The notes: generated by a model from the letters alone, not told the origin. A DNA stretch of 64,000 nucleotides from Roseimicrobium gellanilyticum (GCF_003315205.1 NZ_QNRR01000002.1:94881-158880); one strand, 5' to 3'. Counted from the first letter of the stretch, positions 1 through 64,000 are shown. Program-made: numbers and translations.

Positions 1-1
1 A

Positions 2-196
2 GTAGTCCGCCGAGCCTCGGCGGCGGGTGGCGGTAGCTGGCCCATGAGCCCTCACCCCAACTGCAAGCGCGAGCAGCCGCGCCCAACAATGCAAAATGAG
101 AAGTGAAAAATGAAAAGTGCAAAATGGAAGGCAGCTCAGTCACTTTGCATTTTTCACCTTTCATTTCTCATTTTGCATTTCCCTCTGCACTGCCGC
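2..196. repeat. 195-bp direct repeat, copy 1
   Basis: Positions 2-196 match 870-1064 without a difference that I could find, with a constant offset of 868. The copy begins with the AGTAGTCCGCCGAG motif of the terminal-inverted-repeat family described elsewhere in this window. It contains an A/T-rich inverted repeat: the left arm at about 89-125 starts TGCAAAATGAGAAGTG, and the right arm at about 141-178 ends CTCATTTTGCA. The two copies flank one small gene (392-856). Short ORFs inside it, on both strands, are products of the repeat and not genes. Confidence 0.9.
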
Positions 197-391
197 CGGG
201 GCGCCACCGGCGAACCCACCGCGAGGCGGTAGCCCAACGTAGCTCGCGAGTCCCTTCGCGAAATCATACCATCCACTCGCCCGTCACAACAAATCCGGAA
301 TGCCGCCAGGAAAGTAGTCCGCCGAGCCTCAGCGGCGTGTGGCAGCTGTGTAAAGGCCTCTCCTCTTGCCATTCACCCTTTCCACGGAACA
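197..391. repeat. degenerate repeat island upstream of the first ORF
   Basis: This stretch holds a half copy of the CCAACGTAGCTCGCGAGTCCC repeat at about 233-265. A forward half copy of AAAGTAGTCCGCCGAGCC starts at about 311. No partner inverted copy lies between here and the ORF at 392. I see no convincing coding region. Confidence 0.6.
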
Positions 392-856
392 ATGGGATCA
401 CTCATGAACTCGAGGCGCCTCATGCTCCCCATCCTTGGGACAGCGCTTCTTTTGGGATGCCTCTATCTTGTCGGCTATCGGACACTGGGCGAGGAGGCTG
501 TTTCCTCCAAGTTAAGCAATGCAAAGCTCCGGATTTTCGGCCTCTCATTCTCTGCCTCGGCCAAGACTCGCTCCGATGTGGTAGCACTTTTCGAACCTGC
601 CAGCAGGCTCGAGTCTGCATGGCGCGGCAGTGATGAGGTCTCAGGAACTGTGGTTGGATTGGGAGGCGACCCCAGGTGGATTGACATCAAGACCGCTGAA
701 GGCAGAATCCACTCAATCCACAGCAGCATCTCCGGAGAGACTCTAAAGAGCCAGGGCGTTGAGATAGGCACAAAAGTCACCTGCTGGGTTTCCTATCGAC
801 CCTTCTATACCTTGGGGCCCATGGTGATGTGCACACACGCGGTGGTTAAGGAGTGA
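392..856 (+). CDS. small membrane-anchored hypothetical protein
   Basis: This is a 154-residue protein that I do not recognise. The N-terminus has a short basic stretch followed by a hydrophobic segment (about residues 11-29, LPILGTALLLGCLYLVGY), which suggests a membrane anchor or uncleaved signal. The remainder looks soluble, and an SGTVVGLGGDPRWIDIKT segment resembles a small beta-barrel. ATG 392 gives the longest form; ATG 404 (MNSRR) is an equally plausible start. The gene stands alone between two identical 195-bp direct repeats. An inverted-repeat element starts 11 bases after its stop. It could be a passenger or a lineage-specific gene; no function can be assigned. Confidence 0.5.
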   Translation: MGSLMNSRRLMLPILGTALLLGCLYLVGYRTLGEEAVSSKLSNAKLRIFGLSFSASAKTRSDVVALFEPASRLESAWRGSDEVSGTVVGLGGDPRWIDIKTAEGRIHSIHSSISGETLKSQGVEIGTKVTCWVSYRPFYTLGPMVMCTHAVVKE

Positions 857-866
857 CTCAGAAAAG

Positions 867-1084
867 AAGGTAGTCCGCCGAGCCTCGGCGGCGGGTGGCG
901 GTAGCTGGCCCATGAGCCCTCACCCCAACTGCAAGCGCGAGCAGCCGCGCCCAACAATGCAAAATGAGAAGTGAAAAATGAAAAGTGCAAAATGGAAGGC
1001 AGCTCAGTCACTTTGCATTTTTCACCTTTCATTTCTCATTTTGCATTTCCCTCTGCACTGCCGCGAGGCTCGGCGGACTACTTT
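867..1084. mobile_element. inverted-repeat-bounded (MITE-like) element, 218 bp
   Basis: The element starts AAGGTAGTCCGCCGAGCC and ends GGCTCGGCGGACTACTTT, so the ends are inverted copies of each other. It includes the second copy of the 195-bp direct repeat (870-1064) and its internal A/T-rich hairpin. It lies between a plus-strand gene ending at 856 and a minus-strand gene ending at 1099, about 10-15 bases beyond each stop codon. There is no coding capacity. Comparable elements lie at 1919-2112, 32986-33118, 47509-47687 and 62733-62893. Confidence 0.7.
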
Positions 1085-1098
1085 CCTGGCCACCGCTC

Positions 1099-1842
1099 CT
1101 ATTTCCTTCTGAAACTCCACCTGGTAACCATCTTGAATGGCATCGGCTTCACCTCACCATCGTCCCTCTTCTCCGAGACCCAGGTCAAAGTCCTGGAGCG
1201 CTCTGAACATTGGATCGCATAGGAGGCCTTTGCCCGGCCATCCTCCGAAGTGAATTCCAGATGCGCGATGGTCGCTGCTTCTGCCACGGTCTCCAGCAGG
1301 GTGCTGGCCTTCACGGATTCCACGTATCGCACCTGCACGGTACCCTCGGGGAACTGATGGAAAAAGTTATCCTGCGGCAGGTATCGCAGGTGCTGCTTCT
1401 GAGGAGTGAACTGGTACTCCGAGCCCGTCCCGAATTTGATGTTTCCCAGCCAGAAACTGTTCCCATACGACTTGGGGTCGGGAAGGGTGGTCATTTCATA
1501 GCTCGAAAGGAGACTTTCTCCAGCCGGGGTTTCCGTTTGGTAGAGCCGATAGAGCTTCCTGGACTTCGTATCCAGGAAGCTGGGTCCTGACATGGGATGA
1601 AACGTGAGCGTGCCTTCGGGCAAATCCCACTTCTCAATTCGGAAGCCTGAACCGATGACGCGAGAGGGTTCCCCAAATTTCTCAAGCATCATGGACCGCA
1701 CCTCCGCCCACTTCTTGCCATGAGTCGATGCCGCAAGCTCCTGGATTGCCTTCGGCGTCTCGGCAACATCAGGAGCCTGCGCGATGACCCGCGAGGAAGC
1801 GAAAGCCAGAAGAATCAGAGTCCAAGCGAGAAGGCTTTTCAT
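1099..1842 (-). CDS. secreted hypothetical protein
   Basis: This is a 247-residue protein of unknown function. I start it at the ATG at 1842 (MKSLLAW) because a clear Sec signal peptide follows, with hydrophobic core LLAWTLILLAFASS and a likely cut after VIAQA. The upstream in-frame extension has no signal-like features. The mature protein has no cysteine-rich or catalytic motif that I can recognise. It is probably periplasmic or exported. Its stop is followed by the element at 867-1084, and its start faces another repeat element, so it appears to be a single-gene unit. Confidence 0.6.
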   Translation of the reverse strand: MKSLLAWTLILLAFASSRVIAQAPDVAETPKAIQELAASTHGKKWAEVRSMMLEKFGEPSRVIGSGFRIEKWDLPEGTLTFHPMSGPSFLDTKSRKLYRLYQTETPAGESLLSSYEMTTLPDPKSYGNSFWLGNIKFGTGSEYQFTPQKQHLRYLPQDNFFHQFPEGTVQVRYVESVKASTLLETVAEAATIAHLEFTSEDGRAKASYAIQCSERSRTLTWVSEKRDDGEVKPMPFKMVTRWSFRRK

Positions 1843-1918
1843 GGGATTGAAACTCAGGTGAGCGGCGCCGTTGGACAATGGCGTTCTTTAACGTTCCCTG
1901 CGAGTCCCTTCGCGAGAG

Positions 1919-2112
1919 AAAGTAGTCCGCCGAGCCTCGGCGGTGGGTGGCAGTCGTGTTCGTATAAAAGCCTGTCCCACGCCCGCCATACACCTGCTGT
2001 GTTTGTGACGAGCACTTTGCTAGAAGGGCCTCGTGGGTGAAAAAGTGCTGTTAGAGGAGGTTGGGTATCACGGGGCGGGTTCACCCGCCGCCGAGGCTCG
2101 GCGGACTACTTT
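1919..2112. mobile_element. inverted-repeat-bounded (MITE-like) element, 194 bp
   Basis: The ends are AAAGTAGTCCGCCGAGCC and, inverted, GGCTCGGCGGACTACTTT. The right end overlaps the stop codon of the minus-strand ATP-grasp gene: the TAG at 2106-2108 is part of the terminal repeat. A half copy of the ACGTAGCTCGCGAGTCCC family abuts the left end at about 1890-1917. The interior has no ORF of note. Confidence 0.7.
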
Positions 2113-2909
2113 CTCGACACCCACCGCTCATCCTCGGCCGTCAGCCCATTCCCCCTCCTGACCGCCCTTCGCCCCGTCTCCAGCGCGGCACTTGGGTTGC
2201 ATCCATACAAGCCCGCACCCCAGCACGGATTTCCTTCAATCACGGCCCAGCCGTGCTCACGTGTGCAACCCACATCCAGCACAAAGGCCGGCGGGCAGGT
2301 CACTTCGGGATGTGTGAGAACCTCTTGCGCGAAGGCCATCGCTTCCGCCTCTTCATTTCCGTGGAAAGGCCATGAACCATCCGCTGCCTGCGCGAGGGCA
2401 TCATTCCTCCAGTAGGGACAGGCAGACAGCACCACGCCCTCCAGTACGAAACAGCGGAACTCATTCAGGAAGGTCACCGGCTCACTCACGAGCACCTGGA
2501 TGTCCTCCACCTGTTCCACCTTGGGGAGGTCTTCACCCTTCGCATACACCTTTGGCTCAAAGATTTTGCCGTCCGCGGGTTTCACGAACTGGTTCGTCAC
2601 CCGCGAGCGTGCTTCAGAAAGCCGCATGATGGACACCTCGCGATGCCGCAGCGACTTCGGAAGCTTTACCAACCAGTCAATCGGCGGCTCAAGCAGTACG
2701 AATCCAATCTGGTCCACCACCGCCTCCGCAAAGAGCGGTTCGGCATAGATGGCGATGTCTCCGGAGAACGTCTTCAGTTCATCCGGAACTCGCCAGTTCG
2801 CCAGCCGCTGTGTCAGCCAGCCTGCATCACGAGCGACGCGCCACATGGCCACGGAGTCATCCGTGACGCGGGGAGCGAGAATGAGGAGAGCGTTGGGAGA
2901 GATCGACAC
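2106..2909 (-). CDS. ATP-grasp domain protein (R2K/DUF4343-like)
   Basis: This is a 267-residue cytoplasmic protein. The C-terminal half carries ATP-grasp features: a TFLNEFRCFVLEG strand-turn at about residues 147-159 and FVLDVG followed by WAVIEGNPCWGAG near 213-235, which resemble the metal- and ATP-binding strands of the R2K (DUF4343) branch. Known ATP-grasp enzymes form amide bonds from a carboxylate through an acyl-phosphate; the substrate here is unknown. R2K members are often linked to peptide tagging or conflict systems, but nothing nearby supports that. It follows polA in the same direction, with a palindromic repeat (2913-2987) between them. Its last codons and TAG stop run into the end of a repeat element. 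Confidence 0.7.
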   Translation of the reverse strand: MSISPNALLILAPRVTDDSVAMWRVARDAGWLTQRLANWRVPDELKTFSGDIAIYAEPLFAEAVVDQIGFVLLEPPIDWLVKLPKSLRHREVSIMRLSEARSRVTNQFVKPADGKIFEPKVYAKGEDLPKVEQVEDIQVLVSEPVTFLNEFRCFVLEGVVLSACPYWRNDALAQAADGSWPFHGNEEAEAMAFAQEVLTHPEVTCPPAFVLDVGCTREHGWAVIEGNPCWGAGLYGCNPSAALETGRRAVRRGNGLTAEDERWVSRK

Positions 2910-2912
2910 AGG

Positions 2913-2987
2913 CCAACGTAGCTCGCGAGTCCCTTCGCGAGATTGTTGACGGAATAAACTCGCGAAGGGACTCGCGAACTACGTTGG
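2913..2987. repeat. palindromic intergenic repeat (ACGTAGCTCGCGAG family)
   Basis: The two arms of about 29 bp, CCAACGTAGCTCGCGAGTCC and its inverted counterpart ending CTACGTTGG, are separated by about 17 bases. The element sits directly between the polA stop and the start of the ATP-grasp gene. Related full copies are at 52961-53043 and 60821-60892. It could form a strong hairpin in either transcript. Confidence 0.85.
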
Positions 2988-5885
2988 TCAATGCGCCTCC
3001 AGCCAGTTCTTCCCCGTGCCGGTCTCCACCAGCACTGGCACGCGCAGCGGTAACGCATGCTGCATGCTCTCCACGATGATGGGTGTGACCTTTTCCACTT
3101 CGCTGTTGGGCACTTCGAAGAGCAATTCATCGTGCACCTGCAGCAGCATGCGGGTCTTGTAGCCGCCGTCGTGCAGGGCCTTGTCCACCTGGATCATGGC
3201 GAGCTTGATCATGTCTGCGGCGGTGCCTTGAATCGGCGTGTTCATGGCCACGCGTTCCGTGGCGTTGCGCACGGTGGCGTTGGAGGAATTGATGTCCCGC
3301 AGGAAACGCCGGCGTCCGGTCAGGGTGGCCACGAAGCCACGCTGGCGCGCATCCTGCACCTCGCGATCCAGGAACTCGCGCACGCCGGGATATTGCGTGA
3401 AGTAGCTGTCGATGATCTGCCCCGCCTCCGCCCGTGGAATGCCAAGACGCTGGCTCAGGCCGAAGGCGCTGATGCCATAGATGATGCCGAAGTTCACCAT
3501 CTTCGCCGTGCGGCGCATATCAGACGTGGTCTCTTCAAGAGGCACGTTATAGACCTTCGCGGCGGTGGCGGTGTGAATGTCCAGCTTGCGCTGGAAGGCC
3601 TCCGCCATGGCATCGTCACCACTGAGGGCGGCCATCACGCGCAGTTCGATCTGCGAATAGTCCGCGCTCAGCAGCACCCAGTCTTCCTTCTCCGGGACGA
3701 AAGCCTTGCGAATCTCGCGCCCGGCATCGCTGCGGATGGGGATGTTCTGCAGGTTCGGGTCCGTGGAAGCCATGCGGCCCGTCGCCGCCATGAGCTGGTG
3801 GAAGGTGGTGTGCACGCGTCCATCGATGGGATTCACCGTGGCAGGCAGGGCGTCCACATAAGTGTTCTTGAGCTTGGTCGATTCACGGTAGGAGAGAATC
3901 TCCTCGATGATGGGGTGCACGCCCAGCAGTGACTGCAGTGTCTGCTCATTCGTCTGGTACTGGCCGGTCGCGGTCTTCTTCGGCTTCTCGACGAGGCGCA
4001 ATTGATCAAAGAGCACTTCACCCAGCTTCTTGGGCGAGTTCAGATTGAAGGGGAATCCGGCGTGGCTGTGGATGCGTGCTTCCAGCTCACGAGCGCGATG
4101 CTCCAGAGTCTGGCCGATTTCCTCCAGCGTGGCCACATCCACCTTCACCCCCACGTGCTCCATGCGCACGAGTACGGGAAGCAAGGGTGCCTCGATGTCA
4201 TAGAAGACCTTGTGCTGCCCCTGCTTCTCCAGCTCGGGGCGCAGGATGTTCGCAAGTTGCAGGGTTACATCCGCATCTTCCGCCGCGTACTCAGCGAGCG
4301 GTTCCAGAGGCGCCTCCGCCATGCTCTTCTGCGGGGTCGGTCCCTTCTTCTCTCCGATGAGTGAAGTGATGGAGATGGGCGTGTATCCCAGATAACGCTC
4401 GCTCAAGTAGTCCATCCCATGCCGCTGGTCCGGTTCGATGAGGGAGTGGGCCAGCATCGTGTCAAAGAACGGGCCTGCCACTTCGATTTTGTGCGCCATG
4501 AGCACGCGCAGGTCGAATTTGAGATTGTGCCCAATCTTTTCCGCCGTGCTCTTCGTCAGCAGTGGCTTCAGCTCTGCCAGCACTGCGAGATGCTCTGTGG
4601 GGTCTTCGGGAATGTGGATGTAGCACGCTTCAAACGGCTCGATGGCAAAGGACATGCCGAGCATGCGCGCGGTGAGCGGGTCGAGTCCATCCGTCTCTGT
4701 GTCGAAGCAGAAGGCCTTCACCTGTGAGAGTCGCTTCAGCCAGCGCTCACGGTCTTCTCGAGTGGTCACCAGCTCGTACTTGTGAGGCACGGTGGTGATG
4801 GTTTGCAGATTGGGATTGGTGGGCTCGGAGAAGAGTTCCTGCTCATTCGCCTCCAGCTCCGTGGGGATGGTGGTGGGCGCTTCCGCAGTGGTTCCACCTC
4901 CGCCTCCACCGAAGAGGTCCCCTTGAGCATCGCCACCAGCAGCGGCCTTCTTGGAGGTTTTCTTTGCGGGCGCTGCCTGCGGCGCCACCGCGCCGCGTCC
5001 GGCCTTGAAGTCGTCGCCGAAGATGCGGCGACCGAGCGCATTGAACTCATACTCCACGAAGATGGCCTTCAGCGCATCGTCATCGAAGCTTTGCAGCGCC
5101 ATCTCATCAAGTCCCACCGGAGAGGGTGCATCACGCATGATCACGGCGAGCTGTCGCGAGAGACGCGCCATGGCTGCGCCTTCCTTGACCTTGTCCTTCA
5201 GCTTGCCTTCGATCTCATCCACGCGCTCCAGCATGGCGTCCACACCGCCGAACTGCTGGATGAGCTTCGCCGCTGTCTTCTCGCCCACGCCTTTGATGCC
5301 GGGGATGTTATCGCTCGCATCCCCCATGAGACCGAGGATGTCGATGACCTGTTCCGGTTTGGAGACGCCCCAGCGCTCGCATATTTCTGCGACGCCGAGA
5401 ATCTCCGTGTCACTGCCCTGGCGACCTGGCTTGTAGATTTTCGTACGCTCCGTCACGAGCTGGCCGAAGTCCTTGTCCGGCGTGACCATGTACGTTTCGA
5501 AATCACCGCGCTCCTCCGCCTGATGCGCGAGCGTGCCGATGAGGTCATCGGCCTCGTACCCATCCAGCTCCAGGATGGGGATGCGCATCGCCTTCAGCAG
5601 GCGCTTCGCTGCTGGGATGGCCACGGACAAGTCCTCCGGCATCTCCTCGCGCTGCGCCTTGTAATCGGCAAACATGGTGTGCCGAGGGGTGGGCGCGCTG
5701 GTATCGAAGGCCGCCGCGAAGTGCGTGGGCTTCTGATTCTCCCGGATGTCCAGCAGCACATTGGCGAAGCCGTAGAGCGCCGACGTATTGACCCCCTTGC
5801 TGTTGAAGATGGGTTTCTTGATCAGTGCAAAATGCGCACGGTACAGCAGCGCCATGCTGTCGAGGAGGAAGAGGCGGTTCGGCAT
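2988..5885 (-). CDS. polA: DNA polymerase I
   Basis: This is a 965-residue family-A polymerase for Okazaki-fragment processing and repair synthesis. The N-terminal 5'-3' exonuclease/FEN domain (about 1-290) opens MPNRLFLLDSMALLYRAHFA. The middle 3'-5' exonuclease looks active: DTETDG at D395/E397, NLKFD and YAAEDAD are all present. The polymerase domain carries motif A (DYSQIELR, D742), motif B (RRTAKMVNFGIIYG) and motif C (QVHDELLFEV, D919). I chose the ATG at 5885; the in-frame extension to 6131 is low-complexity and derives from the upstream repeat. A 50-80 residue Ala/Gly-rich linker separates the FEN and exonuclease domains. Length is normal for proofreading Pol I. Confidence 0.97.
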   Translation of the reverse strand: MPNRLFLLDSMALLYRAHFALIKKPIFNSKGVNTSALYGFANVLLDIRENQKPTHFAAAFDTSAPTPRHTMFADYKAQREEMPEDLSVAIPAAKRLLKAMRIPILELDGYEADDLIGTLAHQAEERGDFETYMVTPDKDFGQLVTERTKIYKPGRQGSDTEILGVAEICERWGVSKPEQVIDILGLMGDASDNIPGIKGVGEKTAAKLIQQFGGVDAMLERVDEIEGKLKDKVKEGAAMARLSRQLAVIMRDAPSPVGLDEMALQSFDDDALKAIFVEYEFNALGRRIFGDDFKAGRGAVAPQAAPAKKTSKKAAAGGDAQGDLFGGGGGGTTAEAPTTIPTELEANEQELFSEPTNPNLQTITTVPHKYELVTTREDRERWLKRLSQVKAFCFDTETDGLDPLTARMLGMSFAIEPFEACYIHIPEDPTEHLAVLAELKPLLTKSTAEKIGHNLKFDLRVLMAHKIEVAGPFFDTMLAHSLIEPDQRHGMDYLSERYLGYTPISITSLIGEKKGPTPQKSMAEAPLEPLAEYAAEDADVTLQLANILRPELEKQGQHKVFYDIEAPLLPVLVRMEHVGVKVDVATLEEIGQTLEHRARELEARIHSHAGFPFNLNSPKKLGEVLFDQLRLVEKPKKTATGQYQTNEQTLQSLLGVHPIIEEILSYRESTKLKNTYVDALPATVNPIDGRVHTTFHQLMAATGRMASTDPNLQNIPIRSDAGREIRKAFVPEKEDWVLLSADYSQIELRVMAALSGDDAMAEAFQRKLDIHTATAAKVYNVPLEETTSDMRRTAKMVNFGIIYGISAFGLSQRLGIPRAEAGQIIDSYFTQYPGVREFLDREVQDARQRGFVATLTGRRRFLRDINSSNATVRNATERVAMNTPIQGTAADMIKLAMIQVDKALHDGGYKTRMLLQVHDELLFEVPNSEVEKVTPIIVESMQHALPLRVPVLVETGTGKNWLEAH

Positions 5886-6026
5886 CGGTGCAGGATGGAG
5901 AGGCGGGACGGAAGGGCAACAGGCGAGTTCGGAATGCGGAGGCCGGAGTGCGGAGGGATGTTTTTGCGGGCGACGCTCGGATCGGAGCTCCCGGCTAGCG
6001 CGTTTTGAGTTGAACTTTGGCCGTGT

Positions 6027-6290
6027 TTTACGCCGAAGGCGTTGTACATCGTCCAGCCCAAGGTCAGCCTGCGAAGCAGGCGCCACCTTGGGTGGCAGGA
6101 GAGAAGACCTTGAACTCTGAAAGAATTCCACAAACAGGCATCAACGACAGTAAAAGGCCGCCTCCGCCCTGCAGCACTTCTGTGGAACGCTTCCAGCGTT
6201 CAGCATCTAGATGCCGTAACCCAAGGTGGCGCTTGCCGCTTCGCGGCGAAGCTTACCTTGGGCTGGACGATGTGCAACGCCTTCGGCGTA
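6027..6290. repeat. large imperfect inverted-repeat element, copy 1
   Basis: The left arm (about 6027-6095, TTTACGCCGAAGGCGTTGTA, then CCCAAGGT...CACCTTGGG) and the right arm (about 6219-6290, CCCAAGGTGG...CAACGCCTTCGGCGTA) are inverted copies. The interior contains GTGGAACGCTTCCAGCGTTC. A second copy of the same architecture is at 26309-26559. It lies between the divergent-side start of polA and the end of the GFA gene, and contains no gene. Confidence 0.8.
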
Positions 6291-6337
6291 CTCCTGAAAT
6301 CGGCTAAAGTTCCAATCAACATGCTCCAAGCCTTGTC

Positions 6338-6760
6338 CTACATCGGCGCATAGCCTTCATGCTTCGGCAGTGCCGGGTCCATGAGGTCCCACGGTTGGGC
6401 ATCCGCCGTGAAGATGTGGTACGCTGGCTTGAAAATCGAGGGGTCATCCAGGCTCGAAGCGACGACGCCGATGAAGGGGAATGTCGGATTGACCGCACCA
6501 AACAACCGCGAACCGCAATCCGGGCAGAAGCCGCGCGTGTGTTGGCCGCCGCCATCACTGGGGCGGTCATGATACTTCGGTGTGCCCTGGGTGATCTTGA
6601 AGCCTGTGATGGGGAACAGTGTTGCGGGCGAATAGGGGCCGCCGCTGGCGCGCTGGCACTCGCGACAATGGCAGCAGAACATTTCCATGGGGGCCTCAGT
6701 GCACTCGTAGCGGATGGCTCCACAGGCGCAGCCGCCGGTGATGGGGGTGGGTAGTGGCAT
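6338..6760 (-). CDS. GFA/CENP-V family zinc-binding protein
   Basis: This is a 140-residue protein of the GFA (glutathione-dependent formaldehyde-activating enzyme-like) family. The start at 6760 (MPLPTPITGG) places the family hallmark immediately after it: C11-x-C13, then FCCHCRECQ (C30, C32, C35), and later GFCPDCGSRLF. These are the cysteines that bind two zinc ions in known members. The upstream extension is Arg-rich and unlikely. Biochemical formaldehyde activity is documented for few members, so the substrate is open. It is cytoplasmic and stands alone, with about 290 bases of featureless sequence upstream. Confidence 0.85.
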   Translation of the reverse strand: MPLPTPITGGCACGAIRYECTEAPMEMFCCHCRECQRASGGPYSPATLFPITGFKITQGTPKYHDRPSDGGGQHTRGFCPDCGSRLFGAVNPTFPFIGVVASSLDDPSIFKPAYHIFTADAQPWDLMDPALPKHEGYAPM

Positions 6761-7050
6761 GGGATTTGCAGATGGGTTTGGATGAAGCAAGCGAGGTCGG
6801 GTCTCCTTTTGACACCTGCCTTGGGATCGCGCCTTCCAAGCGTGACGAACGCAGCGGATCACACAGGACATCGGAGTCTGGGATTCCGCAAAAAAGTCAG
6901 TATTCAGGCTTCCGTTGCCATGAGGTGGCGGTGCGGAGCTGCGGCACGAAATGGCTCGCCACGTGGCATTTCCATCCGCCTCTGCCCGCTATCTACGGAA
7001 GCGCAGGATCGCATCCCTACCGTCCATTTCTTTGAGGGACGCTCACATGA
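6761..7050. other. intergenic sequence without recognised features
   Basis: I see no conserved ORF, repeat family or RNA here. Short ORFs on the plus strand show no domain signature. Confidence 0.4.
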
Positions 7051-7771
7051 TTAAAAATCCCTCGAGAAACTCACCGTCGCTCCCGGGAGGGAGTCGCGGT
7101 AGAGCTGTTCCGGGTTTTCCAGAATCCACTTGGAGTCCTTTGACCTGATGCCGAGGGTCAGTTGCTTCAGGTTTGGCAGCGTCTTGAGAGTCTCCAGAAG
7201 TCGCACGCTGCACTTCCCATTGCTGATTTGGATCTCCTTCAACTTGGGAAGTCCTGCGAGCTTCGCGAAGACTTCGTCCGTCAGAAATGGGTGTCGATTT
7301 GAATTTTCTCAAGGTGCTCCATGCTGCCCAAAACGGTGAAGAGGGTGTCGATATCGCCTTGGGTCATGGTCCCCGATATGACGTCGCGAATAACAAACGT
7401 GCGGAGCTTGGGGAAGCGTTGCAATGCCGGGAAAAATCCTTGTGAAAGCTGTCCGAAGTGGTGATGAAGATGGCGTCCGTTTCCGAACGGGACAGGGCCA
7501 GCAAACGCTCACGCCACACGATGTTCTCGACATTCGTGCCGCCCCTATACTGTATCAGCGAAGCGACCGCTTTATTCGCCCATGCCGGTCCCGGGGAGGG
7601 AGGCTCTCCACCTGCGAATGCCACCTGCCATCGTTTTGCAAGCGCCCCTTGCAGCGCTGCCACGCGGTATATCCGGTACCCGAAGATCCCCAGCAGGGTC
7701 ACAATAGAAATCACGATCGCCGCGACGACGAGCCAGCGGCTTTTTTTGCGTGTTTTTGAACCTTCGTTCAT
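7051..7771 (-). pseudogene. leucine-rich-repeat membrane protein with two frameshifts
   Basis: Three overlapping minus-strand reading frames join into one plausible protein. The first part starts MNEGSKTRKKSRW at 7771 and has a transmembrane segment (WLVVAAIVISIVTLLGIFGY) followed by a soluble region to ITTSDSFHKD. The second frame continues FFPALQRFPKLRTFVIRDV and ends near 7290 with IQIDTHF. The third continues FLTDEVFAKLAGLPKLKEIQ and LKTLPNLKQLTL to the stop at 7051. The L-P-x-L-K-x-L pattern is leucine-rich-repeat-like. Each join is restored by adding one base, at T-runs near 7432-7436 and near 7290. Either the gene is decaying or the assembly has homopolymer deletions. Confidence 0.7.
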
Positions 7772-8002
7772 GGGAATCGATGTCACTCGTTGTGATATCT
7801 CACTACCTCTCAATTCAACGAATCTTTCTCTAGAAAATATCCGAATCATTCTCCTCGTTAGCCACCGCATGAAGCATGCGCCGCACCAGCGAGAAGAGCT
7901 GGGTAGGGCGATCGGGGAATCGAAGGCATGGGCGCAAACTTAAGCTTCCCTGGATGCTTTGTCCCGGCGAGGCCTCGGATGGTAGCAGGTCGCTGCGAGC
8001 GA

Positions 8003-9754
8003 TTACCCCACCAGTTCCTTCTCGAGCGTAATCTCCGACTCTTCCCGCGTGCTCGCCGCCGCGTGGAAATGCACATGCGTGAACACGCGGCGCACTAGTG
8101 CCAGGCCCATGCCGCCTTCTTCACGGGCGCCGGAGTGGGCTTGGGCGGCGGCTTCTTCCTGGGAGATACCGCGTCCGCGATGCTTGATGGTGAAGCGCAA
8201 CTTCGCGGGTTCCATGGCTGCGGTGCAGGTGATGGGGCCCGGAGGCTGGTCGATACCGTAGGCGTGCTTCAGGATATTCGTCAGCACTTCGTCGCAACCC
8301 ACGAGGATTTGCACCTTGGCATTCTTGTCGAAGCCGGCGAAGTCGAGCCAGCTTTCGCAGAACTTGCGCGCATCCCGGATGCTCTCCGGGGTGCAGGCGG
8401 CTTCAAAGACGGAAGCGGGCGGGGGAGTCGCGTCCATAAGGAGAAGAAGGGTGGCGTCATCGCGCGCGCCATCCTTCAGGAGGGCGCGCCATTTCGTGAC
8501 GAGGGTTTCGATGTCCGTGGACTCATGCCACGCGGCGTCATTGAGAATGCCGAGCAGACCTTCACGACCAAGCTCGGAGCCATCTTTGATCACGGCTTCG
8601 AGGATGCCGTCTGACTGCGCGAGCCAGTGCGTGCCTGAGCCGAGTGCCATGGAGGCCACCTTGCACTCCGTGAGACGACGCTGACCGAAGAACGGCTGCC
8701 TCGGGCACGCAATCTCTTGCCACGTGCCATTCTCGCGTGAGCGAAAGAGCGGTGGCGCCTGGGCGAATGCGGAGGCCTGCACACGGCGATGCTTCAAATC
8801 AAAGAGCAGCACCGTCAGCGCCGCCGCATTGTCACCGGCGTGCATGGCTTGATACAGTGTGTTGTTCAGCGTCGCGAGCCATGCGCTGAATTTTTCCGGC
8901 ACACACTGCGAAGCCGTGAGCGCGATCTGCGTGGTGAGTCGTGCCATGTCCAGCGCAGCGCTGGAGCCTTTGCCAGTGACATCGCCTACTCCAGCAAGCA
9001 GCAGATGCGGATTTGGTGAGTGAAAGAAGTAGCAGTCACCACCAATGCCCGTCGCTTGCTCCAGATACGCCTGCATGCGTAGTGGACCATGCGTCGCACG
9101 GGGTTCTGGGAGGAAGGTTTCCTGCACCTGCCGCGCCAGTTCCATCTCCACTTTGCGCTCGGCCTCTTCCACCGCGCGGGCTTTGGCCTGCTCTTCCGCC
9201 TCGCGTCTGCCGAGGGTGACGGACACCAGCGCACCGAAGGCCATGAAGATGCGCATGTCCTCTGTGCCGAAGTGCTCGCGATCTTCTGGATTCATTGCCT
9301 GCATCACGCCGCGGCAATGCTCTCCATCGAGCAGAGGAATGGTGAGCAGGGCTTGCGTTGCGAGACCCGCATCTTGCCCGGTGCGGCGGTAGTGCTCCGG
9401 ATGTTTCGCCGCATCCGAGGTATTTACGGCCTCGCGGGATTCGAACACACGACCGGCAATGCCTTGTCCCTTGGGCAAGCGCCATGCGCCCTCCTTCTTC
9501 CAATCGCGTTGCGTGCTGTGAATCAGCAAATCACCACTCGCTGCGTCCGGCAGTGAGATGGAACATGCTGCACACCGCATCACTGCGCGCGCGCCATGCA
9601 GGATATTCGCCAGCAGCGATTCGAAGTCGCCGGAGCGATTCAGCGAAGCCGCCACGCCAAGCAGTGTTTCCACCAGCAGACCTTCGCCGTGCGTGGAGGG
9701 GATGGCGGTCACCGATGTGTCTTCGGCCTCCCGTGGTTGTGCAGGCTTGCTCAT
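8003..9754 (-). CDS. GAF / SpoIIE-type PP2C phosphatase / HATPase regulator
   Basis: This is a 583-residue cytoplasmic signalling protein. I chose the start at 9754 (MSKPAQPREAE) over an upstream ATG at 9796. It has an N-terminal GAF sensor domain (about 45-190), then a coiled linker rich in E/A/K (RREAEEQAKARAVEEAERK). A SpoIIE-like PP2C phosphatase follows, with GGDCYFF, GDVTGKGSSAAL and DDATLLLL. The C-terminal RsbW/SpoIIAB-like ATPase (about 455-583) has VGCDEVLTNILKHAYG and GGMGLALVRR. Such proteins switch STAS-domain partners by phosphorylation. It follows mlaD in the same direction after a 419-base repeat island, and a STAS gene lies four genes upstream. Confidence 0.9.
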   Translation of the reverse strand: MSKPAQPREAEDTSVTAIPSTHGEGLLVETLLGVAASLNRSGDFESLLANILHGARAVMRCAACSISLPDAASGDLLIHSTQRDWKKEGAWRLPKGQGIAGRVFESREAVNTSDAAKHPEHYRRTGQDAGLATQALLTIPLLDGEHCRGVMQAMNPEDREHFGTEDMRIFMAFGALVSVTLGRREAEEQAKARAVEEAERKVEMELARQVQETFLPEPRATHGPLRMQAYLEQATGIGGDCYFFHSPNPHLLLAGVGDVTGKGSSAALDMARLTTQIALTASQCVPEKFSAWLATLNNTLYQAMHAGDNAAALTVLLFDLKHRRVQASAFAQAPPLFRSRENGTWQEIACPRQPFFGQRRLTECKVASMALGSGTHWLAQSDGILEAVIKDGSELGREGLLGILNDAAWHESTDIETLVTKWRALLKDGARDDATLLLLMDATPPPASVFEAACTPESIRDARKFCESWLDFAGFDKNAKVQILVGCDEVLTNILKHAYGIDQPPGPITCTAAMEPAKLRFTIKHRGRGISQEEAAAQAHSGAREEGGMGLALVRRVFTHVHFHAAASTREESEITLEKELVG

Positions 9755-9789
9755 GGTTCGAAGCGCGGAAGCGCTGCTCCCAAGGATCG

Positions 9790-10135
9790 GGGGCACTCCT
9801 GCCTGTAGACGCTAACCGAGGCAGTAGATGTATTTGTCCCGGAGGGACAGCGGAACGTTAGCCGGTCGGTGAAGGGAGCCTTGGCGACCGCAACCACCGG
9901 ATCACCGTGGTGAAAAACATTCCGTCCCGGATGGGACGGCGGAAGAGGGATGGCAGGATCGGATGATGTGTCATCGCCAGGCAGTCCGCTTCCGGCGTGC
10001 CCTCCGGGACGCCATGAGGTTTCCGTAGGATCCGGTGGTTGCGGTCGCTGAAGCTCCCTGCACCACCGGCTACCATTCATTGCTCCCTCCGGGAGCAATG
10101 AAGGAAGCATCAATTGCGACGTGGAGTTCATCTTG
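9790..10135. repeat. palindromic repeat island between mlaD and the SpoIIE-type gene
   Basis: Three structures are visible. TTTGTCCCGGAGGGACAGCG (about 9831-9850) is answered by CGTCCCGGATGGGACGG (about 9931). GAGCCTTGGCGACCGCAACC (about 9874) is inverted at about 10030-10055. A perfect 12-bp-arm hairpin, TTCATTGCTCCC-TCC-GGGAGCAATGAA, occupies 10076-10102. No coding region is credible here. The island separates the regulator gene from the transporter genes and lacks a T-run, so it is not an obvious terminator. Confidence 0.75.
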
Positions 10136-10173
10136 GATTAGCGGCAACGGCTCTCCTGTCTCACTGCATCGAA

Positions 10174-11301
10174 TTACTTCCGTGGCAACGGCGGTGCTGT
10201 CCTCTGGCCACTCGTGCCTGTCCTCGGAGTCACGGTGCCACCGCGCTGTTGAATCATCTTGTCCTGCTCCTTGTTCTTGCCCCACACCACGGCGTTGGGT
10301 TTGAGGGAGAGCATTTCCATGAAGACATCCACACGCTTCGCGGCATCGCCGACCTTGTCAGACGCACTGCCCAGCTTTTGAATTTGTGTCTCGCTGCGGC
10401 TGATGGCCTTGCCTGCTTTGTCCAAGGCGGAGGAGACCTTCTGCAATTCAGATACGGTCTGCTCCTTTCCTTCCAGAAGCGTGCTCACGATGTCCTGCCA
10501 GCCACCGTCGATATCCTGCGTGAGATCGATGAGGCCTTTCTTGCTTCCATCCTTGCTTCCGTTGAAGAGCACGTTCATCGCCGTGGTGCTCTGCTCCAGT
10601 TCGGCGACGGCGTTCTTCAGTTCAAAGGCGAGGCCTTCATCCTGCTGACCCTCGGGACCGGCGATGATTTTCTTCAGTTCATCCATGGTCTCCTTCACGG
10701 GGGTCATCACCAGGTGATCCATGTCATCATTCACTGTCTTCAGCATGTCCTTGGAGACCGTGGCCATGGCTTTCACTTCCACCATCGCTTGCGCGGCGGC
10801 ATCCACGGCCTTCTTGGCATTCTCATCCAGACCGGGTAGCACGGAGTCCGCGCGGCTCAGGCGCACGCCTTCGATGCAATGCAGCTCTTCGATCGAGCCC
10901 TGGTGATTTTCCGTGATGGAGGCCAGCGTAGCCAGGCCTGAGTGCATGGGGTGTGTCCTCAGGGAAATGTGCGACTCACCAAAGAGCGAGCTCTCCAGAT
11001 AGGGTTGCACATTGGCGGGAATCTCCACCTCGCTCTGCAGGTCGATGCGCACGAGTATCTTGTCCGTCTTCGGCTCATACTGCAGAGCGCCCACGGAACC
11101 CACCGGCATCCCTTTGAAGAGCACCTTGGACTTTTCCTTGATGCCGGTGACGTCATCAAATGACGCTGCGAAAGAAAGCTTCGTGCCCGACCCGCCGCCA
11201 ATTGCCCGGTAGATGGCAAAGAGCAGGATGCCGGCTACTGCCACGATGAGCAGCACCAGCACCGCATCGTAGGAGCCCTTGAGTGATTTCAGAAGTTTCA
11301 T
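10174..11301 (-). CDS. mlaD: MlaD-family substrate-binding protein (MCE domain)
   Basis: This is a 375-residue protein with an N-terminal transmembrane anchor (AVLVLLIVAVAGILLFAIY, about 13-31). A single MCE domain (about 38-120) follows, with the family-typical DVTGIKEKSKVLFKGMPVG stretch. The rest is a long helical region rich in A/K/D/E, ending in a Thr/Pro-rich basic tail. MCE proteins are the periplasmic lipid-binding part of Mla/Mce ABC systems that move phospholipids between the membranes. It directly follows the ATPase gene with a gap of 27 bases. Length is greater than in E. coli MlaD because of the helical extension, as in many Mce proteins. Confidence 0.9.
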   Translation of the reverse strand: MKLLKSLKGSYDAVLVLLIVAVAGILLFAIYRAIGGGSGTKLSFAASFDDVTGIKEKSKVLFKGMPVGSVGALQYEPKTDKILVRIDLQSEVEIPANVQPYLESSLFGESHISLRTHPMHSGLATLASITENHQGSIEELHCIEGVRLSRADSVLPGLDENAKKAVDAAAQAMVEVKAMATVSKDMLKTVNDDMDHLVMTPVKETMDELKKIIAGPEGQQDEGLAFELKNAVAELEQSTTAMNVLFNGSKDGSKKGLIDLTQDIDGGWQDIVSTLLEGKEQTVSELQKVSSALDKAGKAISRSETQIQKLGSASDKVGDAAKRVDVFMEMLSLKPNAVVWGKNKEQDKMIQQRGGTVTPRTGTSGQRTAPPLPRK

Positions 11302-11328
11302 GGGGAAAGGGGAAGTGGCATCGAGAGC

Positions 11329-12153
11329 TCAGGCTACAGTGCCTGCTGCAGCGAGGTCCTCGGCAGGTTGGAGAAAGGCGCGGACCAGCGGATGCGTGCT
11401 CGCGTGAAATTCCTGCTTCGTGCCGGAGAGCAGCACGGTGCCGCGCACCGCACCATCCCGCTCCGCGCCGAGCATGATGCCGCGTGTGGCGATGCGCTGG
11501 AAGCTCAGGAGATCGTGTGTCACCACGATTACTGTCGCTCCGCTCTTCCGGCTGAGGGTGATGGTGAGATCATCGATTTCCTTCGTGCTCACCGGGTCGA
11601 GCCCGGAGGTGGGTTCGTCGCTGATGAGCAGCTTCGGATCCAGCGCCAATGCGCGTGCGAGTGCGGCACGCTTCTTCATGCCGCCGCTGAGTTCACGTGG
11701 ATACTTGTCCGCATGCCGCGACAGTCCCACGGCGCGCAGCTTCATCATCACGGTGTCCTCCAGCAGTTCCCTGTCACTCGCGATCTCCGGGTGGTGCTGC
11801 TGGAATGGCAGCGCCACATTCTCCGCAATGGTCAGGCTCTGCAGCAGCGCCCCTGATTGGAAAAGCACGCCCACATCCCGCATCAACGTCGCGCGCTTGG
11901 GACGGGGGAGTTGGTGGATGTTCTCACCGAGCACATGCACTGAGCCCTCGCTTGGGGCATCCACACCGATGAGGATGTTCAGCAGGGTGCTCTTCCCGCA
12001 GCCGGAGCCTCCGAGGATGGTGAAGACGTCCCCCGCATGCACTTCGAAGCTCACGCCATTGAGCACGCGCGTGCCATTTGGGTAGGCCTTTACCAGGTCC
12101 TTGACCACGAGCAGAGGCCCGGTGGCTGGCGTGGATTTGGCAGCGGGTGACAT
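11329..12153 (-). CDS. mlaF: MlaF-family ABC transporter ATPase
   Basis: This is a 274-residue cytoplasmic ATPase. The start at 12153 (MSPAAKSTPAT) lies two bases after the permease stop, which implies translational coupling; the longer ORF is an antisense-like extension into the permease gene. It has Walker A GGSGCGKST (48-56), Q-loop FQSGAL (about 99), signature LSGGMKKRAALARAL (155-169), Walker B LLISDEPTSGLDP and switch His in VVTHD. It is predicted to power lipid movement with MlaE and to bind the STAS protein encoded first in the operon. Confidence 0.95.
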   Translation of the reverse strand: MSPAAKSTPATGPLLVVKDLVKAYPNGTRVLNGVSFEVHAGDVFTILGGSGCGKSTLLNILIGVDAPSEGSVHVLGENIHQLPRPKRATLMRDVGVLFQSGALLQSLTIAENVALPFQQHHPEIASDRELLEDTVMMKLRAVGLSRHADKYPRELSGGMKKRAALARALALDPKLLISDEPTSGLDPVSTKEIDDLTITLSRKSGATVIVVTHDLLSFQRIATRGIMLGAERDGAVRGTVLLSGTKQEFHASTHPLVRAFLQPAEDLAAAGTVA

Positions 12154-12155
12154 GG

Positions 12156-12911
12156 TTAGCGTTTCAGAAGCAGTTGCAGGCCGGTGATCACCGCGTTGAT
12201 GGCGGTCACGGAGACGAGCGCGGTCACCACGGCGGCGGTGGCCACACGTCCCACGGCATCGGAGCCGCCCGTGGCATTGAGTCCTTTGTTGAAGGCAATC
12301 ATGGCTGCCATGAGAGAGAATACCCATGCCTTGCCGATGCTCAAAAGCACGTCACTGATTTGCGCCCCTTCAAGCGCGCGCACGACGAATTGGTCCACAG
12401 ACATGCCCAGCGTTTGCGAGCAGATGAGGAAGGCGCCAATCAATCCCACGCCCACGGTGTAGATGGTCATTACGGGCAGCATCAGCGCGAAGGCCGCGAG
12501 CACCGGCAGCAGGATGTACCGCGAGAGGTCCACGCCCATTGTCTCCAAGGCCTTGATCTCCTCCGCGATCTTCATGTTCGCCAGTTCCGCCGCCGTGCCG
12601 GCCACACTGCGACCGATGAAAACCGTCGCGGTGAGCAGGGGCGCGAGCTGGTGATTGAGAATTACCCAGATGAGCCGTGGCACGCGGTCCTGCATGCTCA
12701 ACTTCGCCAGCTGCTCCTGCAGCACCAGCGCAATCACGAGGCCCACGCAGAGTGACATCAGGAAGACCGTGGGCGCGGCGCGCACCCCGACGGACAGGGC
12801 TCGCTGGAAGAAGGTCTTCCACATGCTGGCGGGCAGCCAGGGACGCTCCATCGCTCCGCGAAACATCGCCGTCGAGAGACCTGGATAGCTGTATTCACTG
12901 CCTGGCTTCAC
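12156..12911 (-). CDS. mlaE: MlaE-family ABC transporter permease
   Basis: This is a 251-residue integral membrane protein with about five hydrophobic segments (for example VFLMSLCVGLVIALVLQEQL, YILLPVLAAFALMLPVMTIY and VATAAVVTALVSVTAINAVI). The stretch GRSVAGTAAELANMKIAEEI and LETMGVDLSRY is the characteristic MlaE/YrbE conserved loop. Partner genes mlaF and mlaD follow immediately, and a STAS gene precedes by 33 bases. Together they form a complete inner-membrane MlaFEDB-like complex. No outer-membrane MlaA or periplasmic MlaC is encoded within the window. Confidence 0.93.
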   Translation of the reverse strand: MKPGSEYSYPGLSTAMFRGAMERPWLPASMWKTFFQRALSVGVRAAPTVFLMSLCVGLVIALVLQEQLAKLSMQDRVPRLIWVILNHQLAPLLTATVFIGRSVAGTAAELANMKIAEEIKALETMGVDLSRYILLPVLAAFALMLPVMTIYTVGVGLIGAFLICSQTLGMSVDQFVVRALEGAQISDVLLSIGKAWVFSLMAAMIAFNKGLNATGGSDAVGRVATAAVVTALVSVTAINAVITGLQLLLKR

Positions 12912-12944
12912 GTGAAGAAGAGAAAGAATGTTGCCGTGCTGGGA

Positions 12945-13319
12945 TCAACTGGCCTTGCCCGCTGCCTTCGCCATCGCGAGCGTGTCATACACCGCGATGT
13001 GGCCACCCTCGGCGGATTCGAGGCCCACACCGTTGATGTCAAAAGCGGCCCGCAGCGCCTCATTCATGCCTGAGATGGCGAGCCGCGAATCGGGATGCCC
13101 ATCAAGCTGGTAGCGCTGCATGGCCGCCCAGAAGGGCGTGTTCAGAAAGGTGACGCCGGACAGGTCCACGATGAGCAGCGGAAGCTTCTGCGCGAGCAGT
13201 CCCTTCAAGAGCTGCCTGACCGCCGGCACCGCCAGGAAGTCCGCCTCGCCCGCAAACTTGAGGACCTTTCCCCCGGCATGCGACTCCTCTTCATAACCCA
13301 GGTGCGGGGACAGATTCAT
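12945..13319 (-). CDS. STAS-domain protein, MlaB-like
   Basis: This is a 124-residue single STAS domain. The core VDLSGVTFLNTPFWAAMQRY aligns with the DxSxVxxxDTAG region of MlaB and the phosphorylation loop of SpoIIAA. Here the D-T/S-x-G motif is N-T-P-F, so a Thr is kept where MlaB has T52, but the acidic residue and the Gly are lost. It is the first gene of the mla operon. The expected role is to bind and stabilise MlaF. Because a SpoIIE/HATPase protein is encoded at the end of the same gene run, phosphorylation control is possible; this is inference. Confidence 0.85.
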   Translation of the reverse strand: MNLSPHLGYEEESHAGGKVLKFAGEADFLAVPAVRQLLKGLLAQKLPLLIVDLSGVTFLNTPFWAAMQRYQLDGHPDSRLAISGMNEALRAAFDINGVGLESAEGGHIAVYDTLAMAKAAGKAS

Positions 13320-13757
13320 GACCGCGGCTTCCTCATGTGTGTTGCGTGAACGTCCAGCGCATGATGGCGTTTTGTCCTGAGAATCGCAAGTGGGGAAATC
13401 GGCGGGCGGATGTGCTGAAGTGACATTTTGGTTTTGCCAATGAAGATGGAGGTGTATGGCATTTGCATGTCGGCGTTTTCATGCCGCGTGACAGGTTCTT
13501 GAGTTACTTCGTGAGCGGTCTTGTGATTCCTGAGGTGTACGAGCGCGGTGTCACGCCAGCTTCTTGGTCGTACTACGATCTCGGACGTGTCGCGGAACCT
13601 TGGGGAGGCGGTGTGGAACTAGCATGCGGCAAGGTCCTATCACCCGGATGCTCCGCCCCACCTCCGCCCTCTCTAGTCAGGAAGCCGGCGCAGCGGCTCC
13701 CCACCGGTGTATAGGCGCGCAGAGCGATAGACCAGAGAAGTGTCGCAATGGAGTGAG
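13320..13757. other. intergenic stretch without a confident gene
   Basis: This 438-base region must contain the mla operon promoter on the minus strand. A plus-strand ORF of 83 codons (13463-13714) has no recognisable motif and a Pro-rich end, so I do not call it. No repeat family of this window was seen. Confidence 0.4.
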
Positions 13758-13765
13758 CATGTGGT

Positions 13766-14071
13766 TTGAGTTTACCCGTGACTATCGATGGCGTATGTCA
13801 CCTCATGACCGAGTTCCAGAAGGCATGCCGTGCGGCGACCAAGGCTGGTGTGGAAGCTGCTGAGGGAACGTCGGATGAAGAGGTGCGTGCCCAAGTGCAG
13901 CGAATCAAGCGTCTCAGAAGTACTGGTTCCGCAGAAATCTCAGTACCAGAGGAGTCCTCATCTGTGGATGGTGCGCGGCTAGTGAGGGAAGCTTTCGAAA
14001 GCTGGAATGCGGAGCGGATTGCCTACGAGGAAAAGCACGGCAAGGTGATGCCTCTGCCCAAGGTATCGTAA
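13766..14071 (+). CDS. small hypothetical protein, possibly frameshifted at its start
   Basis: This frame opens with TTG at 13766; the first ATG in frame is at 13805 (MTEFQKACRAATKAG). The product has at most 101 residues, is charged and is probably helical. It ends RLVREAFESWNAERIAYEEK, faintly reminiscent of antitoxin tails but too weak to name. In the adjacent frame an ATG at 13758 gives MWFEFTRDYRWRMSPH, which resembles the start of a small phage-type protein. One added base near 13803 would join it to MTEFQK. The true gene may therefore be 13758-14071 with a single-base deletion. No partner toxin is adjacent. Confidence 0.35.
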   Translation: MSLPVTIDGVCHLMTEFQKACRAATKAGVEAAEGTSDEEVRAQVQRIKRLRSTGSAEISVPEESSSVDGARLVREAFESWNAERIAYEEKHGKVMPLPKVS

Positions 14072-14207
14072 AAGAATGACTGTGCTGAGGTTGCTTCCCT
14101 TCGCACATTTCTGGGAAAGCGGAGGTTAGCAGACAGGCCGCGCTCTCAGTTGAACGAAGCTTCACCATGAGGCGCGTTCATATCGGCTCTGATCACATAC
14201 TCAACCC

Positions 14208-17200
14208 TTGCAAAATTCCTCAAGGATGCCGAATGTCAGGGTAATCGAAAGCATGCCGGGTCCTACGCAATTCCGACATTACCTCATCGCCCAAGAAGCT
14301 GGGGGGAAAAATATCGAGGTGGTACGGTCCGCAGAACAGGTGGGCGTGCTCGCCTTCGATTTGGAGCGGCATGTCTTCGTCCACTTCCACGTCCTGCTGG
14401 AGCCGCTGAAGGACAAGACCGTATTCGAGGAGCGGGCGAAGCAGGTGCGCGCTCGTGGCCATACCCGGCTCGCCCGTCTGCTGGACTACGGCGAGGATGA
14501 TGGCAGTCCCTTTTACATCACCACGAATGTGGATGGGGAGACCTTGCGCAGTTATTTGGAGCGATCGGAGTCCCTCCCAGTGTGGCTTGCCATGCAGGTC
14601 ACCCACTCTGCGCTGGAAGCCATGCAGGCGTTGATTGAGGTGGGGGATTTCGTGCCGACCCAGCCGCTGGACGCACTCCGCATCATCCAGACTGGACCCC
14701 AGTCTGTGGAGGTGGAAGTCGCAGACTACCGCCTCATGGAAGAGCCCGTCGGCAAGGCAGCCAAGGCCAGGCAGGGACGGTCGCCTCTGGAAAAGCAGGG
14801 CCAGTTCCTCAATGCTTTTTTTCAGGAGCGATTGGAGAGCGGTGAGTCACCGGCATCGGCCACCCTGCAGACGGCGGATTTCATCGAGTTGCTTCAGAAT
14901 CTTCTCAGTGCCTGCGGACCGGAAAAGCAGGAGGCCCTCGCGGCCTTGCTGAAGGAGCTTTCCACGCTCATGCCGCCAGCGCCACCTGTGGAGCTGCCCT
15001 CCGCGTGCAAGCCGCGTCCCTACCTCGCAGTTCTGCTGGCGGGTTTCACCGAGGTGGCTCGCAGCATTGCTTCCACGGTACGCATCCAGAGTCAGAAGCT
15101 GGACCCATATCATCCTTATTCGCTGCGGGGTACCATGCTGAAGCTGGGGCAGGCCGTGGTGGTGGAGCAGGTGCCACCCTCCAGGCTGGCAGGCACGATT
15201 CCTGCGGAGCTTTTCCAGCAGGTGCAGAATCTCCCCAAGGCTGGCAAATTTCCCAATCTCGTCCCCGTGCTCTTCGTGGAGGAAAAGGACGGTATCCAGA
15301 CGGTGGCGGAGACGGCGGTGGAGGGCGTGACCCTTCAGGAAGTGCTGGAGGTGCGTGATACGCTCGGCGTGCAGGAGATCTACCTGGTACTCGCCGGAGT
15401 GGATGCTGCTCTGGCCCAGCTTGAGAAAGCCGGCCTTCCTGCGCGGCGTCTGCGTTTGGAGGATGTCTTCCTCTTCACCGGAGTGGGCCAGGAGTCGCCT
15501 CGCGACAGCGGTCTTCTCTCTCGAAAGCTGAATGAGTGGTCTGGCTTTTCCGTCGTCATTCGTGCGCATCCCTGTCTGCATGCCATCGCAGGCAGAGGCA
15601 CAGATCCCGCCGTGCTGCTGCCGCTCGATGCAAACAAGAGCGATGATGCCGAGCCCATCTGGAACGGTGGGTGGATGGCGGCGCTCGGTTGTTTCCTGGC
15701 GGGCATGCCGGATGCGGATGCCACGAAGCACGAGGCGGGGATTGCGGAGACAGATAGCGTCCGCCGCCTGCTGGAGGAGGAAGTCCGCCATGCCCGTGAG
15801 GGAGCGCCCATCAAGCGTGCCGCATTCCTGGCGAAGTACGCCCGTGTGATGCAGCAGTTTGACGTCGCGAAGTCCGCCCGCACGGGTGCCGTGTGGTCAG
15901 AGGTCAGCGGTGGCCAAGCTGCAGCGAGCGCCCCAGAGGCGCAGGAGGCTCCTGTATACCAGCCGAAGGTCGCAGGGCCAGCGCCCGCAGAGGGACTTCG
16001 TCAATTGACGCGCCTGCCGGAAAAAAAGGGGGCAACCCCGCCACTGACAAGCGCTCCGGCACATAATCCTCCTCCAAAGCCCACCATCGGCTTTGCCGAG
16101 GCGCTCATCCGGCAGACTCAGGCTCACGACCCAGACGACCACTACGAGGGTGGGGGCTTGCGGCCCATTCGTGGCAGAATGCATGAGTTGCCCGAGAGCG
16201 AAAGCTCCTGGCGTCCCATGCACGAGGAAACCTCCCTGTGGATCCGGGTGGCCTTGCTGCTCATTGGGTCCCTGGTGCTGGGGGCGATACTCGCGCATCT
16301 TTCAGGCCGGGCTCTGTGGCAGGATATCCCGGCTCCCAAAGCGGTGCTGGCCACCGACCCTCTCGCGCCTGATGCGCCCATCATTGACCTGCCGGTTGCG
16401 CCCAAGAAGCAGCCATCATCTGGTGCGCCCACCTTGCCAGCACCGACAGGTTCTTCCTTCAAGGATGTGAACTTGGAGCCAAAGGCCACGCCTCCGCGGG
16501 CCGGCTCGGCTGCGGGTTCCGTGGCTCCCGCCGCTCCGCGCCCGGCTTCGGCTGCTCCTCCTCAGGCACCCACCATCGCTCCTGTGCCTCCGCCTCCGGC
16601 GATGACCAACCCGGTTGCATCGACATCCTCTTTGCCCGCGCCAGTGGTGTCTCCTGAGACAGCGGGAATGGATGCCAAGTTGGATGCCCGGCTGGCGGAA
16701 TTGCGGCTCTCCGGCGGCAAGCTCCCCGCTGCCTTGCGGGTCGAGACGGAGCGTGCAGCCTCACGGGGAAATGCCGAGGCCATGCTCGCGATGGGCAGAT
16801 CCAGCCTGCGCGGTGAAGTGGGCGCGGTGGATGAGCGCGCTGCGTACATCTGGTTTGAAAAGGCGGCACAGGCCGGAAGCGTTCCTGCAAATGTGCCTCT
16901 GGCAGAATGCCATCTTCAGGGCTGGGGCACGCCCTCGGATCCTGTGAAGGCCGTGGAGCTGCTGAGCATTGCTGTTGCCGCAGGCGACAGCCAGGCTAAG
17001 GACCTCCTCGGCGTGTGCTACCGCCTCGGGAAGGGGGTTCCCCGGGATGATGCGCGGGCGTTTGCGTTGTGCAGTGAGGCCTATCGCGCCGGGATCGTCT
17101 CCGCCTGTGGGAATCTGGGGGCGCTGTACCTTCGGGGGCAGGGCGTGGCGGAGGATGCGGCTCTCGCGGTGCAGCTCTTTGCCGAGGGGGCACGTCGCGG

Positions 17201-17357
17201 TCATGCAGAGAGCATGCAGCAGTATGCGCACGCGCTGGAGTATGGCACTGGCATTCCTGCCGACCGCGCTCAGGCGACGCAGTGGTATCAGAAATCCGCT
17301 GCTCTGGGCAATGCGGAGGCCTCGGCCTGGTGTCGTGAAAAAGGCGTGGTGTATTAA
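14208..17357 (+). CDS. tandem pseudokinase / Sel1-repeat membrane protein
   Basis: This protein has up to 1049 residues (TTG 14208; ATG 14226 gives MPNVRVIE). Residues about 25-190 resemble a protein-kinase fold: HTRLARLLDYGEDDGSPFYI and VDGETLRSYLE match the alphaE/hinge region. However, the HRD loop is replaced by VPTQPLDALRI and DFG by ADYR. Residues about 268-480 repeat this pattern, with FPNLVPVLFVEEKDG and LPARRLRLEDVFLF. A transmembrane helix (WIRVALLLIGSLVLGAILAHL, about 678-700) leads to a Pro/Ala-rich linker and C-terminal Sel1-like repeats (about 840-1045; YRLGKGVPRDDARAF, YLRGQGVAEDAALAV, YGTGIPADRAQATQWYQKSA). It probably scaffolds signalling across the inner membrane. Confidence 0.8.
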   Translation: MQNSSRMPNVRVIESMPGPTQFRHYLIAQEAGGKNIEVVRSAEQVGVLAFDLERHVFVHFHVLLEPLKDKTVFEERAKQVRARGHTRLARLLDYGEDDGSPFYITTNVDGETLRSYLERSESLPVWLAMQVTHSALEAMQALIEVGDFVPTQPLDALRIIQTGPQSVEVEVADYRLMEEPVGKAAKARQGRSPLEKQGQFLNAFFQERLESGESPASATLQTADFIELLQNLLSACGPEKQEALAALLKELSTLMPPAPPVELPSACKPRPYLAVLLAGFTEVARSIASTVRIQSQKLDPYHPYSLRGTMLKLGQAVVVEQVPPSRLAGTIPAELFQQVQNLPKAGKFPNLVPVLFVEEKDGIQTVAETAVEGVTLQEVLEVRDTLGVQEIYLVLAGVDAALAQLEKAGLPARRLRLEDVFLFTGVGQESPRDSGLLSRKLNEWSGFSVVIRAHPCLHAIAGRGTDPAVLLPLDANKSDDAEPIWNGGWMAALGCFLAGMPDADATKHEAGIAETDSVRRLLEEEVRHAREGAPIKRAAFLAKYARVMQQFDVAKSARTGAVWSEVSGGQAAASAPEAQEAPVYQPKVAGPAPAEGLRQLTRLPEKKGATPPLTSAPAHNPPPKPTIGFAEALIRQTQAHDPDDHYEGGGLRPIRGRMHELPESESSWRPMHEETSLWIRVALLLIGSLVLGAILAHLSGRALWQDIPAPKAVLATDPLAPDAPIIDLPVAPKKQPSSGAPTLPAPTGSSFKDVNLEPKATPPRAGSAAGSVAPAAPRPASAAPPQAPTIAPVPPPPAMTNPVASTSSLPAPVVSPETAGMDAKLDARLAELRLSGGKLPAALRVETERAASRGNAEAMLAMGRSSLRGEVGAVDERAAYIWFEKAAQAGSVPANVPLAECHLQGWGTPSDPVKAVELLSIAVAAGDSQAKDLLGVCYRLGKGVPRDDARAFALCSEAYRAGIVSACGNLGALYLRGQGVAEDAALAVQLFAEGARRGHAESMQQYAHALEYGTGIPADRAQATQWYQKSAALGNAEASAWCREKGVVY

Positions 17358-17633
17358 GGTGGAATAGAGCGGATGCGGTAGCGGGACGCTTCCAGACCCG
17401 TCCAGATGACTGTGAGGCGCGTATCTTCCTCCTGAGCTGATGCTCTAAAGTTAGTTTGCGCTCATGGTTTTGTGGTGCATCACCTGATGATGCACCTGCT
17501 TCTGCCTCATGGCGAAGTGGTGAAATACCCCGTCAAGAACGTTCAAATAAAAAATCACAAATAGGTTCAACAATTGGCATTCCTGCGTCGTCTCTATTGC
17601 ACGGATTAGTATCAATACATCGCCAATACATCC
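17358..17633. other. promoter-containing region upstream of the HtrA gene
   Basis: This 276-base stretch separates two plus-strand genes. It becomes A/T-rich toward the HtrA start (for example AATAAAAAATCACAAATAGG near 17545-17565), as expected for a promoter region. No clear -35/-10 pair, repeat or hairpin could be fixed by eye. Confidence 0.3.
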
Positions 17634-19289
<1,656 letters not shown>

Positions 19290-19316
19290 CGCGCTGAGTT
19301 CATCTCCATCCTATTC

Positions 19317-19347
19317 AAAGCCGGGTCAGCAATGGCCCGGCTTTTTT
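19317..19347 (+). terminator. rho-independent terminator of the HtrA gene
   Basis: A perfect 9-bp stem, AAAGCCGGG (19317-19325) and CCCGGCTTT (19336-19344), is closed by a 10-base loop and followed by a run of T to 19346. It lies 28 bases after the protease stop codon. This is the clearest intrinsic terminator in the window. Confidence 0.92.
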
Positions 19348-19360
19348 GTGTGCAGTTGCC

Positions 19361-19388
19361 AAACGTAGCTCGCCAGTCCCTTGGCAGG
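19361..19388. repeat. half copy of the ACGTAGCTCGCGAG repeat
   Basis: AAACGTAGCTCGCCAGTCCC and the following TTGGCAGGA are a degenerate single arm of the palindromic family found complete at 2913-2987. Confidence 0.6.
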
Positions 19389-19395
19389 ATCTCGG

Positions 19396-19739
19396 GGACG
19401 TTTCAGTTAACCGCAAAGATGCGGAGAGGCAAAGGACGCAGAGGAGGAGAGGGGTTGGGTGCTGGGTATGCGGGGTGCTGAGGGGTGGGACGTTTCGTTG
19501 CAGAGGAGGCGGAGACGCGTAGAGAAATGGTGGGCAGGCTTGCTCAGATGGTCGCAAAGCAGCGAAAGCAGCAAAGGGGAAAAAGATGTGTGCTGGGGGA
19601 GGGCAGCGTTGCAGGGACGTTTCGGTTAACCGCAAAGACGCAAAAGGGGCAGAGGACGCAGAGGAGGAGAGGGGGGGAGTACTGGGTATGCCGGGTGGTG
19701 AGGCGTGGTACGTTTCGTTGCAGAGGAGGCAGAGACGCG
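19396..19739. repeat. degenerate tandem direct repeat, two units of about 120 bp
   Basis: Unit 1 (about 19396-19516) and unit 2 (about 19618-19739) share GTTAACCGCAAAGA, GAGGACGCAGAGGAGGAGAG-like stretches, CTGGGTATGC and TACGTTTCGTTGCAGAGGAG-like stretches, separated by about 100 unrelated bases. ORFs here are repeat-derived. The sequence is purine-rich on the plus strand and appears non-coding. Confidence 0.65.
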
Positions 19740-19863
19740 CAGGACGCCTATCATCCCAATCTTTGTAGTTTTTTGCGTCTCTTTGTGGCTATCCCCTCAG
19801 TTGATGCCGCGGACGCGAAGTCAGGTCTTCTGACCACACAGCGTCCTATCAACTAAGAACTCA

Positions 19864-19980
19864 ACCTCAGTCTCCGAAGTTCTTCTGAGTCTCCGTGTTT
19901 GATTCGTCCTGCCGTCCTCACCCTTTGGGCTGCTTCGCAGTCGTCTCGCTCCGCTCGGCGCTGTGTTGAATCCCATGCAG
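19864..19980. repeat. about 115-bp direct repeat, copy upstream of the binding-protein gene
   Basis: The sequence running from CTCAGTCTCCGAAGTTC to GTGTTGAATCCCATGCAG matches 21163-21277 with only a few differences, including GGGCTGCTTCGCAGTCGTCT. The pair brackets the gene at 20130-21080. A shortened relative without the middle section is at about 34195-34252. Confidence 0.8.
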
Positions 19981-20129
19981 ATGACCACATCCACCTCTCC
20001 CATTCCCAACCCCTGCACTTGATTGCAGATGTTCGAATAGATCCCCAATTGCACCTAAATGTATTGCCACCACCTACAAGATCCCACCCTCACTTGCGCG
20101 TACTCCATCATCACGATAGCATCCGCACC

Positions 20130-21080
20130 ATGAAGCCTTCCTCCTTTCTCTTGCTTCCGCTTGCCATCACAGCCGTGGCGCTCACGATTGGGTGCAAACC
20201 GACGCCTCCGGGAAAGGATGACGAGTCCAAGCCAAAAACGCAGACCTCTGTTTCAGGTCTGATCCAAATCCAGGCGGCGAACTACCCGCTGGCCTACTTC
20301 GCGGATCGCATCGGTGGTCCGGAGGTGAAGGTGCATTTCCTCGCTCCCGCAGATGAGGATCCCGCCTTCTGGCAACCTACCGAGGCAGACATCGCGGCGC
20401 TGCAAAAAGCAGACCTGATCGTGCTCAACGGCGCTACCTACTCCAAGTGGCTGGACAAAGTGACGCTTCCCGAATCCAAGACACTCGACACCTCCGCGGG
20501 CTTCAAGAGCAACTACATCGAGGTGAAGGAAGCCACCACCCACAGCCATGGGAAGACCGGTGAACATTCGCATGCCGGCATTGCATTCACCACCTGGATC
20601 GATTTTAAACAGGCGCTGAAACAGGCCGATGCCATCCGTGAAGAACTCCAGCGCATCCGTCCGGAGCAGATCGAACTCTTCGCGCTGAACTACGATCTCT
20701 TGAAAAAAGAAATCGAAGCCCTCGATGCCGAGATGGAAACCATCGCGAAGAAAATTGGCTCGCAGCCGCTGGTCGCCTCGCACCCGGTGTACCAATACTG
20801 GGCGCGCCGCTATGCACTCAATCTGCAAGCCGTGCATTGGGAACCCGAGACCGTGCCGGACGATGCTGCCATGGCCGACCTGCAAAAGATCCTCACCACT
20901 CATCCCGCCAAGTGGATGATCTGGGAAGGCGAACCCGCCAAGGAATCCGTGGAAAAGCTCAAGGCCATCGGCGTGCAGAGTGTGGTTTTCGACCCGTGCG
21001 GCAACAAACCCGAATCCGGCAACTGGCTCGACGTGATGAAGGCCAACCTCGCCGAGATGAAGAAGGTGGCAGGGGAGTAG
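20130..21080 (+). CDS. ZnuA/TroA-like metal-binding lipoprotein
   Basis: This is a 316-residue cluster A-I substrate-binding protein, predicted to capture zinc or manganese in the periplasm for an ABC importer. I start at ATG 20130 (MKPSSFLLLPLAITAVALTI); the upstream frame is repeat-derived. A lipobox ends at C22. NYPLAYFADRIGG and ADEDPAFWQPTEADIAALQK match the first lobe of the family, although the metal-binding His of the canonical D-P-H motif reads D-P-A here. A His-rich loop, H138 to H148 (HSHGKTGEHSH), is typical of zinc-type members, and VASHPVYQYWARRY holds a second-lobe His. No permease or ATPase gene is adjacent, so it is an orphan flanked by direct repeats. Confidence 0.85.
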   Translation: MKPSSFLLLPLAITAVALTIGCKPTPPGKDDESKPKTQTSVSGLIQIQAANYPLAYFADRIGGPEVKVHFLAPADEDPAFWQPTEADIAALQKADLIVLNGATYSKWLDKVTLPESKTLDTSAGFKSNYIEVKEATTHSHGKTGEHSHAGIAFTTWIDFKQALKQADAIREELQRIRPEQIELFALNYDLLKKEIEALDAEMETIAKKIGSQPLVASHPVYQYWARRYALNLQAVHWEPETVPDDAAMADLQKILTTHPAKWMIWEGEPAKESVEKLKAIGVQSVVFDPCGNKPESGNWLDVMKANLAEMKKVAGE

Positions 21081-21162
21081 GGAGAGGTTGATGGTCCTTG
21101 GTTGATAGTTGATAGCCTGAGGGAGTGCAGTTGAGAGCTAAGGGTTGAGAGTCAGAGGAATT

Positions 21163-21277
21163 CTCAGTCTCCGAAGTTCCTCTGCGTCTCTGTGTTTGAT
21201 TCGTCCTGCCGTCCTCACCCTTCGGGCTGCTTCGCAGTCGTCTCGCTCCGCTCGGCGCTGTGTTGAATCCAATGCAG
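21163..21277. repeat. about 115-bp direct repeat, copy downstream of the binding-protein gene
   Basis: This is the second copy of the 19864-19980 repeat (CTCAGTCTCCGAAGTTCC to AATCCAATGCAG). It starts 82 bases after the stop of the metal-binding lipoprotein gene. Same orientation as the upstream copy. Confidence 0.8.
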
Positions 21278-21360
21278 CCCGCTCCTCCATGCAGATCCGA
21301 ACCAACCCCTGCGCGTAAACAACGCTTCGCCCCCTACCCAGAATCCATCATACCCCAACA

Positions 21361-21496
21361 AAGTAGCTACGGCTTCAGCCGTACAGTGCGCGCGAATGCA
21401 CGGCCAAATCCCCAACTGCCTTGCACGCAACAAGGTAGCTACAGCCTCAGCCGGTTCATTCACGCATGAGAACGTACGGCTAAAGCCGTGGCTACT
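21361..21496. repeat. inverted-repeat element with GTAGCTACGGCTTCAGCC ends
   Basis: TAGCTACGGCTTCAGCCGTA (about 21363-21382) is answered by TACGGCTAAAGCCGTGGCTA near 21476-21495. A further inner copy, GTAGCTACAGCCTCAGCCGG, begins near 21442. The element ends 28 bases from the stop of the minus-strand response-regulator gene and encodes nothing convincing. Confidence 0.75.
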
Positions 21497-21523
21497 TTGG
21501 ATGCGGATGCTCCTCAGTGGCGC

Positions 21524-22855
21524 CTACACAAAATCCATCATCCCATCATACCCGTGCATCACGGGTACGAAGTGCCCCAGGTCCGCAAGAATCTGCCACG
21601 TAAGGCTGAGCTTCGTGTGCAGCGTGGCATCGTCATGGTTGGGATCGTGATGCAGCACGATCCACTTGGCCACCCCGGTAAGGCGCGCCAGAGCGCAGGC
21701 GCTGGCCAGATTGGAGTGTCCCCAGCCGATGCGCTTGGGATATTCATCCGGCCGGTACTGCGCCTCGTGCATGAGGACATCCACTTCGTGCAGGAAGGTC
21801 AGGAGCGGCTCGTGCGGGGCGACCATGGCGCTGCTGCGCGCGATGTCCGCGGGATTGCCCAGATAGCCCTGTAGGAACTCGTTGTCCGGCACATAAGCGA
21901 TCTTCTTTTTGTTGTGCTCAATCTTGAAGGCCACGGTGGCACCCGGGTGGTGCGTGAATTCACGCGTGATCCTCGCTCCGTTGATCTCGATGGGATTGTC
22001 ATCGAGGAAGACGAAGTTGATCTTTGCCTTCAGATCTTCGCGCTCCACGGGGAAGTAATCCCGGTCGAGCTGTCCGCAGAGAAGCGCCTCAATATTTTTC
22101 CCGAAGCCGCGTTCGCCATACACCGTGATTTCGTATCCTGGCACATAGATGGGCAGGAAGAAGGGGAACCCCTGGATGTGATCCCAGTGCGTGTGTGTGA
22201 TGAAAAGATGGATGTGGCGTGGGCCACCCGGGAGCAGCGAGAGCCCGGCCTCGCGAAGACCGGAGCCGGCGTCAAAGAGCAGGCGCTCGTTTCCGAAGGC
22301 ATATTCCATGCAGGAGGTGTTGCCGCCATGCTGCGCGTAGCGCGGACCTGAGACGGGAATGGAACCGCGCGTGCCCCAAAGGCGGATGTGCGGACGGCTG
22401 GTATCCAGAACAGGGGAGTAGTGCGGCCCTGTTTGCGGTGGGGTGCCCAAGGCCTCACCCTCGGGTCCGTCCCATTTTCCGCTGAAGTAGGCGTCCACCT
22501 TCCGGCCCAGCAGTTCCGGGTCGAAGGGTTTGATGATCACATCCAGCACTCCATGAGCACGCACCTGTTTCAGCTCGGTGGAGAAGTCCTTTGCGGTGCT
22601 GATGATGATGGGCAGCGCGGCCGTGTCCGGCATGGCGCGCAGGGTACGGAGCACCTCCATGCCATTGACCTTGGGCATCATCAGGTCCAGCACCAGCAGG
22701 TCCGGCTGGAATCGGGTCACGCGGTTGAGGCAGGCTTCACCGTCCTGGACACTCTCCACTTCATAACCACGGCTTTGCAGCGTGTGGGCCAGGCGGAGCG
22801 AGATGGCACGGACATCCTCTGCGATGAGGATGCGTTTGCGAGGGGTTTCGTTCAT
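21524..22855 (-). CDS. response regulator receiver fused to metallo-beta-lactamase hydrolase
   Basis: This is a 443-residue protein. Residues about 7-125 are a CheY-type receiver with D13/E12 acidic pair region, phospho-acceptor D57 (LLVLDLMMP), T/S at ISTAKD and K109 (IIKPFDP). Residues about 155-440 are an MBL-fold hydrolase of the PhnP/RNase Z-like branch: HTHWDH (H221, H223, D225, H226), FTHHPGATVAF, VLMHEAQY and VLHHDPNHDD provide the metal ligands. The enzyme domain is presumably gated by phosphorylation from an unlinked histidine kinase. The substrate is unknown; cyclic nucleotide or nucleic-acid phosphodiesters are the usual range for this fold branch. It is transcribed divergently from the M20 peptidase gene. 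Confidence 0.9.
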   Translation of the reverse strand: MNETPRKRILIAEDVRAISLRLAHTLQSRGYEVESVQDGEACLNRVTRFQPDLLVLDLMMPKVNGMEVLRTLRAMPDTAALPIIISTAKDFSTELKQVRAHGVLDVIIKPFDPELLGRKVDAYFSGKWDGPEGEALGTPPQTGPHYSPVLDTSRPHIRLWGTRGSIPVSGPRYAQHGGNTSCMEYAFGNERLLFDAGSGLREAGLSLLPGGPRHIHLFITHTHWDHIQGFPFFLPIYVPGYEITVYGERGFGKNIEALLCGQLDRDYFPVEREDLKAKINFVFLDDNPIEINGARITREFTHHPGATVAFKIEHNKKKIAYVPDNEFLQGYLGNPADIARSSAMVAPHEPLLTFLHEVDVLMHEAQYRPDEYPKRIGWGHSNLASACALARLTGVAKWIVLHHDPNHDDATLHTKLSLTWQILADLGHFVPVMHGYDGMMDFV

Positions 22856-23047
22856 GCGTGATGGATGTCGTCAAGGCACCGGCCCAAGGGGAGAACGGCA
22901 GGCACCTCGGTGCGAAACTTAATCCTCGCGTCACGCTGTGGCAAGCAATCAGCGTTATAGGTCGTTTCTACTGAGGCGTTTCGCAGGCTGCACTTTCGCG
23001 TTGACCTTCCGCGCAGGTGCGCCGTCTTTAACAGACCAACAAGCCCC

Positions 23048-24271
23048 ATGGTCGACGACCTTCTTCCGCGTCTCAAGGACTCCCTGTCCAGACGTCTGCC
23101 GGACGCCATGTACTGGCTGGAGCGTATGGTGAAGGTGAACAGCTTCACTTCACACCCGGCGGGTGTGAATCAGGTGGGCGCGCTTACCACCGTGTGTTTC
23201 GCCGACCTTGGATTTCGTGCGGAGAGCGTGCCTTCCACCGATGCTACCTATGGGGCCCATCTGTTCCTGTGCCGCGGAGAGACCGCCAAGCGCAAGATTC
23301 TTCTCGTGACGCATCTCGATACCGTCTTCCCGGCGGAGGAGGAGCAGCGCAATCACTTCCACTGGCAGGAGGCACCCGGAGAGGAACGCATCTATGGCCC
23401 GGGCACAGTGGATATCAAAGGTGGCACAGTACTCATCTGGCTGGTGCTCCAGGCTCTGCGGGAGTGTGCTCCGGAGATTTTTGAAAACACCCAGTGGCTC
23501 GTCGCGGCGAATGCCAGTGAGGAAGTGCTGAGCAGCGACTTCGCCCAACGTACGGCGGAGCGCTGCCAGGAGGGCGTGGATGCCGTGCTCGTGTTCGAAG
23601 GTGGCCCCCGGGATGGTGCGGAGTGGCACCTCGTCACTTCTCGAAAGGGTCGTGCCGAGTACCGCATTTGTGCCGAGGGAAATGCCGCGCACGCCGGGAG
23701 CTCGCACGCGAATGGCGTCAACGCCATTGTGGGCATCTGCGACGCCGTGCGCAAAGCCGCCGCTCTGACCAACTACGCCGCCGATCTCACCGTGAACGTG
23801 GGTTCTATTTCTGGCGGCACCGTGACCAATCGTGTGCCGCATGAGGCTGCGGCGGAGCTGGAAATGCGTGCCTATGAACCGGACATTTTGCGCCGGGCCG
23901 GAGAAGCAGTGGAGGCGCTGGCCTCGAAGACGGAGAATGGCACCAAGATCACCATCCAATGTCTGGGCACCACCCCTGCCTGGCCGAATGACGCTGCCAC
24001 ACAGGGGCTGTTTGCGAAGTGGGAGGCGGCGGCGGACCTTCTCGGCATGCCCATGAAGTCGGTACCTCGTGGCGGTCTCAGCGATGCCAACTATCTCTGC
24101 CACCTAGGTCCCACCTTGGATGGCCTCGGCCCCAGCGGCGGAAATGCCCACTGCTCCGAGCGCTCCACCGATGGCACGAAGGTGCCGGAATATGTGGATG
24201 TGCCCTCGTTCATCCCCAAGGCCATGCTCACAGCCCTGGCGCTGGTGCGGATGCTGGAGGAAAAGGCCTGA
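23048..24271 (+). CDS. M20-family metallopeptidase (carboxypeptidase G2-like)
   Basis: This is a 407-residue cytoplasmic-type enzyme without a signal peptide. The dizinc hydrolase motifs are in order: VTHLDTVFP (first metal His/Asp), GPGTVDIKGG (bridging Asp), ANASEEVLS (general-base Glu and metal Glu), and a C-terminal GPSGGNAHCSER supplying the last His. The dimerisation domain contains GRAEYRICAEGNAAHAGSSH, including the conserved His that reaches the partner active site. Members remove terminal amino acids from peptides or folates. The start at 23048 (MVDDLLPRL) gives family-typical length. It stands alone. Confidence 0.9.
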   Translation: MVDDLLPRLKDSLSRRLPDAMYWLERMVKVNSFTSHPAGVNQVGALTTVCFADLGFRAESVPSTDATYGAHLFLCRGETAKRKILLVTHLDTVFPAEEEQRNHFHWQEAPGEERIYGPGTVDIKGGTVLIWLVLQALRECAPEIFENTQWLVAANASEEVLSSDFAQRTAERCQEGVDAVLVFEGGPRDGAEWHLVTSRKGRAEYRICAEGNAAHAGSSHANGVNAIVGICDAVRKAAALTNYAADLTVNVGSISGGTVTNRVPHEAAAELEMRAYEPDILRRAGEAVEALASKTENGTKITIQCLGTTPAWPNDAATQGLFAKWEAAADLLGMPMKSVPRGGLSDANYLCHLGPTLDGLGPSGGNAHCSERSTDGTKVPEYVDVPSFIPKAMLTALALVRMLEEKA

Positions 24272-24342
24272 GGAGACCCTTTTGGGACCCTGAACCTTCG
24301 CCTTGCACGGTCCTCACTCCTCGCTACGGTCACCACTCCCAC

Positions 24343-24567
24343 ATGAAGACCCGTATCGCCGCCGCAATTTTTGCCGTAGCCGCCCTGCTTACCCCTGCCT
24401 GCGAACAGCACAGCTGGAAGGAAACCAGCGAACTTTTCAAGGAGCACGGCCACGGCCACGCTGAAGGCGACCACGGCAAGGAACACGGTGACGCCCACGG
24501 TTCGGAAAAGAAGGCGGACAGCCACGGTGCTGAAGCCGCGCACGGCGAGAAGAAGGCAGCGCACTAA
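24343..24567 (+). CDS. small His-rich predicted lipoprotein
   Basis: This is a 74-residue protein starting MKTRIAAAIFAVAALLTPAC. The signal peptide ends in a lipobox-like TPAC, so C20 may be lipidated. After HSWKETSELFKEHGHGHAEG, the mature part is almost wholly H, E, K, D, A and G, with about a dozen histidines. This composition suggests reversible binding of zinc, nickel or copper at the membrane surface. I do not know a named family. A longer antisense ORF covers it but has no domain. The gene lies 71 bases after the M20 peptidase gene in the same direction. Confidence 0.7.
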   Translation: MKTRIAAAIFAVAALLTPACEQHSWKETSELFKEHGHGHAEGDHGKEHGDAHGSEKKADSHGAEAAHGEKKAAH

Positions 24568-24699
24568 GGTGCTGTTTCTCTGAGCCGGGCGATTGCCTGC
24601 CCAAGCCCTGGGAGCGCTGGCCTCTGGCCGGCGTAGGGTCTGCTGTCGATTTCCCGTCCGTAACTGGACACTGCGGTCGCGAGGCGTTATCAAGAGGAC

Positions 24700-25200
24700 A
24701 TGCGCGGTTCCCTTGGTCCCCTGACCCTGCTTTCGACGCTGGTTCTCTTTGTGCTCCCATTCGTGGAGTTCTCCTGCCAGGGCAAGTCTGTGATGACCCT
24801 CAGCGGTTATGACACCGCCTTTGGCCGCGAAGTGAAGGCTGAACTTCCCATCGGCAAATGGCTTGAGGAGCAGGAAGGAAGACGGGGTAGGGACAGAGAC
24901 CGCGAAGGTGGCTTCAACCTGACCATTCAGAACAAGGAGCGCACGGAGCCCAACAAGACTGTGGCTGCAGCGCTCATTTGCGCGGTACTTGGTGGGGTGG
25001 CGGCCTTTGTATTTCGGCTCGCGGGTGTTGCTGGCGGTGCCGGTGCCGTGGTGCTGCTCCTGTATGCACAGAATCAAATGCAGAAGGACATGCAGCAAGC
25101 GCCTCCGCTGGTGGCCATGACCTTTGAGTATGGCTTCTGGCTGTCCCTCATCGCGGCGGCGGTAGGAGCGGTGCTGTGCCTGACGAGTGGCAAAAAGTAG
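24700..25200 (+). CDS. membrane protein of unknown function
   Basis: This is a 166-residue protein with three or four hydrophobic segments: LTLLSTLVLFVLPFVEFSC near the start, TVAAALICAVLGGVAAFVF, VAGGAGAVVLLLYA, and a final FWLSLIAAAVGAVLCL. A polar, Arg-rich loop with EGRRGRDRDRE lies between the first and second. AAGAGG five bases before ATG 24700 is a fair ribosome binding site. No family is recognised. It precedes the dehydrogenase gene by 75 bases to that gene's preferred start. Confidence 0.65.
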   Translation: MRGSLGPLTLLSTLVLFVLPFVEFSCQGKSVMTLSGYDTAFGREVKAELPIGKWLEEQEGRRGRDRDREGGFNLTIQNKERTEPNKTVAAALICAVLGGVAAFVFRLAGVAGGAGAVVLLLYAQNQMQKDMQQAPPLVAMTFEYGFWLSLIAAAVGAVLCLTSGKK

Positions 25201-25275
25201 CCATCACCTTTTCTGATGGGACACATCAGAGAAACGCATTTCACAACCGCGGGAGGATGCGTTTACGCATTTCCC

Positions 25276-26226
25276 ATGGAAACGGAAAGCACGCTGACGG
25301 CGATGGATGCCTTCGAGGGCATCTCTTCGCACGAGACAACGAGCACCCAACGCACTCCGCTTGGATTCATCGGCACAGGGACCATGGGCGAGCCGATGGC
25401 GATGAATCTTGTGAAGGCGGGCACACCGATGATTGTGTGGAACCGCTCCCGGGAGAAGACGAACACACTCGCCAGCGCGGGCGCCACTGTGGCCGCAGAC
25501 TGTGACGAGGTGTTTGTCCGGTGCTGCACCATCTTACTCATGGTGGGAACTCCGGAGGCCATCGATGCCATCGTGAAACGTGGACATTCAGAGTTCGCCG
25601 CCCGTGTGCGAGGACATGCCATCGTCATTCTGGGAACGCCCCCGCCGGAGTATTCGCAGGCGCTTGAAGGTGACATCCGCGCGGCTGGTGGTTGTTATGT
25701 GGAGGCCCCGGTTTCCGGATCTCGCGCTCCGGCGGAAGCAGGAAGGTTGGTGGGCATGCTGGCAGGGGAACCTGAGGCAGTGGAGCGCATCCGCCCGCTG
25801 CTGTCACCCATGTGCCACACCACCTTCCACTGTGGCGATGTGCCGGGCGCTCTGCACATGAAGCTGGCGATCAATCTCTACATGATTGCCGTGGTGACGG
25901 GCTTGGTGGAATCCATGCACTTCGCCGAGCGTCATGGCGTGGACTTGAAGCAGTTCATGGCCATTCTGGATGCGGGGCCCATGGCGAGTCCCTTGTCCCG
26001 CATCAAGGCTCCGAAGCTCGCGTCACGCGATTTCTCTGTGCAGGCCGCCGCCAGTGTGGTGTTGGAAAATACCCACCTCATCACGGAGGCTGCGAGGAAG
26101 GCGCATGCATCCACGCCGCTCTTTGATGCTGCACATGAGCTCTTGATAGAGACGGTAGAGCTGGGATTCGGCGGGGAAGATTTGGTGGCGATGCTTTGTG
26201 CGCTGGAGATGCGCTTGGGTGGTTAG
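25276..26226 (+). CDS. beta-hydroxyacid dehydrogenase (3-hydroxyisobutyrate dehydrogenase-like)
   Basis: This is an NAD(P)-dependent oxidoreductase of 316 residues from ATG 25276; upstream ATG 25216 and downstream 25303 are alternatives. The Rossmann dinucleotide loop is GFIGTGTMGEPMAMNL. The substrate-binding motif VEAPVSGSRAPAEAG follows. The catalytic lysine lies in GALHMKLAINLYM, and the C-terminal helical domain is complete. The family oxidises 3-hydroxyacids such as 3-hydroxyisobutyrate, tartronate semialdehyde or glyoxylate-type substrates. Which one applies here cannot be read from sequence. It is cytoplasmic, and is followed by the large inverted-repeat element at 26309-26559. Confidence 0.9.
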   Translation: METESTLTAMDAFEGISSHETTSTQRTPLGFIGTGTMGEPMAMNLVKAGTPMIVWNRSREKTNTLASAGATVAADCDEVFVRCCTILLMVGTPEAIDAIVKRGHSEFAARVRGHAIVILGTPPPEYSQALEGDIRAAGGCYVEAPVSGSRAPAEAGRLVGMLAGEPEAVERIRPLLSPMCHTTFHCGDVPGALHMKLAINLYMIAVVTGLVESMHFAERHGVDLKQFMAILDAGPMASPLSRIKAPKLASRDFSVQAAASVVLENTHLITEAARKAHASTPLFDAAHELLIETVELGFGGEDLVAMLCALEMRLGG

Positions 26227-26308
26227 TATGGTGTCACGCACATTCTTCAGAATCTCAGGCCTTCACCGATGGTGATGCACCGTATTCTTCAGCCGGCACC
26301 CACTGCAC

Positions 26309-26559
26309 TTTACGCCGAAGGCGTTGTACATTGTGCAGCCCAAGGTCAGCTTGCGAAGCAAGCGCCACCTTGGGGGAGTGAGAACGAATTTGAACGCCCG
26401 AAGGTGTTCTACACACCGGTCGTAAGGCGAGATGACATGACTAGCAGCATACCACCTTTGTGGAACACCTTCGGCGTTCATGAATACTCGGAATGACCCA
26501 GGGTGGCGTCCGCTTCGCGGCCTTACCCTGGGCTGGGAATGTGCAACGCTTTCAGCGTA
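26309..26559. repeat. large imperfect inverted-repeat element, copy 2
   Basis: The arms TTTACGCCGAAGGCGTTGTA...CCACCTTGGG (about 26309-26374) and CCCAGGGTGG...GTGCAACGCTTTCAGCGTA (about 26498-26559) repeat the design of 6027-6290. The interior GTGGAACACCTTCGGCGTTC is also shared with copy 1 in degenerate form. The element lies between the convergent ends of the dehydrogenase and dipeptidase genes. Confidence 0.8.
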
Positions 26560-26617
26560 GAAGCAGGCATGGCCTGTATCTTAGTTCCCTGGAAACTTCA
26601 TGACTCCACACTGCCAG

Positions 26618-27877
26618 TCACTCCTCCGGCAGATGCTCCAGGAAAAAGCGGATTGTATTCCCACCCATCACGTCACGCAGCGTGCCTTCTGGAAGACCAC
26701 GCAGTTCCTCGGTGAGCATGCACCAGTTGTTCGCGGCAAAGGCGGCTTCCACGGCGCCGTCCATGTCTGAGCCGAGCACCACATGCTTCGAGCCGATGCC
26801 GGGATCCTTGATGCAGCGGTGGATCATCCGGGCGACATTCTCTGGCTCAGCATCGCCCACGGCCTCGGGCCACAATCCCACTCCGATGATGCCTCCGCGT
26901 TGTGCAATCTGGCGGGCCTGCTTGCGAGAAAGAAGCCGCGTTTCTTGCTGCTCGCCCACCAGCGGACGGAAGTCGATACCTGTATGTGAAACCAACAGCG
27001 GCATGTTTGGGTAGTGTTTCAGCACGTCTGCAACGGTCGCATTGGAGGCATGTGCCAAGTCACAGATGAAGTGCTGCCGCTCCATTTCGCGGAACAGGCG
27101 ATGTCCCAGCGGGGTCAATCCGTCACGCTCGGAGCCCTCTGACCCACCGCCGATTTCGTTGTCAAAATTATGTGTCGGTGCCAGCACGCGGAAGCCGGCA
27201 TCTCGAAACTCCTTCACGCGCGCGGCGATTTGCTCATCCGTATCGGTGTCTTTCAACTGCAGGGCGTGGCATCCCTCCAACCCGAGCACGCTGGCGACGG
27301 GTTGATTCTGCGGATCGATTGGCACCCATCCCAGTGAAGTCTTCCTGTAGTGCTGATCCAGGAATCGTTGCAGGTCTCCCTTCGTGCGGATTGGTACCAG
27401 GGCTTTGCCATTCCCATTGATGCGCCACTTCTTCGCCTGATAGAGACCGTGCTTTCGTGAGTTCGCCCAAGTGCTCGGAGGCCAGCCTTGGAAGCTTGCC
27501 AGTACCCATTGTGCATTCGGCAGGATCCAGCCACCATTCAAGTGTTCGCTGTAGGGTTTTGGCGTGATGGTCGCGACCGTCAGCATCTGGAATCCCACAT
27601 TGCCCTCGCGCCAACGGGGGACATCGGCATGGCCGTAGTCATGGCGTTTCTGGATTCCTTTCTTTCCCCCGCGATCCAGCATCAAGGTATCCGCGTGAAG
27701 GTCCGCGAGCATCAGGGTGCGATGCAGTTCCTTCGTGGATTCACGCACCCCGGTGGCCTCCTTGTGCCGCACTGGGTTCAATTCCTCGTCCGCTTCTTTT
27801 ACGAGAACACAACCCGATTGCAGGAAAGGGAGCGTCAGGGCGAGAAGCGGGGCGGCGAGGAGGCTGGCGTAGCGCAT
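26618..27877 (-). CDS. M19 membrane dipeptidase, lipoprotein (paralog 1)
   Basis: This is a 419-residue homolog of renal/membrane dipeptidase, a dizinc enzyme that cleaves dipeptides, including those with D-residues at the C-terminus. The signal peptide ends in a lipobox (LQSGC). The zinc ligands of the family are present: ADLHADTLM (H-x-D), VLGLEGCHAL (bridging Glu), ICDLAHAS (His) and LVSHTGIDF (His). It is last in a three-gene run with an amidohydrolase and a second M19 paralog that shares most motifs. A periplasmic role in peptidoglycan or imported-peptide turnover is likely but inferred. Confidence 0.92.
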   Translation of the reverse strand: MRYASLLAAPLLALTLPFLQSGCVLVKEADEELNPVRHKEATGVRESTKELHRTLMLADLHADTLMLDRGGKKGIQKRHDYGHADVPRWREGNVGFQMLTVATITPKPYSEHLNGGWILPNAQWVLASFQGWPPSTWANSRKHGLYQAKKWRINGNGKALVPIRTKGDLQRFLDQHYRKTSLGWVPIDPQNQPVASVLGLEGCHALQLKDTDTDEQIAARVKEFRDAGFRVLAPTHNFDNEIGGGSEGSERDGLTPLGHRLFREMERQHFICDLAHASNATVADVLKHYPNMPLLVSHTGIDFRPLVGEQQETRLLSRKQARQIAQRGGIIGVGLWPEAVGDAEPENVARMIHRCIKDPGIGSKHVVLGSDMDGAVEAAFAANNWCMLTEELRGLPEGTLRDVMGGNTIRFFLEHLPEE

Positions 27878-27935
27878 TTATCCATGATATCGAAAAGCGC
27901 CTGCGTTCTGGATGGCTTGGAATTGCGTCTCGCGT

Positions 27936-29582
27936 TCATGCTGTCCGTATGGGAACTGCGGAAGACGGGGGTACTTCATGGGGCACCCTGCTTCGCCAGC
28001 GAGGCTGTGGGATGCCGCGATTTTCGAGGAAGGTGTCAATGCGGTCGAGCACTCTGGAGTCGCGCAGGCCGAGGTAGTCAGCGGCATTCCGGCCAAAGAT
28101 GTTGGCGACCATGTCCTGAGGGATCTGGTTCTTTTCCAGGGCGTGGTACCACCGTTTGAGGTAGGTGGGGCCGATGCCTTTTCCCTTTCTGCTCAGGATG
28201 TCCGCACCGGTGAGCATGTACCAGTCACTGCCGTACATCATCCGGGCGGCGATGTAGGGGGATTCACTGCGCCATTGCTCGATGCGTCTCTCCAGCAAGG
28301 CGGCGAACCGCGAGCAGCGCACCTCGGTAAAACATGAAAAATCAGAGAATACACGATGCTCCGCCACCCCCATCATCTCGACACTTTCGTCGGTCCAGCT
28401 TTCCAGCGCATGACCGCCGAAATGCGCGAGGTTGATCGTGAGCCCCTCGAATTGGTTCATGACAGGCTTCCACCGGAGTGGTGCGGCGCGCATTTCGAAA
28501 AGCTCGGATGTGCCATGGCTTGAATTGGTGTGTGCCATGATCGGCGCACTGTGGAGTCCGAGGCATTCCGTATAGAGCTGTGCCATGGCTGCATCCAACT
28601 CGGCGCCTGAAGGCGGCGAGTCATGGCCGGGAGGGAACCTGCTGAGAGAGGCATTGTCCCACGGCTGGTAACCCATCACGGGATAGAGCTTCACGCCGAG
28701 GTGACCACCACGCGAGATCGCCCTCTTTACGATACCGAGAGGGGTTTGGTTCGCGGCCACTCCGGAGGCGACCGCTCTGGCTTGGTGTCGGGGGCAGTAC
28801 CCCACAAAGCCAAGGACCCTGCCGCCACTGTAAACGCTGATTTCCTCCATGATCTGCACTTGCAGATCCATGGGCGTGGAAGGGATGCCCCAGCGGTCGG
28901 CCGCGAGCCAGGAGTCCACGTCCAGCATGGCTGGGGTGAAGAGGTCCACCTCAGGATAAGTCTGCATGAGGTTGTGGGCATTCACCCAGCGTCGGAAGCT
29001 GTAGGCCTTCAGAGGATGGTGCCGATCGGCACTCTGGTAGGCGCGGAGCGCTTCCTTGCGGACGGCTTCCGTCTCCAGGGTGGATTCCGGCATACGTGAG
29101 ATTCTCGCGGCCTCCAGTGTGCGCTGCATGTCCCGCCTGGTCGCTGTCTCGAGAGCGGCGCCCACATTGCTTTCAGCTTCGCGCATGGCATCTTCGGCGA
29201 GCTGTGCTTGGGCCCGCAGGGGAGCTGCACTGCGGCTCCGCGATTCCATGCGCATGGCACCACGGCGGTTCATTTCCGTCAGTTCATCCAGCTCGGCCTC
29301 ACCGGTCCAGGCTTTTTCCCGGATCGTTTGTGCCAGAAAGTGGAGGACGGGGCCACCCACCTTGTAGGGAAGGTAGTATTCTGAACCCGGCTTGCCCCTT
29401 TCCGAATCCATGTAGGCGGCAATGTTGAGATCACGGCCATTGAATACATGACAATGAGGATCGATGATGAGCATGCCATCAGGGAGATGCACGTCTGAGT
29501 CTACAAAGGTTCGATCCAGGGAGCAGCATCCGGACAGAAGCGACAGCGGAGCAAGGCGGAGGAACTGGCGTCGTGTGTTCAT
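27936..29582 (-). CDS. amidohydrolase-2 family lipoprotein with Tat-like signal
   Basis: This 548-residue protein begins MNTRRQFLRLAPLSLLSGCC. It carries a twin-arginine motif followed by a lipobox (LLSGC), so it may be exported folded and then lipidated. The TIM-barrel metal ligands are recognisable: DPHCHVF (H-x-H), HLGVKLYPVMGYQP (Lys), PIMAHTNSS (His), NLAHFGGH (His) and YGSDWY (Asp). An insert at about 85-190 is helical and Glu/Arg/Ala-rich, which is unusual for the family. The enzyme is probably a metal-dependent hydrolase or decarboxylase. It sits 58 bases before one M19 dipeptidase gene and 143 bases after another. Confidence 0.85.
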   Translation of the reverse strand: MNTRRQFLRLAPLSLLSGCCSLDRTFVDSDVHLPDGMLIIDPHCHVFNGRDLNIAAYMDSERGKPGSEYYLPYKVGGPVLHFLAQTIREKAWTGEAELDELTEMNRRGAMRMESRSRSAAPLRAQAQLAEDAMREAESNVGAALETATRRDMQRTLEAARISRMPESTLETEAVRKEALRAYQSADRHHPLKAYSFRRWVNAHNLMQTYPEVDLFTPAMLDVDSWLAADRWGIPSTPMDLQVQIMEEISVYSGGRVLGFVGYCPRHQARAVASGVAANQTPLGIVKRAISRGGHLGVKLYPVMGYQPWDNASLSRFPPGHDSPPSGAELDAAMAQLYTECLGLHSAPIMAHTNSSHGTSELFEMRAAPLRWKPVMNQFEGLTINLAHFGGHALESWTDESVEMMGVAEHRVFSDFSCFTEVRCSRFAALLERRIEQWRSESPYIAARMMYGSDWYMLTGADILSRKGKGIGPTYLKRWYHALEKNQIPQDMVANIFGRNAADYLGLRDSRVLDRIDTFLENRGIPQPRWRSRVPHEVPPSSAVPIRTA

Positions 29583-29725
29583 GGTCTTGGTGCCGGGTTG
29601 GTGTGTGCTATGGTGATATAGAGGAAAGGTTGGGCCGGCAATGAAAAAGTTTTACCATGCCATATTGGTGACATGGTCCGCCTTCGCTGTGCACGGAGGC
29701 GCAGATGCGGGCCGGCGGCGCCCTC

Positions 29726-30982
29726 TCAGGGTAGGTGCTTTTGGAAAAAACGAATCACATTGCCACCCATGACATCCCGCAGGGTGCCTTCAGGCAGGTC
29801 GCGCAGTTCCTCCGTGAGCATGCACCAGTTGTTTGCCGCAAAGGCGGCCAGTACGGAACCGTCCATGTCTGACCCGAGGGCAACGTGCTGCGGCCCAATG
29901 CACGGATCCGCGAGGCAGCGCTTGATCATCTGCGCCGCCAGTTCGGGTTCGGCCTCGCCCAGAACCTCGGGCCACAAGCCAATGCCGATGATGCCACCCC
30001 GTTTTGCGATGGCCCGCGCCTGGTCTACCGAGAGCAACCGTGAAGCCGCTTCATCCCCCTTGCAGGCATCAAACGCGATGCCGCCGTGGCTGACCATGAC
30101 GGGAAGGTCCGGATACGTCTCGAGTACTTCCGAGATGGTCCTGCTGGATGCATGGGCCAGATCACAGATCATTTGCTGCCGCTCCATCTCGCGCAGGAGA
30201 CGATGGCCCAAGGGTGTGACGCCGCAGCGTCGTGAGCCTTCGGAGGCACCCGCCAGTTCGTTGTCGAAACGATGGGTGAGGGCCAGCATGCGGAATCCCG
30301 CATCCCTGAACTCTTTCACGCGGGTCGCGATCTGGGTATCAGAATCAAGGTAGTGGAGTCGCAGAGCGTGGCTCCCCTCCAGGCCAAGGACGGTAGCCAC
30401 GGGTTGGGTGCTGGGTGACTTGGGAATCCAGCCTGCACGAGTGTTGCGGTAGTTCGCGGACAGAAACGCGGCCAGATCCTCCCGGGTGCGGATGGCGGTG
30501 AGGGCCTGACCGTCGGCATTGACCCTCCACTTGTATGCCTGATGGAGGGCATGCTGACGGGAGTTCCACCAAGTGCGTGGCGGCCATCCCTGAAGAGGGG
30601 CCAGGACCCACTGGGCATTTGGGAGAATCCAGCCGCCATTCAGTGGCTCGCTGTAGGGCACGGGGGTGACCGTGGCAACGGTGAGAACCTGGAGCCCCAC
30701 GTTTCCCTCACGCCAGCGGGGGACATCAGCGTGGCCATAGCGGTGCCGTTGCTGGATGCCCTTCATTCCGCCGCGATCCAGCATCAGGGTGTCCGCATGC
30801 AAGTCCGCGACCAGGAGGGTGCGGTGGAGTTTCAGCGTGGACGGGCGGACGCCGGTGGCCTCCCGATGTTTTGTAGGGTTTAGCGCCACGGCGTCGAGCA
30901 GTTCCACCACCGCGCAGCCGGACAGCAGAAGCGAGGTGAGTACGGCGAGCAGAACTGCACGAAGACCTGGGTAGTGGAGCAT
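29726..30982 (-). CDS. M19 membrane dipeptidase, lipoprotein (paralog 2)
   Basis: This is a 418-residue paralog of the enzyme ending at 26618, with the same length and motif order: VADLHADTLMLDRGG, VLGLEGSHAL, MICDLAHASS and VMVSHGGIAF. The signal peptide ends LLLSGC, a good lipobox. The substitution of HTGID by HGGIA after the last ligand, and differences in the central region, suggest a different dipeptide preference. It is the first gene of the dipeptidase/amidohydrolase/dipeptidase run. An A/T-rich stretch with a 7-bp inverted repeat (31024-31053) lies upstream. Confidence 0.92.
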   Translation of the reverse strand: MLHYPGLRAVLLAVLTSLLLSGCAVVELLDAVALNPTKHREATGVRPSTLKLHRTLLVADLHADTLMLDRGGMKGIQQRHRYGHADVPRWREGNVGLQVLTVATVTPVPYSEPLNGGWILPNAQWVLAPLQGWPPRTWWNSRQHALHQAYKWRVNADGQALTAIRTREDLAAFLSANYRNTRAGWIPKSPSTQPVATVLGLEGSHALRLHYLDSDTQIATRVKEFRDAGFRMLALTHRFDNELAGASEGSRRCGVTPLGHRLLREMERQQMICDLAHASSRTISEVLETYPDLPVMVSHGGIAFDACKGDEAASRLLSVDQARAIAKRGGIIGIGLWPEVLGEAEPELAAQMIKRCLADPCIGPQHVALGSDMDGSVLAAFAANNWCMLTEELRDLPEGTLRDVMGGNVIRFFQKHLP

Positions 30983-31023
30983 GAGCGGAGGAGGGAAGGT
31001 GCCCGCTCATGGTTCGATGTCGC

Positions 31024-31053
31024 GTTTCTCTGTCAAATAAAATATGGAGAAAC
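31024..31053 (-). promoter_or_regulatory. A/T-rich inverted repeat upstream of the dipeptidase operon
   Basis: GTTTCTC (31024-31030) and GAGAAAC (31047-31053) enclose 16 A/T-rich bases that include AAATAAAATAT. It lies 42 bases upstream of the start of the first M19 gene and 36 bases beyond the FabF-like stop. It could be an operator, part of a promoter or a weak terminator; I cannot decide. Confidence 0.3.
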
Positions 31054-31088
31054 AAGGGCTTTTCGGATCGCACTGAGTGTGCGTCCCG

Positions 31089-32351
31089 CTAAAGGCGTCG
31101 CAGTACAAGGCAGGCATCCACTCCGCCGAAACCAAATGAATTGGTGAGCACCGTATCGATCTTCGCGGCACGTCCATGGTTCGGCACGTAGTCGAGCGGC
31201 GCGCAATTGGTCTCTTCGAAATGGAGCGTGGGTGGCAGCCACCCATGCTCCATGGCCAGGAGACAGATGGCGAACTCCATGGCGCCAGCGGCACCGAGAG
31301 CATGACCGGTGTAGGCTTTCGTGCCGGAGACTGGTGGTGCGTCCTTGCCGAAGACAGCCGCGATCTGCGCGGCTTCGTTCACATCATTTTGCGGCGTGCT
31401 GCTGGCGTGCGCATTTACGTAGTGCACGTCCTGCGGTTGTACACCGGCATCGTCCAGTGCCATCCGCATGACTCGGCGCAGAGGCTCGCCATCGGGGCGG
31501 GGGATGGTCATGTGATGGGCTTCACTTACCAGACTGTAGCCGGCAAGCTCGGCATAGATGCGAGCCCCGCGGGCCTGGGCATGCGCCAGACTTTCCACCA
31601 CGAAGGTGGCTGCGCCTTCACCCATCACGAATCCATCGCGTGAACGATCAAAAGGCCGGCATGAATGGCTGGAGGGTTCCCCCTGCCAGCGGCTCATGGT
31701 GTGCACGAGGTCAAAGGCGGTGTACGTCAGCGGGCTCAGTGGTGACTCAGAGGCACCGGAGATGACCACATCAGCCAGACCCTCGCGAATGAGGCGCAGA
31801 GCTTCTCCCAGGGCCACGTTGCCACTGGCACAGCTGTTCGAATGCGTGGTGGAGGGACCTTGCAATCCATAGTGGATGCCGATGTTGCTGTGCGTGGAGC
31901 CGCCGTAGATCTGCAGCGCCAGCGCACGCGGCACGGTCTTTACTCCCTCATCGAGAAACTTGGCGTGATGCGCCTCCGCATCGGCTATGCCTCCCAAGGC
32001 GCTGCCAAAGCTCACGCCGATGCGCGGATGCAGATGGCCGTGCTCCAGTGAGAGACCTGCATCCTCCAGGGCAAGCTGCGTGCTCACCATGGCGAATTGT
32101 GTGCAGCGATCCCAGCGCTTTGTGAGATGCGTGGGAAACCAATGGTCTACGTCGAAGTCCGGCACTTCGGCGGCACATTGGGCCTTGGTGCCGGTCGCTT
32201 CGAACCGCGTGAGCCTGCCAATGCCGCTCTGCTCCGCCTGCAGGCCTGCCCACAGGCCAGCTTTTCCGGTGCCGACCGCCGTGACCGGTCCCATGCCGGT
32301 GATCACAGCGCGGCGCGACGGAGATTTCTGTGCAGATGTGTTTGCCGGCAC
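31089..32351 (-). CDS. beta-ketoacyl-ACP synthase, FabF-like
   Basis: This is a condensing enzyme for fatty-acid or polyketide chain elongation. I prefer the GTG start at 32351, which gives 420 residues, the normal KAS II length. This GTG lies 4 bases after the GtrA stop and has AAAGG upstream at suitable spacing; the longer ATG form runs into the GtrA gene. Active-site residues are C174 (HSNSCASGNVAL), His in NAHASSTPQND and His in YTGHALGAAG. NAHASST replaces the common NAHGTST, and no ACP, reductase or malonyl-transferase gene is near. It may serve a specialised lipid rather than bulk fatty-acid synthesis. Confidence 0.88.
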   Translation of the reverse strand: MPANTSAQKSPSRRAVITGMGPVTAVGTGKAGLWAGLQAEQSGIGRLTRFEATGTKAQCAAEVPDFDVDHWFPTHLTKRWDRCTQFAMVSTQLALEDAGLSLEHGHLHPRIGVSFGSALGGIADAEAHHAKFLDEGVKTVPRALALQIYGGSTHSNIGIHYGLQGPSTTHSNSCASGNVALGEALRLIREGLADVVISGASESPLSPLTYTAFDLVHTMSRWQGEPSSHSCRPFDRSRDGFVMGEGAATFVVESLAHAQARGARIYAELAGYSLVSEAHHMTIPRPDGEPLRRVMRMALDDAGVQPQDVHYVNAHASSTPQNDVNEAAQIAAVFGKDAPPVSGTKAYTGHALGAAGAMEFAICLLAMEHGWLPPTLHFEETNCAPLDYVPNHGRAAKIDTVLTNSFGFGGVDACLVLRRL

Positions 32352-32355
32352 GGAC

Positions 32356-32889
32356 TCAGCCTTTGAATACGAAAAACTTCCGCGCCACGAAATTGATGAA
32401 TGCAGCGACGACGGCGTTGGTGAAGATGGCCACATTCGTGGGAATGCCAAACCGGTGGATCAACCAGGGACCCGCGATCTGGCTGATCACGAAGCAGGCA
32501 AAATTGACGAGCGTGAAGTAGAAAAACTCGATCCAGGGATGGTGCCGGCCCCGCTTGAAGACCAGCAGCACGTTCATGTAGTACACGAAGACGTTGGTCG
32601 TGAAGAAAGCGATGGTGTTGTTGTAGAGCAGGTGCTTCGCGCGCAGTTCATCCGTGATCAAGGTGCCGTTCACGATCATACCCTCGTAGGCGGGGATGAC
32701 GTACTTGGAGAGGAGCACCACCTGGGCCACGGACACCACGGTGGCCATCACGCCGCAAAACCCATAGACGGAGAACTGCACCAACCAGGGGACATCCTGC
32801 TTCCGGATGCGTGCCCACATCTCTTTGGGACTGTTCAGCCAGAAAAAGTCAAAGAAGTCCCGGATGGCGGAGCCAAGAGATGAAATCAT
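32356..32889 (-). CDS. GtrA-family membrane protein
   Basis: This is a 177-residue protein with four transmembrane helices, including VPWLVQFSVYGFCGVMATVV, FTTNVFVYYMNVLLVF and FTLVNFACFVISQIAGPWLI. The N-proximal FSVYGFCG and final VARKFFVFKG match GtrA proteins, which help move lipid-linked sugars across the inner membrane. ATG 32889 is chosen because the longer frame reads into an upstream repeat. It directly precedes the FabF-like gene, whose start lies 4 bases away, so the two are probably co-expressed. No glycosyltransferase is adjacent. Confidence 0.8.
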   Translation of the reverse strand: MISSLGSAIRDFFDFFWLNSPKEMWARIRKQDVPWLVQFSVYGFCGVMATVVSVAQVVLLSKYVIPAYEGMIVNGTLITDELRAKHLLYNNTIAFFTTNVFVYYMNVLLVFKRGRHHPWIEFFYFTLVNFACFVISQIAGPWLIHRFGIPTNVAIFTNAVVAAFINFVARKFFVFKG

Positions 32890-32985
32890 GTGGGGGAGAA
32901 ATGCTCGAATGGGGCGGGCAAGGGAGCAGTACTTGGCGAAAAAGCAACGGGCAGACAGGACACATTGAAACGTGGCCACCGGAAG

Positions 32986-33118
32986 AACGTAGTCCGCGGA
33001 GCCTCCGCGGTCCGGAAGGTCCCCAGCCTCCATGACTTGGTCTGCCCCAGCGACCCTCCCCTCATGGGGTGTCGCCGCACGTCCGCTCCTGCCCGCCGAA
33101 CGCTAGGCGGACTACTTT
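32986..33118. mobile_element. inverted-repeat-bounded (MITE-like) element, degenerate, 133 bp
   Basis: The left end AACGTAGTCCGCGGAGCCTC and the right end, inverted, CTAGGCGGACTACTTT are imperfect copies of the terminal repeat of this family. The right end abuts the stop codon of the minus-strand TIM-barrel gene at 33120. There is no ORF of interest inside. Confidence 0.55.
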
Positions 33119-33119
33119 C

Positions 33120-34037
33120 TTACTCCCCAAACTTCTCCTTCCACTGCGCCAGACGCTCCCGCACATGGGACCGGCGCTGGGTGGGGCTCAGTTCCCATAC
33201 AAGAGGTATCCCCTTGGGGATGAGCGGGATGAGCTTGTCAAAGTCCACGCCGCCCGTGCTGAGCGGTACCCGGTGGTCCTTGGCAGGCCAGTCGACATCG
33301 TGCACATGGCAACCGAGCAGTCGTGGGGCGATTTCCGAGAGGAACTCTGCATGGTCCAGCAGGCCCAGATTTGCCTGACGCTGCACATGCCCGAAGTCGT
33401 GCCAGAAGCCAATCCACGGGCTCTCGCGGTACTGGTCCACCAGTTGCAGCATCTCTTGGGCGGAGGGCACCTGCTCGAAATGGCTGCGTGTCTCGATGCC
33501 CAGCGCCACGCGGTACTGCTCACAAAGGGGCAGGAGCTGGTCGATGGCATGGCGGGCGCGGTCGAAGTAGACCTGCGCGTGTTTTGCCCGTCGCGCGACG
33601 AGTTCCAGCTTCACCTTCGTATACTCACGCGAGTAGATTTTCCCCTCGAGGGTGAGGGCCTCCAGCTTGTCGGTGAGCGGGCTGATGGGCACGCTGCCGA
33701 GGTGCAGCACCACGCGCTGCGCTCCGAGCCTCGCAGCCGTCTCCATGGTCTGCTCGGTGAGGTTCAGCGCGCGGACGCGTTCTTCTTCCTTGTTCGAAGT
33801 AAACTCAAACGCATCCGGCGCATCCATCATGACCTCCACCGGAGGCGGGCAGAAATTGTGCACGCTGGAGATCTTGATACCGCTCTCCGTCACCACCTGG
33901 ATAATGCCCGGCAAATGCGAGACCTTCAGCCCGTGGCTCAGCTCGATGTACTTGAAGCCTAGTGACTTCGCTTCATGCGCGATGTGCTTTCCGTCTTCAT
34001 GACGGTGACTGTTCCAGCAGGAGGAAAGGGAAAGCAT
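33120..34037 (-). CDS. sugar phosphate isomerase/epimerase-like TIM-barrel protein
   Basis: This is a 305-residue xylose-isomerase-like TIM barrel. The start at 34037 (MLSLSSCWNSHRH) gives a normal first beta strand; the longer ORF has a Pro-rich, repeat-derived N-terminus. Recognisable strands include GFKYIELSHG, GIKISSVHNF, QRVVLHLGSV, VALGIETRSHFEQVP (metal Glu), WIGFWHDFGHVQ (Asp/His) and LLGCHVHDVDW (His), then LVWELSP with the closing Glu. The metal-binding set is intact, so an active isomerase or epimerase is likely, though its substrate is unknown. It follows hemW by 270 bases. Confidence 0.85.
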   Translation of the reverse strand: MLSLSSCWNSHRHEDGKHIAHEAKSLGFKYIELSHGLKVSHLPGIIQVVTESGIKISSVHNFCPPPVEVMMDAPDAFEFTSNKEEERVRALNLTEQTMETAARLGAQRVVLHLGSVPISPLTDKLEALTLEGKIYSREYTKVKLELVARRAKHAQVYFDRARHAIDQLLPLCEQYRVALGIETRSHFEQVPSAQEMLQLVDQYRESPWIGFWHDFGHVQRQANLGLLDHAEFLSEIAPRLLGCHVHDVDWPAKDHRVPLSTGGVDFDKLIPLIPKGIPLVWELSPTQRRSHVRERLAQWKEKFGE

Positions 34038-34194
34038 GAATGGGGGACGGGGCTTTGGGGGAGTGGGAGTTACAGGATGCTCAGGGGAGGGGAGTGGGCA
34101 AGGATGGATGAGGGGAATGTTGGAAGAATGGAGTATTGGAATGGTGGAATGATGGATGGCGGTGGCCTGTAGCCTACGAAAAGGGAGCATTCCT

Positions 34195-34252
34195 CAGTCT
34201 CAGTCTCCGAAGTTCCTCTGCGTCTCCGCGTCTCTGTGTTGAATCCAATGCA
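34195..34252. repeat. truncated relative of the 115-bp direct repeat
   Basis: TCTCAGTCTCCGAAGTTCCT, then CTCTGTGTTGAATCCAATGCA matches the two ends of the repeats at 19864 and 21163, but the middle GGGCTGCTTCGCAG section is missing. Confidence 0.6.
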
Positions 34253-34307
34253 CGTGCCACCTCCCATCGGGTCCTGAACCAACCCCTGCACCTCGCCAAC
34301 ACTTCCC

Positions 34308-35471
34308 TCACGCATCCGGTATCAGCATCTCCGCAATCCGGTCCGACACCGCCTTGCCCTCCCGCGTGAGCCGCACCTTTCCATTTTCCACCACCAGCAA
34401 TCCCTCGTTACGCAGCACCTCGAGTTCTCCCTTCTGCGAAGACACCACGCGCTCCTCAGCCATGCCTTCCACCAGCCGGAGTTCCAGCGCGATGCGCTCA
34501 ATCAACCACGCGCGCTCGTCCAACTCCTCAGACTCCACCGCCGGCAGGCGACCTTCCTTCACGAGGCTGATGTAGCGTGTGGTGTCCGCTACATTCGTCC
34601 ACCGCACTCGCTGATGCGTGCTGGCGGCGGAGGGGCCAAGCCCAAGGTAGTCCGCGCCACGCCAGTACGCCTGATTGTGAATCGAGCGCTTGCCCGGCTT
34701 CGCATAATTCGAGATTTCGTAGTGCTCAAACCCTGCCGCCCCCAGCAGGTCCATGGTAGAATGGAAGTGATCCGCATCGCGATCCACGTCCGTGTCCAGC
34801 ATGCCGCTCTTCAGCTTGTTCAGGAACTCGGTGTCCTCCTCATACGTCAGGTTGTAGCACGAGACATGGTCGGATTGCAGCGCGATGGTCTGTCGCAACC
34901 CTTCCTCCCACACCGCCAGGCTCTGCCCTGGGATGGAAAACATGAGGTCCACATTCACCGCCGGGATTTCCGCGTGACGCAGGATGGCGTAGGTCTCTTG
35001 TGCCTCGTCCGGGGCGTGGTCGCGGCCCAGAAGTTTCAGCGTCGGCTCATCCCAGGCCTGCACGCCGAGGCTGATGCGGGTGACGCCAAGGTCGCGCAGC
35101 AGTCGCGCCTTGCTGGCGCCCACCGTCTTCGGATTCGCCTCCATGCCAAACTCCTCCAGCCCCGAGCAGTCCAGGCGCTCCCGCAGACCGGTCAGTAGCG
35201 TGGCGAGGTGAGTCTCACTCAGCGCCGTGGGCGTGCCCCCGCCGAAGTAAATGGTCTTGGGCCGAATCTCCAGCCTCTGCTGGTGCATCTCCAGCTCCCG
35301 CAGGACCGCCTGCACAAAGGCCCCCATGTCCGTGCCGCCCGGGGTGTGCTTGTAGAAGCTGCAATAGGGGCAGACGCGGTGGCAGAAAGGGATGTGCAGG
35401 TAAAGATGGTGGAGCGGCGACAAGGAGCGGATTTTGAGTTCTGAGTTGCGAGGGGAGGAAGATACGTCCAA
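34308..35471 (-). CDS. hemW: HemW-like radical SAM protein
   Basis: This is a 387-residue radical SAM protein of the HemN/HemW group. The cluster motif is HIPFCHRVCPYCSFY, C30-x3-C34-x2-C37; the following Phe/Tyr rather than Cys points to HemW, a heme chaperone, rather than the HemN oxidase. GGGTPT and the C-terminal HemN-type domain (RVRWTNVADTTRYI) are present. The start is TTG 35471, supported by GGAGG five bases upstream; a nearby ATG lies in another frame. It is divergent from the squalene/phytoene synthase gene across 41 bases. Confidence 0.9.
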   Translation of the reverse strand: MDVSSSPRNSELKIRSLSPLHHLYLHIPFCHRVCPYCSFYKHTPGGTDMGAFVQAVLRELEMHQQRLEIRPKTIYFGGGTPTALSETHLATLLTGLRERLDCSGLEEFGMEANPKTVGASKARLLRDLGVTRISLGVQAWDEPTLKLLGRDHAPDEAQETYAILRHAEIPAVNVDLMFSIPGQSLAVWEEGLRQTIALQSDHVSCYNLTYEEDTEFLNKLKSGMLDTDVDRDADHFHSTMDLLGAAGFEHYEISNYAKPGKRSIHNQAYWRGADYLGLGPSAASTHQRVRWTNVADTTRYISLVKEGRLPAVESEELDERAWLIERIALELRLVEGMAEERVVSSQKGELEVLRNEGLLVVENGKVRLTREGKAVSDRIAEMLIPDA

Positions 35472-35512
35472 CCATGCCTCCAGACAGGAAATATTAATGG
35501 TGAAATGAAGTC

Positions 35513-36532
35513 ATGACGGGCGAGGAACAACTCGGAGGAAAGCTGCTGGAAGGCGTCTCACGCTCCTTCTACCTGACTTTGAAGGCCCTGCCGCAGGGCC
35601 TGCGGGAGCCCATTTCCCTGGCCTACCTGCTGGCACGTGCTGCGGATACCCTGGCAGATACGCCAAGCATCGCGGAATCCATCAAGCAGGAGTGCCTCAC
35701 GGAGTTTGACCGTTTGATCCAAGCGGACGTGCGAGATGACGCCGGGGAAGCGACCCTGTGCGAACGGCTTCGGCGCGAGTTTGTGCCCCTTCAAGAGGAC
35801 GTCAGCGAAGCCCGCCTCCTGGAGCGATTGCCGGAGGCCTTCGAGGCATACCGGAAATCTCCGCCACGTCTGCGCGATGCCACGCGTGGTGTATTAGATC
35901 CTATTGTGAAGGGACAGCTCATGGACATCCAGCGCTTCCCCGTGGATGGCCAGCTCCGCTCCCTGACCACCGAGGATGAACTGGACGAATACACCTACCT
36001 CGTGGCCGGCTGCGTCGGTGGCTTCTGGACCAAGCTCTGTGCCTCCGAACTGGAAGGCGCCATCGATCCCAAGGTAGCCTTCGACGACATGCTCGTCTGG
36101 GGCATCCGCTACGGCAAAGGCCTCCAGCTCGTGAACATCCTGCGCGACATCGCCAAGGACATCCGCATGGGCCGCTGCTACTTTCCCTCTGAAGAACTCG
36201 CCGCCCACGGCCTTACCCTCGAGATGGTGCAAGCCGACCCCGCGAAGTTGGTGTCTGTGACTGCATCGTGGCGCACGCGTTGTCGCGAGCATCTGGAGTG
36301 CGGTCTGCAATATCTCGATGCGCTGCAGCACAAGCGTTTGAGATTTGCCACTGCGTTGCCGTTGCTCCTTGGGATACGAACACTTGCTTTGATCAATCAA
36401 GCGGATGGCGCTGCGCTGGTGCAGGGCGTGAAGGTATCGCGTGGAGAAGTGGCGAGGATTCTGGTGGAGGCAGGGCTTGCCAATTTCAAGCAGGGTGGTC
36501 TGCGCAAGATGGCGGAAAGGCTGGGCAAGTAG
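35513..36532 (+). CDS. squalene/phytoene synthase family protein
   Basis: This is a 339-residue head-to-head prenyl synthase, which joins two prenyl diphosphates (farnesyl or geranylgeranyl) on the way to hopanoids or carotenoids. The two Asp-rich magnesium motifs are intact: ARAADTLAD (D45, D49) and LVNILRDIAKDI (D212, D216). SRSFYLTLKALP at the N-terminus and GRCYFP are typical. A C-terminal hydrophobic stretch (LRFATALPLLLGIRTLALI) suggests membrane association as in squalene synthases. No desaturase, cyclase or HpnC/E gene is adjacent, so squalene versus phytoene cannot be decided. Confidence 0.9.
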   Translation: MTGEEQLGGKLLEGVSRSFYLTLKALPQGLREPISLAYLLARAADTLADTPSIAESIKQECLTEFDRLIQADVRDDAGEATLCERLRREFVPLQEDVSEARLLERLPEAFEAYRKSPPRLRDATRGVLDPIVKGQLMDIQRFPVDGQLRSLTTEDELDEYTYLVAGCVGGFWTKLCASELEGAIDPKVAFDDMLVWGIRYGKGLQLVNILRDIAKDIRMGRCYFPSEELAAHGLTLEMVQADPAKLVSVTASWRTRCREHLECGLQYLDALQHKRLRFATALPLLLGIRTLALINQADGAALVQGVKVSRGEVARILVEAGLANFKQGGLRKMAERLGK

Positions 36533-36796
36533 CTAGCGCGAAGGAGGGTCATGAGCCCGGCTCTGTCCTGCGAGTGAGGACGTGCATCTCGGGCGGGAAA
36601 AACTCTAAAATCGGCCAAGCGAACTATCGTTTTTGGGAAAGCCGTTTTTTGGTTGTTGCACACCTCGGGCGGATGCGAGGCAATCACAAGAAAGAAGTGA
36701 TTCCCATTGGATACGGAGGCTTGGATGCGTCAAGCGTGAGATTGAGGGGAGCGAAGTTGTTCTTTTTTGCACAGAGGGACAAACAGCCACGTAGGT

Positions 36797-37654
36797 TCAT
36801 TCCAACCCAAACTTGCGGCGAACTTCCTGGGCAAGAGCTTGCAACTGTGGATCAGAAGCATCGCTGGCGATCTCGGTCCACTTCGCAGTAACACTTGCGC
36901 CGAAAGCGGGATCACCAAAAGCCAACGCAATCGCTTTCAACGCACGATCCGTTCCCGACAGGGCCGATAGATTGATTGCGGCGGCCACGGGGAACTCGTT
37001 CTTCCGAACGGCGAGCATGGTGATGTTTCTCAAAATGATCGCTTTCCCCAATGAGTCGGCAGCATTGTAAGCCTGCTGCCAAGCATTCCAGTCGACCGTC
37101 CAGGCAATGGCATTTGCGTCTTGTCCAAAATCTCTCGTGGACCAGTAAGTCAGCAGTTTGATGTTGCTGTCCGAACGCTGCGCAATATCCAGCAACAACG
37201 TGCCAGCCCATTGCTCGCCACTGGAGGCTGCGTCCAGCATCAAGGCTCCTGCGCCACGCAGTCGCATGGCATTGGTTTCGTTCTGCGCCACAAGCTTTGT
37301 GTAATACGCCTTGTTCCGTTGTTGGTCCTGCGCTCCCTGCAGTGTGATGTTGGACCCTGTCGGAAACTCAATGAGCTTCCATCCGCCTGCGGGGATCGTC
37401 CAATTGGCTGAAAGAATGCTCTCGGAAGTGATGACAATCAATTCCTCCCATTTTGTTGCCTTCACTGTTGGATCACTCGACGACTCGAATGCCTCCACCG
37501 CGGATGGAAACGCCTGTGGCATGTCACGGGCATCTTGCATGGAACGAATCGCGGCTTCATCGAACTCAGAGGGCTGATCCGAGCCAGCACATGATGATGC
37601 GAAGCCACCGAGCAATGCTGCTGCGATGACCAGTGGTCGAGTAAAGGTATTCAT
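36797..37654 (-). CDS. predicted lipoprotein coupled to the giant TSP3 protein
   Basis: This is a 285-residue protein starting MNTFTRPLVIAAALLGGFAS with lipobox ASSC. Its ATG (37652-37654) overlaps the TGA of the giant gene (37651-37653) as ATGA, so translation is very probably coupled. The mature region is helical and rich in Ala, with SALSGTDRALKAIALAFGDP and a long amphipathic end; it may form helical HEAT/TPR-like repeats. I recognise no family. Membrane attachment next to a large secreted calcium-repeat protein suggests a chaperone, anchor or regulator for it; this is inference. Confidence 0.7.
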   Translation of the reverse strand: MNTFTRPLVIAAALLGGFASSCAGSDQPSEFDEAAIRSMQDARDMPQAFPSAVEAFESSSDPTVKATKWEELIVITSESILSANWTIPAGGWKLIEFPTGSNITLQGAQDQQRNKAYYTKLVAQNETNAMRLRGAGALMLDAASSGEQWAGTLLLDIAQRSDSNIKLLTYWSTRDFGQDANAIAWTVDWNAWQQAYNAADSLGKAIILRNITMLAVRKNEFPVAAAINLSALSGTDRALKAIALAFGDPAFGASVTAKWTEIASDASDPQLQALAQEVRRKFGLE

Positions 37655-40600
37655 GGTCTGGGTTTGTCTGACTTGAAGCCGACGTAGGTGTTGATCCAAT
37701 AGTGGCCTGGATAGTGCTTGGATCCGGCATATTTCACACGTGTGCTGTCGCCCTCGATCCTGTGTGCGATGGCTGTGGATGAACCGCCGTCACCTGCAAC
37801 GCAAAGAGTCTGTCCGGACACCGTTAACCGGGCGACCAAATCCGCAACCGGATACTGTGTGGTTGGTGCAGTCTGCGTAACGGTGAATATCAGTTTTTTC
37901 CTGTCACTTGGCGCACCTATTTCGGCAATGCCAAACCAAGGATGAATGTTATAGCCTCCACCGACAAGATTGCTCGCAAAACCACCAAGGGCCGAGTTGT
38001 GCGTTGGTGGGCTCAAGGGCACTATGCCAGTCGTGATAGCGAAGGTACCGTTTCCGTCGGCGCTGAGATATTCAGCGGTCGGCCCTTCAAAGGGATGGGT
38101 GCCGCCAACCGAGGTGGCGGCGTTCGATGCTCCACCAACGACGCAGCCTCCGTGACATCTTGACGTCATGTCATGGGTTGCTATTCCCTTTATTCGTCCA
38201 GGCAGGCCACCGTTGAAGAAGCAGAAGTTGCCGTTGACGATCAGGTCGTGGTGGTCCTGGTTCGCAGCTACCACACCAGGCATTCCATAGATTTTCGGAT
38301 TGCGATGGTAAGTTTCGATGACTCCCATGTTCGTGCTTTCGTGGCGCATGGCGGTGATTCGGATCTCATGTTGCCCTGCCTTGAAGTAGCGCACATGGAG
38401 CCTGGTGTTCAGTTCGAGCATGTAATCTCGTGTGCCGTGGAAGTATTTGGCTGCCCCGATGTCCTTGACGATGGTCAGCTTGATTTTGGCGGCCTCGACT
38501 TCCTGCGCTCCGCTGCCTGGTGCTTTGAACTTCAGAACCAAATCCCCTTCACTTTGGGGATTTCCAGTGGGCACGCTCAGAGTTCCATCTACACGTATGT
38601 ACAGTTTTTCAGGAAGTGGATTTCCAGATGACAACTGGAATCTGGCACCAGTCTTGATGTCCACCTTGTCCGCCGCCTTGCATTCCCTGGTCTTGTAAAA
38701 GCTCATCGCGGCAATGGCGGGATGCTCCAGCCAAACCTCGCCCGATGTCATCGCCAGTTTTAGACGTAACTCCTCTGCGTCGTCATCGTCCTTCGCGCTG
38801 GTGGGTTTTTCTGGAGCAGTGTCATCTTTGTCCCATGTTCCGTTTGAGAGGTTTTCATTGGTGAATATGTACTCAATCCCTTTCTCTTTGTCCTCGTCGG
38901 TCGCACCCTCCTTGTAGGGGTTCCCAACAAGAGCCTTGTCCTCCGAATCGATCTCGCCGTCATTGTCCAAATCGGTAAGGAGTTCTCCTGATGCCAGGTT
39001 GACTATGTCCCCAAACCCAATGGCATCTGGTTCCGACGGAGGAGCCAACCAAGTGAGCGCAATCTGAGCACTGATCAGGGCTCCCACAGACTGCGGGTCA
39101 GAACACGATACGTACAGATTGGTGGTCTGGGTGGCAGAGAAGGTTTCTCCCGGCATTGCCTCCGTTTGCATTCCAGCATCTCGCCACAGGCGGACAGAGG
39201 CCGGCCATGACAAGGAATAGTCTCCGCCGACATCTCCGGTAACTGGGCGAAGGATCAGTTTGGTATTCAGCGGGGCCTCCGAGTTGGTCACTATTGCCCC
39301 CGGCCGCTCTTCGTCTTCTTCTGACACTTCGGAGTCCCCGTAGGCTACGTCCATATCCGCTCTGTAGAATCCGGTCCAAGCTTGGAGTTCCCTGACTTCA
39401 AGCCTTCCATTGAGGCGTGTCTCCAGCGTAAAGATGGGACTGCAATTGGTGTTCTCTCCAGCCCATTCCCTCACTGTGACAACCGGAGGAGGGGTCGGCG
39501 AGTCCGGAGATTCCTTGGCTGGATAGAAGACTTCCTTCCAACGGAAGCCCAGTGTCTCCCACGTGCGATCCGCAACAAATCGGAACTTTGCCTTCTTGCA
39601 ATAGGCGTACACTTCGGACTTGCTCATGTTCCACTCAGCTACAGCTGGAGCACTGTGGGTAATGGTGTACGTCGCAGGATTTTGAAAGGGTATGATCTGA
39701 GATTCTGCAATGTCGAGCTTCCGATCGAGACGTTTCAGCAGTTCCGCCGTCGTGTAGGGCTTGGAAAGGGTGACGGATATCTCCTCCCTGTAGGACATCA
39801 CATCCGATGAAGTGCCGGTGATGTTTCTCGCGGGTGTGGGCTTGCCGGTGTTGGAGGCCGCGCCTGTGGTTTCATATTCATCCTGCTCATCCCGGCTCGC
39901 GGTGCCTATGTACGTTGTTGTAGTGGGTGTGACACTATTGTTCCACTCGTCTGGCTGCATGCCCACGGAAGGCCAACTTGAGGTACTTCCTCCACGGGTG
40001 TCCTTAACGACCACATTCCCATCATTGGTATAAGTGCCCACAAACTCCTTATTGGAAGATTCTTCTTCTGGAGGCTCACCGTAGCGGGTGGTTTGAGTCA
40101 CGGACGTCTGCACCATGCTTACACCACCGCTGCGGTTGAAGTTGATTCCCCCTTCATCGAGATCGTACTCTTCCTCGAGATTGTAGTCGCGGTTGAACAC
40201 GTAAGTGGATTCCCCTTCGCGATCATAGTACACTGCTCCATTGCCAAAGTGGACGACTTGATTGAGGTAGGAGTCGTACATGTTCTGATTTCCATCCACG
40301 GTCTCATGACGGGTTGAGGACTTCTCCAAGGAGTAGGACTTGGATTCCTCCGTGGTCTTCACCAGATAGTGGGGGATCGGCGTGTTTCCGGATGAGTCAT
40401 ATTGGAAAGGTAGGTATCCGACTTTCCCCATGCCCGCCGAGTAAGTGCGCGCCTGAGTGATGGCCGCCACTGGATACGGGCCGGACGGAGGATCCCCGCC
40501 AGGAGGATCTTCGCCTCCGTCTCCACCATCACCCCCGTCTCCACCGTCGCCGCCATCACCTCCGTTATCAGGCGGGAGTGAGTTAGGGTCGGAGGGATTG

Positions 40601-43059
40601 CTTCCCGCAGCCAGTTCGTCTCCGTCCGAGGCGCCATCTCCATCAGTATCACCAATAACGGGATTTGTTCCCGAGTGGTATTCCTGGAGGTTGTCGAGAC
40701 TGTCCTCGTCGGCGTCCTCTGCTGCGTCGTTATGACGGATGTAGAAGCCCAGATTGGGATATCTCCAGCGGCCGTACTGGTGCTCCCATGCATCCGACAT
40801 GCCGTCACCGTCCCAGTCCCACTGGGCAATGCGGGTGAAGCGCGGACTTTCCAGGAGCAAGGCTTCCTCTATCCAGTCTTTGGTGCCGTCCTCATCGAGA
40901 TCGTCCGTGGGCGGATCCTCCGTTGGATATAGAAAAGCCGCCATCAACACTTCGAGATCGCCCAGGCCTCCCTTGTCATAAGTGTCTGCATCGAGAGGTG
41001 ACAGCTGCAGCTTGGCCTCCTCGAAGTTCAGGACGCCGTCATTGTCAGGATCCTCCACGGCATCAATGAAGTTCATCTTGCCAAAGCCATAGTAGTCCTC
41101 AAAGACATCCGTCATGCCGTCCTCATCCTGGTCGTAGAAGCTGAGATCCACGTTCAGAGCAAGACCGGCGTTGTACTGTGCAAGGTTGCTCAGGCCATTG
41201 GCATCCAAGTCGCCCGCGGCATCGGCGGGATCATTGGGCTGCAAACCGTACAGGAGCTCAATGCGATCCGGGATGCCGTCTGCATCCGCGTCCGTGATGT
41301 CAACCAGTTGGTAGTCATTGTAGAGCTCTGCCCATCCCCTTGCCTGACTCAAGCCAAACGCGTTCGAGGGGTTGGTGGAGTAGACAATCAACTCTTCGTA
41401 ATCTGTGAGACCATCGTCATCGCAATCGACGTCGTCGTCGCTGGTGCCGTAGGTGTATTCCTGGATCGCCTTCAGTCCGTCTCCATCCGCGTCAGCGTCG
41501 TTGTAGGGATCGTAAGGATATGGATCCTGCCAATTGGCTTGTCCGTCCGAATCATCGTCCTGAAGGACCTGGTATCCCCAAGTCTGTCCGTTGAGGGAGG
41601 AGTAGTTCCAGGTGTCGTAGGGGAAGGGGTCGTAGAAGTTTGTAAATCCATCATTGTCGGGATCCGAGAGCGCGTCGCCCCACCAAGCCGTGCCGTTGGC
41701 GGGGCTGGTGTTTGAGGCATCATTCGGAGCAGGATCGTTGCCGTCGGGTATGCCATCGCTGTCCGCGTCACTGATAGGATACGGGGTGCCGTCCATCCAA
41801 TTTGGCGTGCCATCTCCATCGGCATCTCCAAGAACTTCGCTGTACCAAGTAATACCGTTGATGTAGCTGTAATTAGAGCCGTCTGATGAAAACGGGTCTA
41901 TACCGTCGGGAAATCCATCGCTATCATAATCCGGTGGCGGCGGAGGTGGGGGCTGGTAGCCGTACGGTTCGCTATCTTGCCAGTTTTTGGTGGAATCGTT
42001 GTCCGCGTCACCGAACATATCGCCGTGCCAAGCGACGCCATTCCAGCTGCTGAAGTTGGTCGCATCGTTTGGGAATGGGTCCAGGTAGTTCAGCACGGTG
42101 TCTGCATCTGCATCTGCGAGAACATTTCCGTACCATGCGGTACTATTGAGGTGGCTGAAGTTGGTCGAGTCTATCGTATAAGGATCCCAGAAGTTTAGAA
42201 CGGTATCAGAATCATCATCGTGGAGCGCATAGCTATACCAGGTGCCTCCATTGGTTGGACTGGGGTTGCTGTAGTCCAGCGGGAGGGGATCCTGAGCGTC
42301 CGGAATGCCGTCTCCATCAATGTCCTGCGGCGGTTGAGGTGGTCCATAGGGTTCCGTATCCTGCCAGTTGGGTACTCCGTCTGAATCAGCATCATGCAAG
42401 ACGATCCCGCCCCAGACGATGTTGTTGATGCTGCTGTAGTTGGTGCCGTCCGCGGGGAAAGGATCGTTGAGGTCTGTTATCCCGTCGCCATCGCTGTCCC
42501 CGTTGCCGTTGTAAGGGTCATAGGGGTAGGGATCGAACGGATTTTTAGTCCCATCCCCATCGTAGTCGGAGTAGCTGGCGCCGGGGTAATTGGGGAGTTG
42601 ACCGTTGGTGTAGGTGACGCCGGTGAAATTGTTCCATTCGTCGTAGTCGCTGATATAGTCACCGTCGCTATCCCAGTTGGTAAGGGAGCAGCCCATGTGG
42701 GGCTTTACGAGGTGCAGTTCATCGCCATCACTCAGGCCGTCATAGTCGGTGTCGTAGACGAAGGGGTTGGTGCCTTCAGCAGCCTCTTCGTCATTGCTGG
42801 CACCATCGTTGTCGGCGTCAGCGTTCTGATTGTTGAGGTCGACGAGGGTGGTGACCTGGCTGGTGGAGGAGTCAGTCCAGGTATCGTTCTGGCCATTGGA
42901 GTCCGAGTCCGACCAAGTGGCCCAACTGTTGGGCAGCGGGCTGAGGATCATGAAACCCGCAGCGACTACCTGAACCCAGCCGGCCCAAGGGCGGCGGCAA
43001 CGGGCTAGAAAGGGCAGGGTGCGGTGGCGGAAACGGGCGGGGGAGGAATGCGACGCCAT
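37651..43059 (-). CDS. giant secreted TSP3-repeat protein with C-terminal phosphodiester-glycosidase-like domain
   Basis: This is an 1802-residue protein from ATG 43059 (MASHSSPARFRHR), with GGAG before the start. It has a long basic N-region and a hydrophobic signal segment (WVQVVAAGFMILSPLPNSWA). Residues about 50-830 hold many D-x-D-x-D-G calcium-type repeats. Seven of them form a longer unit of about 36 residues with N-x-S-x-x-N-G-x-x-W and N-W-x-D-P-x-P (for example TNFSSWNGVAWHGD). A Gly-Gly-Asp run follows at about 830-850. The C-terminal domain resembles NAGPA/phosphodiester glycosidases: LIVNGNFCFFNGG and CVAGDGGSSTAIAH match I-N-G-x-F-F and D-G-G-G-S-T-A. It is likely cell-surface or extracellular. 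Confidence 0.8.
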   Translation of the reverse strand: MASHSSPARFRHRTLPFLARCRRPWAGWVQVVAAGFMILSPLPNSWATWSDSDSNGQNDTWTDSSTSQVTTLVDLNNQNADADNDGASNDEEAAEGTNPFVYDTDYDGLSDGDELHLVKPHMGCSLTNWDSDGDYISDYDEWNNFTGVTYTNGQLPNYPGASYSDYDGDGTKNPFDPYPYDPYNGNGDSDGDGITDLNDPFPADGTNYSSINNIVWGGIVLHDADSDGVPNWQDTEPYGPPQPPQDIDGDGIPDAQDPLPLDYSNPSPTNGGTWYSYALHDDDSDTVLNFWDPYTIDSTNFSHLNSTAWYGNVLADADADTVLNYLDPFPNDATNFSSWNGVAWHGDMFGDADNDSTKNWQDSEPYGYQPPPPPPPDYDSDGFPDGIDPFSSDGSNYSYINGITWYSEVLGDADGDGTPNWMDGTPYPISDADSDGIPDGNDPAPNDASNTSPANGTAWWGDALSDPDNDGFTNFYDPFPYDTWNYSSLNGQTWGYQVLQDDDSDGQANWQDPYPYDPYNDADADGDGLKAIQEYTYGTSDDDVDCDDDGLTDYEELIVYSTNPSNAFGLSQARGWAELYNDYQLVDITDADADGIPDRIELLYGLQPNDPADAAGDLDANGLSNLAQYNAGLALNVDLSFYDQDEDGMTDVFEDYYGFGKMNFIDAVEDPDNDGVLNFEEAKLQLSPLDADTYDKGGLGDLEVLMAAFLYPTEDPPTDDLDEDGTKDWIEEALLLESPRFTRIAQWDWDGDGMSDAWEHQYGRWRYPNLGFYIRHNDAAEDADEDSLDNLQEYHSGTNPVIGDTDGDGASDGDELAAGSNPSDPNSLPPDNGGDGGDGGDGGDGGDGGEDPPGGDPPSGPYPVAAITQARTYSAGMGKVGYLPFQYDSSGNTPIPHYLVKTTEESKSYSLEKSSTRHETVDGNQNMYDSYLNQVVHFGNGAVYYDREGESTYVFNRDYNLEEEYDLDEGGINFNRSGGVSMVQTSVTQTTRYGEPPEEESSNKEFVGTYTNDGNVVVKDTRGGSTSSWPSVGMQPDEWNNSVTPTTTTYIGTASRDEQDEYETTGAASNTGKPTPARNITGTSSDVMSYREEISVTLSKPYTTAELLKRLDRKLDIAESQIIPFQNPATYTITHSAPAVAEWNMSKSEVYAYCKKAKFRFVADRTWETLGFRWKEVFYPAKESPDSPTPPPVVTVREWAGENTNCSPIFTLETRLNGRLEVRELQAWTGFYRADMDVAYGDSEVSEEDEERPGAIVTNSEAPLNTKLILRPVTGDVGGDYSLSWPASVRLWRDAGMQTEAMPGETFSATQTTNLYVSCSDPQSVGALISAQIALTWLAPPSEPDAIGFGDIVNLASGELLTDLDNDGEIDSEDKALVGNPYKEGATDEDKEKGIEYIFTNENLSNGTWDKDDTAPEKPTSAKDDDDAEELRLKLAMTSGEVWLEHPAIAAMSFYKTRECKAADKVDIKTGARFQLSSGNPLPEKLYIRVDGTLSVPTGNPQSEGDLVLKFKAPGSGAQEVEAAKIKLTIVKDIGAAKYFHGTRDYMLELNTRLHVRYFKAGQHEIRITAMRHESTNMGVIETYHRNPKIYGMPGVVAANQDHHDLIVNGNFCFFNGGLPGRIKGIATHDMTSRCHGGCVVGGASNAATSVGGTHPFEGPTAEYLSADGNGTFAITTGIVPLSPPTHNSALGGFASNLVGGGYNIHPWFGIAEIGAPSDRKKLIFTVTQTAPTTQYPVADLVARLTVSGQTLCVAGDGGSSTAIAHRIEGDSTRVKYAGSKHYPGHYWINTYVGFKSDKPRP

Positions 43060-43061
43060 GA

Positions 43062-43094
43062 ATTTTCTCCGGATGGTTACCGTGCGGAGAAAAT
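43062..43094 (-). promoter_or_regulatory. predicted 5'-UTR hairpin covering the ribosome binding site of the giant gene
   Basis: ATTTTCTCCG (43062-43071) and CGGAGAAAAT (43085-43094) are perfect 10-bp inverted arms with a 13-base spacer. In the minus-strand mRNA the downstream arm CGGAGAAAAT contains the GGAG ribosome binding site, two bases before the ATG. The stem would hide that site until it is opened. I cannot say what would open it. Confidence 0.6.
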
Positions 43095-43255
43095 CAAAAA
43101 TGCGGTATGGAGTCGAGTTTTTTAAGCAAAAGCCTCGAAACAAAATAATGATTTATCACAGAGGGGGCGGAACGTCTCCGATTTGAGCCAAGGGCTTCTT
43201 CTTACATGCACCTCAGGCTCTGCTGGCACCGGTGGCTCGAGCTTCATTTACTGCT

Positions 43256-43855
43256 TTAAGGGGGGGATGAGTATGGTCGACTGGTGGAGGAAGGTGGTCC
43301 GCCATAGCGCTCTGGACCATCTGGAAGCACATGTTTCAACGCGGCTTCGCTCATCGCGCCGATGCTCTGAAAGTTTTGTTTTGCATCGATCAGTGTCATC
43401 CTGTTTGGGCTGCTGTAGTGGTGCGGTTCGTCAGACCCATCGTCCTCCCAGAAGCAGACTTCGCAGATATCATATCCGCCCCTCGACTCGATTGTTCTGT
43501 AGCCACAACACGGACACGCCATCAGCGGTTTCGGTGAGCCGGTGATTTCTACGTTACCATGCGTACCGCGAAGTCGCTTCTGTAGGTATGAATTCACGAC
43601 GCCCAGATATTTGGAGCGAAGCGCTGCTTTTAGAAGGGGGACGTATCGAGAAGAAGCTGCGTCTATTGGGCCTGCGTCAAAAGGTCCTTCTTCGAAGGTC
43701 TCCATCTCGCGTCTCAGTTCCTCAGGCAAACGATGGTATTCCTCGCCGTCCTTATGAAGCGTCCAAAAATTCTGCAGGATATTGGACTTGTCCTCCACTC
43801 GAAGCGTCGCCAGTTCGGCATCCACGATCATGGAGATGGCTTCGTCCCGGGTCAT
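43256..43855 (-). CDS. CPCC-family cysteine-rich protein
   Basis: This is a 199-residue cytoplasmic protein. Its C-terminal half has the CPCC domain: MACPCCGYRTIESRGG, then YDICEVCFWEDDG, four cysteines arranged to bind one zinc. The N-terminal half is helical and charged (ELRREMETFEEGPFDAGP). CPCC proteins are common, poorly understood and often encoded near polymorphic-toxin immunity genes, but no toxin is adjacent here. It ends 196 bases before the giant gene, in the same direction. Confidence 0.8.
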   Translation of the reverse strand: MTRDEAISMIVDAELATLRVEDKSNILQNFWTLHKDGEEYHRLPEELRREMETFEEGPFDAGPIDAASSRYVPLLKAALRSKYLGVVNSYLQKRLRGTHGNVEITGSPKPLMACPCCGYRTIESRGGYDICEVCFWEDDGSDEPHHYSSPNRMTLIDAKQNFQSIGAMSEAALKHVLPDGPERYGGPPSSTSRPYSSPP

Positions 43856-43908
43856 GGCGGAAAGGGAACTGTAGTTTGCTCACGGAGCGCCACCATGGCT
43901 TTCCCACC

Positions 43909-44814
43909 TTATTGCCGCCACGGCCCAAACTCCTTCGGCACCGGTGCCTCGAACTTCAGGTCCTGCTTCGTGATGGGGTGGGTGAACTCGAGCTTCCAGG
44001 CGTGCAGCATGAGGCGGGGGAGCTTGAGGAGCTGGCGCTGGGGTTGGGCGTAGATGGTGTCGCCGAGGATGGCGGTGCCGAGGCTCTCGCGCATGTGGAC
44101 GCGGATCTGGTGGGTGCGGCCAGTGAGGAGGCGGCAGAGGATGAGGGCGCAGCCCTGATGGACGGAGAGCTTCTCCCATTCCGTCACGGCTTCCTTGCCG
44201 ATGTCTGCGCGGTCGGTGACGGCCATGCGCTTGCGGTCGACGGGATGGCGGCCGATGCGGTTCTCGATACGCCCCTTCGCCTCCTTCGGCACGCCGTTCA
44301 CGGCGGCGAGGTAGAGCTTCGTCAGGCTGCGACCGCTGAACGCCTCGCTCAGCCTGGTGTGGGCGAGGTCGTGTTTGGCTGCGACGAGGCAGCCGCTGGT
44401 CTCCTTGTCCAGGCGGTGGACGATGCCGGGGCGGAGCTCGCCGCCGATGCCGCTGAGGTTCTTGCAGTGGAAGAGGAGGGCATTCACCAGGGTGCCGTCC
44501 GGATTGCCAGCCGCGGGGTGGACCACCATGCCCTCAGCTTTGTTCACCACGATAAGGTGTTCATCTTCAAAGAGAACGTCCAGCGGGATGTCCTGAGCCA
44601 CCACTTCGGTGGGTTCCGGTTCGGGAATTTCCATCAGGATAGTATCCCCCTGTTTGAGGGCGGTGTTCGGCTTTGCCGGCTTCCCATTCAGCAAAATATT
44701 CCCGTCCTTGATGAGACCCTGTAACCGGGTGCGGGACATGTCCGTCAACTGGCTCTGGAGGAAGTGATCCAGCCTCTGCTTGGTCCATTGAGGATCGTTC
44801 ACTGTGAACTCCAT
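43909..44814 (-). CDS. RluA/RluD-family 23S rRNA pseudouridine synthase
   Basis: This is a 301-residue enzyme that isomerises uridines in rRNA. The start at 44814 (MEFTVNDPQW) opens an S4-like RNA-binding domain (about 12-75; RLDHFLQSQL, GNILLNGKPAKPN). The catalytic domain contains PGIVHRLDKETSG, the family motif with the catalytic Asp. LLTGRTHQIRVHM and GDTIYA are also conserved. Its length and S4 domain suggest the RluD type that modifies helix 69, but the target cannot be proved. It is divergent from the Ser/Thr kinase gene. A 378-codon antisense ORF over it is a shadow. Confidence 0.93.
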   Translation of the reverse strand: MEFTVNDPQWTKQRLDHFLQSQLTDMSRTRLQGLIKDGNILLNGKPAKPNTALKQGDTILMEIPEPEPTEVVAQDIPLDVLFEDEHLIVVNKAEGMVVHPAAGNPDGTLVNALLFHCKNLSGIGGELRPGIVHRLDKETSGCLVAAKHDLAHTRLSEAFSGRSLTKLYLAAVNGVPKEAKGRIENRIGRHPVDRKRMAVTDRADIGKEAVTEWEKLSVHQGCALILCRLLTGRTHQIRVHMRESLGTAILGDTIYAQPQRQLLKLPRLMLHAWKLEFTHPITKQDLKFEAPVPKEFGPWRQ

Positions 44815-44959
44815 GTGTCGAAAGGGAAGGGAAGCCGACAAGATACACCGCACTCACTGGAGCGGCCAGAATAATGATTTCTTTAGCGACTCGATTTGGC
44901 CGTCACGGTTTAATTTTCACACTGAATGAAAATCTGGCGCGCCCGCTGCTTAATGAATT

Positions 44960-44991
44960 ATGTAAGAAATTCGAACTATTTTTTCTTACAT
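44960..44991. promoter_or_regulatory. perfect inverted repeat in the rluD-type/kinase divergent region
   Basis: ATGTAAGAAA (44960-44969) and TTTCTTACAT (44982-44991) are perfect 10-bp arms around 12 A/T-rich bases. The site lies about 85 bases upstream of the kinase GTG and 146 bases upstream of the pseudouridine synthase start. Its symmetry and position fit a dimeric regulator operator; a hairpin is also possible. Confidence 0.45.
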
Positions 44992-45074
44992 GCTTCCAAT
45001 GCACCGCCCGCAACAAACTTGCCTCGCAGTTTCACCTTTGAGGCACCTGCGTTCGAAGCTACCCTCCGCGTCCC

Positions 45075-47489
45075 GTGACACCCCCCCAGTCAGATACTCC
45101 CCAAACTTACCTCAGCACCTGCCCGGCGTGCGAGGGCGTGCTTGATGTCACGCCCTTCGAACCCTACAGCAAGGTGACCTGCCCCCACTGCGGGCAGGCC
45201 GTGCGCGTAAGGCGCAAATTCGACCACTTTTCCATCCTCAAGCAACTCGGCGAAGGCGGCATGAGCCGCGTGTTTGGCGCCGAAGACGCCACCCTCGGAC
45301 GGCATGTGGCGCTCAAGATCCTGAATCGCCACTACAGCAAGGACAGCGTGCGCATGGCGAGCTTCGAGCGTGAGGCTCAGCTCACCGCCGCCGTGACCCA
45401 TCCGAACGTGGTGAAGCTCTACTCCGTGGGCCGCGACCAGGGGAACTTCTACATCGCCATGGAACTCGTGGGCGGTGGCAGCCTGGAAGGGCGCATCGTG
45501 GACCAGGGGCGCCTTTCCGAGGCGGATGCCCTGCACGTGGGCCGCATGGTGGCCGAAGGTCTGCGCGCCGCGTATCGCGAGGGTCTCATCCACCGCGACG
45601 TGAAGCCGGCGAACATCCTCTTCACGGATGAAGGCACGCCCAAGATTGTGGACTTCGGCCTCGCGCTCTTCCACGAGCGGGACAAGGACGACTCCGGTGA
45701 AATCTGGGCCACCCCCTTCTATGTGGCGCCTGAAAAGGTGCGTGACGACACGGAGGACTTCCGCAGTGACATGTACAGCCTCGGCGCGACGCTCTACCAC
45801 GCGCTCGTGGGCAAGCCGCCGCACCAGGCGAATACGAACTCCATCGCGGAGCTCAAGATCATCAAGAGCAAGCCGGTGAAGCTCGAGGACAGCGGCTTCA
45901 AATTTTCCTCCCGCACCTGCGAGCTCGTGAACCGCATGCTGGCGCTGAAGCCCGCGGATCGTCACCAGACCTATGATGCCCTGGTGGATGCCTTCCGCGA
46001 TGCGGAGAGTCTGCTGGGCTACTCGGTCATCGGTCGCCGCTCACGCCGGCAGAAGCTGGTCTACGCCATCGGCGGTGCCGTGGTGGTGACCATTCTGCTG
46101 GCGCTGCTTCTCCGTCCCCGCCCACAGGTGGAGATGAAGTCCGTGGAGATCACCCAGGGCACGGACGAAGCCCAGCTGTCTTCCGTGGCCCGCACGCTCT
46201 CGTCTGGCACCACGACGATTGCGGATGTCTTTACGAAGGCGCGTAATCTTCTCTTTGAGGGGAAGTTTGCCGAATCCCGCAAGCTCTTTGACGAGATCAT
46301 CGCCTACAACGAAGGCGGCGCGGATCGTGTGAAGCAGCCCACGCTGAACAAGACGCGTTTCAATGCAGCCCTGTGCGCCATTTTCGAAGGCAGGAAGGAT
46401 GCGGCCCAGCGCTACTTCCGCGCGATCAAGAAGGACTCCGATGAAGGCACCATGCCTGCGACCGCTGAGTCCTCTGAGTTCTTCAGCTCCATTGCTGAGC
46501 GCATGGCAAAAGATCTCGCACTTGAGCTGCCTCGCACGGAGGTGAACTATGACGGTACCACGGAGGCGGCGCTTGGCTTTCTCGCGCATGGTCTGGCCCA
46601 GTGGCACTTTGGCAAGGACCCGGATGTGGCCATGAACTGGCTGCGTGAGTTTCAGGCCTGCGCTCCCACGCGCAGCACGGAGTGGCTTCCTTCTTATCAG
46701 AAGCTCATCTCGCCTTATTCCACGGAGTACGAGCTCGCAGGCAAGCTGGGTGACCTGAGCAATACTCCCTTCGGCACCACGGAGAATGCCCGCCTTGCGC
46801 TGGTACAGGTGAAGGCCGTGCTCGCGGACATCAAGCTGCCGGGCGCCCTCAAGCACAAGCTGGAGGACCGTTCGAAGTTTGCCCAGCAGGAGCTCAATCG
46901 TCTGCGTCGTGTGGCAGAGGAGGCGGAGCGCGCCCGCATCAGTGCCTTGCGCCAGCGTGAGCTCGCCCAGCTCAAGGACCTGAATGAGTCGCTGCCCTCG
47001 CTGGTGCGTGGGTATGACTACAGCCAGGGCGTGGAGCTTTTGGAAAGCATGAACTTCCAGACTCCGGAAGTGCAGAATGCCATCGCGGATCGCCTGTATC
47101 TCTGGTCCAAGGCGAGGGAATTCATGACCACGCTCATGGCAGACGTCACTGCGCGCGGCTATTCCGGTACGCTGGCCCGCCGCACGGGGATTCCATTGCA
47201 GGGGCGTCTCACGCATCTCGGGTATGACACCAGTGTGGTGTCCCTCGAGCGCGGTCAGGTGAGCATCGAGACAGACACGCTCACTCCGGATCTGCTCATC
47301 ACCGTGGCGCAGAATATCCTGGAAGGGGTGACTGACTCCACGGACTACTACCGCCGCCAGGAGTTGATTGTTGTCTTTGCGAAGATGCAGGGCCTGTATC
47401 ACATCGTCTCGCCCGTGGCCTCCCAGCTCATGGAAGAGAACCGCGCCTTCCGCCAGCGCTGGGCGAGGGTGGAGCAGAGTGGGATGTGA
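45075..47489 (+). CDS. zinc-ribbon membrane Ser/Thr protein kinase
   Basis: This is an 804-residue Hanks-type kinase. A zinc ribbon (CPAC at C16/C19, CPHC at C36/C39) precedes the catalytic domain. The kinase shows glycine loop GEGGMS (59-64), VAIK-type K81, HRDVKPAN (D175) and DFG (193-195), all intact. A transmembrane helix at about 328-346 (LVYAIGGAVVVTILLALLL) leads to a large C-terminal region with TPR-like helices and a coiled coil (RRVAEEAERARISALRQREL). GTG at 45075 is the only plausible start giving the zinc ribbon; seven C residues follow directly. It probably senses the envelope and phosphorylates cytoplasmic partners. Confidence 0.92.
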   Translation: MTPPQSDTPQTYLSTCPACEGVLDVTPFEPYSKVTCPHCGQAVRVRRKFDHFSILKQLGEGGMSRVFGAEDATLGRHVALKILNRHYSKDSVRMASFEREAQLTAAVTHPNVVKLYSVGRDQGNFYIAMELVGGGSLEGRIVDQGRLSEADALHVGRMVAEGLRAAYREGLIHRDVKPANILFTDEGTPKIVDFGLALFHERDKDDSGEIWATPFYVAPEKVRDDTEDFRSDMYSLGATLYHALVGKPPHQANTNSIAELKIIKSKPVKLEDSGFKFSSRTCELVNRMLALKPADRHQTYDALVDAFRDAESLLGYSVIGRRSRRQKLVYAIGGAVVVTILLALLLRPRPQVEMKSVEITQGTDEAQLSSVARTLSSGTTTIADVFTKARNLLFEGKFAESRKLFDEIIAYNEGGADRVKQPTLNKTRFNAALCAIFEGRKDAAQRYFRAIKKDSDEGTMPATAESSEFFSSIAERMAKDLALELPRTEVNYDGTTEAALGFLAHGLAQWHFGKDPDVAMNWLREFQACAPTRSTEWLPSYQKLISPYSTEYELAGKLGDLSNTPFGTTENARLALVQVKAVLADIKLPGALKHKLEDRSKFAQQELNRLRRVAEEAERARISALRQRELAQLKDLNESLPSLVRGYDYSQGVELLESMNFQTPEVQNAIADRLYLWSKAREFMTTLMADVTARGYSGTLARRTGIPLQGRLTHLGYDTSVVSLERGQVSIETDTLTPDLLITVAQNILEGVTDSTDYYRRQELIVVFAKMQGLYHIVSPVASQLMEENRAFRQRWARVEQSGM

Positions 47490-47508
47490 GAACAACGCAG
47501 CTCGCGAG

Positions 47509-47687
47509 AAAGTAGTCCGCCGAGCTTCGGCGGTCAGGTTGGGCCGACTACTCGCGATGTATGTGGCGTCACATGCCGTGTGTTCCTGTTTCAAGAGAAG
47601 GGATGGAGCCTTTCTGCAACGCTCGAGGCTCTGGGCGTGGATTGGAGTCAGGAGACGTGCAGCCGCCGAGGCTCGGCGGACTACTTT
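47509..47687. mobile_element. inverted-repeat-bounded (MITE-like) element, 179 bp
   Basis: The ends are AAAGTAGTCCGCCGAGCTTC and, inverted, GAGGCTCGGCGGACTACTTT. The left end lies 19 bases after the kinase stop. The right end contributes the TAG stop (47681-47683) of the convergent methyltransferase gene. A half copy of the ACG(T/C)AGCTCGCGAG family (about 47493-47508) is attached on the left. Non-coding. Confidence 0.75.
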
Positions 47688-48394
47688 CTCAGTGCGATCA
47701 TCCGGCACGCGCCGAAGAGCGAGTGACTCTCTTCCATCTTCCACAGGTCGCGATCGAGCATCAGCACCCGAGGTAGCTCTCCCACGCGGAAGCCTGCCTC
47801 AATGCTGAGCTTCATGTCGTACATGGTCACGTGGTTGAATTCGCCGATGAGATTGAGCACCTGGCCTTCCAGGTAGTGGCGTCGGTGGCGGGCGGGTTCG
47901 CTTGCCAGGATGATCCGTGCCTTGTGCAGCCGTGGTGCGAGTTTCCGCAACTGCTCATCCGTGAAGTGATGCAGGATGAGATTGGTCACCACGACCTCAG
48001 CCTCTGCCAGTGCTTTCGTCGCTGCCTCTGAGTGGAGGAAGTCACCCTGCACCCACTGCACGCCCAGGGGAAGATGCTCGGGACGTGGAGCGAGATCCAA
48101 TCCGGTCCAGCGTGCTGCCAGTGCCGGGGACTTCTGTGCAATATGGTGTATCAGGGAGCCATCCCCGGCGCCCAGTTCCACAATGCGTCCGTGCGTCGGG
48201 GCATGCTCCTGAAGTTGTCGATGGAACCAGCCGAAGGTTCCCATGATGCGATTGATGACCTCAATGTCCTGCCTGCTGGCTAGCGCATCGGGATGATCAT
48301 GCGGGAGTGTGTCCAGCATTTCCTGCTTCAGGACACGGTGCTGCAAGTTTCCCATGAGGACGTGGTGAAGAAGCGCGGAGGTAGGAGGATGCAA
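47681..48394 (-). CDS. class I SAM-dependent methyltransferase
   Basis: This is a methyltransferase of up to 237 residues; ATG 48355 (MGNLQHRVLKQEML) is a likely alternative start. SAM-binding motif I is IVELGAGDGSLIHHIA, with an acidic strand-2 end in TGLDLAP and VQGDFLHSE. The VVTNLILHHFTDEQL stretch is the motif IV/V region seen in small-molecule methyltransferases. The substrate is unknown. It follows a small secreted-protein gene by 12 bases. Its final codons and TAG stop overlap the right end of a repeat element, so its C-terminus may have been altered by that insertion. Confidence 0.88.
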   Translation of the reverse strand: MHPPTSALLHHVLMGNLQHRVLKQEMLDTLPHDHPDALASRQDIEVINRIMGTFGWFHRQLQEHAPTHGRIVELGAGDGSLIHHIAQKSPALAARWTGLDLAPRPEHLPLGVQWVQGDFLHSEAATKALAEAEVVVTNLILHHFTDEQLRKLAPRLHKARIILASEPARHRRHYLEGQVLNLIGEFNHVTMYDMKLSIEAGFRVGELPRVLMLDRDLWKMEESHSLFGACRMIALRK

Positions 48395-48406
48395 GAGGTG
48401 TCCCTG

Positions 48407-48952
48407 CTACTTCGCAGGTGTGGCTTCACGCCAGGTGCGGCCACGTCCCGTATTGATGGCGGCCATCAGGCTGCCATACAGCGAGTTCAGCGCTTCTGGA
48501 GTTTGCAAAGCATACTCGACCGTATGCGTGTGTGTGGTGGTGGGATAGTCCTTGATGACCTGGAGCTTGCCCAGCGAAGGTGAAACTCTTCCGGCGACTT
48601 CCTTCTGCAATTGCTCCGCGCGGGTGATCATGATGTTGCCGGCGGCGATGGGAGTGTCCTTTGCCAGAGCCTCCAGCCAGTAGAAACGTGCCACCACAGA
48701 AGTGTCGCTGCCAATGGTGACCTCCACCACGCGCGCGGCGCCATTGCCCACGTACTCATGTTTCGAGGCAAAGGCGATCCGATCAAGCTTCACGAGGTAG
48801 TGGCCTCCGTTGGAAAAGGTTGCCTGCCAGAAGCGGGGATTGCTGTCCACCTCATCGGGATTGTTGGAAGGCGTCTGCGGTTGGTTGTTCTGCGCGGAAA
48901 GCGTGGAGACGGCGGAGAGCAGTACGAGGGCGGCGGCGAGGATGGCTTTCAT
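48407..48952 (-). CDS. secreted hypothetical protein
   Basis: This is a 181-residue protein with a clear signal peptide (ILAAALVLLSAVSTLSAQ; probable cut after LSA). The mature part begins with a Gln/Asn/Pro-rich stretch, then FWQATFSNGGHYLVKLDRIA and AARVVEVTIGS, which look like beta strands. No cysteine, catalytic motif or family is recognised. It is first in a two-gene minus-strand unit with a methyltransferase gene, which may only reflect spacing. Confidence 0.65.
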   Translation of the reverse strand: MKAILAAALVLLSAVSTLSAQNNQPQTPSNNPDEVDSNPRFWQATFSNGGHYLVKLDRIAFASKHEYVGNGAARVVEVTIGSDTSVVARFYWLEALAKDTPIAAGNIMITRAEQLQKEVAGRVSPSLGKLQVIKDYPTTTHTHTVEYALQTPEALNSLYGSLMAAINTGRGRTWREATPAK

Positions 48953-49070
48953 GGCAGTTGGAAGTCGGCTGGATTATGAAAAAGCATGGCACAAGTTCAA
49001 CTGCGCGAAAAGTGCGTAGTTTGCGCGCTTCTGTGCCAGAGCCCTTCCCAAGACGCAAAATTGGTGGATC

Positions 49071-52000
49071 ATGCTCGTAACGATTCGCATGTCAGTACTC
49101 CGCACCTTCATCACTCTGCTTGCTTCATGCACCACGGCGGCCTCGCTTTCGGCCGGTGAGGTGGTGAAGCAAAAAATCGATGTCCTCCAGGCTATCAAGG
49201 CCGGGAAGGTCAGCTATCACATCAATCCGAAGCAGACCCTCCATGACCCGCCCGAGAAGATTTTTACGCTTGATGCCAAAGGACAGCTCAAGGTGAGCGG
49301 CAATGGGTTTGGCTACGTCCGCACGAATGAGGACTATCAGGATTATCATCTCGTCATCGATTTCACCTTCCCCGGACCCACGATGGGATCGCGTGAGGGG
49401 AAGGCTCGCGACAATGGACTCCTCGTGCACAGCCACGGACCCGATGGCGCCTATGGTGATACCTGGATGGCCAGCATCGAGGCCCAGATCATCGAAGGTG
49501 GGGTGGGGGACATTCTCGTGCTCTCGCCAAAGATGGCCAATGGCACTGAGCTGATCACCAGCCTTTCCTCCGAGTACGCGCTGGATCGGGACAAGGAGAA
49601 GATCTGGAAGAAGGGTGAACCCCGCCAGACGGTGACCAAAGGCCGCATCAACTGGGAAAAGCGCGACGTCGATTGGAAGGATGTGGCCGGCTTCCGTGGC
49701 AAGGATGACGTGGAATCTCGCGTGAAAGAGTGGACCCGTCTCGAAGTCATTGCGAAGGGAGACACGCTCCAATACTTCGTGAACGGCGTGCTGGTGAATG
49801 AGGCGTTTGATTGCAAGCCGAGCTCCGGGAAGATCTGCCTGCAGACCGAAGGTGCGGAGATGGTGGTGAAGCGCTTCGAGCTGTATCCGCTCGGCGAGTT
49901 CAAGGAGAAGTGGGATCCGGTGCAGGCCTCGGGTGGTTCGGATATCGAAGTGAAGAAGAGCCGCGAAACCTCGTGGACCCCGGAAGAAACGCAGAAGTCC
50001 ATTGAGCTGGACGGACCTTATGAAGTCCAGCTCGTTGCAGCGGAACCCCTCGTGCGTGACCCGGTCGAAATGACCTGGGACGCACAGGGCCGCTGCTATG
50101 TGGCAGACATGATCGACTATCCCCTGGGCGCAGGCCCGGGGAAGCCGCCTTTGTCCCGCATCCAGCAGCTCATTGATGACAATGGTGATGGCCGCTATGA
50201 CAGGGCCGTCACTTTTGCCGATCAGGTGGATCACGTGCAGGGCCTTGTGCCCTTCCGTGATGGCCTGGTGGCCACCACACGCACGCAGATTCTTTTCATC
50301 CGCGACACCAATGGAGATGGGGTCGCAGATGAAAGGAAGCCGCTCGTGGAAGGCTTCAATCCCAATCACTCCCAGCTTCAGGTCTCCTCGCCGCGCTGGG
50401 GGCTGGACAACTGCATCTACTTCAACAACGGTCTTGATACGAAGGAGATCTATCCCGCAGGCACACCGGACGAGAAACAGAACTTCACCCGCAGCAATCT
50501 GCGCTATGACCCGGCCACGGGGAAGATGACTCCGGCCACGGGCTTCGGTCAGTTCGGCGGTTGCTTCGATGATTGGGGGCGTCACTTCTTCTGCTCGAAC
50601 CGCAGTCCGGTCATGTTCGCTGTGATGCCCTACGACGCGGTGATTCGCAATCCGAATGCAGGCATCACGCAGGGGTGGGAGGACATCGCCCCTGCCGGAG
50701 CGGAGACCCGGGTGTATCCACTTCAATTAACTCATACTACAGCCGATGCCCACGCCGGCACCAATACTGCCGCGTGCGGACTGGGGGTGTATCGCGGCGA
50801 CCTGATGCCGGAGTTGAAGGGGAACATCTTCGTGCCCGATCCCACGGGCCAGCTCGTCACGCGCTACATTGTCGGGCCCAATGGCGCCAGCCTGAAAGCC
50901 ACACGTATGGGAGAGCACAAGGAGTTCTTCGGCAGCCGTGATGAGTGGTGCCGCCCGGTGAACGTCACCACCGGCCCCGATGGTGCCCTCTATGTGTGCG
51001 ATATGTATCGCCGCTACATCGATCACGCCCGTTTCTTCCCTGAAGAGTTCGTGAAAGCCCACGACATTCGCCAGGGTGAAAACGAAGGCCGCATCTGGCG
51101 CGTGGTGCCGAAGGGCAAGACGGCCCGGAAGATCGAAGCTGCGCCGAAGAAGCCGGAGGAACTGGTGAAGTGGCTCGGGCATCCCAATGCGTGGCAGCGT
51201 GAGACGGCGCAGCGTTTGCTCGTGGAGATGCGGAACAACCTGAACATCGACACGGTGGTGAGCCCCGGGACGCTCATTTCTACTCTGGAGTTCAAGGGGA
51301 GTGTCCCGTTTGAAGTGCTGAAGCCTGCGTATCTTTCCAAGGATCCACTGACCAAATTGCATGCCCGATGCGTCTTTGACGCCTGGACGTGTGATTCTGA
51401 ATGGGAGTTTTATGGAGGGAAAGCGGCTGCCCTGACAGGCAAGAGGCTCAGCGGCGAAGCAATCATCATCCACGATCACTGGACGAAGGATCGGAAGATT
51501 GAAGACGCGTCTCCCTTCGTGCGGTGGTATGCTTCCAGCCACGAGGCAGTCCCCATCGAGTATTCCGCCAGCGGGAAATACAAGATCCTTGAGCCCACCA
51601 TCTCCGATTTGCGCTACGCCTTTCTGGATCGCACCATTCTCTTTGATGGTGGACCTTCACCCAGAGGGACGCCTGAAGATCAAGTGAGGGTCCGGGCCAG
51701 GATTCTGGGCTTCGAGGATCCCAGCGGCTGGATGTTGAAAGGCATCCTCAGTGCAAGCAGCAAGACCGCAGGCAGGGTGTTGCACGGAGCATTTGAGGAA
51801 GGATCTGTGCCAAAGAACTACACGCTCGCCTGGGTGGAGAATGTTCGTGCGCTGGTATCGGCGAGTCTGGCCTCCGGAGAGAGCGAGGATGTGCCCGCTG
51901 TCATGGAGCTCTTGAAACGCGATGCGGGCAAGCTCACGTGGTGGAAGCCCGCCCTTCTTCAAGGCCTCGCCGATGGATTCCCCAAGTCTGGGGGCAAGCT

Positions 52001-52949
52001 CGGCGTGAAGACGCTCGCTCAATTCACGACCACACCTCCGGAGCAGTACAAGGCCGCTGCCGCGGAAATCACCGCGCTGCTCGGTCTCGTGGACAAAGTG
52101 ATGGTTGACACCAAAGCCCCTGCGGAGCAACGCCTCGCCTGCATCCCTCTGCTCGCTCAGCGCTCGTGGGACAAGGCGGAGCCCGTCATGCGCACGTTGT
52201 TGGATGACAGCCAGCCGCTGGAAATCTCCACGGCCGCGTTTGCGCTGCTGAAGAAGTTTGGTGCAGAGAAGACAGCGCCGCTGCTTTATGAACTGCTGCC
52301 GAAGCTCGGACCCACGCAGCGCCTCGAAGCGGTGAAGATGCTCACGAGCAGTGGCAAGACGGTGAAAGATTTCTTCGAGCGCATCGATCGTGGTGAACTT
52401 CCCAAGGCCTTCGTCGATGCTGAAACGCGTTGGCGTTATCTGCGTCCGAACAACCCTATGTTTGAGCTGGCCACCAAAATCTTCGGCAGCCCCAGCGGTG
52501 ACCGTGCCGCGGTGATGAAGACCTATCACGATGCCGTCTCCATGAAGGGAGACTCTGCGAAGGGGCAGCAGGTCTTTGCCACCATCTGCATCACCTGCCA
52601 CAAGGTGAAGGGGCAGGGCGTGGATGTCGGTCCGGATATCACCGATGTGCGCATCAAGGAAAAGGAGGCGCTGCTGAGTGACATCCTGGATCCCAACCGC
52701 ATGGTGGAGGCCCGCTGGATGGCCTATCAGATCGACACCAAGGATGGTCGCATGGTAGTGGGCCTGATTGCCGGGGAAACCGCCACCGAAGTCACCGTGA
52801 AAATGGCCGGCGGCATTGCCGAGGTGGTTCCACGTTCGAACATCGCCAAGATGAAGAGCCTCGACGCCAGCCTCATGCCCGCAGGGCTGGAGGGCGGCAT
52901 CACCAAGGAGCAGATGGCGGATTTGCTGGCGTATCTGAAGGGGGAGTAG
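49071..52949 (+). CDS. DUF1080 / PVC-type membrane-bound dehydrogenase with c-type heme
   Basis: This is a 1292-residue exported protein; ATG 49089 (MSVLRTFITLLASC) is an alternative that still includes the signal peptide. Residues about 30-280 are a DUF1080 (3-keto-disaccharide hydrolase-like) domain. Residues about 310-690 form a beta-propeller-like dehydrogenase domain of the PVC cytochrome family (VQLVAAEPLVRDPVEMTWD, DNGDGRYDRAVTFAD). A helical-repeat region follows and is interrupted at about 715-900. A heme c site, C1173-I-T-C1176-H1177, lies in the C-terminal domain with LSDILDPNRMVEARW. It is likely periplasmic sugar oxidation or polysaccharide breakdown; the substrate is not known. 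Confidence 0.9.
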   Translation: MLVTIRMSVLRTFITLLASCTTAASLSAGEVVKQKIDVLQAIKAGKVSYHINPKQTLHDPPEKIFTLDAKGQLKVSGNGFGYVRTNEDYQDYHLVIDFTFPGPTMGSREGKARDNGLLVHSHGPDGAYGDTWMASIEAQIIEGGVGDILVLSPKMANGTELITSLSSEYALDRDKEKIWKKGEPRQTVTKGRINWEKRDVDWKDVAGFRGKDDVESRVKEWTRLEVIAKGDTLQYFVNGVLVNEAFDCKPSSGKICLQTEGAEMVVKRFELYPLGEFKEKWDPVQASGGSDIEVKKSRETSWTPEETQKSIELDGPYEVQLVAAEPLVRDPVEMTWDAQGRCYVADMIDYPLGAGPGKPPLSRIQQLIDDNGDGRYDRAVTFADQVDHVQGLVPFRDGLVATTRTQILFIRDTNGDGVADERKPLVEGFNPNHSQLQVSSPRWGLDNCIYFNNGLDTKEIYPAGTPDEKQNFTRSNLRYDPATGKMTPATGFGQFGGCFDDWGRHFFCSNRSPVMFAVMPYDAVIRNPNAGITQGWEDIAPAGAETRVYPLQLTHTTADAHAGTNTAACGLGVYRGDLMPELKGNIFVPDPTGQLVTRYIVGPNGASLKATRMGEHKEFFGSRDEWCRPVNVTTGPDGALYVCDMYRRYIDHARFFPEEFVKAHDIRQGENEGRIWRVVPKGKTARKIEAAPKKPEELVKWLGHPNAWQRETAQRLLVEMRNNLNIDTVVSPGTLISTLEFKGSVPFEVLKPAYLSKDPLTKLHARCVFDAWTCDSEWEFYGGKAAALTGKRLSGEAIIIHDHWTKDRKIEDASPFVRWYASSHEAVPIEYSASGKYKILEPTISDLRYAFLDRTILFDGGPSPRGTPEDQVRVRARILGFEDPSGWMLKGILSASSKTAGRVLHGAFEEGSVPKNYTLAWVENVRALVSASLASGESEDVPAVMELLKRDAGKLTWWKPALLQGLADGFPKSGGKLGVKTLAQFTTTPPEQYKAAAAEITALLGLVDKVMVDTKAPAEQRLACIPLLAQRSWDKAEPVMRTLLDDSQPLEISTAAFALLKKFGAEKTAPLLYELLPKLGPTQRLEAVKMLTSSGKTVKDFFERIDRGELPKAFVDAETRWRYLRPNNPMFELATKIFGSPSGDRAAVMKTYHDAVSMKGDSAKGQQVFATICITCHKVKGQGVDVGPDITDVRIKEKEALLSDILDPNRMVEARWMAYQIDTKDGRMVVGLIAGETATEVTVKMAGGIAEVVPRSNIAKMKSLDASLMPAGLEGGITKEQMADLLAYLKGE

Positions 52950-52960
52950 ACCGGTAGGCG

Positions 52961-53043
52961 AAACGTAGCTTGCGAGTCCCTTCGCGAGTTCTCAGTGTAT
53001 GCCATGACTCCTGACTCGCGAAGGGCCTCGCGAGCTACGTTGG
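52961..53043. repeat. palindromic intergenic repeat (ACGTAGCTCGCGAG family)
   Basis: AAACGTAGCTTGCGAGTCCC at the left and CTCGCGAGCTACGTTGG at the right are inverted copies around about 30 bases. The element begins 12 bases after the stop of the cytochrome gene. Confidence 0.8.
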
Positions 53044-53147
53044 GGGCATCGAATAATTTCTCGCACCCCCACGTCTTACCCGGACGCGTGGGGGTGTGGC
53101 ATGCCGCCGTTGACGTCCATGCGCCAAACCTGCTATTACCTCTCCGC

Positions 53148-56100
53148 ATGAGATGCACCGGATTTGTCAAGGTAGTGGCCCTGCTGGGGTGCATCGTCGC
53201 TGGAGCGACCGCGCAGGAGGGGGGGAGTCCGGACGAGCTCACGAGCACAGCTTCCAAGGCCATCGAATCCCTTCTCTTGGATCCCAAACAAAGCGCCCGC
53301 ATCGCCAACGGTGAGGCAGACAAGGTGGTGGCAGTCCTTCCGGATGCTCACCCGGGAGTGAAAAAATACGACCTGCTCGATGCCGCCTTCCGGGTGCTGA
53401 AGCCGGAGGTAAAACAACAACCTGAGCACGCACTGAAGGCCCGTCTGCTTGCGGCGATCGCGCGAGTGGGGCGACAACGTACGGCGGATGTGGCCAAGGC
53501 AGAGGAACTGGATCTTTTGCTCAATCCTGATCGTCCAGACGCGTGGCTGCGACGTGGCATCAGCTACGTAAAGGCGAAGGAGGACAAGTGGGCGGCTGAC
53601 ATGTTCCTGGAAGCACTGAAGCGCACCGACTTTGCCCGGCCTCCGGAGTTTTTCTCAACCCTGGCTCCACCCACGACCGGCTGGGTGGCGCGTATTGCCA
53701 AAGCGCAACGCACTGATGAACTGAATGCGGCACTCGGGGAGGCATTCACGCGGACCAGGCAGGGCACCGCAGGGCCCATGGCGTTCTCCATGTTGCAGGC
53801 GGTGCTGGATGTGGAGGATACGCCGAAGCAACCACAAAGGCTTGAGTCGGTGCTGAAGTCCGTGCGCGAGCACCAGCAGCATCTCCTGCTGGCTCACATG
53901 GCCCAGTTTCAGAAGCTGGTGTTCACGTGGGAGCGTGCAGGGCATCAAGATGCCGCCACCACGCTTGCACGCGCCCTTCTCCTGACGCCTTCCGAGAGAG
54001 GTGAGAATTCTCCGCAGGAGGCCGGGGGTGAAGTGACGGAGCAACTTTCCCTGCGTGAATTGTGGGGCGTAGCGCCTGACTATCTGGATCACAATGGACT
54101 GATTTCCTCGCTTGCTGGCAATGCGTTGCGCGAACCTAATGAGAACTTTTTTGCGGAAGCTGAGAAGTTGGTGCGCACGCATCCACGGGATGCCCATCTG
54201 ATTTCCACCGTGCTCTTGCTAAAGTCCTACAGGGCTCCCGTGACCACGGAGACGCTACAGTTGGCGCAGGGCCTTGATCCAGCTTCGCGCCCCCAGGTGG
54301 CGTGGCGACTGGCAGTGCTGTCCTTGTCTGTGGAAGCCGAGCCGACCCTTCTGACTTCCTGGTGCGAGGAGGGGATGACCGCACTCGTACAGAGGCCGGA
54401 TCGCAAGGGAGACGTAGGTGCGAACATCCGACAGGCGATGCAAATCCTTCCCTGGCTGGAGAGGCATGGCCGCACAGCCTCTTTTCCAACGTTGATTCCC
54501 CTGTTTCGTGAGCGCATGGTGCGGGAGAGTGCCATCGGAGATGGCGCCATCAATCGGGATCTCTGGCCCTCCCTGCTGGTGCTGGCCGCACGATACGGCA
54601 ACCCCAAGGAGAACGAAGCGTGCGCGAAGGAGTGGCAGGTGACTCAGGCGCGTCGCCGCGCAGGAACGATCGAGCAGGAGTGGAATGAATGCCGTCGCGC
54701 CCTGCGTGTGCTGGTCAGTGGCATGAGTCGCGTACCGCAGGAGCAGGGGAAGCCGCTTGCCCGCCTTGCCTTTGAGATGTGGTGCTCCCTGTGGCCACGC
54801 TCCATGAAGGAAGGAAGCTCAGACAGCGCCGTCGCGATGCTGGTGCAGGACGCATTGCTATCCGCCAATCTCACGGAGGAGTTGGCCATCTTTGAGAAAC
54901 AGGTGAGCAAGGAAATCACCTTTGGCAGGAGCCTCGTTTTCCAGCCCATTCTGGAAAGACTTCAATGGTACCACGAGGTGATGAATCCGGAAGGAGCGAT
55001 CGTTCCCCGTGCGACGGTGAAGTTGGTGAATCCCACGGGCGGGGAGCAGGGCCTGCGCGTCGCCTGGGAGCTGGCTGTCCAGACCCAGGAGGTAGAGCGG
55101 CTCAGGCTCGAGTTCCTCCTGAGCGACGAAGTGAGAGCCCCGGTGGAGGTCCGGGAGCAGTATGAGTCTCCGCCTCTTCACGCCCTCTCCGGTCGGTATG
55201 TGCTGGAAGTGTATGCGGGTGAAACGAAGGAAACCCTGCGGAAGGTGGGCGAGGCGCAAGCCGTGCCGGTGCAGGGAGATCTTGTCGTCAAGGGGTTGCC
55301 GGAGGCAGGTTGGGTGAGAGTGGTGATGCGTGAGCCGCGAAATGGTGCGGCGATATTTGAGGAGCCCGAGCTCTATTGCCTCCGCCGCACGGTGTTGGAC
55401 AGCCGGAATCTTGTGAATCCGCCTGCCTTGGCCTGGGGCGCGAATCAAATGGAGGAGTACGGCACGCCCAATACCCAGCCCATCTCGATTGAACCGGACG
55501 CCGAGTACCTGCTCCGGGTGGAGGTGCCGGAGGCTTTCCAACGCCACTACAGTCCGAGCACCTTTCCTGGCGCCATGTGTCTTGTCGCATTGGATGCCGA
55601 TAGGCAGCCGATTGGGAAGCTCACTGGGCTCTCAGGAACGGACCTGATGAAATCGGCCGGCAAATACATGGCTCTCATCTCGCCGGATCGATGGGGGAGC
55701 AGGGATGGGGACCTGTACGAGGTGCGCGATGCGGGGAATTGGGACGGGATGGTGAAGCCCCGCTATCTCGTCATCACCACGAGAAATCCTGGTGCGCAGC
55801 CCTGGCCCGTGAGCCTGCAGATATTCCGACAAAGCAAGGCTGCGGCTGCCGCAGAGAAATTGCCTGAGTTGAAGGCGGAGTTTCTAGCTTTGACGGAGCT
55901 GGAGGCGCGCACCTGGTTTGTGTCCAACTCCCGCCCACGAGCTGCGGTGGGTGGGCCCGGCGGTATCAAGGTGTATGACACCTCAGTGACACCGTGGCGG
56001 CTAGTGAAGCATCTCGACAGCAAGGCTCTGCTGGGACACGAGAGCGTGTTCCTGTTCCGGGATGATGAGTTGATTTGTCTGGAGTGGCCCTGTGAAGGCC

Positions 56101-56702
56101 GTCCCCAGGCGGCGCTGCGTATCGTGCCCTTGAATTCCGAACTCGCGTACGAGGCCCACGAACGGCGCGTGCTTCCCATGAATCCATTGCGCTCTGAGGT
56201 GGCGGTGGATGAGTCCGGTGCCATTCTTACAGCGCCGAGTGAGGGTTCATTCCGCACGCGGTTCCGTGCTCTGTGGCTCTCTGCGGACGGCAAGGTGCTG
56301 GAGGCAACGACAGAGCGTCCTGCGGTCGAAGGCGCCTCCGAGGTGACCGTCGCGTGGTGGGGCAAGGATGGGACCCTGGGAGTCAGCGAAGGCGGACGCA
56401 TGTTTCATCTCAAAGTGACGCCCCAGGCGCTGACGGTGGAGAAGCAGGAGCCCGGCGTCGCCTCGTTTGAGACAGTACCTCCGGGTGCCGAGCCCAGCAG
56501 TCACCTGTGGCAGCCACGCTTCCTGCTGAAGGAGGGCAATCTTCTCCTGCGTCTCGACCAGAAGACTGGGGAATTGCAGACGGGCTACTGGCTGCCCTAC
56601 CATTGCCGTGGGTCGGTCATCTGGATGAGTGATGTAAACTCTCCAGCCCTGCTCACCACAGATCAGGGCGAGCTCATTCGCGTGGCTGTGCCCGGAAAAT
56701 GA
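53148..56702 (+). CDS. large secreted protein of unknown function
   Basis: This is an 1184-residue protein from ATG 53148 (MRCTGFVKVVALLGCIVAGA), which gives a signal peptide with cut near ATAQ. The longer frame starts inside a repeat. Residues about 50-600 look like helical TPR-type repeats (DAWLRRGISYVKAKEDKWAA). Residues about 620-800 contain beta-rich domains. The remainder resembles a beta-propeller with S-x-D-G and V-x-W-W-G-K-D-G segments near 1090. I know no named family. It follows the DUF1080/cytochrome gene and may be periplasmic or surface-exposed, but a link is speculative. Confidence 0.7.
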   Translation: MRCTGFVKVVALLGCIVAGATAQEGGSPDELTSTASKAIESLLLDPKQSARIANGEADKVVAVLPDAHPGVKKYDLLDAAFRVLKPEVKQQPEHALKARLLAAIARVGRQRTADVAKAEELDLLLNPDRPDAWLRRGISYVKAKEDKWAADMFLEALKRTDFARPPEFFSTLAPPTTGWVARIAKAQRTDELNAALGEAFTRTRQGTAGPMAFSMLQAVLDVEDTPKQPQRLESVLKSVREHQQHLLLAHMAQFQKLVFTWERAGHQDAATTLARALLLTPSERGENSPQEAGGEVTEQLSLRELWGVAPDYLDHNGLISSLAGNALREPNENFFAEAEKLVRTHPRDAHLISTVLLLKSYRAPVTTETLQLAQGLDPASRPQVAWRLAVLSLSVEAEPTLLTSWCEEGMTALVQRPDRKGDVGANIRQAMQILPWLERHGRTASFPTLIPLFRERMVRESAIGDGAINRDLWPSLLVLAARYGNPKENEACAKEWQVTQARRRAGTIEQEWNECRRALRVLVSGMSRVPQEQGKPLARLAFEMWCSLWPRSMKEGSSDSAVAMLVQDALLSANLTEELAIFEKQVSKEITFGRSLVFQPILERLQWYHEVMNPEGAIVPRATVKLVNPTGGEQGLRVAWELAVQTQEVERLRLEFLLSDEVRAPVEVREQYESPPLHALSGRYVLEVYAGETKETLRKVGEAQAVPVQGDLVVKGLPEAGWVRVVMREPRNGAAIFEEPELYCLRRTVLDSRNLVNPPALAWGANQMEEYGTPNTQPISIEPDAEYLLRVEVPEAFQRHYSPSTFPGAMCLVALDADRQPIGKLTGLSGTDLMKSAGKYMALISPDRWGSRDGDLYEVRDAGNWDGMVKPRYLVITTRNPGAQPWPVSLQIFRQSKAAAAAEKLPELKAEFLALTELEARTWFVSNSRPRAAVGGPGGIKVYDTSVTPWRLVKHLDSKALLGHESVFLFRDDELICLEWPCEGRPQAALRIVPLNSELAYEAHERRVLPMNPLRSEVAVDESGAILTAPSEGSFRTRFRALWLSADGKVLEATTERPAVEGASEVTVAWWGKDGTLGVSEGGRMFHLKVTPQALTVEKQEPGVASFETVPPGAEPSSHLWQPRFLLKEGNLLLRLDQKTGELQTGYWLPYHCRGSVIWMSDVNSPALLTTDQGELIRVAVPGK

Positions 56703-56844
56703 GCCGTAGGGCAGGAGTAAACGAGGAATGGTTGCATGTCCGGGCTGTAGAGCTGCGTAGGAGGATGGTACACGCTGCCGGGCATGACGCCTTGTGATGA
56801 GCCGGAGGGCGTGCTCCATTGTGCCACGCTTTCCGTTTTCCTTG

Positions 56845-58662
56845 ATGAAACTCCTCCGCATTTCCGCTCTTGTCCTCGCAGCAGCACTGCAAGTGGCTGC
56901 GCAATCTCCGAAGGCCGCTGCTGCCAAGGCAGAGCTGCCCACCGCGAAACGCATCGTCTTCCTCGGTGACAGCATCACACACAACGGCCAGTACCTTGAG
57001 TTCCTTGAGACCATCCTTCTGACCGAGACCAGCTATCGCCCGGAAGTGATCGCGGTGGGCCTGAGCAGCGAGACGGTTTCCGGACTTTCCGAGGCAGGCC
57101 ACGCGGATGGAAAGTTCCCGCGCCCGGATCTGCATGAGCGCCTGGATCGCGTGCTGGCGAAAACGAAGCCCAATCTCGTGGTCGCCTGTTACGGGATGAA
57201 TGACGGCATCTACTTTCCGCTCAAGGACGAACGCTTCCAAAAGTATGTCGCAGGCATCAAGAAGCTGCGGGAAAAGGCGAAGGCCGCGGGTGCCGAGATA
57301 GTGCATGTCACTCCGCCCACGTTCGATCCCGTACCCATCAAGGACAAGGTGCTGCCCGCTGGGCTCAATGCGTATCCGAAGCCCTTCGAAGGCTACAACC
57401 GTGTCTTGGATCGCTATAGCGAATGGCTCATCAGCGAGCGCAAAAATGGCTGGAAGGTCATCGATATCCATGGCCCGATGAATGACGCGCTGCGCGAGCG
57501 CCGTGTGGTGGATCCGGCATTCTTCTTCGCAAAGGATGGTGTGCATCCCAATGCGGAAGGCCACTGGGTGATGACACAGCAGATTCTGAAAGCTTGGGGC
57601 GTGGAGTCGAAAGTGACGCTGGATGATCTGATCAAGCCGGAGGGCAATCTCAATGCGCTCTACAAACTCGTGAGCGAACGCCAACGCGTGCTGAAAGCCG
57701 CGTGGCTCAGCGAGTGTGGTCACAAGCGTCCTGGTGTGGCTGCCGGTCTTCCGATCGATCAGGCAGAGGCCAAGGCGGCGGAGATCAGCAAGAAGATTGA
57801 AGAGCAACTGAACCAGCGCACTACCGGTGCTACCGCCGCAGGGAAGACAGAGAAGCCCGCTGCGGGCACACCTGCGGCTCCGGCAACCGCTCCGACGGTG
57901 CCTGCGGGTACACCCGCGCTGTATCCCGGCAAGCGCAGCACCTGGAACGGCTACGACAAGTATGAGTTCGAGGTCGATGGCAAGATGGCCACGGTCGTCG
58001 CGCCGAAGCAAGCTGCACCCGGAAAACCCTGGGTGTGGCATGGAGAGTTCTTCGGGCACAAGCCGGATCCGGACATCGCCCTGCTCGGCAAAGGTTTCCA
58101 CATCGTGTACCTGAAGGTGCCGGACATGCTTGGTTCACCACCCGCGGTGCAGCATTGGAATGCCCTCTACGCCCACCTCACCAAGGAGTACGGCTTTGCC
58201 AAGAAGGTGGCCCTCGTCGGCTTGAGCCGTGGGGGATTGTATTGCTACGACTGGGCGATTGCCAATCCCACCAAGGTCGCCTGCATCTATGGAGACGCAC
58301 CTGTGTGTGACTTCAAGAGCTGGCCCGGCGGCAAAGGAAAAGGCAAGGGCGATCCGAAAAACTGGGCTCGTGTGCTGGAGCTCTGGGGTTTCAAGGATGA
58401 AGCGGAAGCTGTGGCCTACAAAGGCAATCCCGTGGACTCTCTCGCGCCTCTCGCGAAGAACAAGGTGCCGCTGCTGCACGTGTACGGTGATGCGGATGAT
58501 GTCGTGCCGCCCGATGAAAACACGCTGGTGCTCGCGGAGAACTATCGGAAGCTAGGTGGCACCATTGAGTTGATTGCCAAGGCCGGGGTGGGGCATCATC
58601 CGCATGGTCTGCAGGACAGCACGCCGATTGTGAACTTCATTGCGAAGAATGCGGGGAAGTGA
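56845..58662 (+). CDS. SGNH hydrolase fused to alpha/beta hydrolase
   Basis: This is a 605-residue secreted protein from ATG 56845 (MKLLRISALVLAAALQVAAQ). Residues about 30-260 form an SGNH/GDSL hydrolase: VFLGDSITHNG (nucleophile Ser), block III CYGMNDG, and block V DGVHPNAEGH (Asp and His). After an Ala/Pro/Thr linker (about 335-365), residues 370-605 are an alpha/beta hydrolase with GLSRGG nucleophile, YGDADDVVPP Asp and GVGHHPHG His. Both catalytic sets look complete. Two ester-cleaving domains in one chain fit deacetylation or de-esterification of a decorated polysaccharide. Confidence 0.88.
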   Translation: MKLLRISALVLAAALQVAAQSPKAAAAKAELPTAKRIVFLGDSITHNGQYLEFLETILLTETSYRPEVIAVGLSSETVSGLSEAGHADGKFPRPDLHERLDRVLAKTKPNLVVACYGMNDGIYFPLKDERFQKYVAGIKKLREKAKAAGAEIVHVTPPTFDPVPIKDKVLPAGLNAYPKPFEGYNRVLDRYSEWLISERKNGWKVIDIHGPMNDALRERRVVDPAFFFAKDGVHPNAEGHWVMTQQILKAWGVESKVTLDDLIKPEGNLNALYKLVSERQRVLKAAWLSECGHKRPGVAAGLPIDQAEAKAAEISKKIEEQLNQRTTGATAAGKTEKPAAGTPAAPATAPTVPAGTPALYPGKRSTWNGYDKYEFEVDGKMATVVAPKQAAPGKPWVWHGEFFGHKPDPDIALLGKGFHIVYLKVPDMLGSPPAVQHWNALYAHLTKEYGFAKKVALVGLSRGGLYCYDWAIANPTKVACIYGDAPVCDFKSWPGGKGKGKGDPKNWARVLELWGFKDEAEAVAYKGNPVDSLAPLAKNKVPLLHVYGDADDVVPPDENTLVLAENYRKLGGTIELIAKAGVGHHPHGLQDSTPIVNFIAKNAGK

Positions 58663-58709
58663 TTCCCTGAAAGTCCAGATCCCGCTGCAAAAAGCCTTAT
58701 TTGCAACCC

Positions 58710-59069
58710 ATGGTGGAAGTATCCGCTTTGCAGCAGTTTCTTGAGCGTGCGCTTTGCCGTCGCAAGGATCGCTACTTGGATTTCATTGCGAGACCCAAGT
58801 CGAGGGGCAAGTTTCTTGAGGCAATCTACCACGAACTTGAGTACTGCTTTGATGCCAGCCGCAGTGTCAAGAGTTTGCCTGCTCAGATCCTGGATTTGCC
58901 CGCGCTCCGATACAAACCACCAAAGGATTTTGGTGTGCCCATGGTAACCTTGCGTGAAGCGTTCAAGTCGGAAGACGAGTCCTTCCTCGCCATAAGTCTC
59001 GATGGAACCTCCGGCATCTTTCAACCGGAGACTTTTAGGGATTCGCGATTGCTCTTTCACTTTAAGTGA
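58710..59069 (+). CDS. small hypothetical protein
   Basis: This is a 119-residue cytoplasmic protein from ATG 58710 (MVEVSALQQFLERALCRRKD); TTG 58701 adds three residues. It appears alpha/beta, with FLAISLDGTSGIFQPE near the end. No family is recognised. Size and context resemble immunity-type or housekeeping small proteins. It begins a run of four small plus-strand genes that continues to 60801. Confidence 0.55.
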   Translation: MVEVSALQQFLERALCRRKDRYLDFIARPKSRGKFLEAIYHELEYCFDASRSVKSLPAQILDLPALRYKPPKDFGVPMVTLREAFKSEDESFLAISLDGTSGIFQPETFRDSRLLFHFK

Positions 59070-59136
59070 ATGGTAGGGAGGGGCACCGAATAGATTCACG
59101 AACAAACGGCGACCCTCGACTGTCTACGACAGCGGC

Positions 59137-59535
59137 ATGAATACCGAAAGACTCCGTGCTCTCGCCCGCGACCTGAATCAACTCGCTCCCCGAAGTCCGT
59201 ACGACACTTTGAGTCCGGATTTCCCCGCGGTGGCTGCCCGGCTCGTGGACAAGTGCCGGGCTGATTTGCTGAATCTTCAGGGCGAGTACCACTACAATTG
59301 TCCCATGGATCAAAGATTCTTCCGCGCTGTGGGACTGGAGGCTGGAGCCCTGCGTGAGTTCGTGGCCACTGGCGCCGATGATGGCGAGGTGGCCTCATGG
59401 ATGAGCACGAATGCGAAGCAGGCAAGAGGAGACCGTGTGAGCTGGGGACGCCGCTTCCGGAGAAATCCCCTGTGGCTCTTCCTGGTGTTTGAAGATTGGC
59501 AGCATGTGCGGAAGGCATCGAAACGCGCGCGTTGA
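59137..59535 (+). CDS. DUF5069-family protein
   Basis: This is a 132-residue protein. LNQLAPRSPYDTL at the start, LVDKCRADLLNLQGEYHYNC with PMDQRFF, and GADDGEVASWM match the DUF5069 pattern (P-R-S-P, then G-E-Y-x-Y-N-C-P-x-D). The family has no established biochemical role. It is probably cytoplasmic and is the second of four small genes. Confidence 0.75.
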   Translation: MNTERLRALARDLNQLAPRSPYDTLSPDFPAVAARLVDKCRADLLNLQGEYHYNCPMDQRFFRAVGLEAGALREFVATGADDGEVASWMSTNAKQARGDRVSWGRRFRRNPLWLFLVFEDWQHVRKASKRAR

Positions 59536-59628
59536 ATGCCGAGGTGCCATTTGCAGGGCCATATGCTGGTCGTGAACTTCGTTGCGAAAGTTGCGAGGCC
59601 GTGATAGTCGTCCACAAACCGAGAAGAC

Positions 59629-60306
59629 GTGGGACGCTTTCTATGCATGGCTCTGGGCGTGATTTTTCTCATCGCAGCGTTCATGGAAGCCAGGCTGGGA
59701 TGGGAGTGTAGGGCAACGCCCACCCGCTATTCTTTGAAGGAGCTGGAGGCCGGAGCGCAGGTGTCCAATCGCCACGCGATTCTTGAGGCGCACTATGCCA
59801 TTCGGAACCGTCTGGTCTTTTCAACTACAAGGCTCCCGCCTGACGGACAAGCACGCCCAGATCCTGAGCAATATGTCGAGTACATGTGGTATCCGGTTGT
59901 TTCTGAACCTCCCCAGGAAGGAACGGTCCCTGAGGTGTTTCGCGTCCTCGTTAAAGAGGAGGCTTTTGCAATGAAGGTGCGTGATCGGCCTAGTGGCGTT
60001 GTGCGTGTTGATGAGATCAAGGGGATGTTCATGGATGACTGGCATACCCTGAGGGGCGAGGAGCGGATGTTGCTGCAGCACAATTTTCCGAAAGTCGATC
60101 TCAGCAAGGTCCTCCTTTTCGAAGCAGGTCGAAAGCCCCCTGACTTCGACAAGCTGTTGGGTTTTGTTTTTATTGGATTGCTCCTCATCGTAGTGTCGAT
60201 TTTCTACTGGAAGCCCGATGCGAAAAAATCTCCCCAAGCAGACTCAGAGGATGGGCCGGACAACATTCCCGATGCAGGTCCACACCGCGGGACCCGACCT
60301 TGGTGA
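59629..60306 (+). CDS. membrane protein of unknown function with two TM segments
   Basis: This is a protein of up to 225 residues. The longest form starts at GTG 59629 (MGRFLCMALGVIFLIAAFME); an ATG at 59647 is also possible. A transmembrane segment near the N-terminus and another near 175-195 (LLGFVFIGLLLIVVSIFYW) bracket a soluble domain of about 150 residues that should face the periplasm. The arrangement resembles DUF3592-type proteins, but the similarity is too weak to name. The stop lies 3 bases before the next start. Confidence 0.55.
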   Translation: MGRFLCMALGVIFLIAAFMEARLGWECRATPTRYSLKELEAGAQVSNRHAILEAHYAIRNRLVFSTTRLPPDGQARPDPEQYVEYMWYPVVSEPPQEGTVPEVFRVLVKEEAFAMKVRDRPSGVVRVDEIKGMFMDDWHTLRGEERMLLQHNFPKVDLSKVLLFEAGRKPPDFDKLLGFVFIGLLLIVVSIFYWKPDAKKSPQADSEDGPDNIPDAGPHRGTRPW

Positions 60307-60309
60307 GAC

Positions 60310-60801
60310 ATGGAAGAGTTGAGTTTCCAATTTCCTTGCGTGATGCCCACTACTCCCGCCAAACTCATGAACAAGGCCATCAAGGCGGAACTGGTGCCTG
60401 CCTTGAATGCCGCAGGATTTATTGGGAAGTATCCCAGACTCCAAAAGTTCTCAGGAGATTACATCTACTTCCTGTCGATCAACCAGAACAAGCCGGGTAC
60501 TGCGTTCTTCCTGGAGTTTGGAATTCATCCTCGTGGGGAGAAGCTCACCTCATGGGGAGAGGTGGTTCCGGAGGAGAAGCTGATGCTGGAGCATGTCCTG
60601 TTCCCCGAGCGCGCGCGCCTGCAGGCTCGCAAGAACGGCCACAGCAGTGTGGAGGAGGACTGGTTTTCGTTCCAGGCCTTCGGCTCTGACCTGGCGTTGT
60701 ATTCAGGATTGGCATCGTCTGTGGCAGGAATGCTCCCGCAGATGGAAGACTGGTTTGCCCATCAGACAGCGGGGCCAAACGTTTCCCCGTGTGGTCTATA
60801 A
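60310..60801 (+). CDS. DUF4304-family protein
   Basis: This is a protein of up to 163 residues; ATG 60343 (MPTTPAKLMNK) is an alternative start. KAELVPALNAAGFIGKYPRL and YIYFLSINQNKPGTAFFLEF followed by GIHP match the DUF4304 pattern. The family is widespread, of unknown function, and frequent among candidate immunity genes. It is probably cytoplasmic. It ends the run of small genes, and a palindromic repeat follows 19 bases later. Confidence 0.75.
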   Translation: MEELSFQFPCVMPTTPAKLMNKAIKAELVPALNAAGFIGKYPRLQKFSGDYIYFLSINQNKPGTAFFLEFGIHPRGEKLTSWGEVVPEEKLMLEHVLFPERARLQARKNGHSSVEEDWFSFQAFGSDLALYSGLASSVAGMLPQMEDWFAHQTAGPNVSPCGL

Positions 60802-60820
60802 GGGGAAGGGCTGAGCCCTT

Positions 60821-60892
60821 CCAACGTAGCTCGCGAGTCAGGGAGCATGACAAACACTGGGATCTCGCGAAAGGACTCGCGAGCTGCGTTGG
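60821..60892. repeat. palindromic intergenic repeat (ACGTAGCTCGCGAG family)
   Basis: CCAACGTAGCTCGCGAGTCA and the inverted CTCGCGAGCTGCGTTGG flank about 35 bases. Directly after it, at 60893-60912, lies a single right-hand end (GGCTCGGCGGACTAATTTCT) of the MITE-like family. This joins two repeat families between the convergent DUF4304 and PPK2 genes. Confidence 0.75.
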
Positions 60893-60909
60893 CTCGGCGG
60901 ACTAATTTC

Positions 60910-61905
60910 TTAGTACTTCTCCGGAACAATCATCTTCGGTGGCACCGGCTGGCGTTTGTACCCATCCGTGTGGACGCGTGGAGGCAGCTTGATAGGCGTG
61001 TGGTCCACCGTCTCATAGGGCACCTGGCTCAGGAGGTGGCTGATGCAGTTGAGCCGGCCTTTCTTTTTGTCTTCAGAGGGCACGACCCACCAGGGGGCCT
61101 CGGGGATGTGGGTGCGGGAGAGCATGACTTCCTTCGCTTTTGTGTAGGCCTCCCAGCGACGGCGGGACTCCAGATCCATCGGGCTGAGCTTCCACTGCTT
61201 CAGCGGATCGTGGATGCGGCAGTGGAAGCGGAACTCCTGCTCATCATCTGTCACGGAGAACCAGTACTTGATGAGCTGGATGCCGGAGCGCACGAGCATC
61301 TTCTCGAACTCAGGCACGGAACGGAAGAACTCCTCCAGCTCCTCATCTGTGCAGAAGCCCATGACCTTCTCCACACCGGCGCGGTTGTACCAGCTCCGGT
61401 CAAAGAGCACCATCTCACCAGCGGCGGGCAGGTGGGAGGCATAACGCTGGAAGTACCATTGGGTTCGCTCACGTTCGGTGGGGGCGGGGAGAGCAGCCAC
61501 GCGACACACACGGGGATTCAGCCGCTGCGTGATGCGCTTGATGGCGCCACCCTTGCCAGCGGCATCACGACCTTCGAAGATCACCACCAGCTTGTGCTTC
61601 GTCTTGGAGACCCAGTCCTGCAGGCGTACCAGCTCAATCTGCAGCCGGTGCAGTTCCTTGAAGTAGTGCCGGCGGAATTCCTTCCGCTCATCATCATCTT
61701 GGCCTGGACGTTCCTCGCTCAGGTCCTCCAGTTCCATCTCCAGCTCTTCATCCACGCCATCGATCACTTCCTGGTGAATGCGGGCGTAGAGGTCGGAGTA
61801 GTTCTCAGCCGCCGCCGTCTTCTTGGCTTTGGGTTGTGCTTTGGCAGAGTTCTTCTTTGCTGAAACTTTCTTCGCCTTTGCGGGGGTCGCTTTCTTCTTC
61901 GCCAT
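60910..61905 (-). CDS. ppk2: polyphosphate kinase 2
   Basis: This is a 331-residue PPK2 enzyme. It transfers phosphate between polyphosphate and nucleotides, usually making ATP or GTP. The start at 61905 (MAKKKATPAKAKK) is chosen; the longer frame crosses the divergent gene. A Lys/Ala-rich tail of about 35 residues precedes the domain. It has Walker A FEGRDAAGKGG (110-120), the lid/Arg motif ALPAPTERERTQWYFQRY and Walker B FDRSWYNRAG. One P-loop domain indicates a class I/II single-domain enzyme. The basic tail may bind polyphosphate or DNA, as in other bacterial polyphosphate-binding tails; this is inference. Confidence 0.95.
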   Translation of the reverse strand: MAKKKATPAKAKKVSAKKNSAKAQPKAKKTAAAENYSDLYARIHQEVIDGVDEELEMELEDLSEERPGQDDDERKEFRRHYFKELHRLQIELVRLQDWVSKTKHKLVVIFEGRDAAGKGGAIKRITQRLNPRVCRVAALPAPTERERTQWYFQRYASHLPAAGEMVLFDRSWYNRAGVEKVMGFCTDEELEEFFRSVPEFEKMLVRSGIQLIKYWFSVTDDEQEFRFHCRIHDPLKQWKLSPMDLESRRRWEAYTKAKEVMLSRTHIPEAPWWVVPSEDKKKGRLNCISHLLSQVPYETVDHTPIKLPPRVHTDGYKRQPVPPKMIVPEKY

Positions 61906-61947
61906 GCCGCAGTCTGCGCAGGGAAGTGTTACGTGGAAAAGAGGGAA

Positions 61948-61963
61948 TGTGACAAGTGTGACA
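61948..61963. promoter_or_regulatory. two TGTGACA direct repeats between ppk2 and the NAD(P)-binding gene
   Basis: TGTGACA occurs at 61948-61954 and again at 61957-61963, one helical turn apart start to start. The site is 43 bases upstream of the ppk2 start and about 95 bases upstream of the divergent gene. This could be a regulator half-site pair, but chance cannot be excluded. Confidence 0.25.
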
Positions 61964-62058
61964 CATGAGGGAATTGCAACATGTCGATGTTTGCTTTTGC
62001 GCGCCTGATCCAGTTTGCTTGTTCCCTGGCCGCCACCGCGTGTCGTACGAACTTCAGC

Positions 62059-62739
62059 ATGAAAAAAGTCTGCATCGTAGGAGCTTCCGGCAAACTGGGG
62101 CGGTACATGGTCCAGCATTGTTTGGAACGCGGCTATGAGGTGGGGGGCGTCTGCCGTGAGCGGAGCGTTGCCAAGCTCGACCCCTACAAGGAGCGCATCA
62201 CGGTTCTCCCCGGCATGACGAATGATCGTGAGCTCATCAAGAAAGCCGTTGATGGCTGTGATGGCGTGCTCGTCGTGCTCGCCCCGTGGGGTGTGCAGCA
62301 GTACTCCTCCGGCACTGCCCAGGCTGTGATGGACTACGCCAAGTCCGGAGCACGCCTCATCTTCTCTTGCGGATGGCATATCACCAAGGATGGGAAGGAC
62401 GTGTACTCGAAGACCTTTGTGACATTGCTGAGGGTTGTCACCTGGCTCACGAAATTGCTCCGCCTGGTGGAGATCGACGATCAAGTGGAGGCTTGCCGTC
62501 GCATCTTTGCCAGCGACACCCGCTGGACCGTGGTACGCGGGAGCGATCTGGAGGAGGGCGAAAGTCAGGGCCTGCCCGTCTGGAGCAGGCATGTGGGGGA
62601 TCCCATCCTGCAGAGCAACATGACCCGAAGAGTGGACTTCGCGCTTTTCATGGTGGCTGCCTTGGAGAATGACGAGCTTGTCCACGAGGCTCCGGCCATC
62701 GTCGGGTGTCAGACGCCGTCGGCGCTGGCGGGAAAGTAG
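62059..62739 (+). CDS. NAD(P)-binding (NmrA/SDR-like) protein
   Basis: This is a 226-residue Rossmann-fold protein. ATG 62059 places the dinucleotide-binding motif GASGKLGRYMVQHCLERGYEV at the N-terminus. VLVVLAPWGVQQYSSGTAQA and WTVVRGSDLEEGE are typical of atypical SDR/NmrA-like proteins, which act as reductases or redox sensors. The YxxxK catalytic pair of classical SDRs is not clear. The gene is divergent from ppk2 across 153 bases. Its TAG stop (62737-62739) belongs to the left end of a repeat element, so the native C-terminus may have been cut. Confidence 0.85.
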   Translation: MKKVCIVGASGKLGRYMVQHCLERGYEVGGVCRERSVAKLDPYKERITVLPGMTNDRELIKKAVDGCDGVLVVLAPWGVQQYSSGTAQAVMDYAKSGARLIFSCGWHITKDGKDVYSKTFVTLLRVVTWLTKLLRLVEIDDQVEACRRIFASDTRWTVVRGSDLEEGESQGLPVWSRHVGDPILQSNMTRRVDFALFMVAALENDELVHEAPAIVGCQTPSALAGK

Positions 62740-62893
62740 TCCGCCGAGCTTCGGCGGTCAGGAGAGTTGGCTACGCGGCGAACCGAGCCGTGTAACCGCC
62801 GTCGAGCATCGGAACGGGTGTTTCTTAAGCTGCGGGGAGATGGCGACTGAAAGATAGTGCCATGGTGACCGCCGAGGCTCGGCGGACTACTTT
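62733..62893. mobile_element. inverted-repeat-bounded (MITE-like) element, 161 bp
   Basis: The ends are AAAGTAGTCCGCCGAGCTTC and, inverted, GAGGCTCGGCGGACTACTTT. The element lies between two convergent genes: it overlaps the stop of the plus-strand NAD(P)-binding gene and ends 17 bases from the stop of the minus-strand uracil-DNA glycosylase gene. Non-coding. Confidence 0.75.
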
Positions 62894-62909
62894 CTGTCGG
62901 ACCCCTTTC

Positions 62910-63866
62910 TCACCTCGCCCGGCTGAAGTACGCCCTTTGCTTGTCGGAAATGGGGAGCCCCACGATTTCCATCACCCGCATCATGTCCTCCCAGACCAGG
63001 CGCTTCTCCGCCAGACCGCCGCCGTCCTCGGCCTCGCGCCGGAGGAGGTAGCTGGGGTGATAGGTGACCACGAGGGGGTGCCCCCGCCATTCCTGGACCC
63101 GGCCACGCAGCCTGCCCACCGTGCCCTCGATGCCGAGGCCCGTCGAGGCCGTGGCGCCAAGGCAGACGATGACCCGCGGCTTGATGATATTGATCTCCGC
63201 CATGATGTAGGGCTGGCAGGCAAGCATCTCCCCGGTGGTGGGCGCCCGGTTCTTGCTTCCCTGCATGCGGCCGTCATCGATCTTCGGGCGGAACTTGCAG
63301 ACGTTGCTGATGTACACCTCGCTCCGGCGGAGGCCCATGGCCTGGATGATCTTGGTCAGGAGCTGGCCGGCAGGTCCCACGAAGGGCTCGCGCTGCTTTT
63401 CCTCTTCCGCCCCCGGGGCCTCGCCGATGAACATGATGTCCGAGTCTGGATTCCCCACGGCGAAGACCATGATGTCCCGCAGGGTACCGAGCTCCCGGGC
63501 CTGCTTTCCGCCTTCCGCCTCCCGAGCCAGCTCATCCAGCAGCTCACGTTTGGAACGGGCGGGACTGGCCGAGGATCCGGGGCTGACAGGCTGCGTCGGG
63601 TGGAGAGGCGTGCCTGCTGGGGAAGGGCGCGGCGCGCTTGGCGTGTCCGCGGGTTGGGGGGTACGAAACGATGAAGGTGGACTTGAAGAAGCTATGCCCG
63701 GCGTTGCAGTGCGACCTGCGGTGGCGGGAGGGGTCACCTGCTGCTGGCGCGCGCCCTGTACCGTCGCCAGGACTGCCCGAGCCTCATCAGTGAGCCCCAC
63801 GTGCGTCACACCCCGGGCGGCGAGCTGGGAGAGGTACTCTTGGAGCAGGGGATTGGGGGCAGGCAT
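62910..63866 (-). CDS. family-4-like uracil-DNA glycosylase lacking the N-terminal cluster cysteines
   Basis: This is a 318-residue protein that should remove uracil from DNA. A Pro/Ser/Thr-rich N-terminal tail (about 35-105) precedes the glycosylase domain. Motif A is MFIGEAPGAEEE with REPFVGPAGQLL; motif B is YHPSYLLR. Family 4 enzymes carry four cysteines for a [4Fe-4S] cluster. Here the upstream C-x2-C pair is absent, and K-C-R-P reads K-F-R-P with a Cys two residues earlier. Only three cysteines occur in the whole protein. It may work without a cluster. Start at 63866. Confidence 0.85.
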   Translation of the reverse strand: MPAPNPLLQEYLSQLAARGVTHVGLTDEARAVLATVQGARQQQVTPPATAGRTATPGIASSSPPSSFRTPQPADTPSAPRPSPAGTPLHPTQPVSPGSSASPARSKRELLDELAREAEGGKQARELGTLRDIMVFAVGNPDSDIMFIGEAPGAEEEKQREPFVGPAGQLLTKIIQAMGLRRSEVYISNVCKFRPKIDDGRMQGSKNRAPTTGEMLACQPYIMAEINIIKPRVIVCLGATASTGLGIEGTVGRLRGRVQEWRGHPLVVTYHPSYLLRREAEDGGGLAEKRLVWEDMMRVMEIVGLPISDKQRAYFSRAR

Positions 63867-63873
63867 GGATGGA

Positions 63874-63901
63874 GAAAAATGAGGGCGTTTTCCGCCCTCA
63901 T
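63874..63901 (-). terminator. possible intrinsic terminator or leader hairpin upstream of the glycosylase gene
   Basis: On the minus strand ATGAGGGCG and CGCCCTCAT form a 9-bp stem with a 5-base loop (63879-63901), followed by TTTTTC. If a minus-strand gene lies beyond the window, this would be its terminator. It ends 8 bases before the glycosylase start, so it could instead attenuate that gene. I see no gene in the last 99 bases. Confidence 0.6.
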
Positions 63902-64000
63902 CCCGAACCCGTTTTCGCTGTTCGTCAAGCGATTCCGTCGTGCCATTTGCAGTTGACAGGGGGGAGGGGGGTGGGAAGCTCTCCGTCCGCCCTGCCAGAC

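Follow-up and report, generated by a model that had tools for sequence, protein, structure and literature searches.

The locus studied here occupies positions 8003 to 13319 of a 64,000-nucleotide stretch of Roseimicrobium gellanilyticum DNA, hereafter the window, and is encoded on the minus strand (Table 1). Reading frames and Pfam matches gave the gene order STAS-MlaE-MlaF-MlaD-GSH with all five genes in the same direction, where GSH is our shorthand for a GAF-SpoIIE-HATPase protein. One operon holds the Mla transporter gene set of MlaE permease, MlaF ATPase and MlaD MCE protein, and no mlaC was seen among its genes. An earlier sequence-only reading of this DNA had named STAS, MlaE, MlaF and MlaD in a row, and the Pfam matches bear out this run. 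It had also placed GSH next in the same direction, which stood, although the gene does not follow closely on mlaD in the window. GSH, by homology, probably starts at ATG 9754, with GTG 9796 as a possible alternative, and mlaF probably starts at ATG 12153. Pfam recognized GAF, SpoIIE (5.1e-19) and HATPase_c_2 (4.1e-17) in GSH, and matched the STAS protein weakly to PF01740 (4.9e-5, barely above the cut-off). Divergent from the operon, positions 14208-17357 (+) encode a 1049-aa protein that has C-terminal Sel1 repeats and an N-terminal part matching no Pfam family.

Table 1. Genes and features of the locus, in window coordinates.
Feature	Position	Strand	Remarks
STAS protein, MlaB-like, 124 aa	12945..13319	-	motif VTFLNTPFWA; Thr61
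mlaE, permease, 251 aa	12156..12911	-	PF02405, 4.9e-50
mlaF, ATPase, 274 aa	11329..12153	-	Pfam ABC ATPase; without C-terminal Y...LL handshake helix
mlaD, MCE-domain protein, 375 aa	10174..11301	-	PF02470, 2.5e-12
GSH: GAF - SpoIIE (PP2C-type) phosphatase - RsbW-type HATPase	8003..9754	-	Pfam
Dispersed, partly palindromic repeat in the mlaD/GSH interval	9826..10098	-	about 25 places in the genome

A 419-bp gap separates mlaD from GSH in the window, and the repeat lies inside it. The repeat is about 265 bp long and has roughly 25 copies in the genome that are 69-87% identical, many of them matching on both strands. A spacer of 17 bp lies between mlaD and GSH in a sister genome (G061), and the two genes overlap in nearly all other clade members, mostly by 4-8 bases. 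These spacings indicate that the five-gene operon is ancestral and that the gap in the window was inserted later. Within the repeat, a terminator-like hairpin at 9939-9922, which is within chance expectation, could uncouple mlaD and GSH.

Among 68 genomes of the window's family, 24 have a GSH ortholog, as do 2 others sampled from the order, at 35-92% identity. A scan of GTDB contigs added one GSH contig (L116), its other near matches largely repeating genomes already sampled. GSH is located directly behind mlaD at 24 loci and directly behind STAS at 2, and the one remaining locus (G206) is cut by a contig end and unreadable. Hence, 24 of the 26 readable clade loci have GSH right after mlaD, and STAS, mlaE and mlaF precede the pair wherever the contigs extend that far. 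The regulator's linkage in relatives, on which the sequence-only reading had staked its proposal, survived this comparison, since every readable GSH gene lies behind mlaD or STAS. In the first of the two exceptions (G043, locus L108, C118 6930-6980), exactly the mlaE-mlaF-mlaD segment is gone from between STAS and GSH, the flanks match those of L101 on both sides, and the surrounding gene order is unchanged. In the second (G025, locus L110, C37 1438-1460), STAS adjoins GSH without mlaEFD, and a toxin-antitoxin-like gene pair lies beside them. No window-type MlaE was found elsewhere in either genome; both are metagenome assemblies, in which the missing mlaEFD may be an assembly artefact. Because both genomes without mlaEFD retain STAS and GSH, the two proteins are suggested to be partners. 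Four clade loci (L097, L101, L106 and L112) have an extra stretch of ~400-500 bp between mlaE and mlaF.

The wider class was surveyed through its best-scoring MlaE (PF02405) matches, chosen regardless of whether GSH was present; a second batch leaned towards short MlaE frames, and other searches supplied a few control loci. We scanned ~12 kb around each MlaE with local profiles, for a total of 79 loci, and the comparison as a whole covered about 100 related loci. An RsbW-type HATPase was present at 13 of the 17 Mla loci carrying STAS, 11 of which also had SpoIIE, whereas the operon strand of the 62 STAS-less Mla loci encoded neither (Fisher p = 9e-12 for STAS and HATPase across the 79 loci). 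The survey loci are only partly independent in descent. Collapsed to GTDB families, assigned by hand, the same association was 7/10 versus 0/32 (p = 4e-6). The regulator parts always lay behind mlaD, whether as a fused GAF-SpoIIE-HATPase (L165, L168, L186, L202, L211 and also L152), as separate GAF-SpoIIE and HATPase genes (L171, L190, L203-L205 and L210) or as a lone HATPase (L169 and L175), and Pfam confirmed representative genes. The STAS-E-F-D-regulator order was constant in about 10 families. Paralogous Mla loci provided within-genome controls: the second Mla locus of the window's genome (G000; C6:234202, L238) is STAS-less and has neither HATPase nor SpoIIE, and in G738 locus L210 can be set against L167.

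In E. coli, the groove at the MlaF-MlaB boundary receives Y261, L265 and L266 from a C-terminal extension of MlaF (PMC7367683), a contact we call the handshake. A Y...LL handshake ending, as in NGEADGPIPLRLSKDDYLKRLL, occurred at 16 of 17 STAS loci and at none of 61 STAS-less loci (p = 1e-15), and the seventeenth STAS locus has a conservative variant. This co-occurrence suggests that the STAS protein binds MlaF and, because the handshake tracks STAS so closely, that it is very probably a genuine MlaB. At four STAS-less loci (L206, L207, L208 and L183, of families f10 and f107), MlaF keeps an NGEADGP-like stretch without the Y...LL helix; there, STAS and handshake seem to have been lost together. 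Within the window's clade, 21 of 23 MlaF proteins have the handshake, and it is absent from the window's genus.

Thr61 of the STAS protein aligns with T52 of E. coli MlaB (VTFLNTPFW in the window, VSRVDTGGL in E. coli), as the sequence-only reading had claimed, and also with Ser58 of SpoIIAA. Its conservation held up as well: the clade motif is NTPxW with the Thr invariant, and relatives have Ser at this position, as in a partner-switching phosphosite. The change from Asp to Asn ahead of this Thr need not mean that the phosphosite is dead, because a canonical RsbV-like STAS protein encoded in the same genome has the motif YINSAGL. The modelled HATPase and STAS folds resemble SpoIIAB/RsbW and SpoIIAA/RsbV, respectively.

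Relatives outside the clade are canonical in all three components. Their STAS motif is YIDSSGL (IASSGL in L152), their HATPases have the N-box and G1 Asp of an RsbW-type ATP site, and their SpoIIE domains have all four Asp. A tree of SpoIIE domains gathered every Mla-linked one into a single supported group (98/94), to which just 2 unlinked domains also belong. The first, in G661, belongs to a SpoIIE-HATPase gene pair located away from that genome's STAS-Mla locus, which has neither gene, and control in trans is possible there. The second is in G610, whose Mla locus is without STAS, so the group is not strictly dedicated to such loci.

The sequences themselves show which genes are present and how they are conserved, that STAS goes together with the kinase and phosphatase genes and with the handshake, and that most relatives have intact catalytic residues; from there we infer phosphorylation, its direction of effect, the signal and every enzymatic step. 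We judge it reasonably probable that the operon's products are an Mla-type lipid ABC transporter with an MlaB-like STAS protein and a dedicated partner-switching regulator. Unphosphorylated MlaB would bind MlaF and hold the ATPase at the transporter. The RsbW-type HATPase would phosphorylate MlaB, or simply capture it, at the Ser/Thr central to the MlaF interface, switching transport off. Transport would be switched on when the SpoIIE phosphatase, under the control of a signal at GAF, strips the phosphate. In E. coli, MlaF cannot join the transporter without MlaB, and the T52E phosphomimetic weakens MlaF binding (PMC7367683). Given the class survey and the correlation with the MlaF handshake, control of MlaB by partner switching is the best explanation for the wider group and appears well supported. 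Against it stand the clade's loss of the G1 Asp, the window MlaF without a handshake, the persistence of STAS and GSH without mlaEFD, and the 4 of 17 STAS-Mla loci that have no linked kinase. A broader reading, to which we lean slightly, is that an entire class within the Verrucomicrobiota controls lipid transport by a full partner-switching circuit whose kinase half was rebuilt in the window's clade. In this reading MlaB would be the phosphorylated switch, an RsbW-type kinase and a GAF-gated SpoIIE would set its state, and the transporter would be the direct output.

The G1-box Asp contacts adenine in GHKL ATPases. The window's HATPase has the RsbW-type fold and the N-box, but a His aligns with the Asp of RsbW, and clade orthologs have His in all but one, which has Phe. 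Kinase action by this domain is therefore doubtful. By contrast, the other HATPase_c_2 matches in the window's genome keep the Asp, and a canonical RsbW-RsbV-RsbU-like cluster is located elsewhere in that genome (C3:400342-403563). The window's SpoIIE domain keeps the four metal Asp of a PP2C-type phosphatase (GGD, GDVTGKG, SDG and DDAT), and phosphatase action on MlaB is likely. The phospho-switch of the sequence-only reading is thus strengthened for the group by the survey, the handshake and the canonical motifs, but unsupported in its kinase step at the window locus itself. With the G1 Asp replaced and the handshake lost in its genus, the window is the most derived member rather than the best example. 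In its clade, the kinase activity of the HATPase would probably be lost or changed and the phosphatase apparently active; phosphate may come from another kinase, such as the RsbW encoded at C3:400857 of the same genome, or the HATPase domain may act as a binding module.

These substitutions raise, with about an even chance, the alternative that the clade's switch is degenerate or rewired, leaving GSH with a dead-kinase HATPase and a role only as a phosphatase or as a ligand-controlled STAS-binding protein. The change of the STAS motif to NTPxW in the same clade points the same way as the G1 substitution and the loss of the handshake in the window's genus. However, the N-box Glu/Asn and G2 Gly residues are conserved, the Thr is invariant, the SpoIIE active site is intact, and the clade's residues hold steady instead of drifting. 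This alternative is compatible with partner-switching control of MlaB as the best explanation for the wider group.

A second alternative, which we consider unlikely, is that STAS and GSH constitute an ordinary partner-switching module for another target, such as a sigma factor or other effector, and merely share the Mla operon. The STAS protein's profile scores are indeed nearer SpoIIAA (5e-19) than MlaB (0.006). Its AlphaFold model is likewise closest to SpoIIAA, RsbV and other anti-sigma antagonists, with E. coli MlaB ranking lower, and shows a last strand and helix that E. coli MlaB is without (PMC7367683). The pair may also have another target in the two genomes that retain it without mlaEFD. 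In contrast, STAS co-occurs with the very handshake that contacts MlaB in E. coli, and the gene order is constant across families. A neighbouring sigma factor as the target was rejected, as no sigma-factor family occurred among the 25 of 32 families listed for 36 flanking genes of 13 loci.

It is less likely still that the complex of MlaB with the HATPase is a structural one that involves no phosphorylation, the Ser/Thr being needed only for contact with MlaF. This would agree with E. coli MlaB working with no known kinase and with T52A killing ATPase activity while binding remains (PMC5016091, PMC7367683), the latter being a poor fit to simple phospho-control. However, a PP2C-type phosphatase with intact metal ligands shares the operon at most loci and would have no obvious use without phosphorylation. 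Finally, loci within one clade are non-independent, but an artefact of shared ancestry or chance neighbourhood is highly improbable given that the association holds at the family level, at ~36% protein identity in the order, in three gene architectures and against paralogous Mla loci, and chance neighbourhood was rejected by the linkage across the order together with the class survey.

The operon is like E. coli MlaFEDB in its MlaE, MlaF, MlaD and STAS subunit with Thr at the T52 position, and relatives share the Y...LL ending that the window's MlaF is without. It is unlike MlaFEDB in that its STAS protein is SpoIIAA-like and longer (124 versus 97 aa), kinase/phosphatase genes follow mlaD and mlaC was not seen. 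With the Bacillus SpoIIAA-SpoIIAB-SpoIIE and RsbV-RsbW-RsbU systems it shares a STAS antagonist with a Ser/Thr site, an RsbW-type GHKL kinase and a PP2C-type phosphatase. The apparent output, however, is a subunit of an ABC transporter and not a sigma factor, the kinase and phosphatase are often fused, and the G1 Asp is missing in the window's clade. The fusion of SpoIIE to an RsbW-type HATPase resembles M. tuberculosis Rv1364c, which has RsbU-RsbW domains in one chain (PDB 3ke6) and which GSH matches in sequence across both domains (7.5e-8), although in GSH a GAF domain precedes these two and the gene belongs to an Mla operon.

Phosphorylation of MlaB was put forward in 2016 (PMC5016091) and left open in 2020 (PMC7367683). 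The sequence-only reading had known of no described case, and our search of the open-access literature brought up neither a kinase or phosphatase linked to MlaB nor anything relevant tying partner switching to Mla, lipid transport or ABC transporters; the hypothesis of MlaB phosphorylation had, however, already been printed in both papers. What is new here is that two known kinds of system, the Mla transporter and partner switching, are joined. As MlaB usually co-occurs with a switch-protein gene, the phosphorylation question becomes directly testable, and the operons put both candidate enzymes beside their probable substrate in a minimal gene set for expression and assay. Partner switching is best known for transcription control. 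If our explanation is true, an ABC transporter too is under its direct control, which would offer a rapid means to switch lipid flow across the envelope. One STAS-Mla locus without RsbW or SpoIIE (L164; G737 C100, 150-3961, minus strand) has behind it a response-regulator-like gene and a 1056-aa protein that is PAS-like as judged by eye, perhaps an alternative sensor wired to the same transporter.
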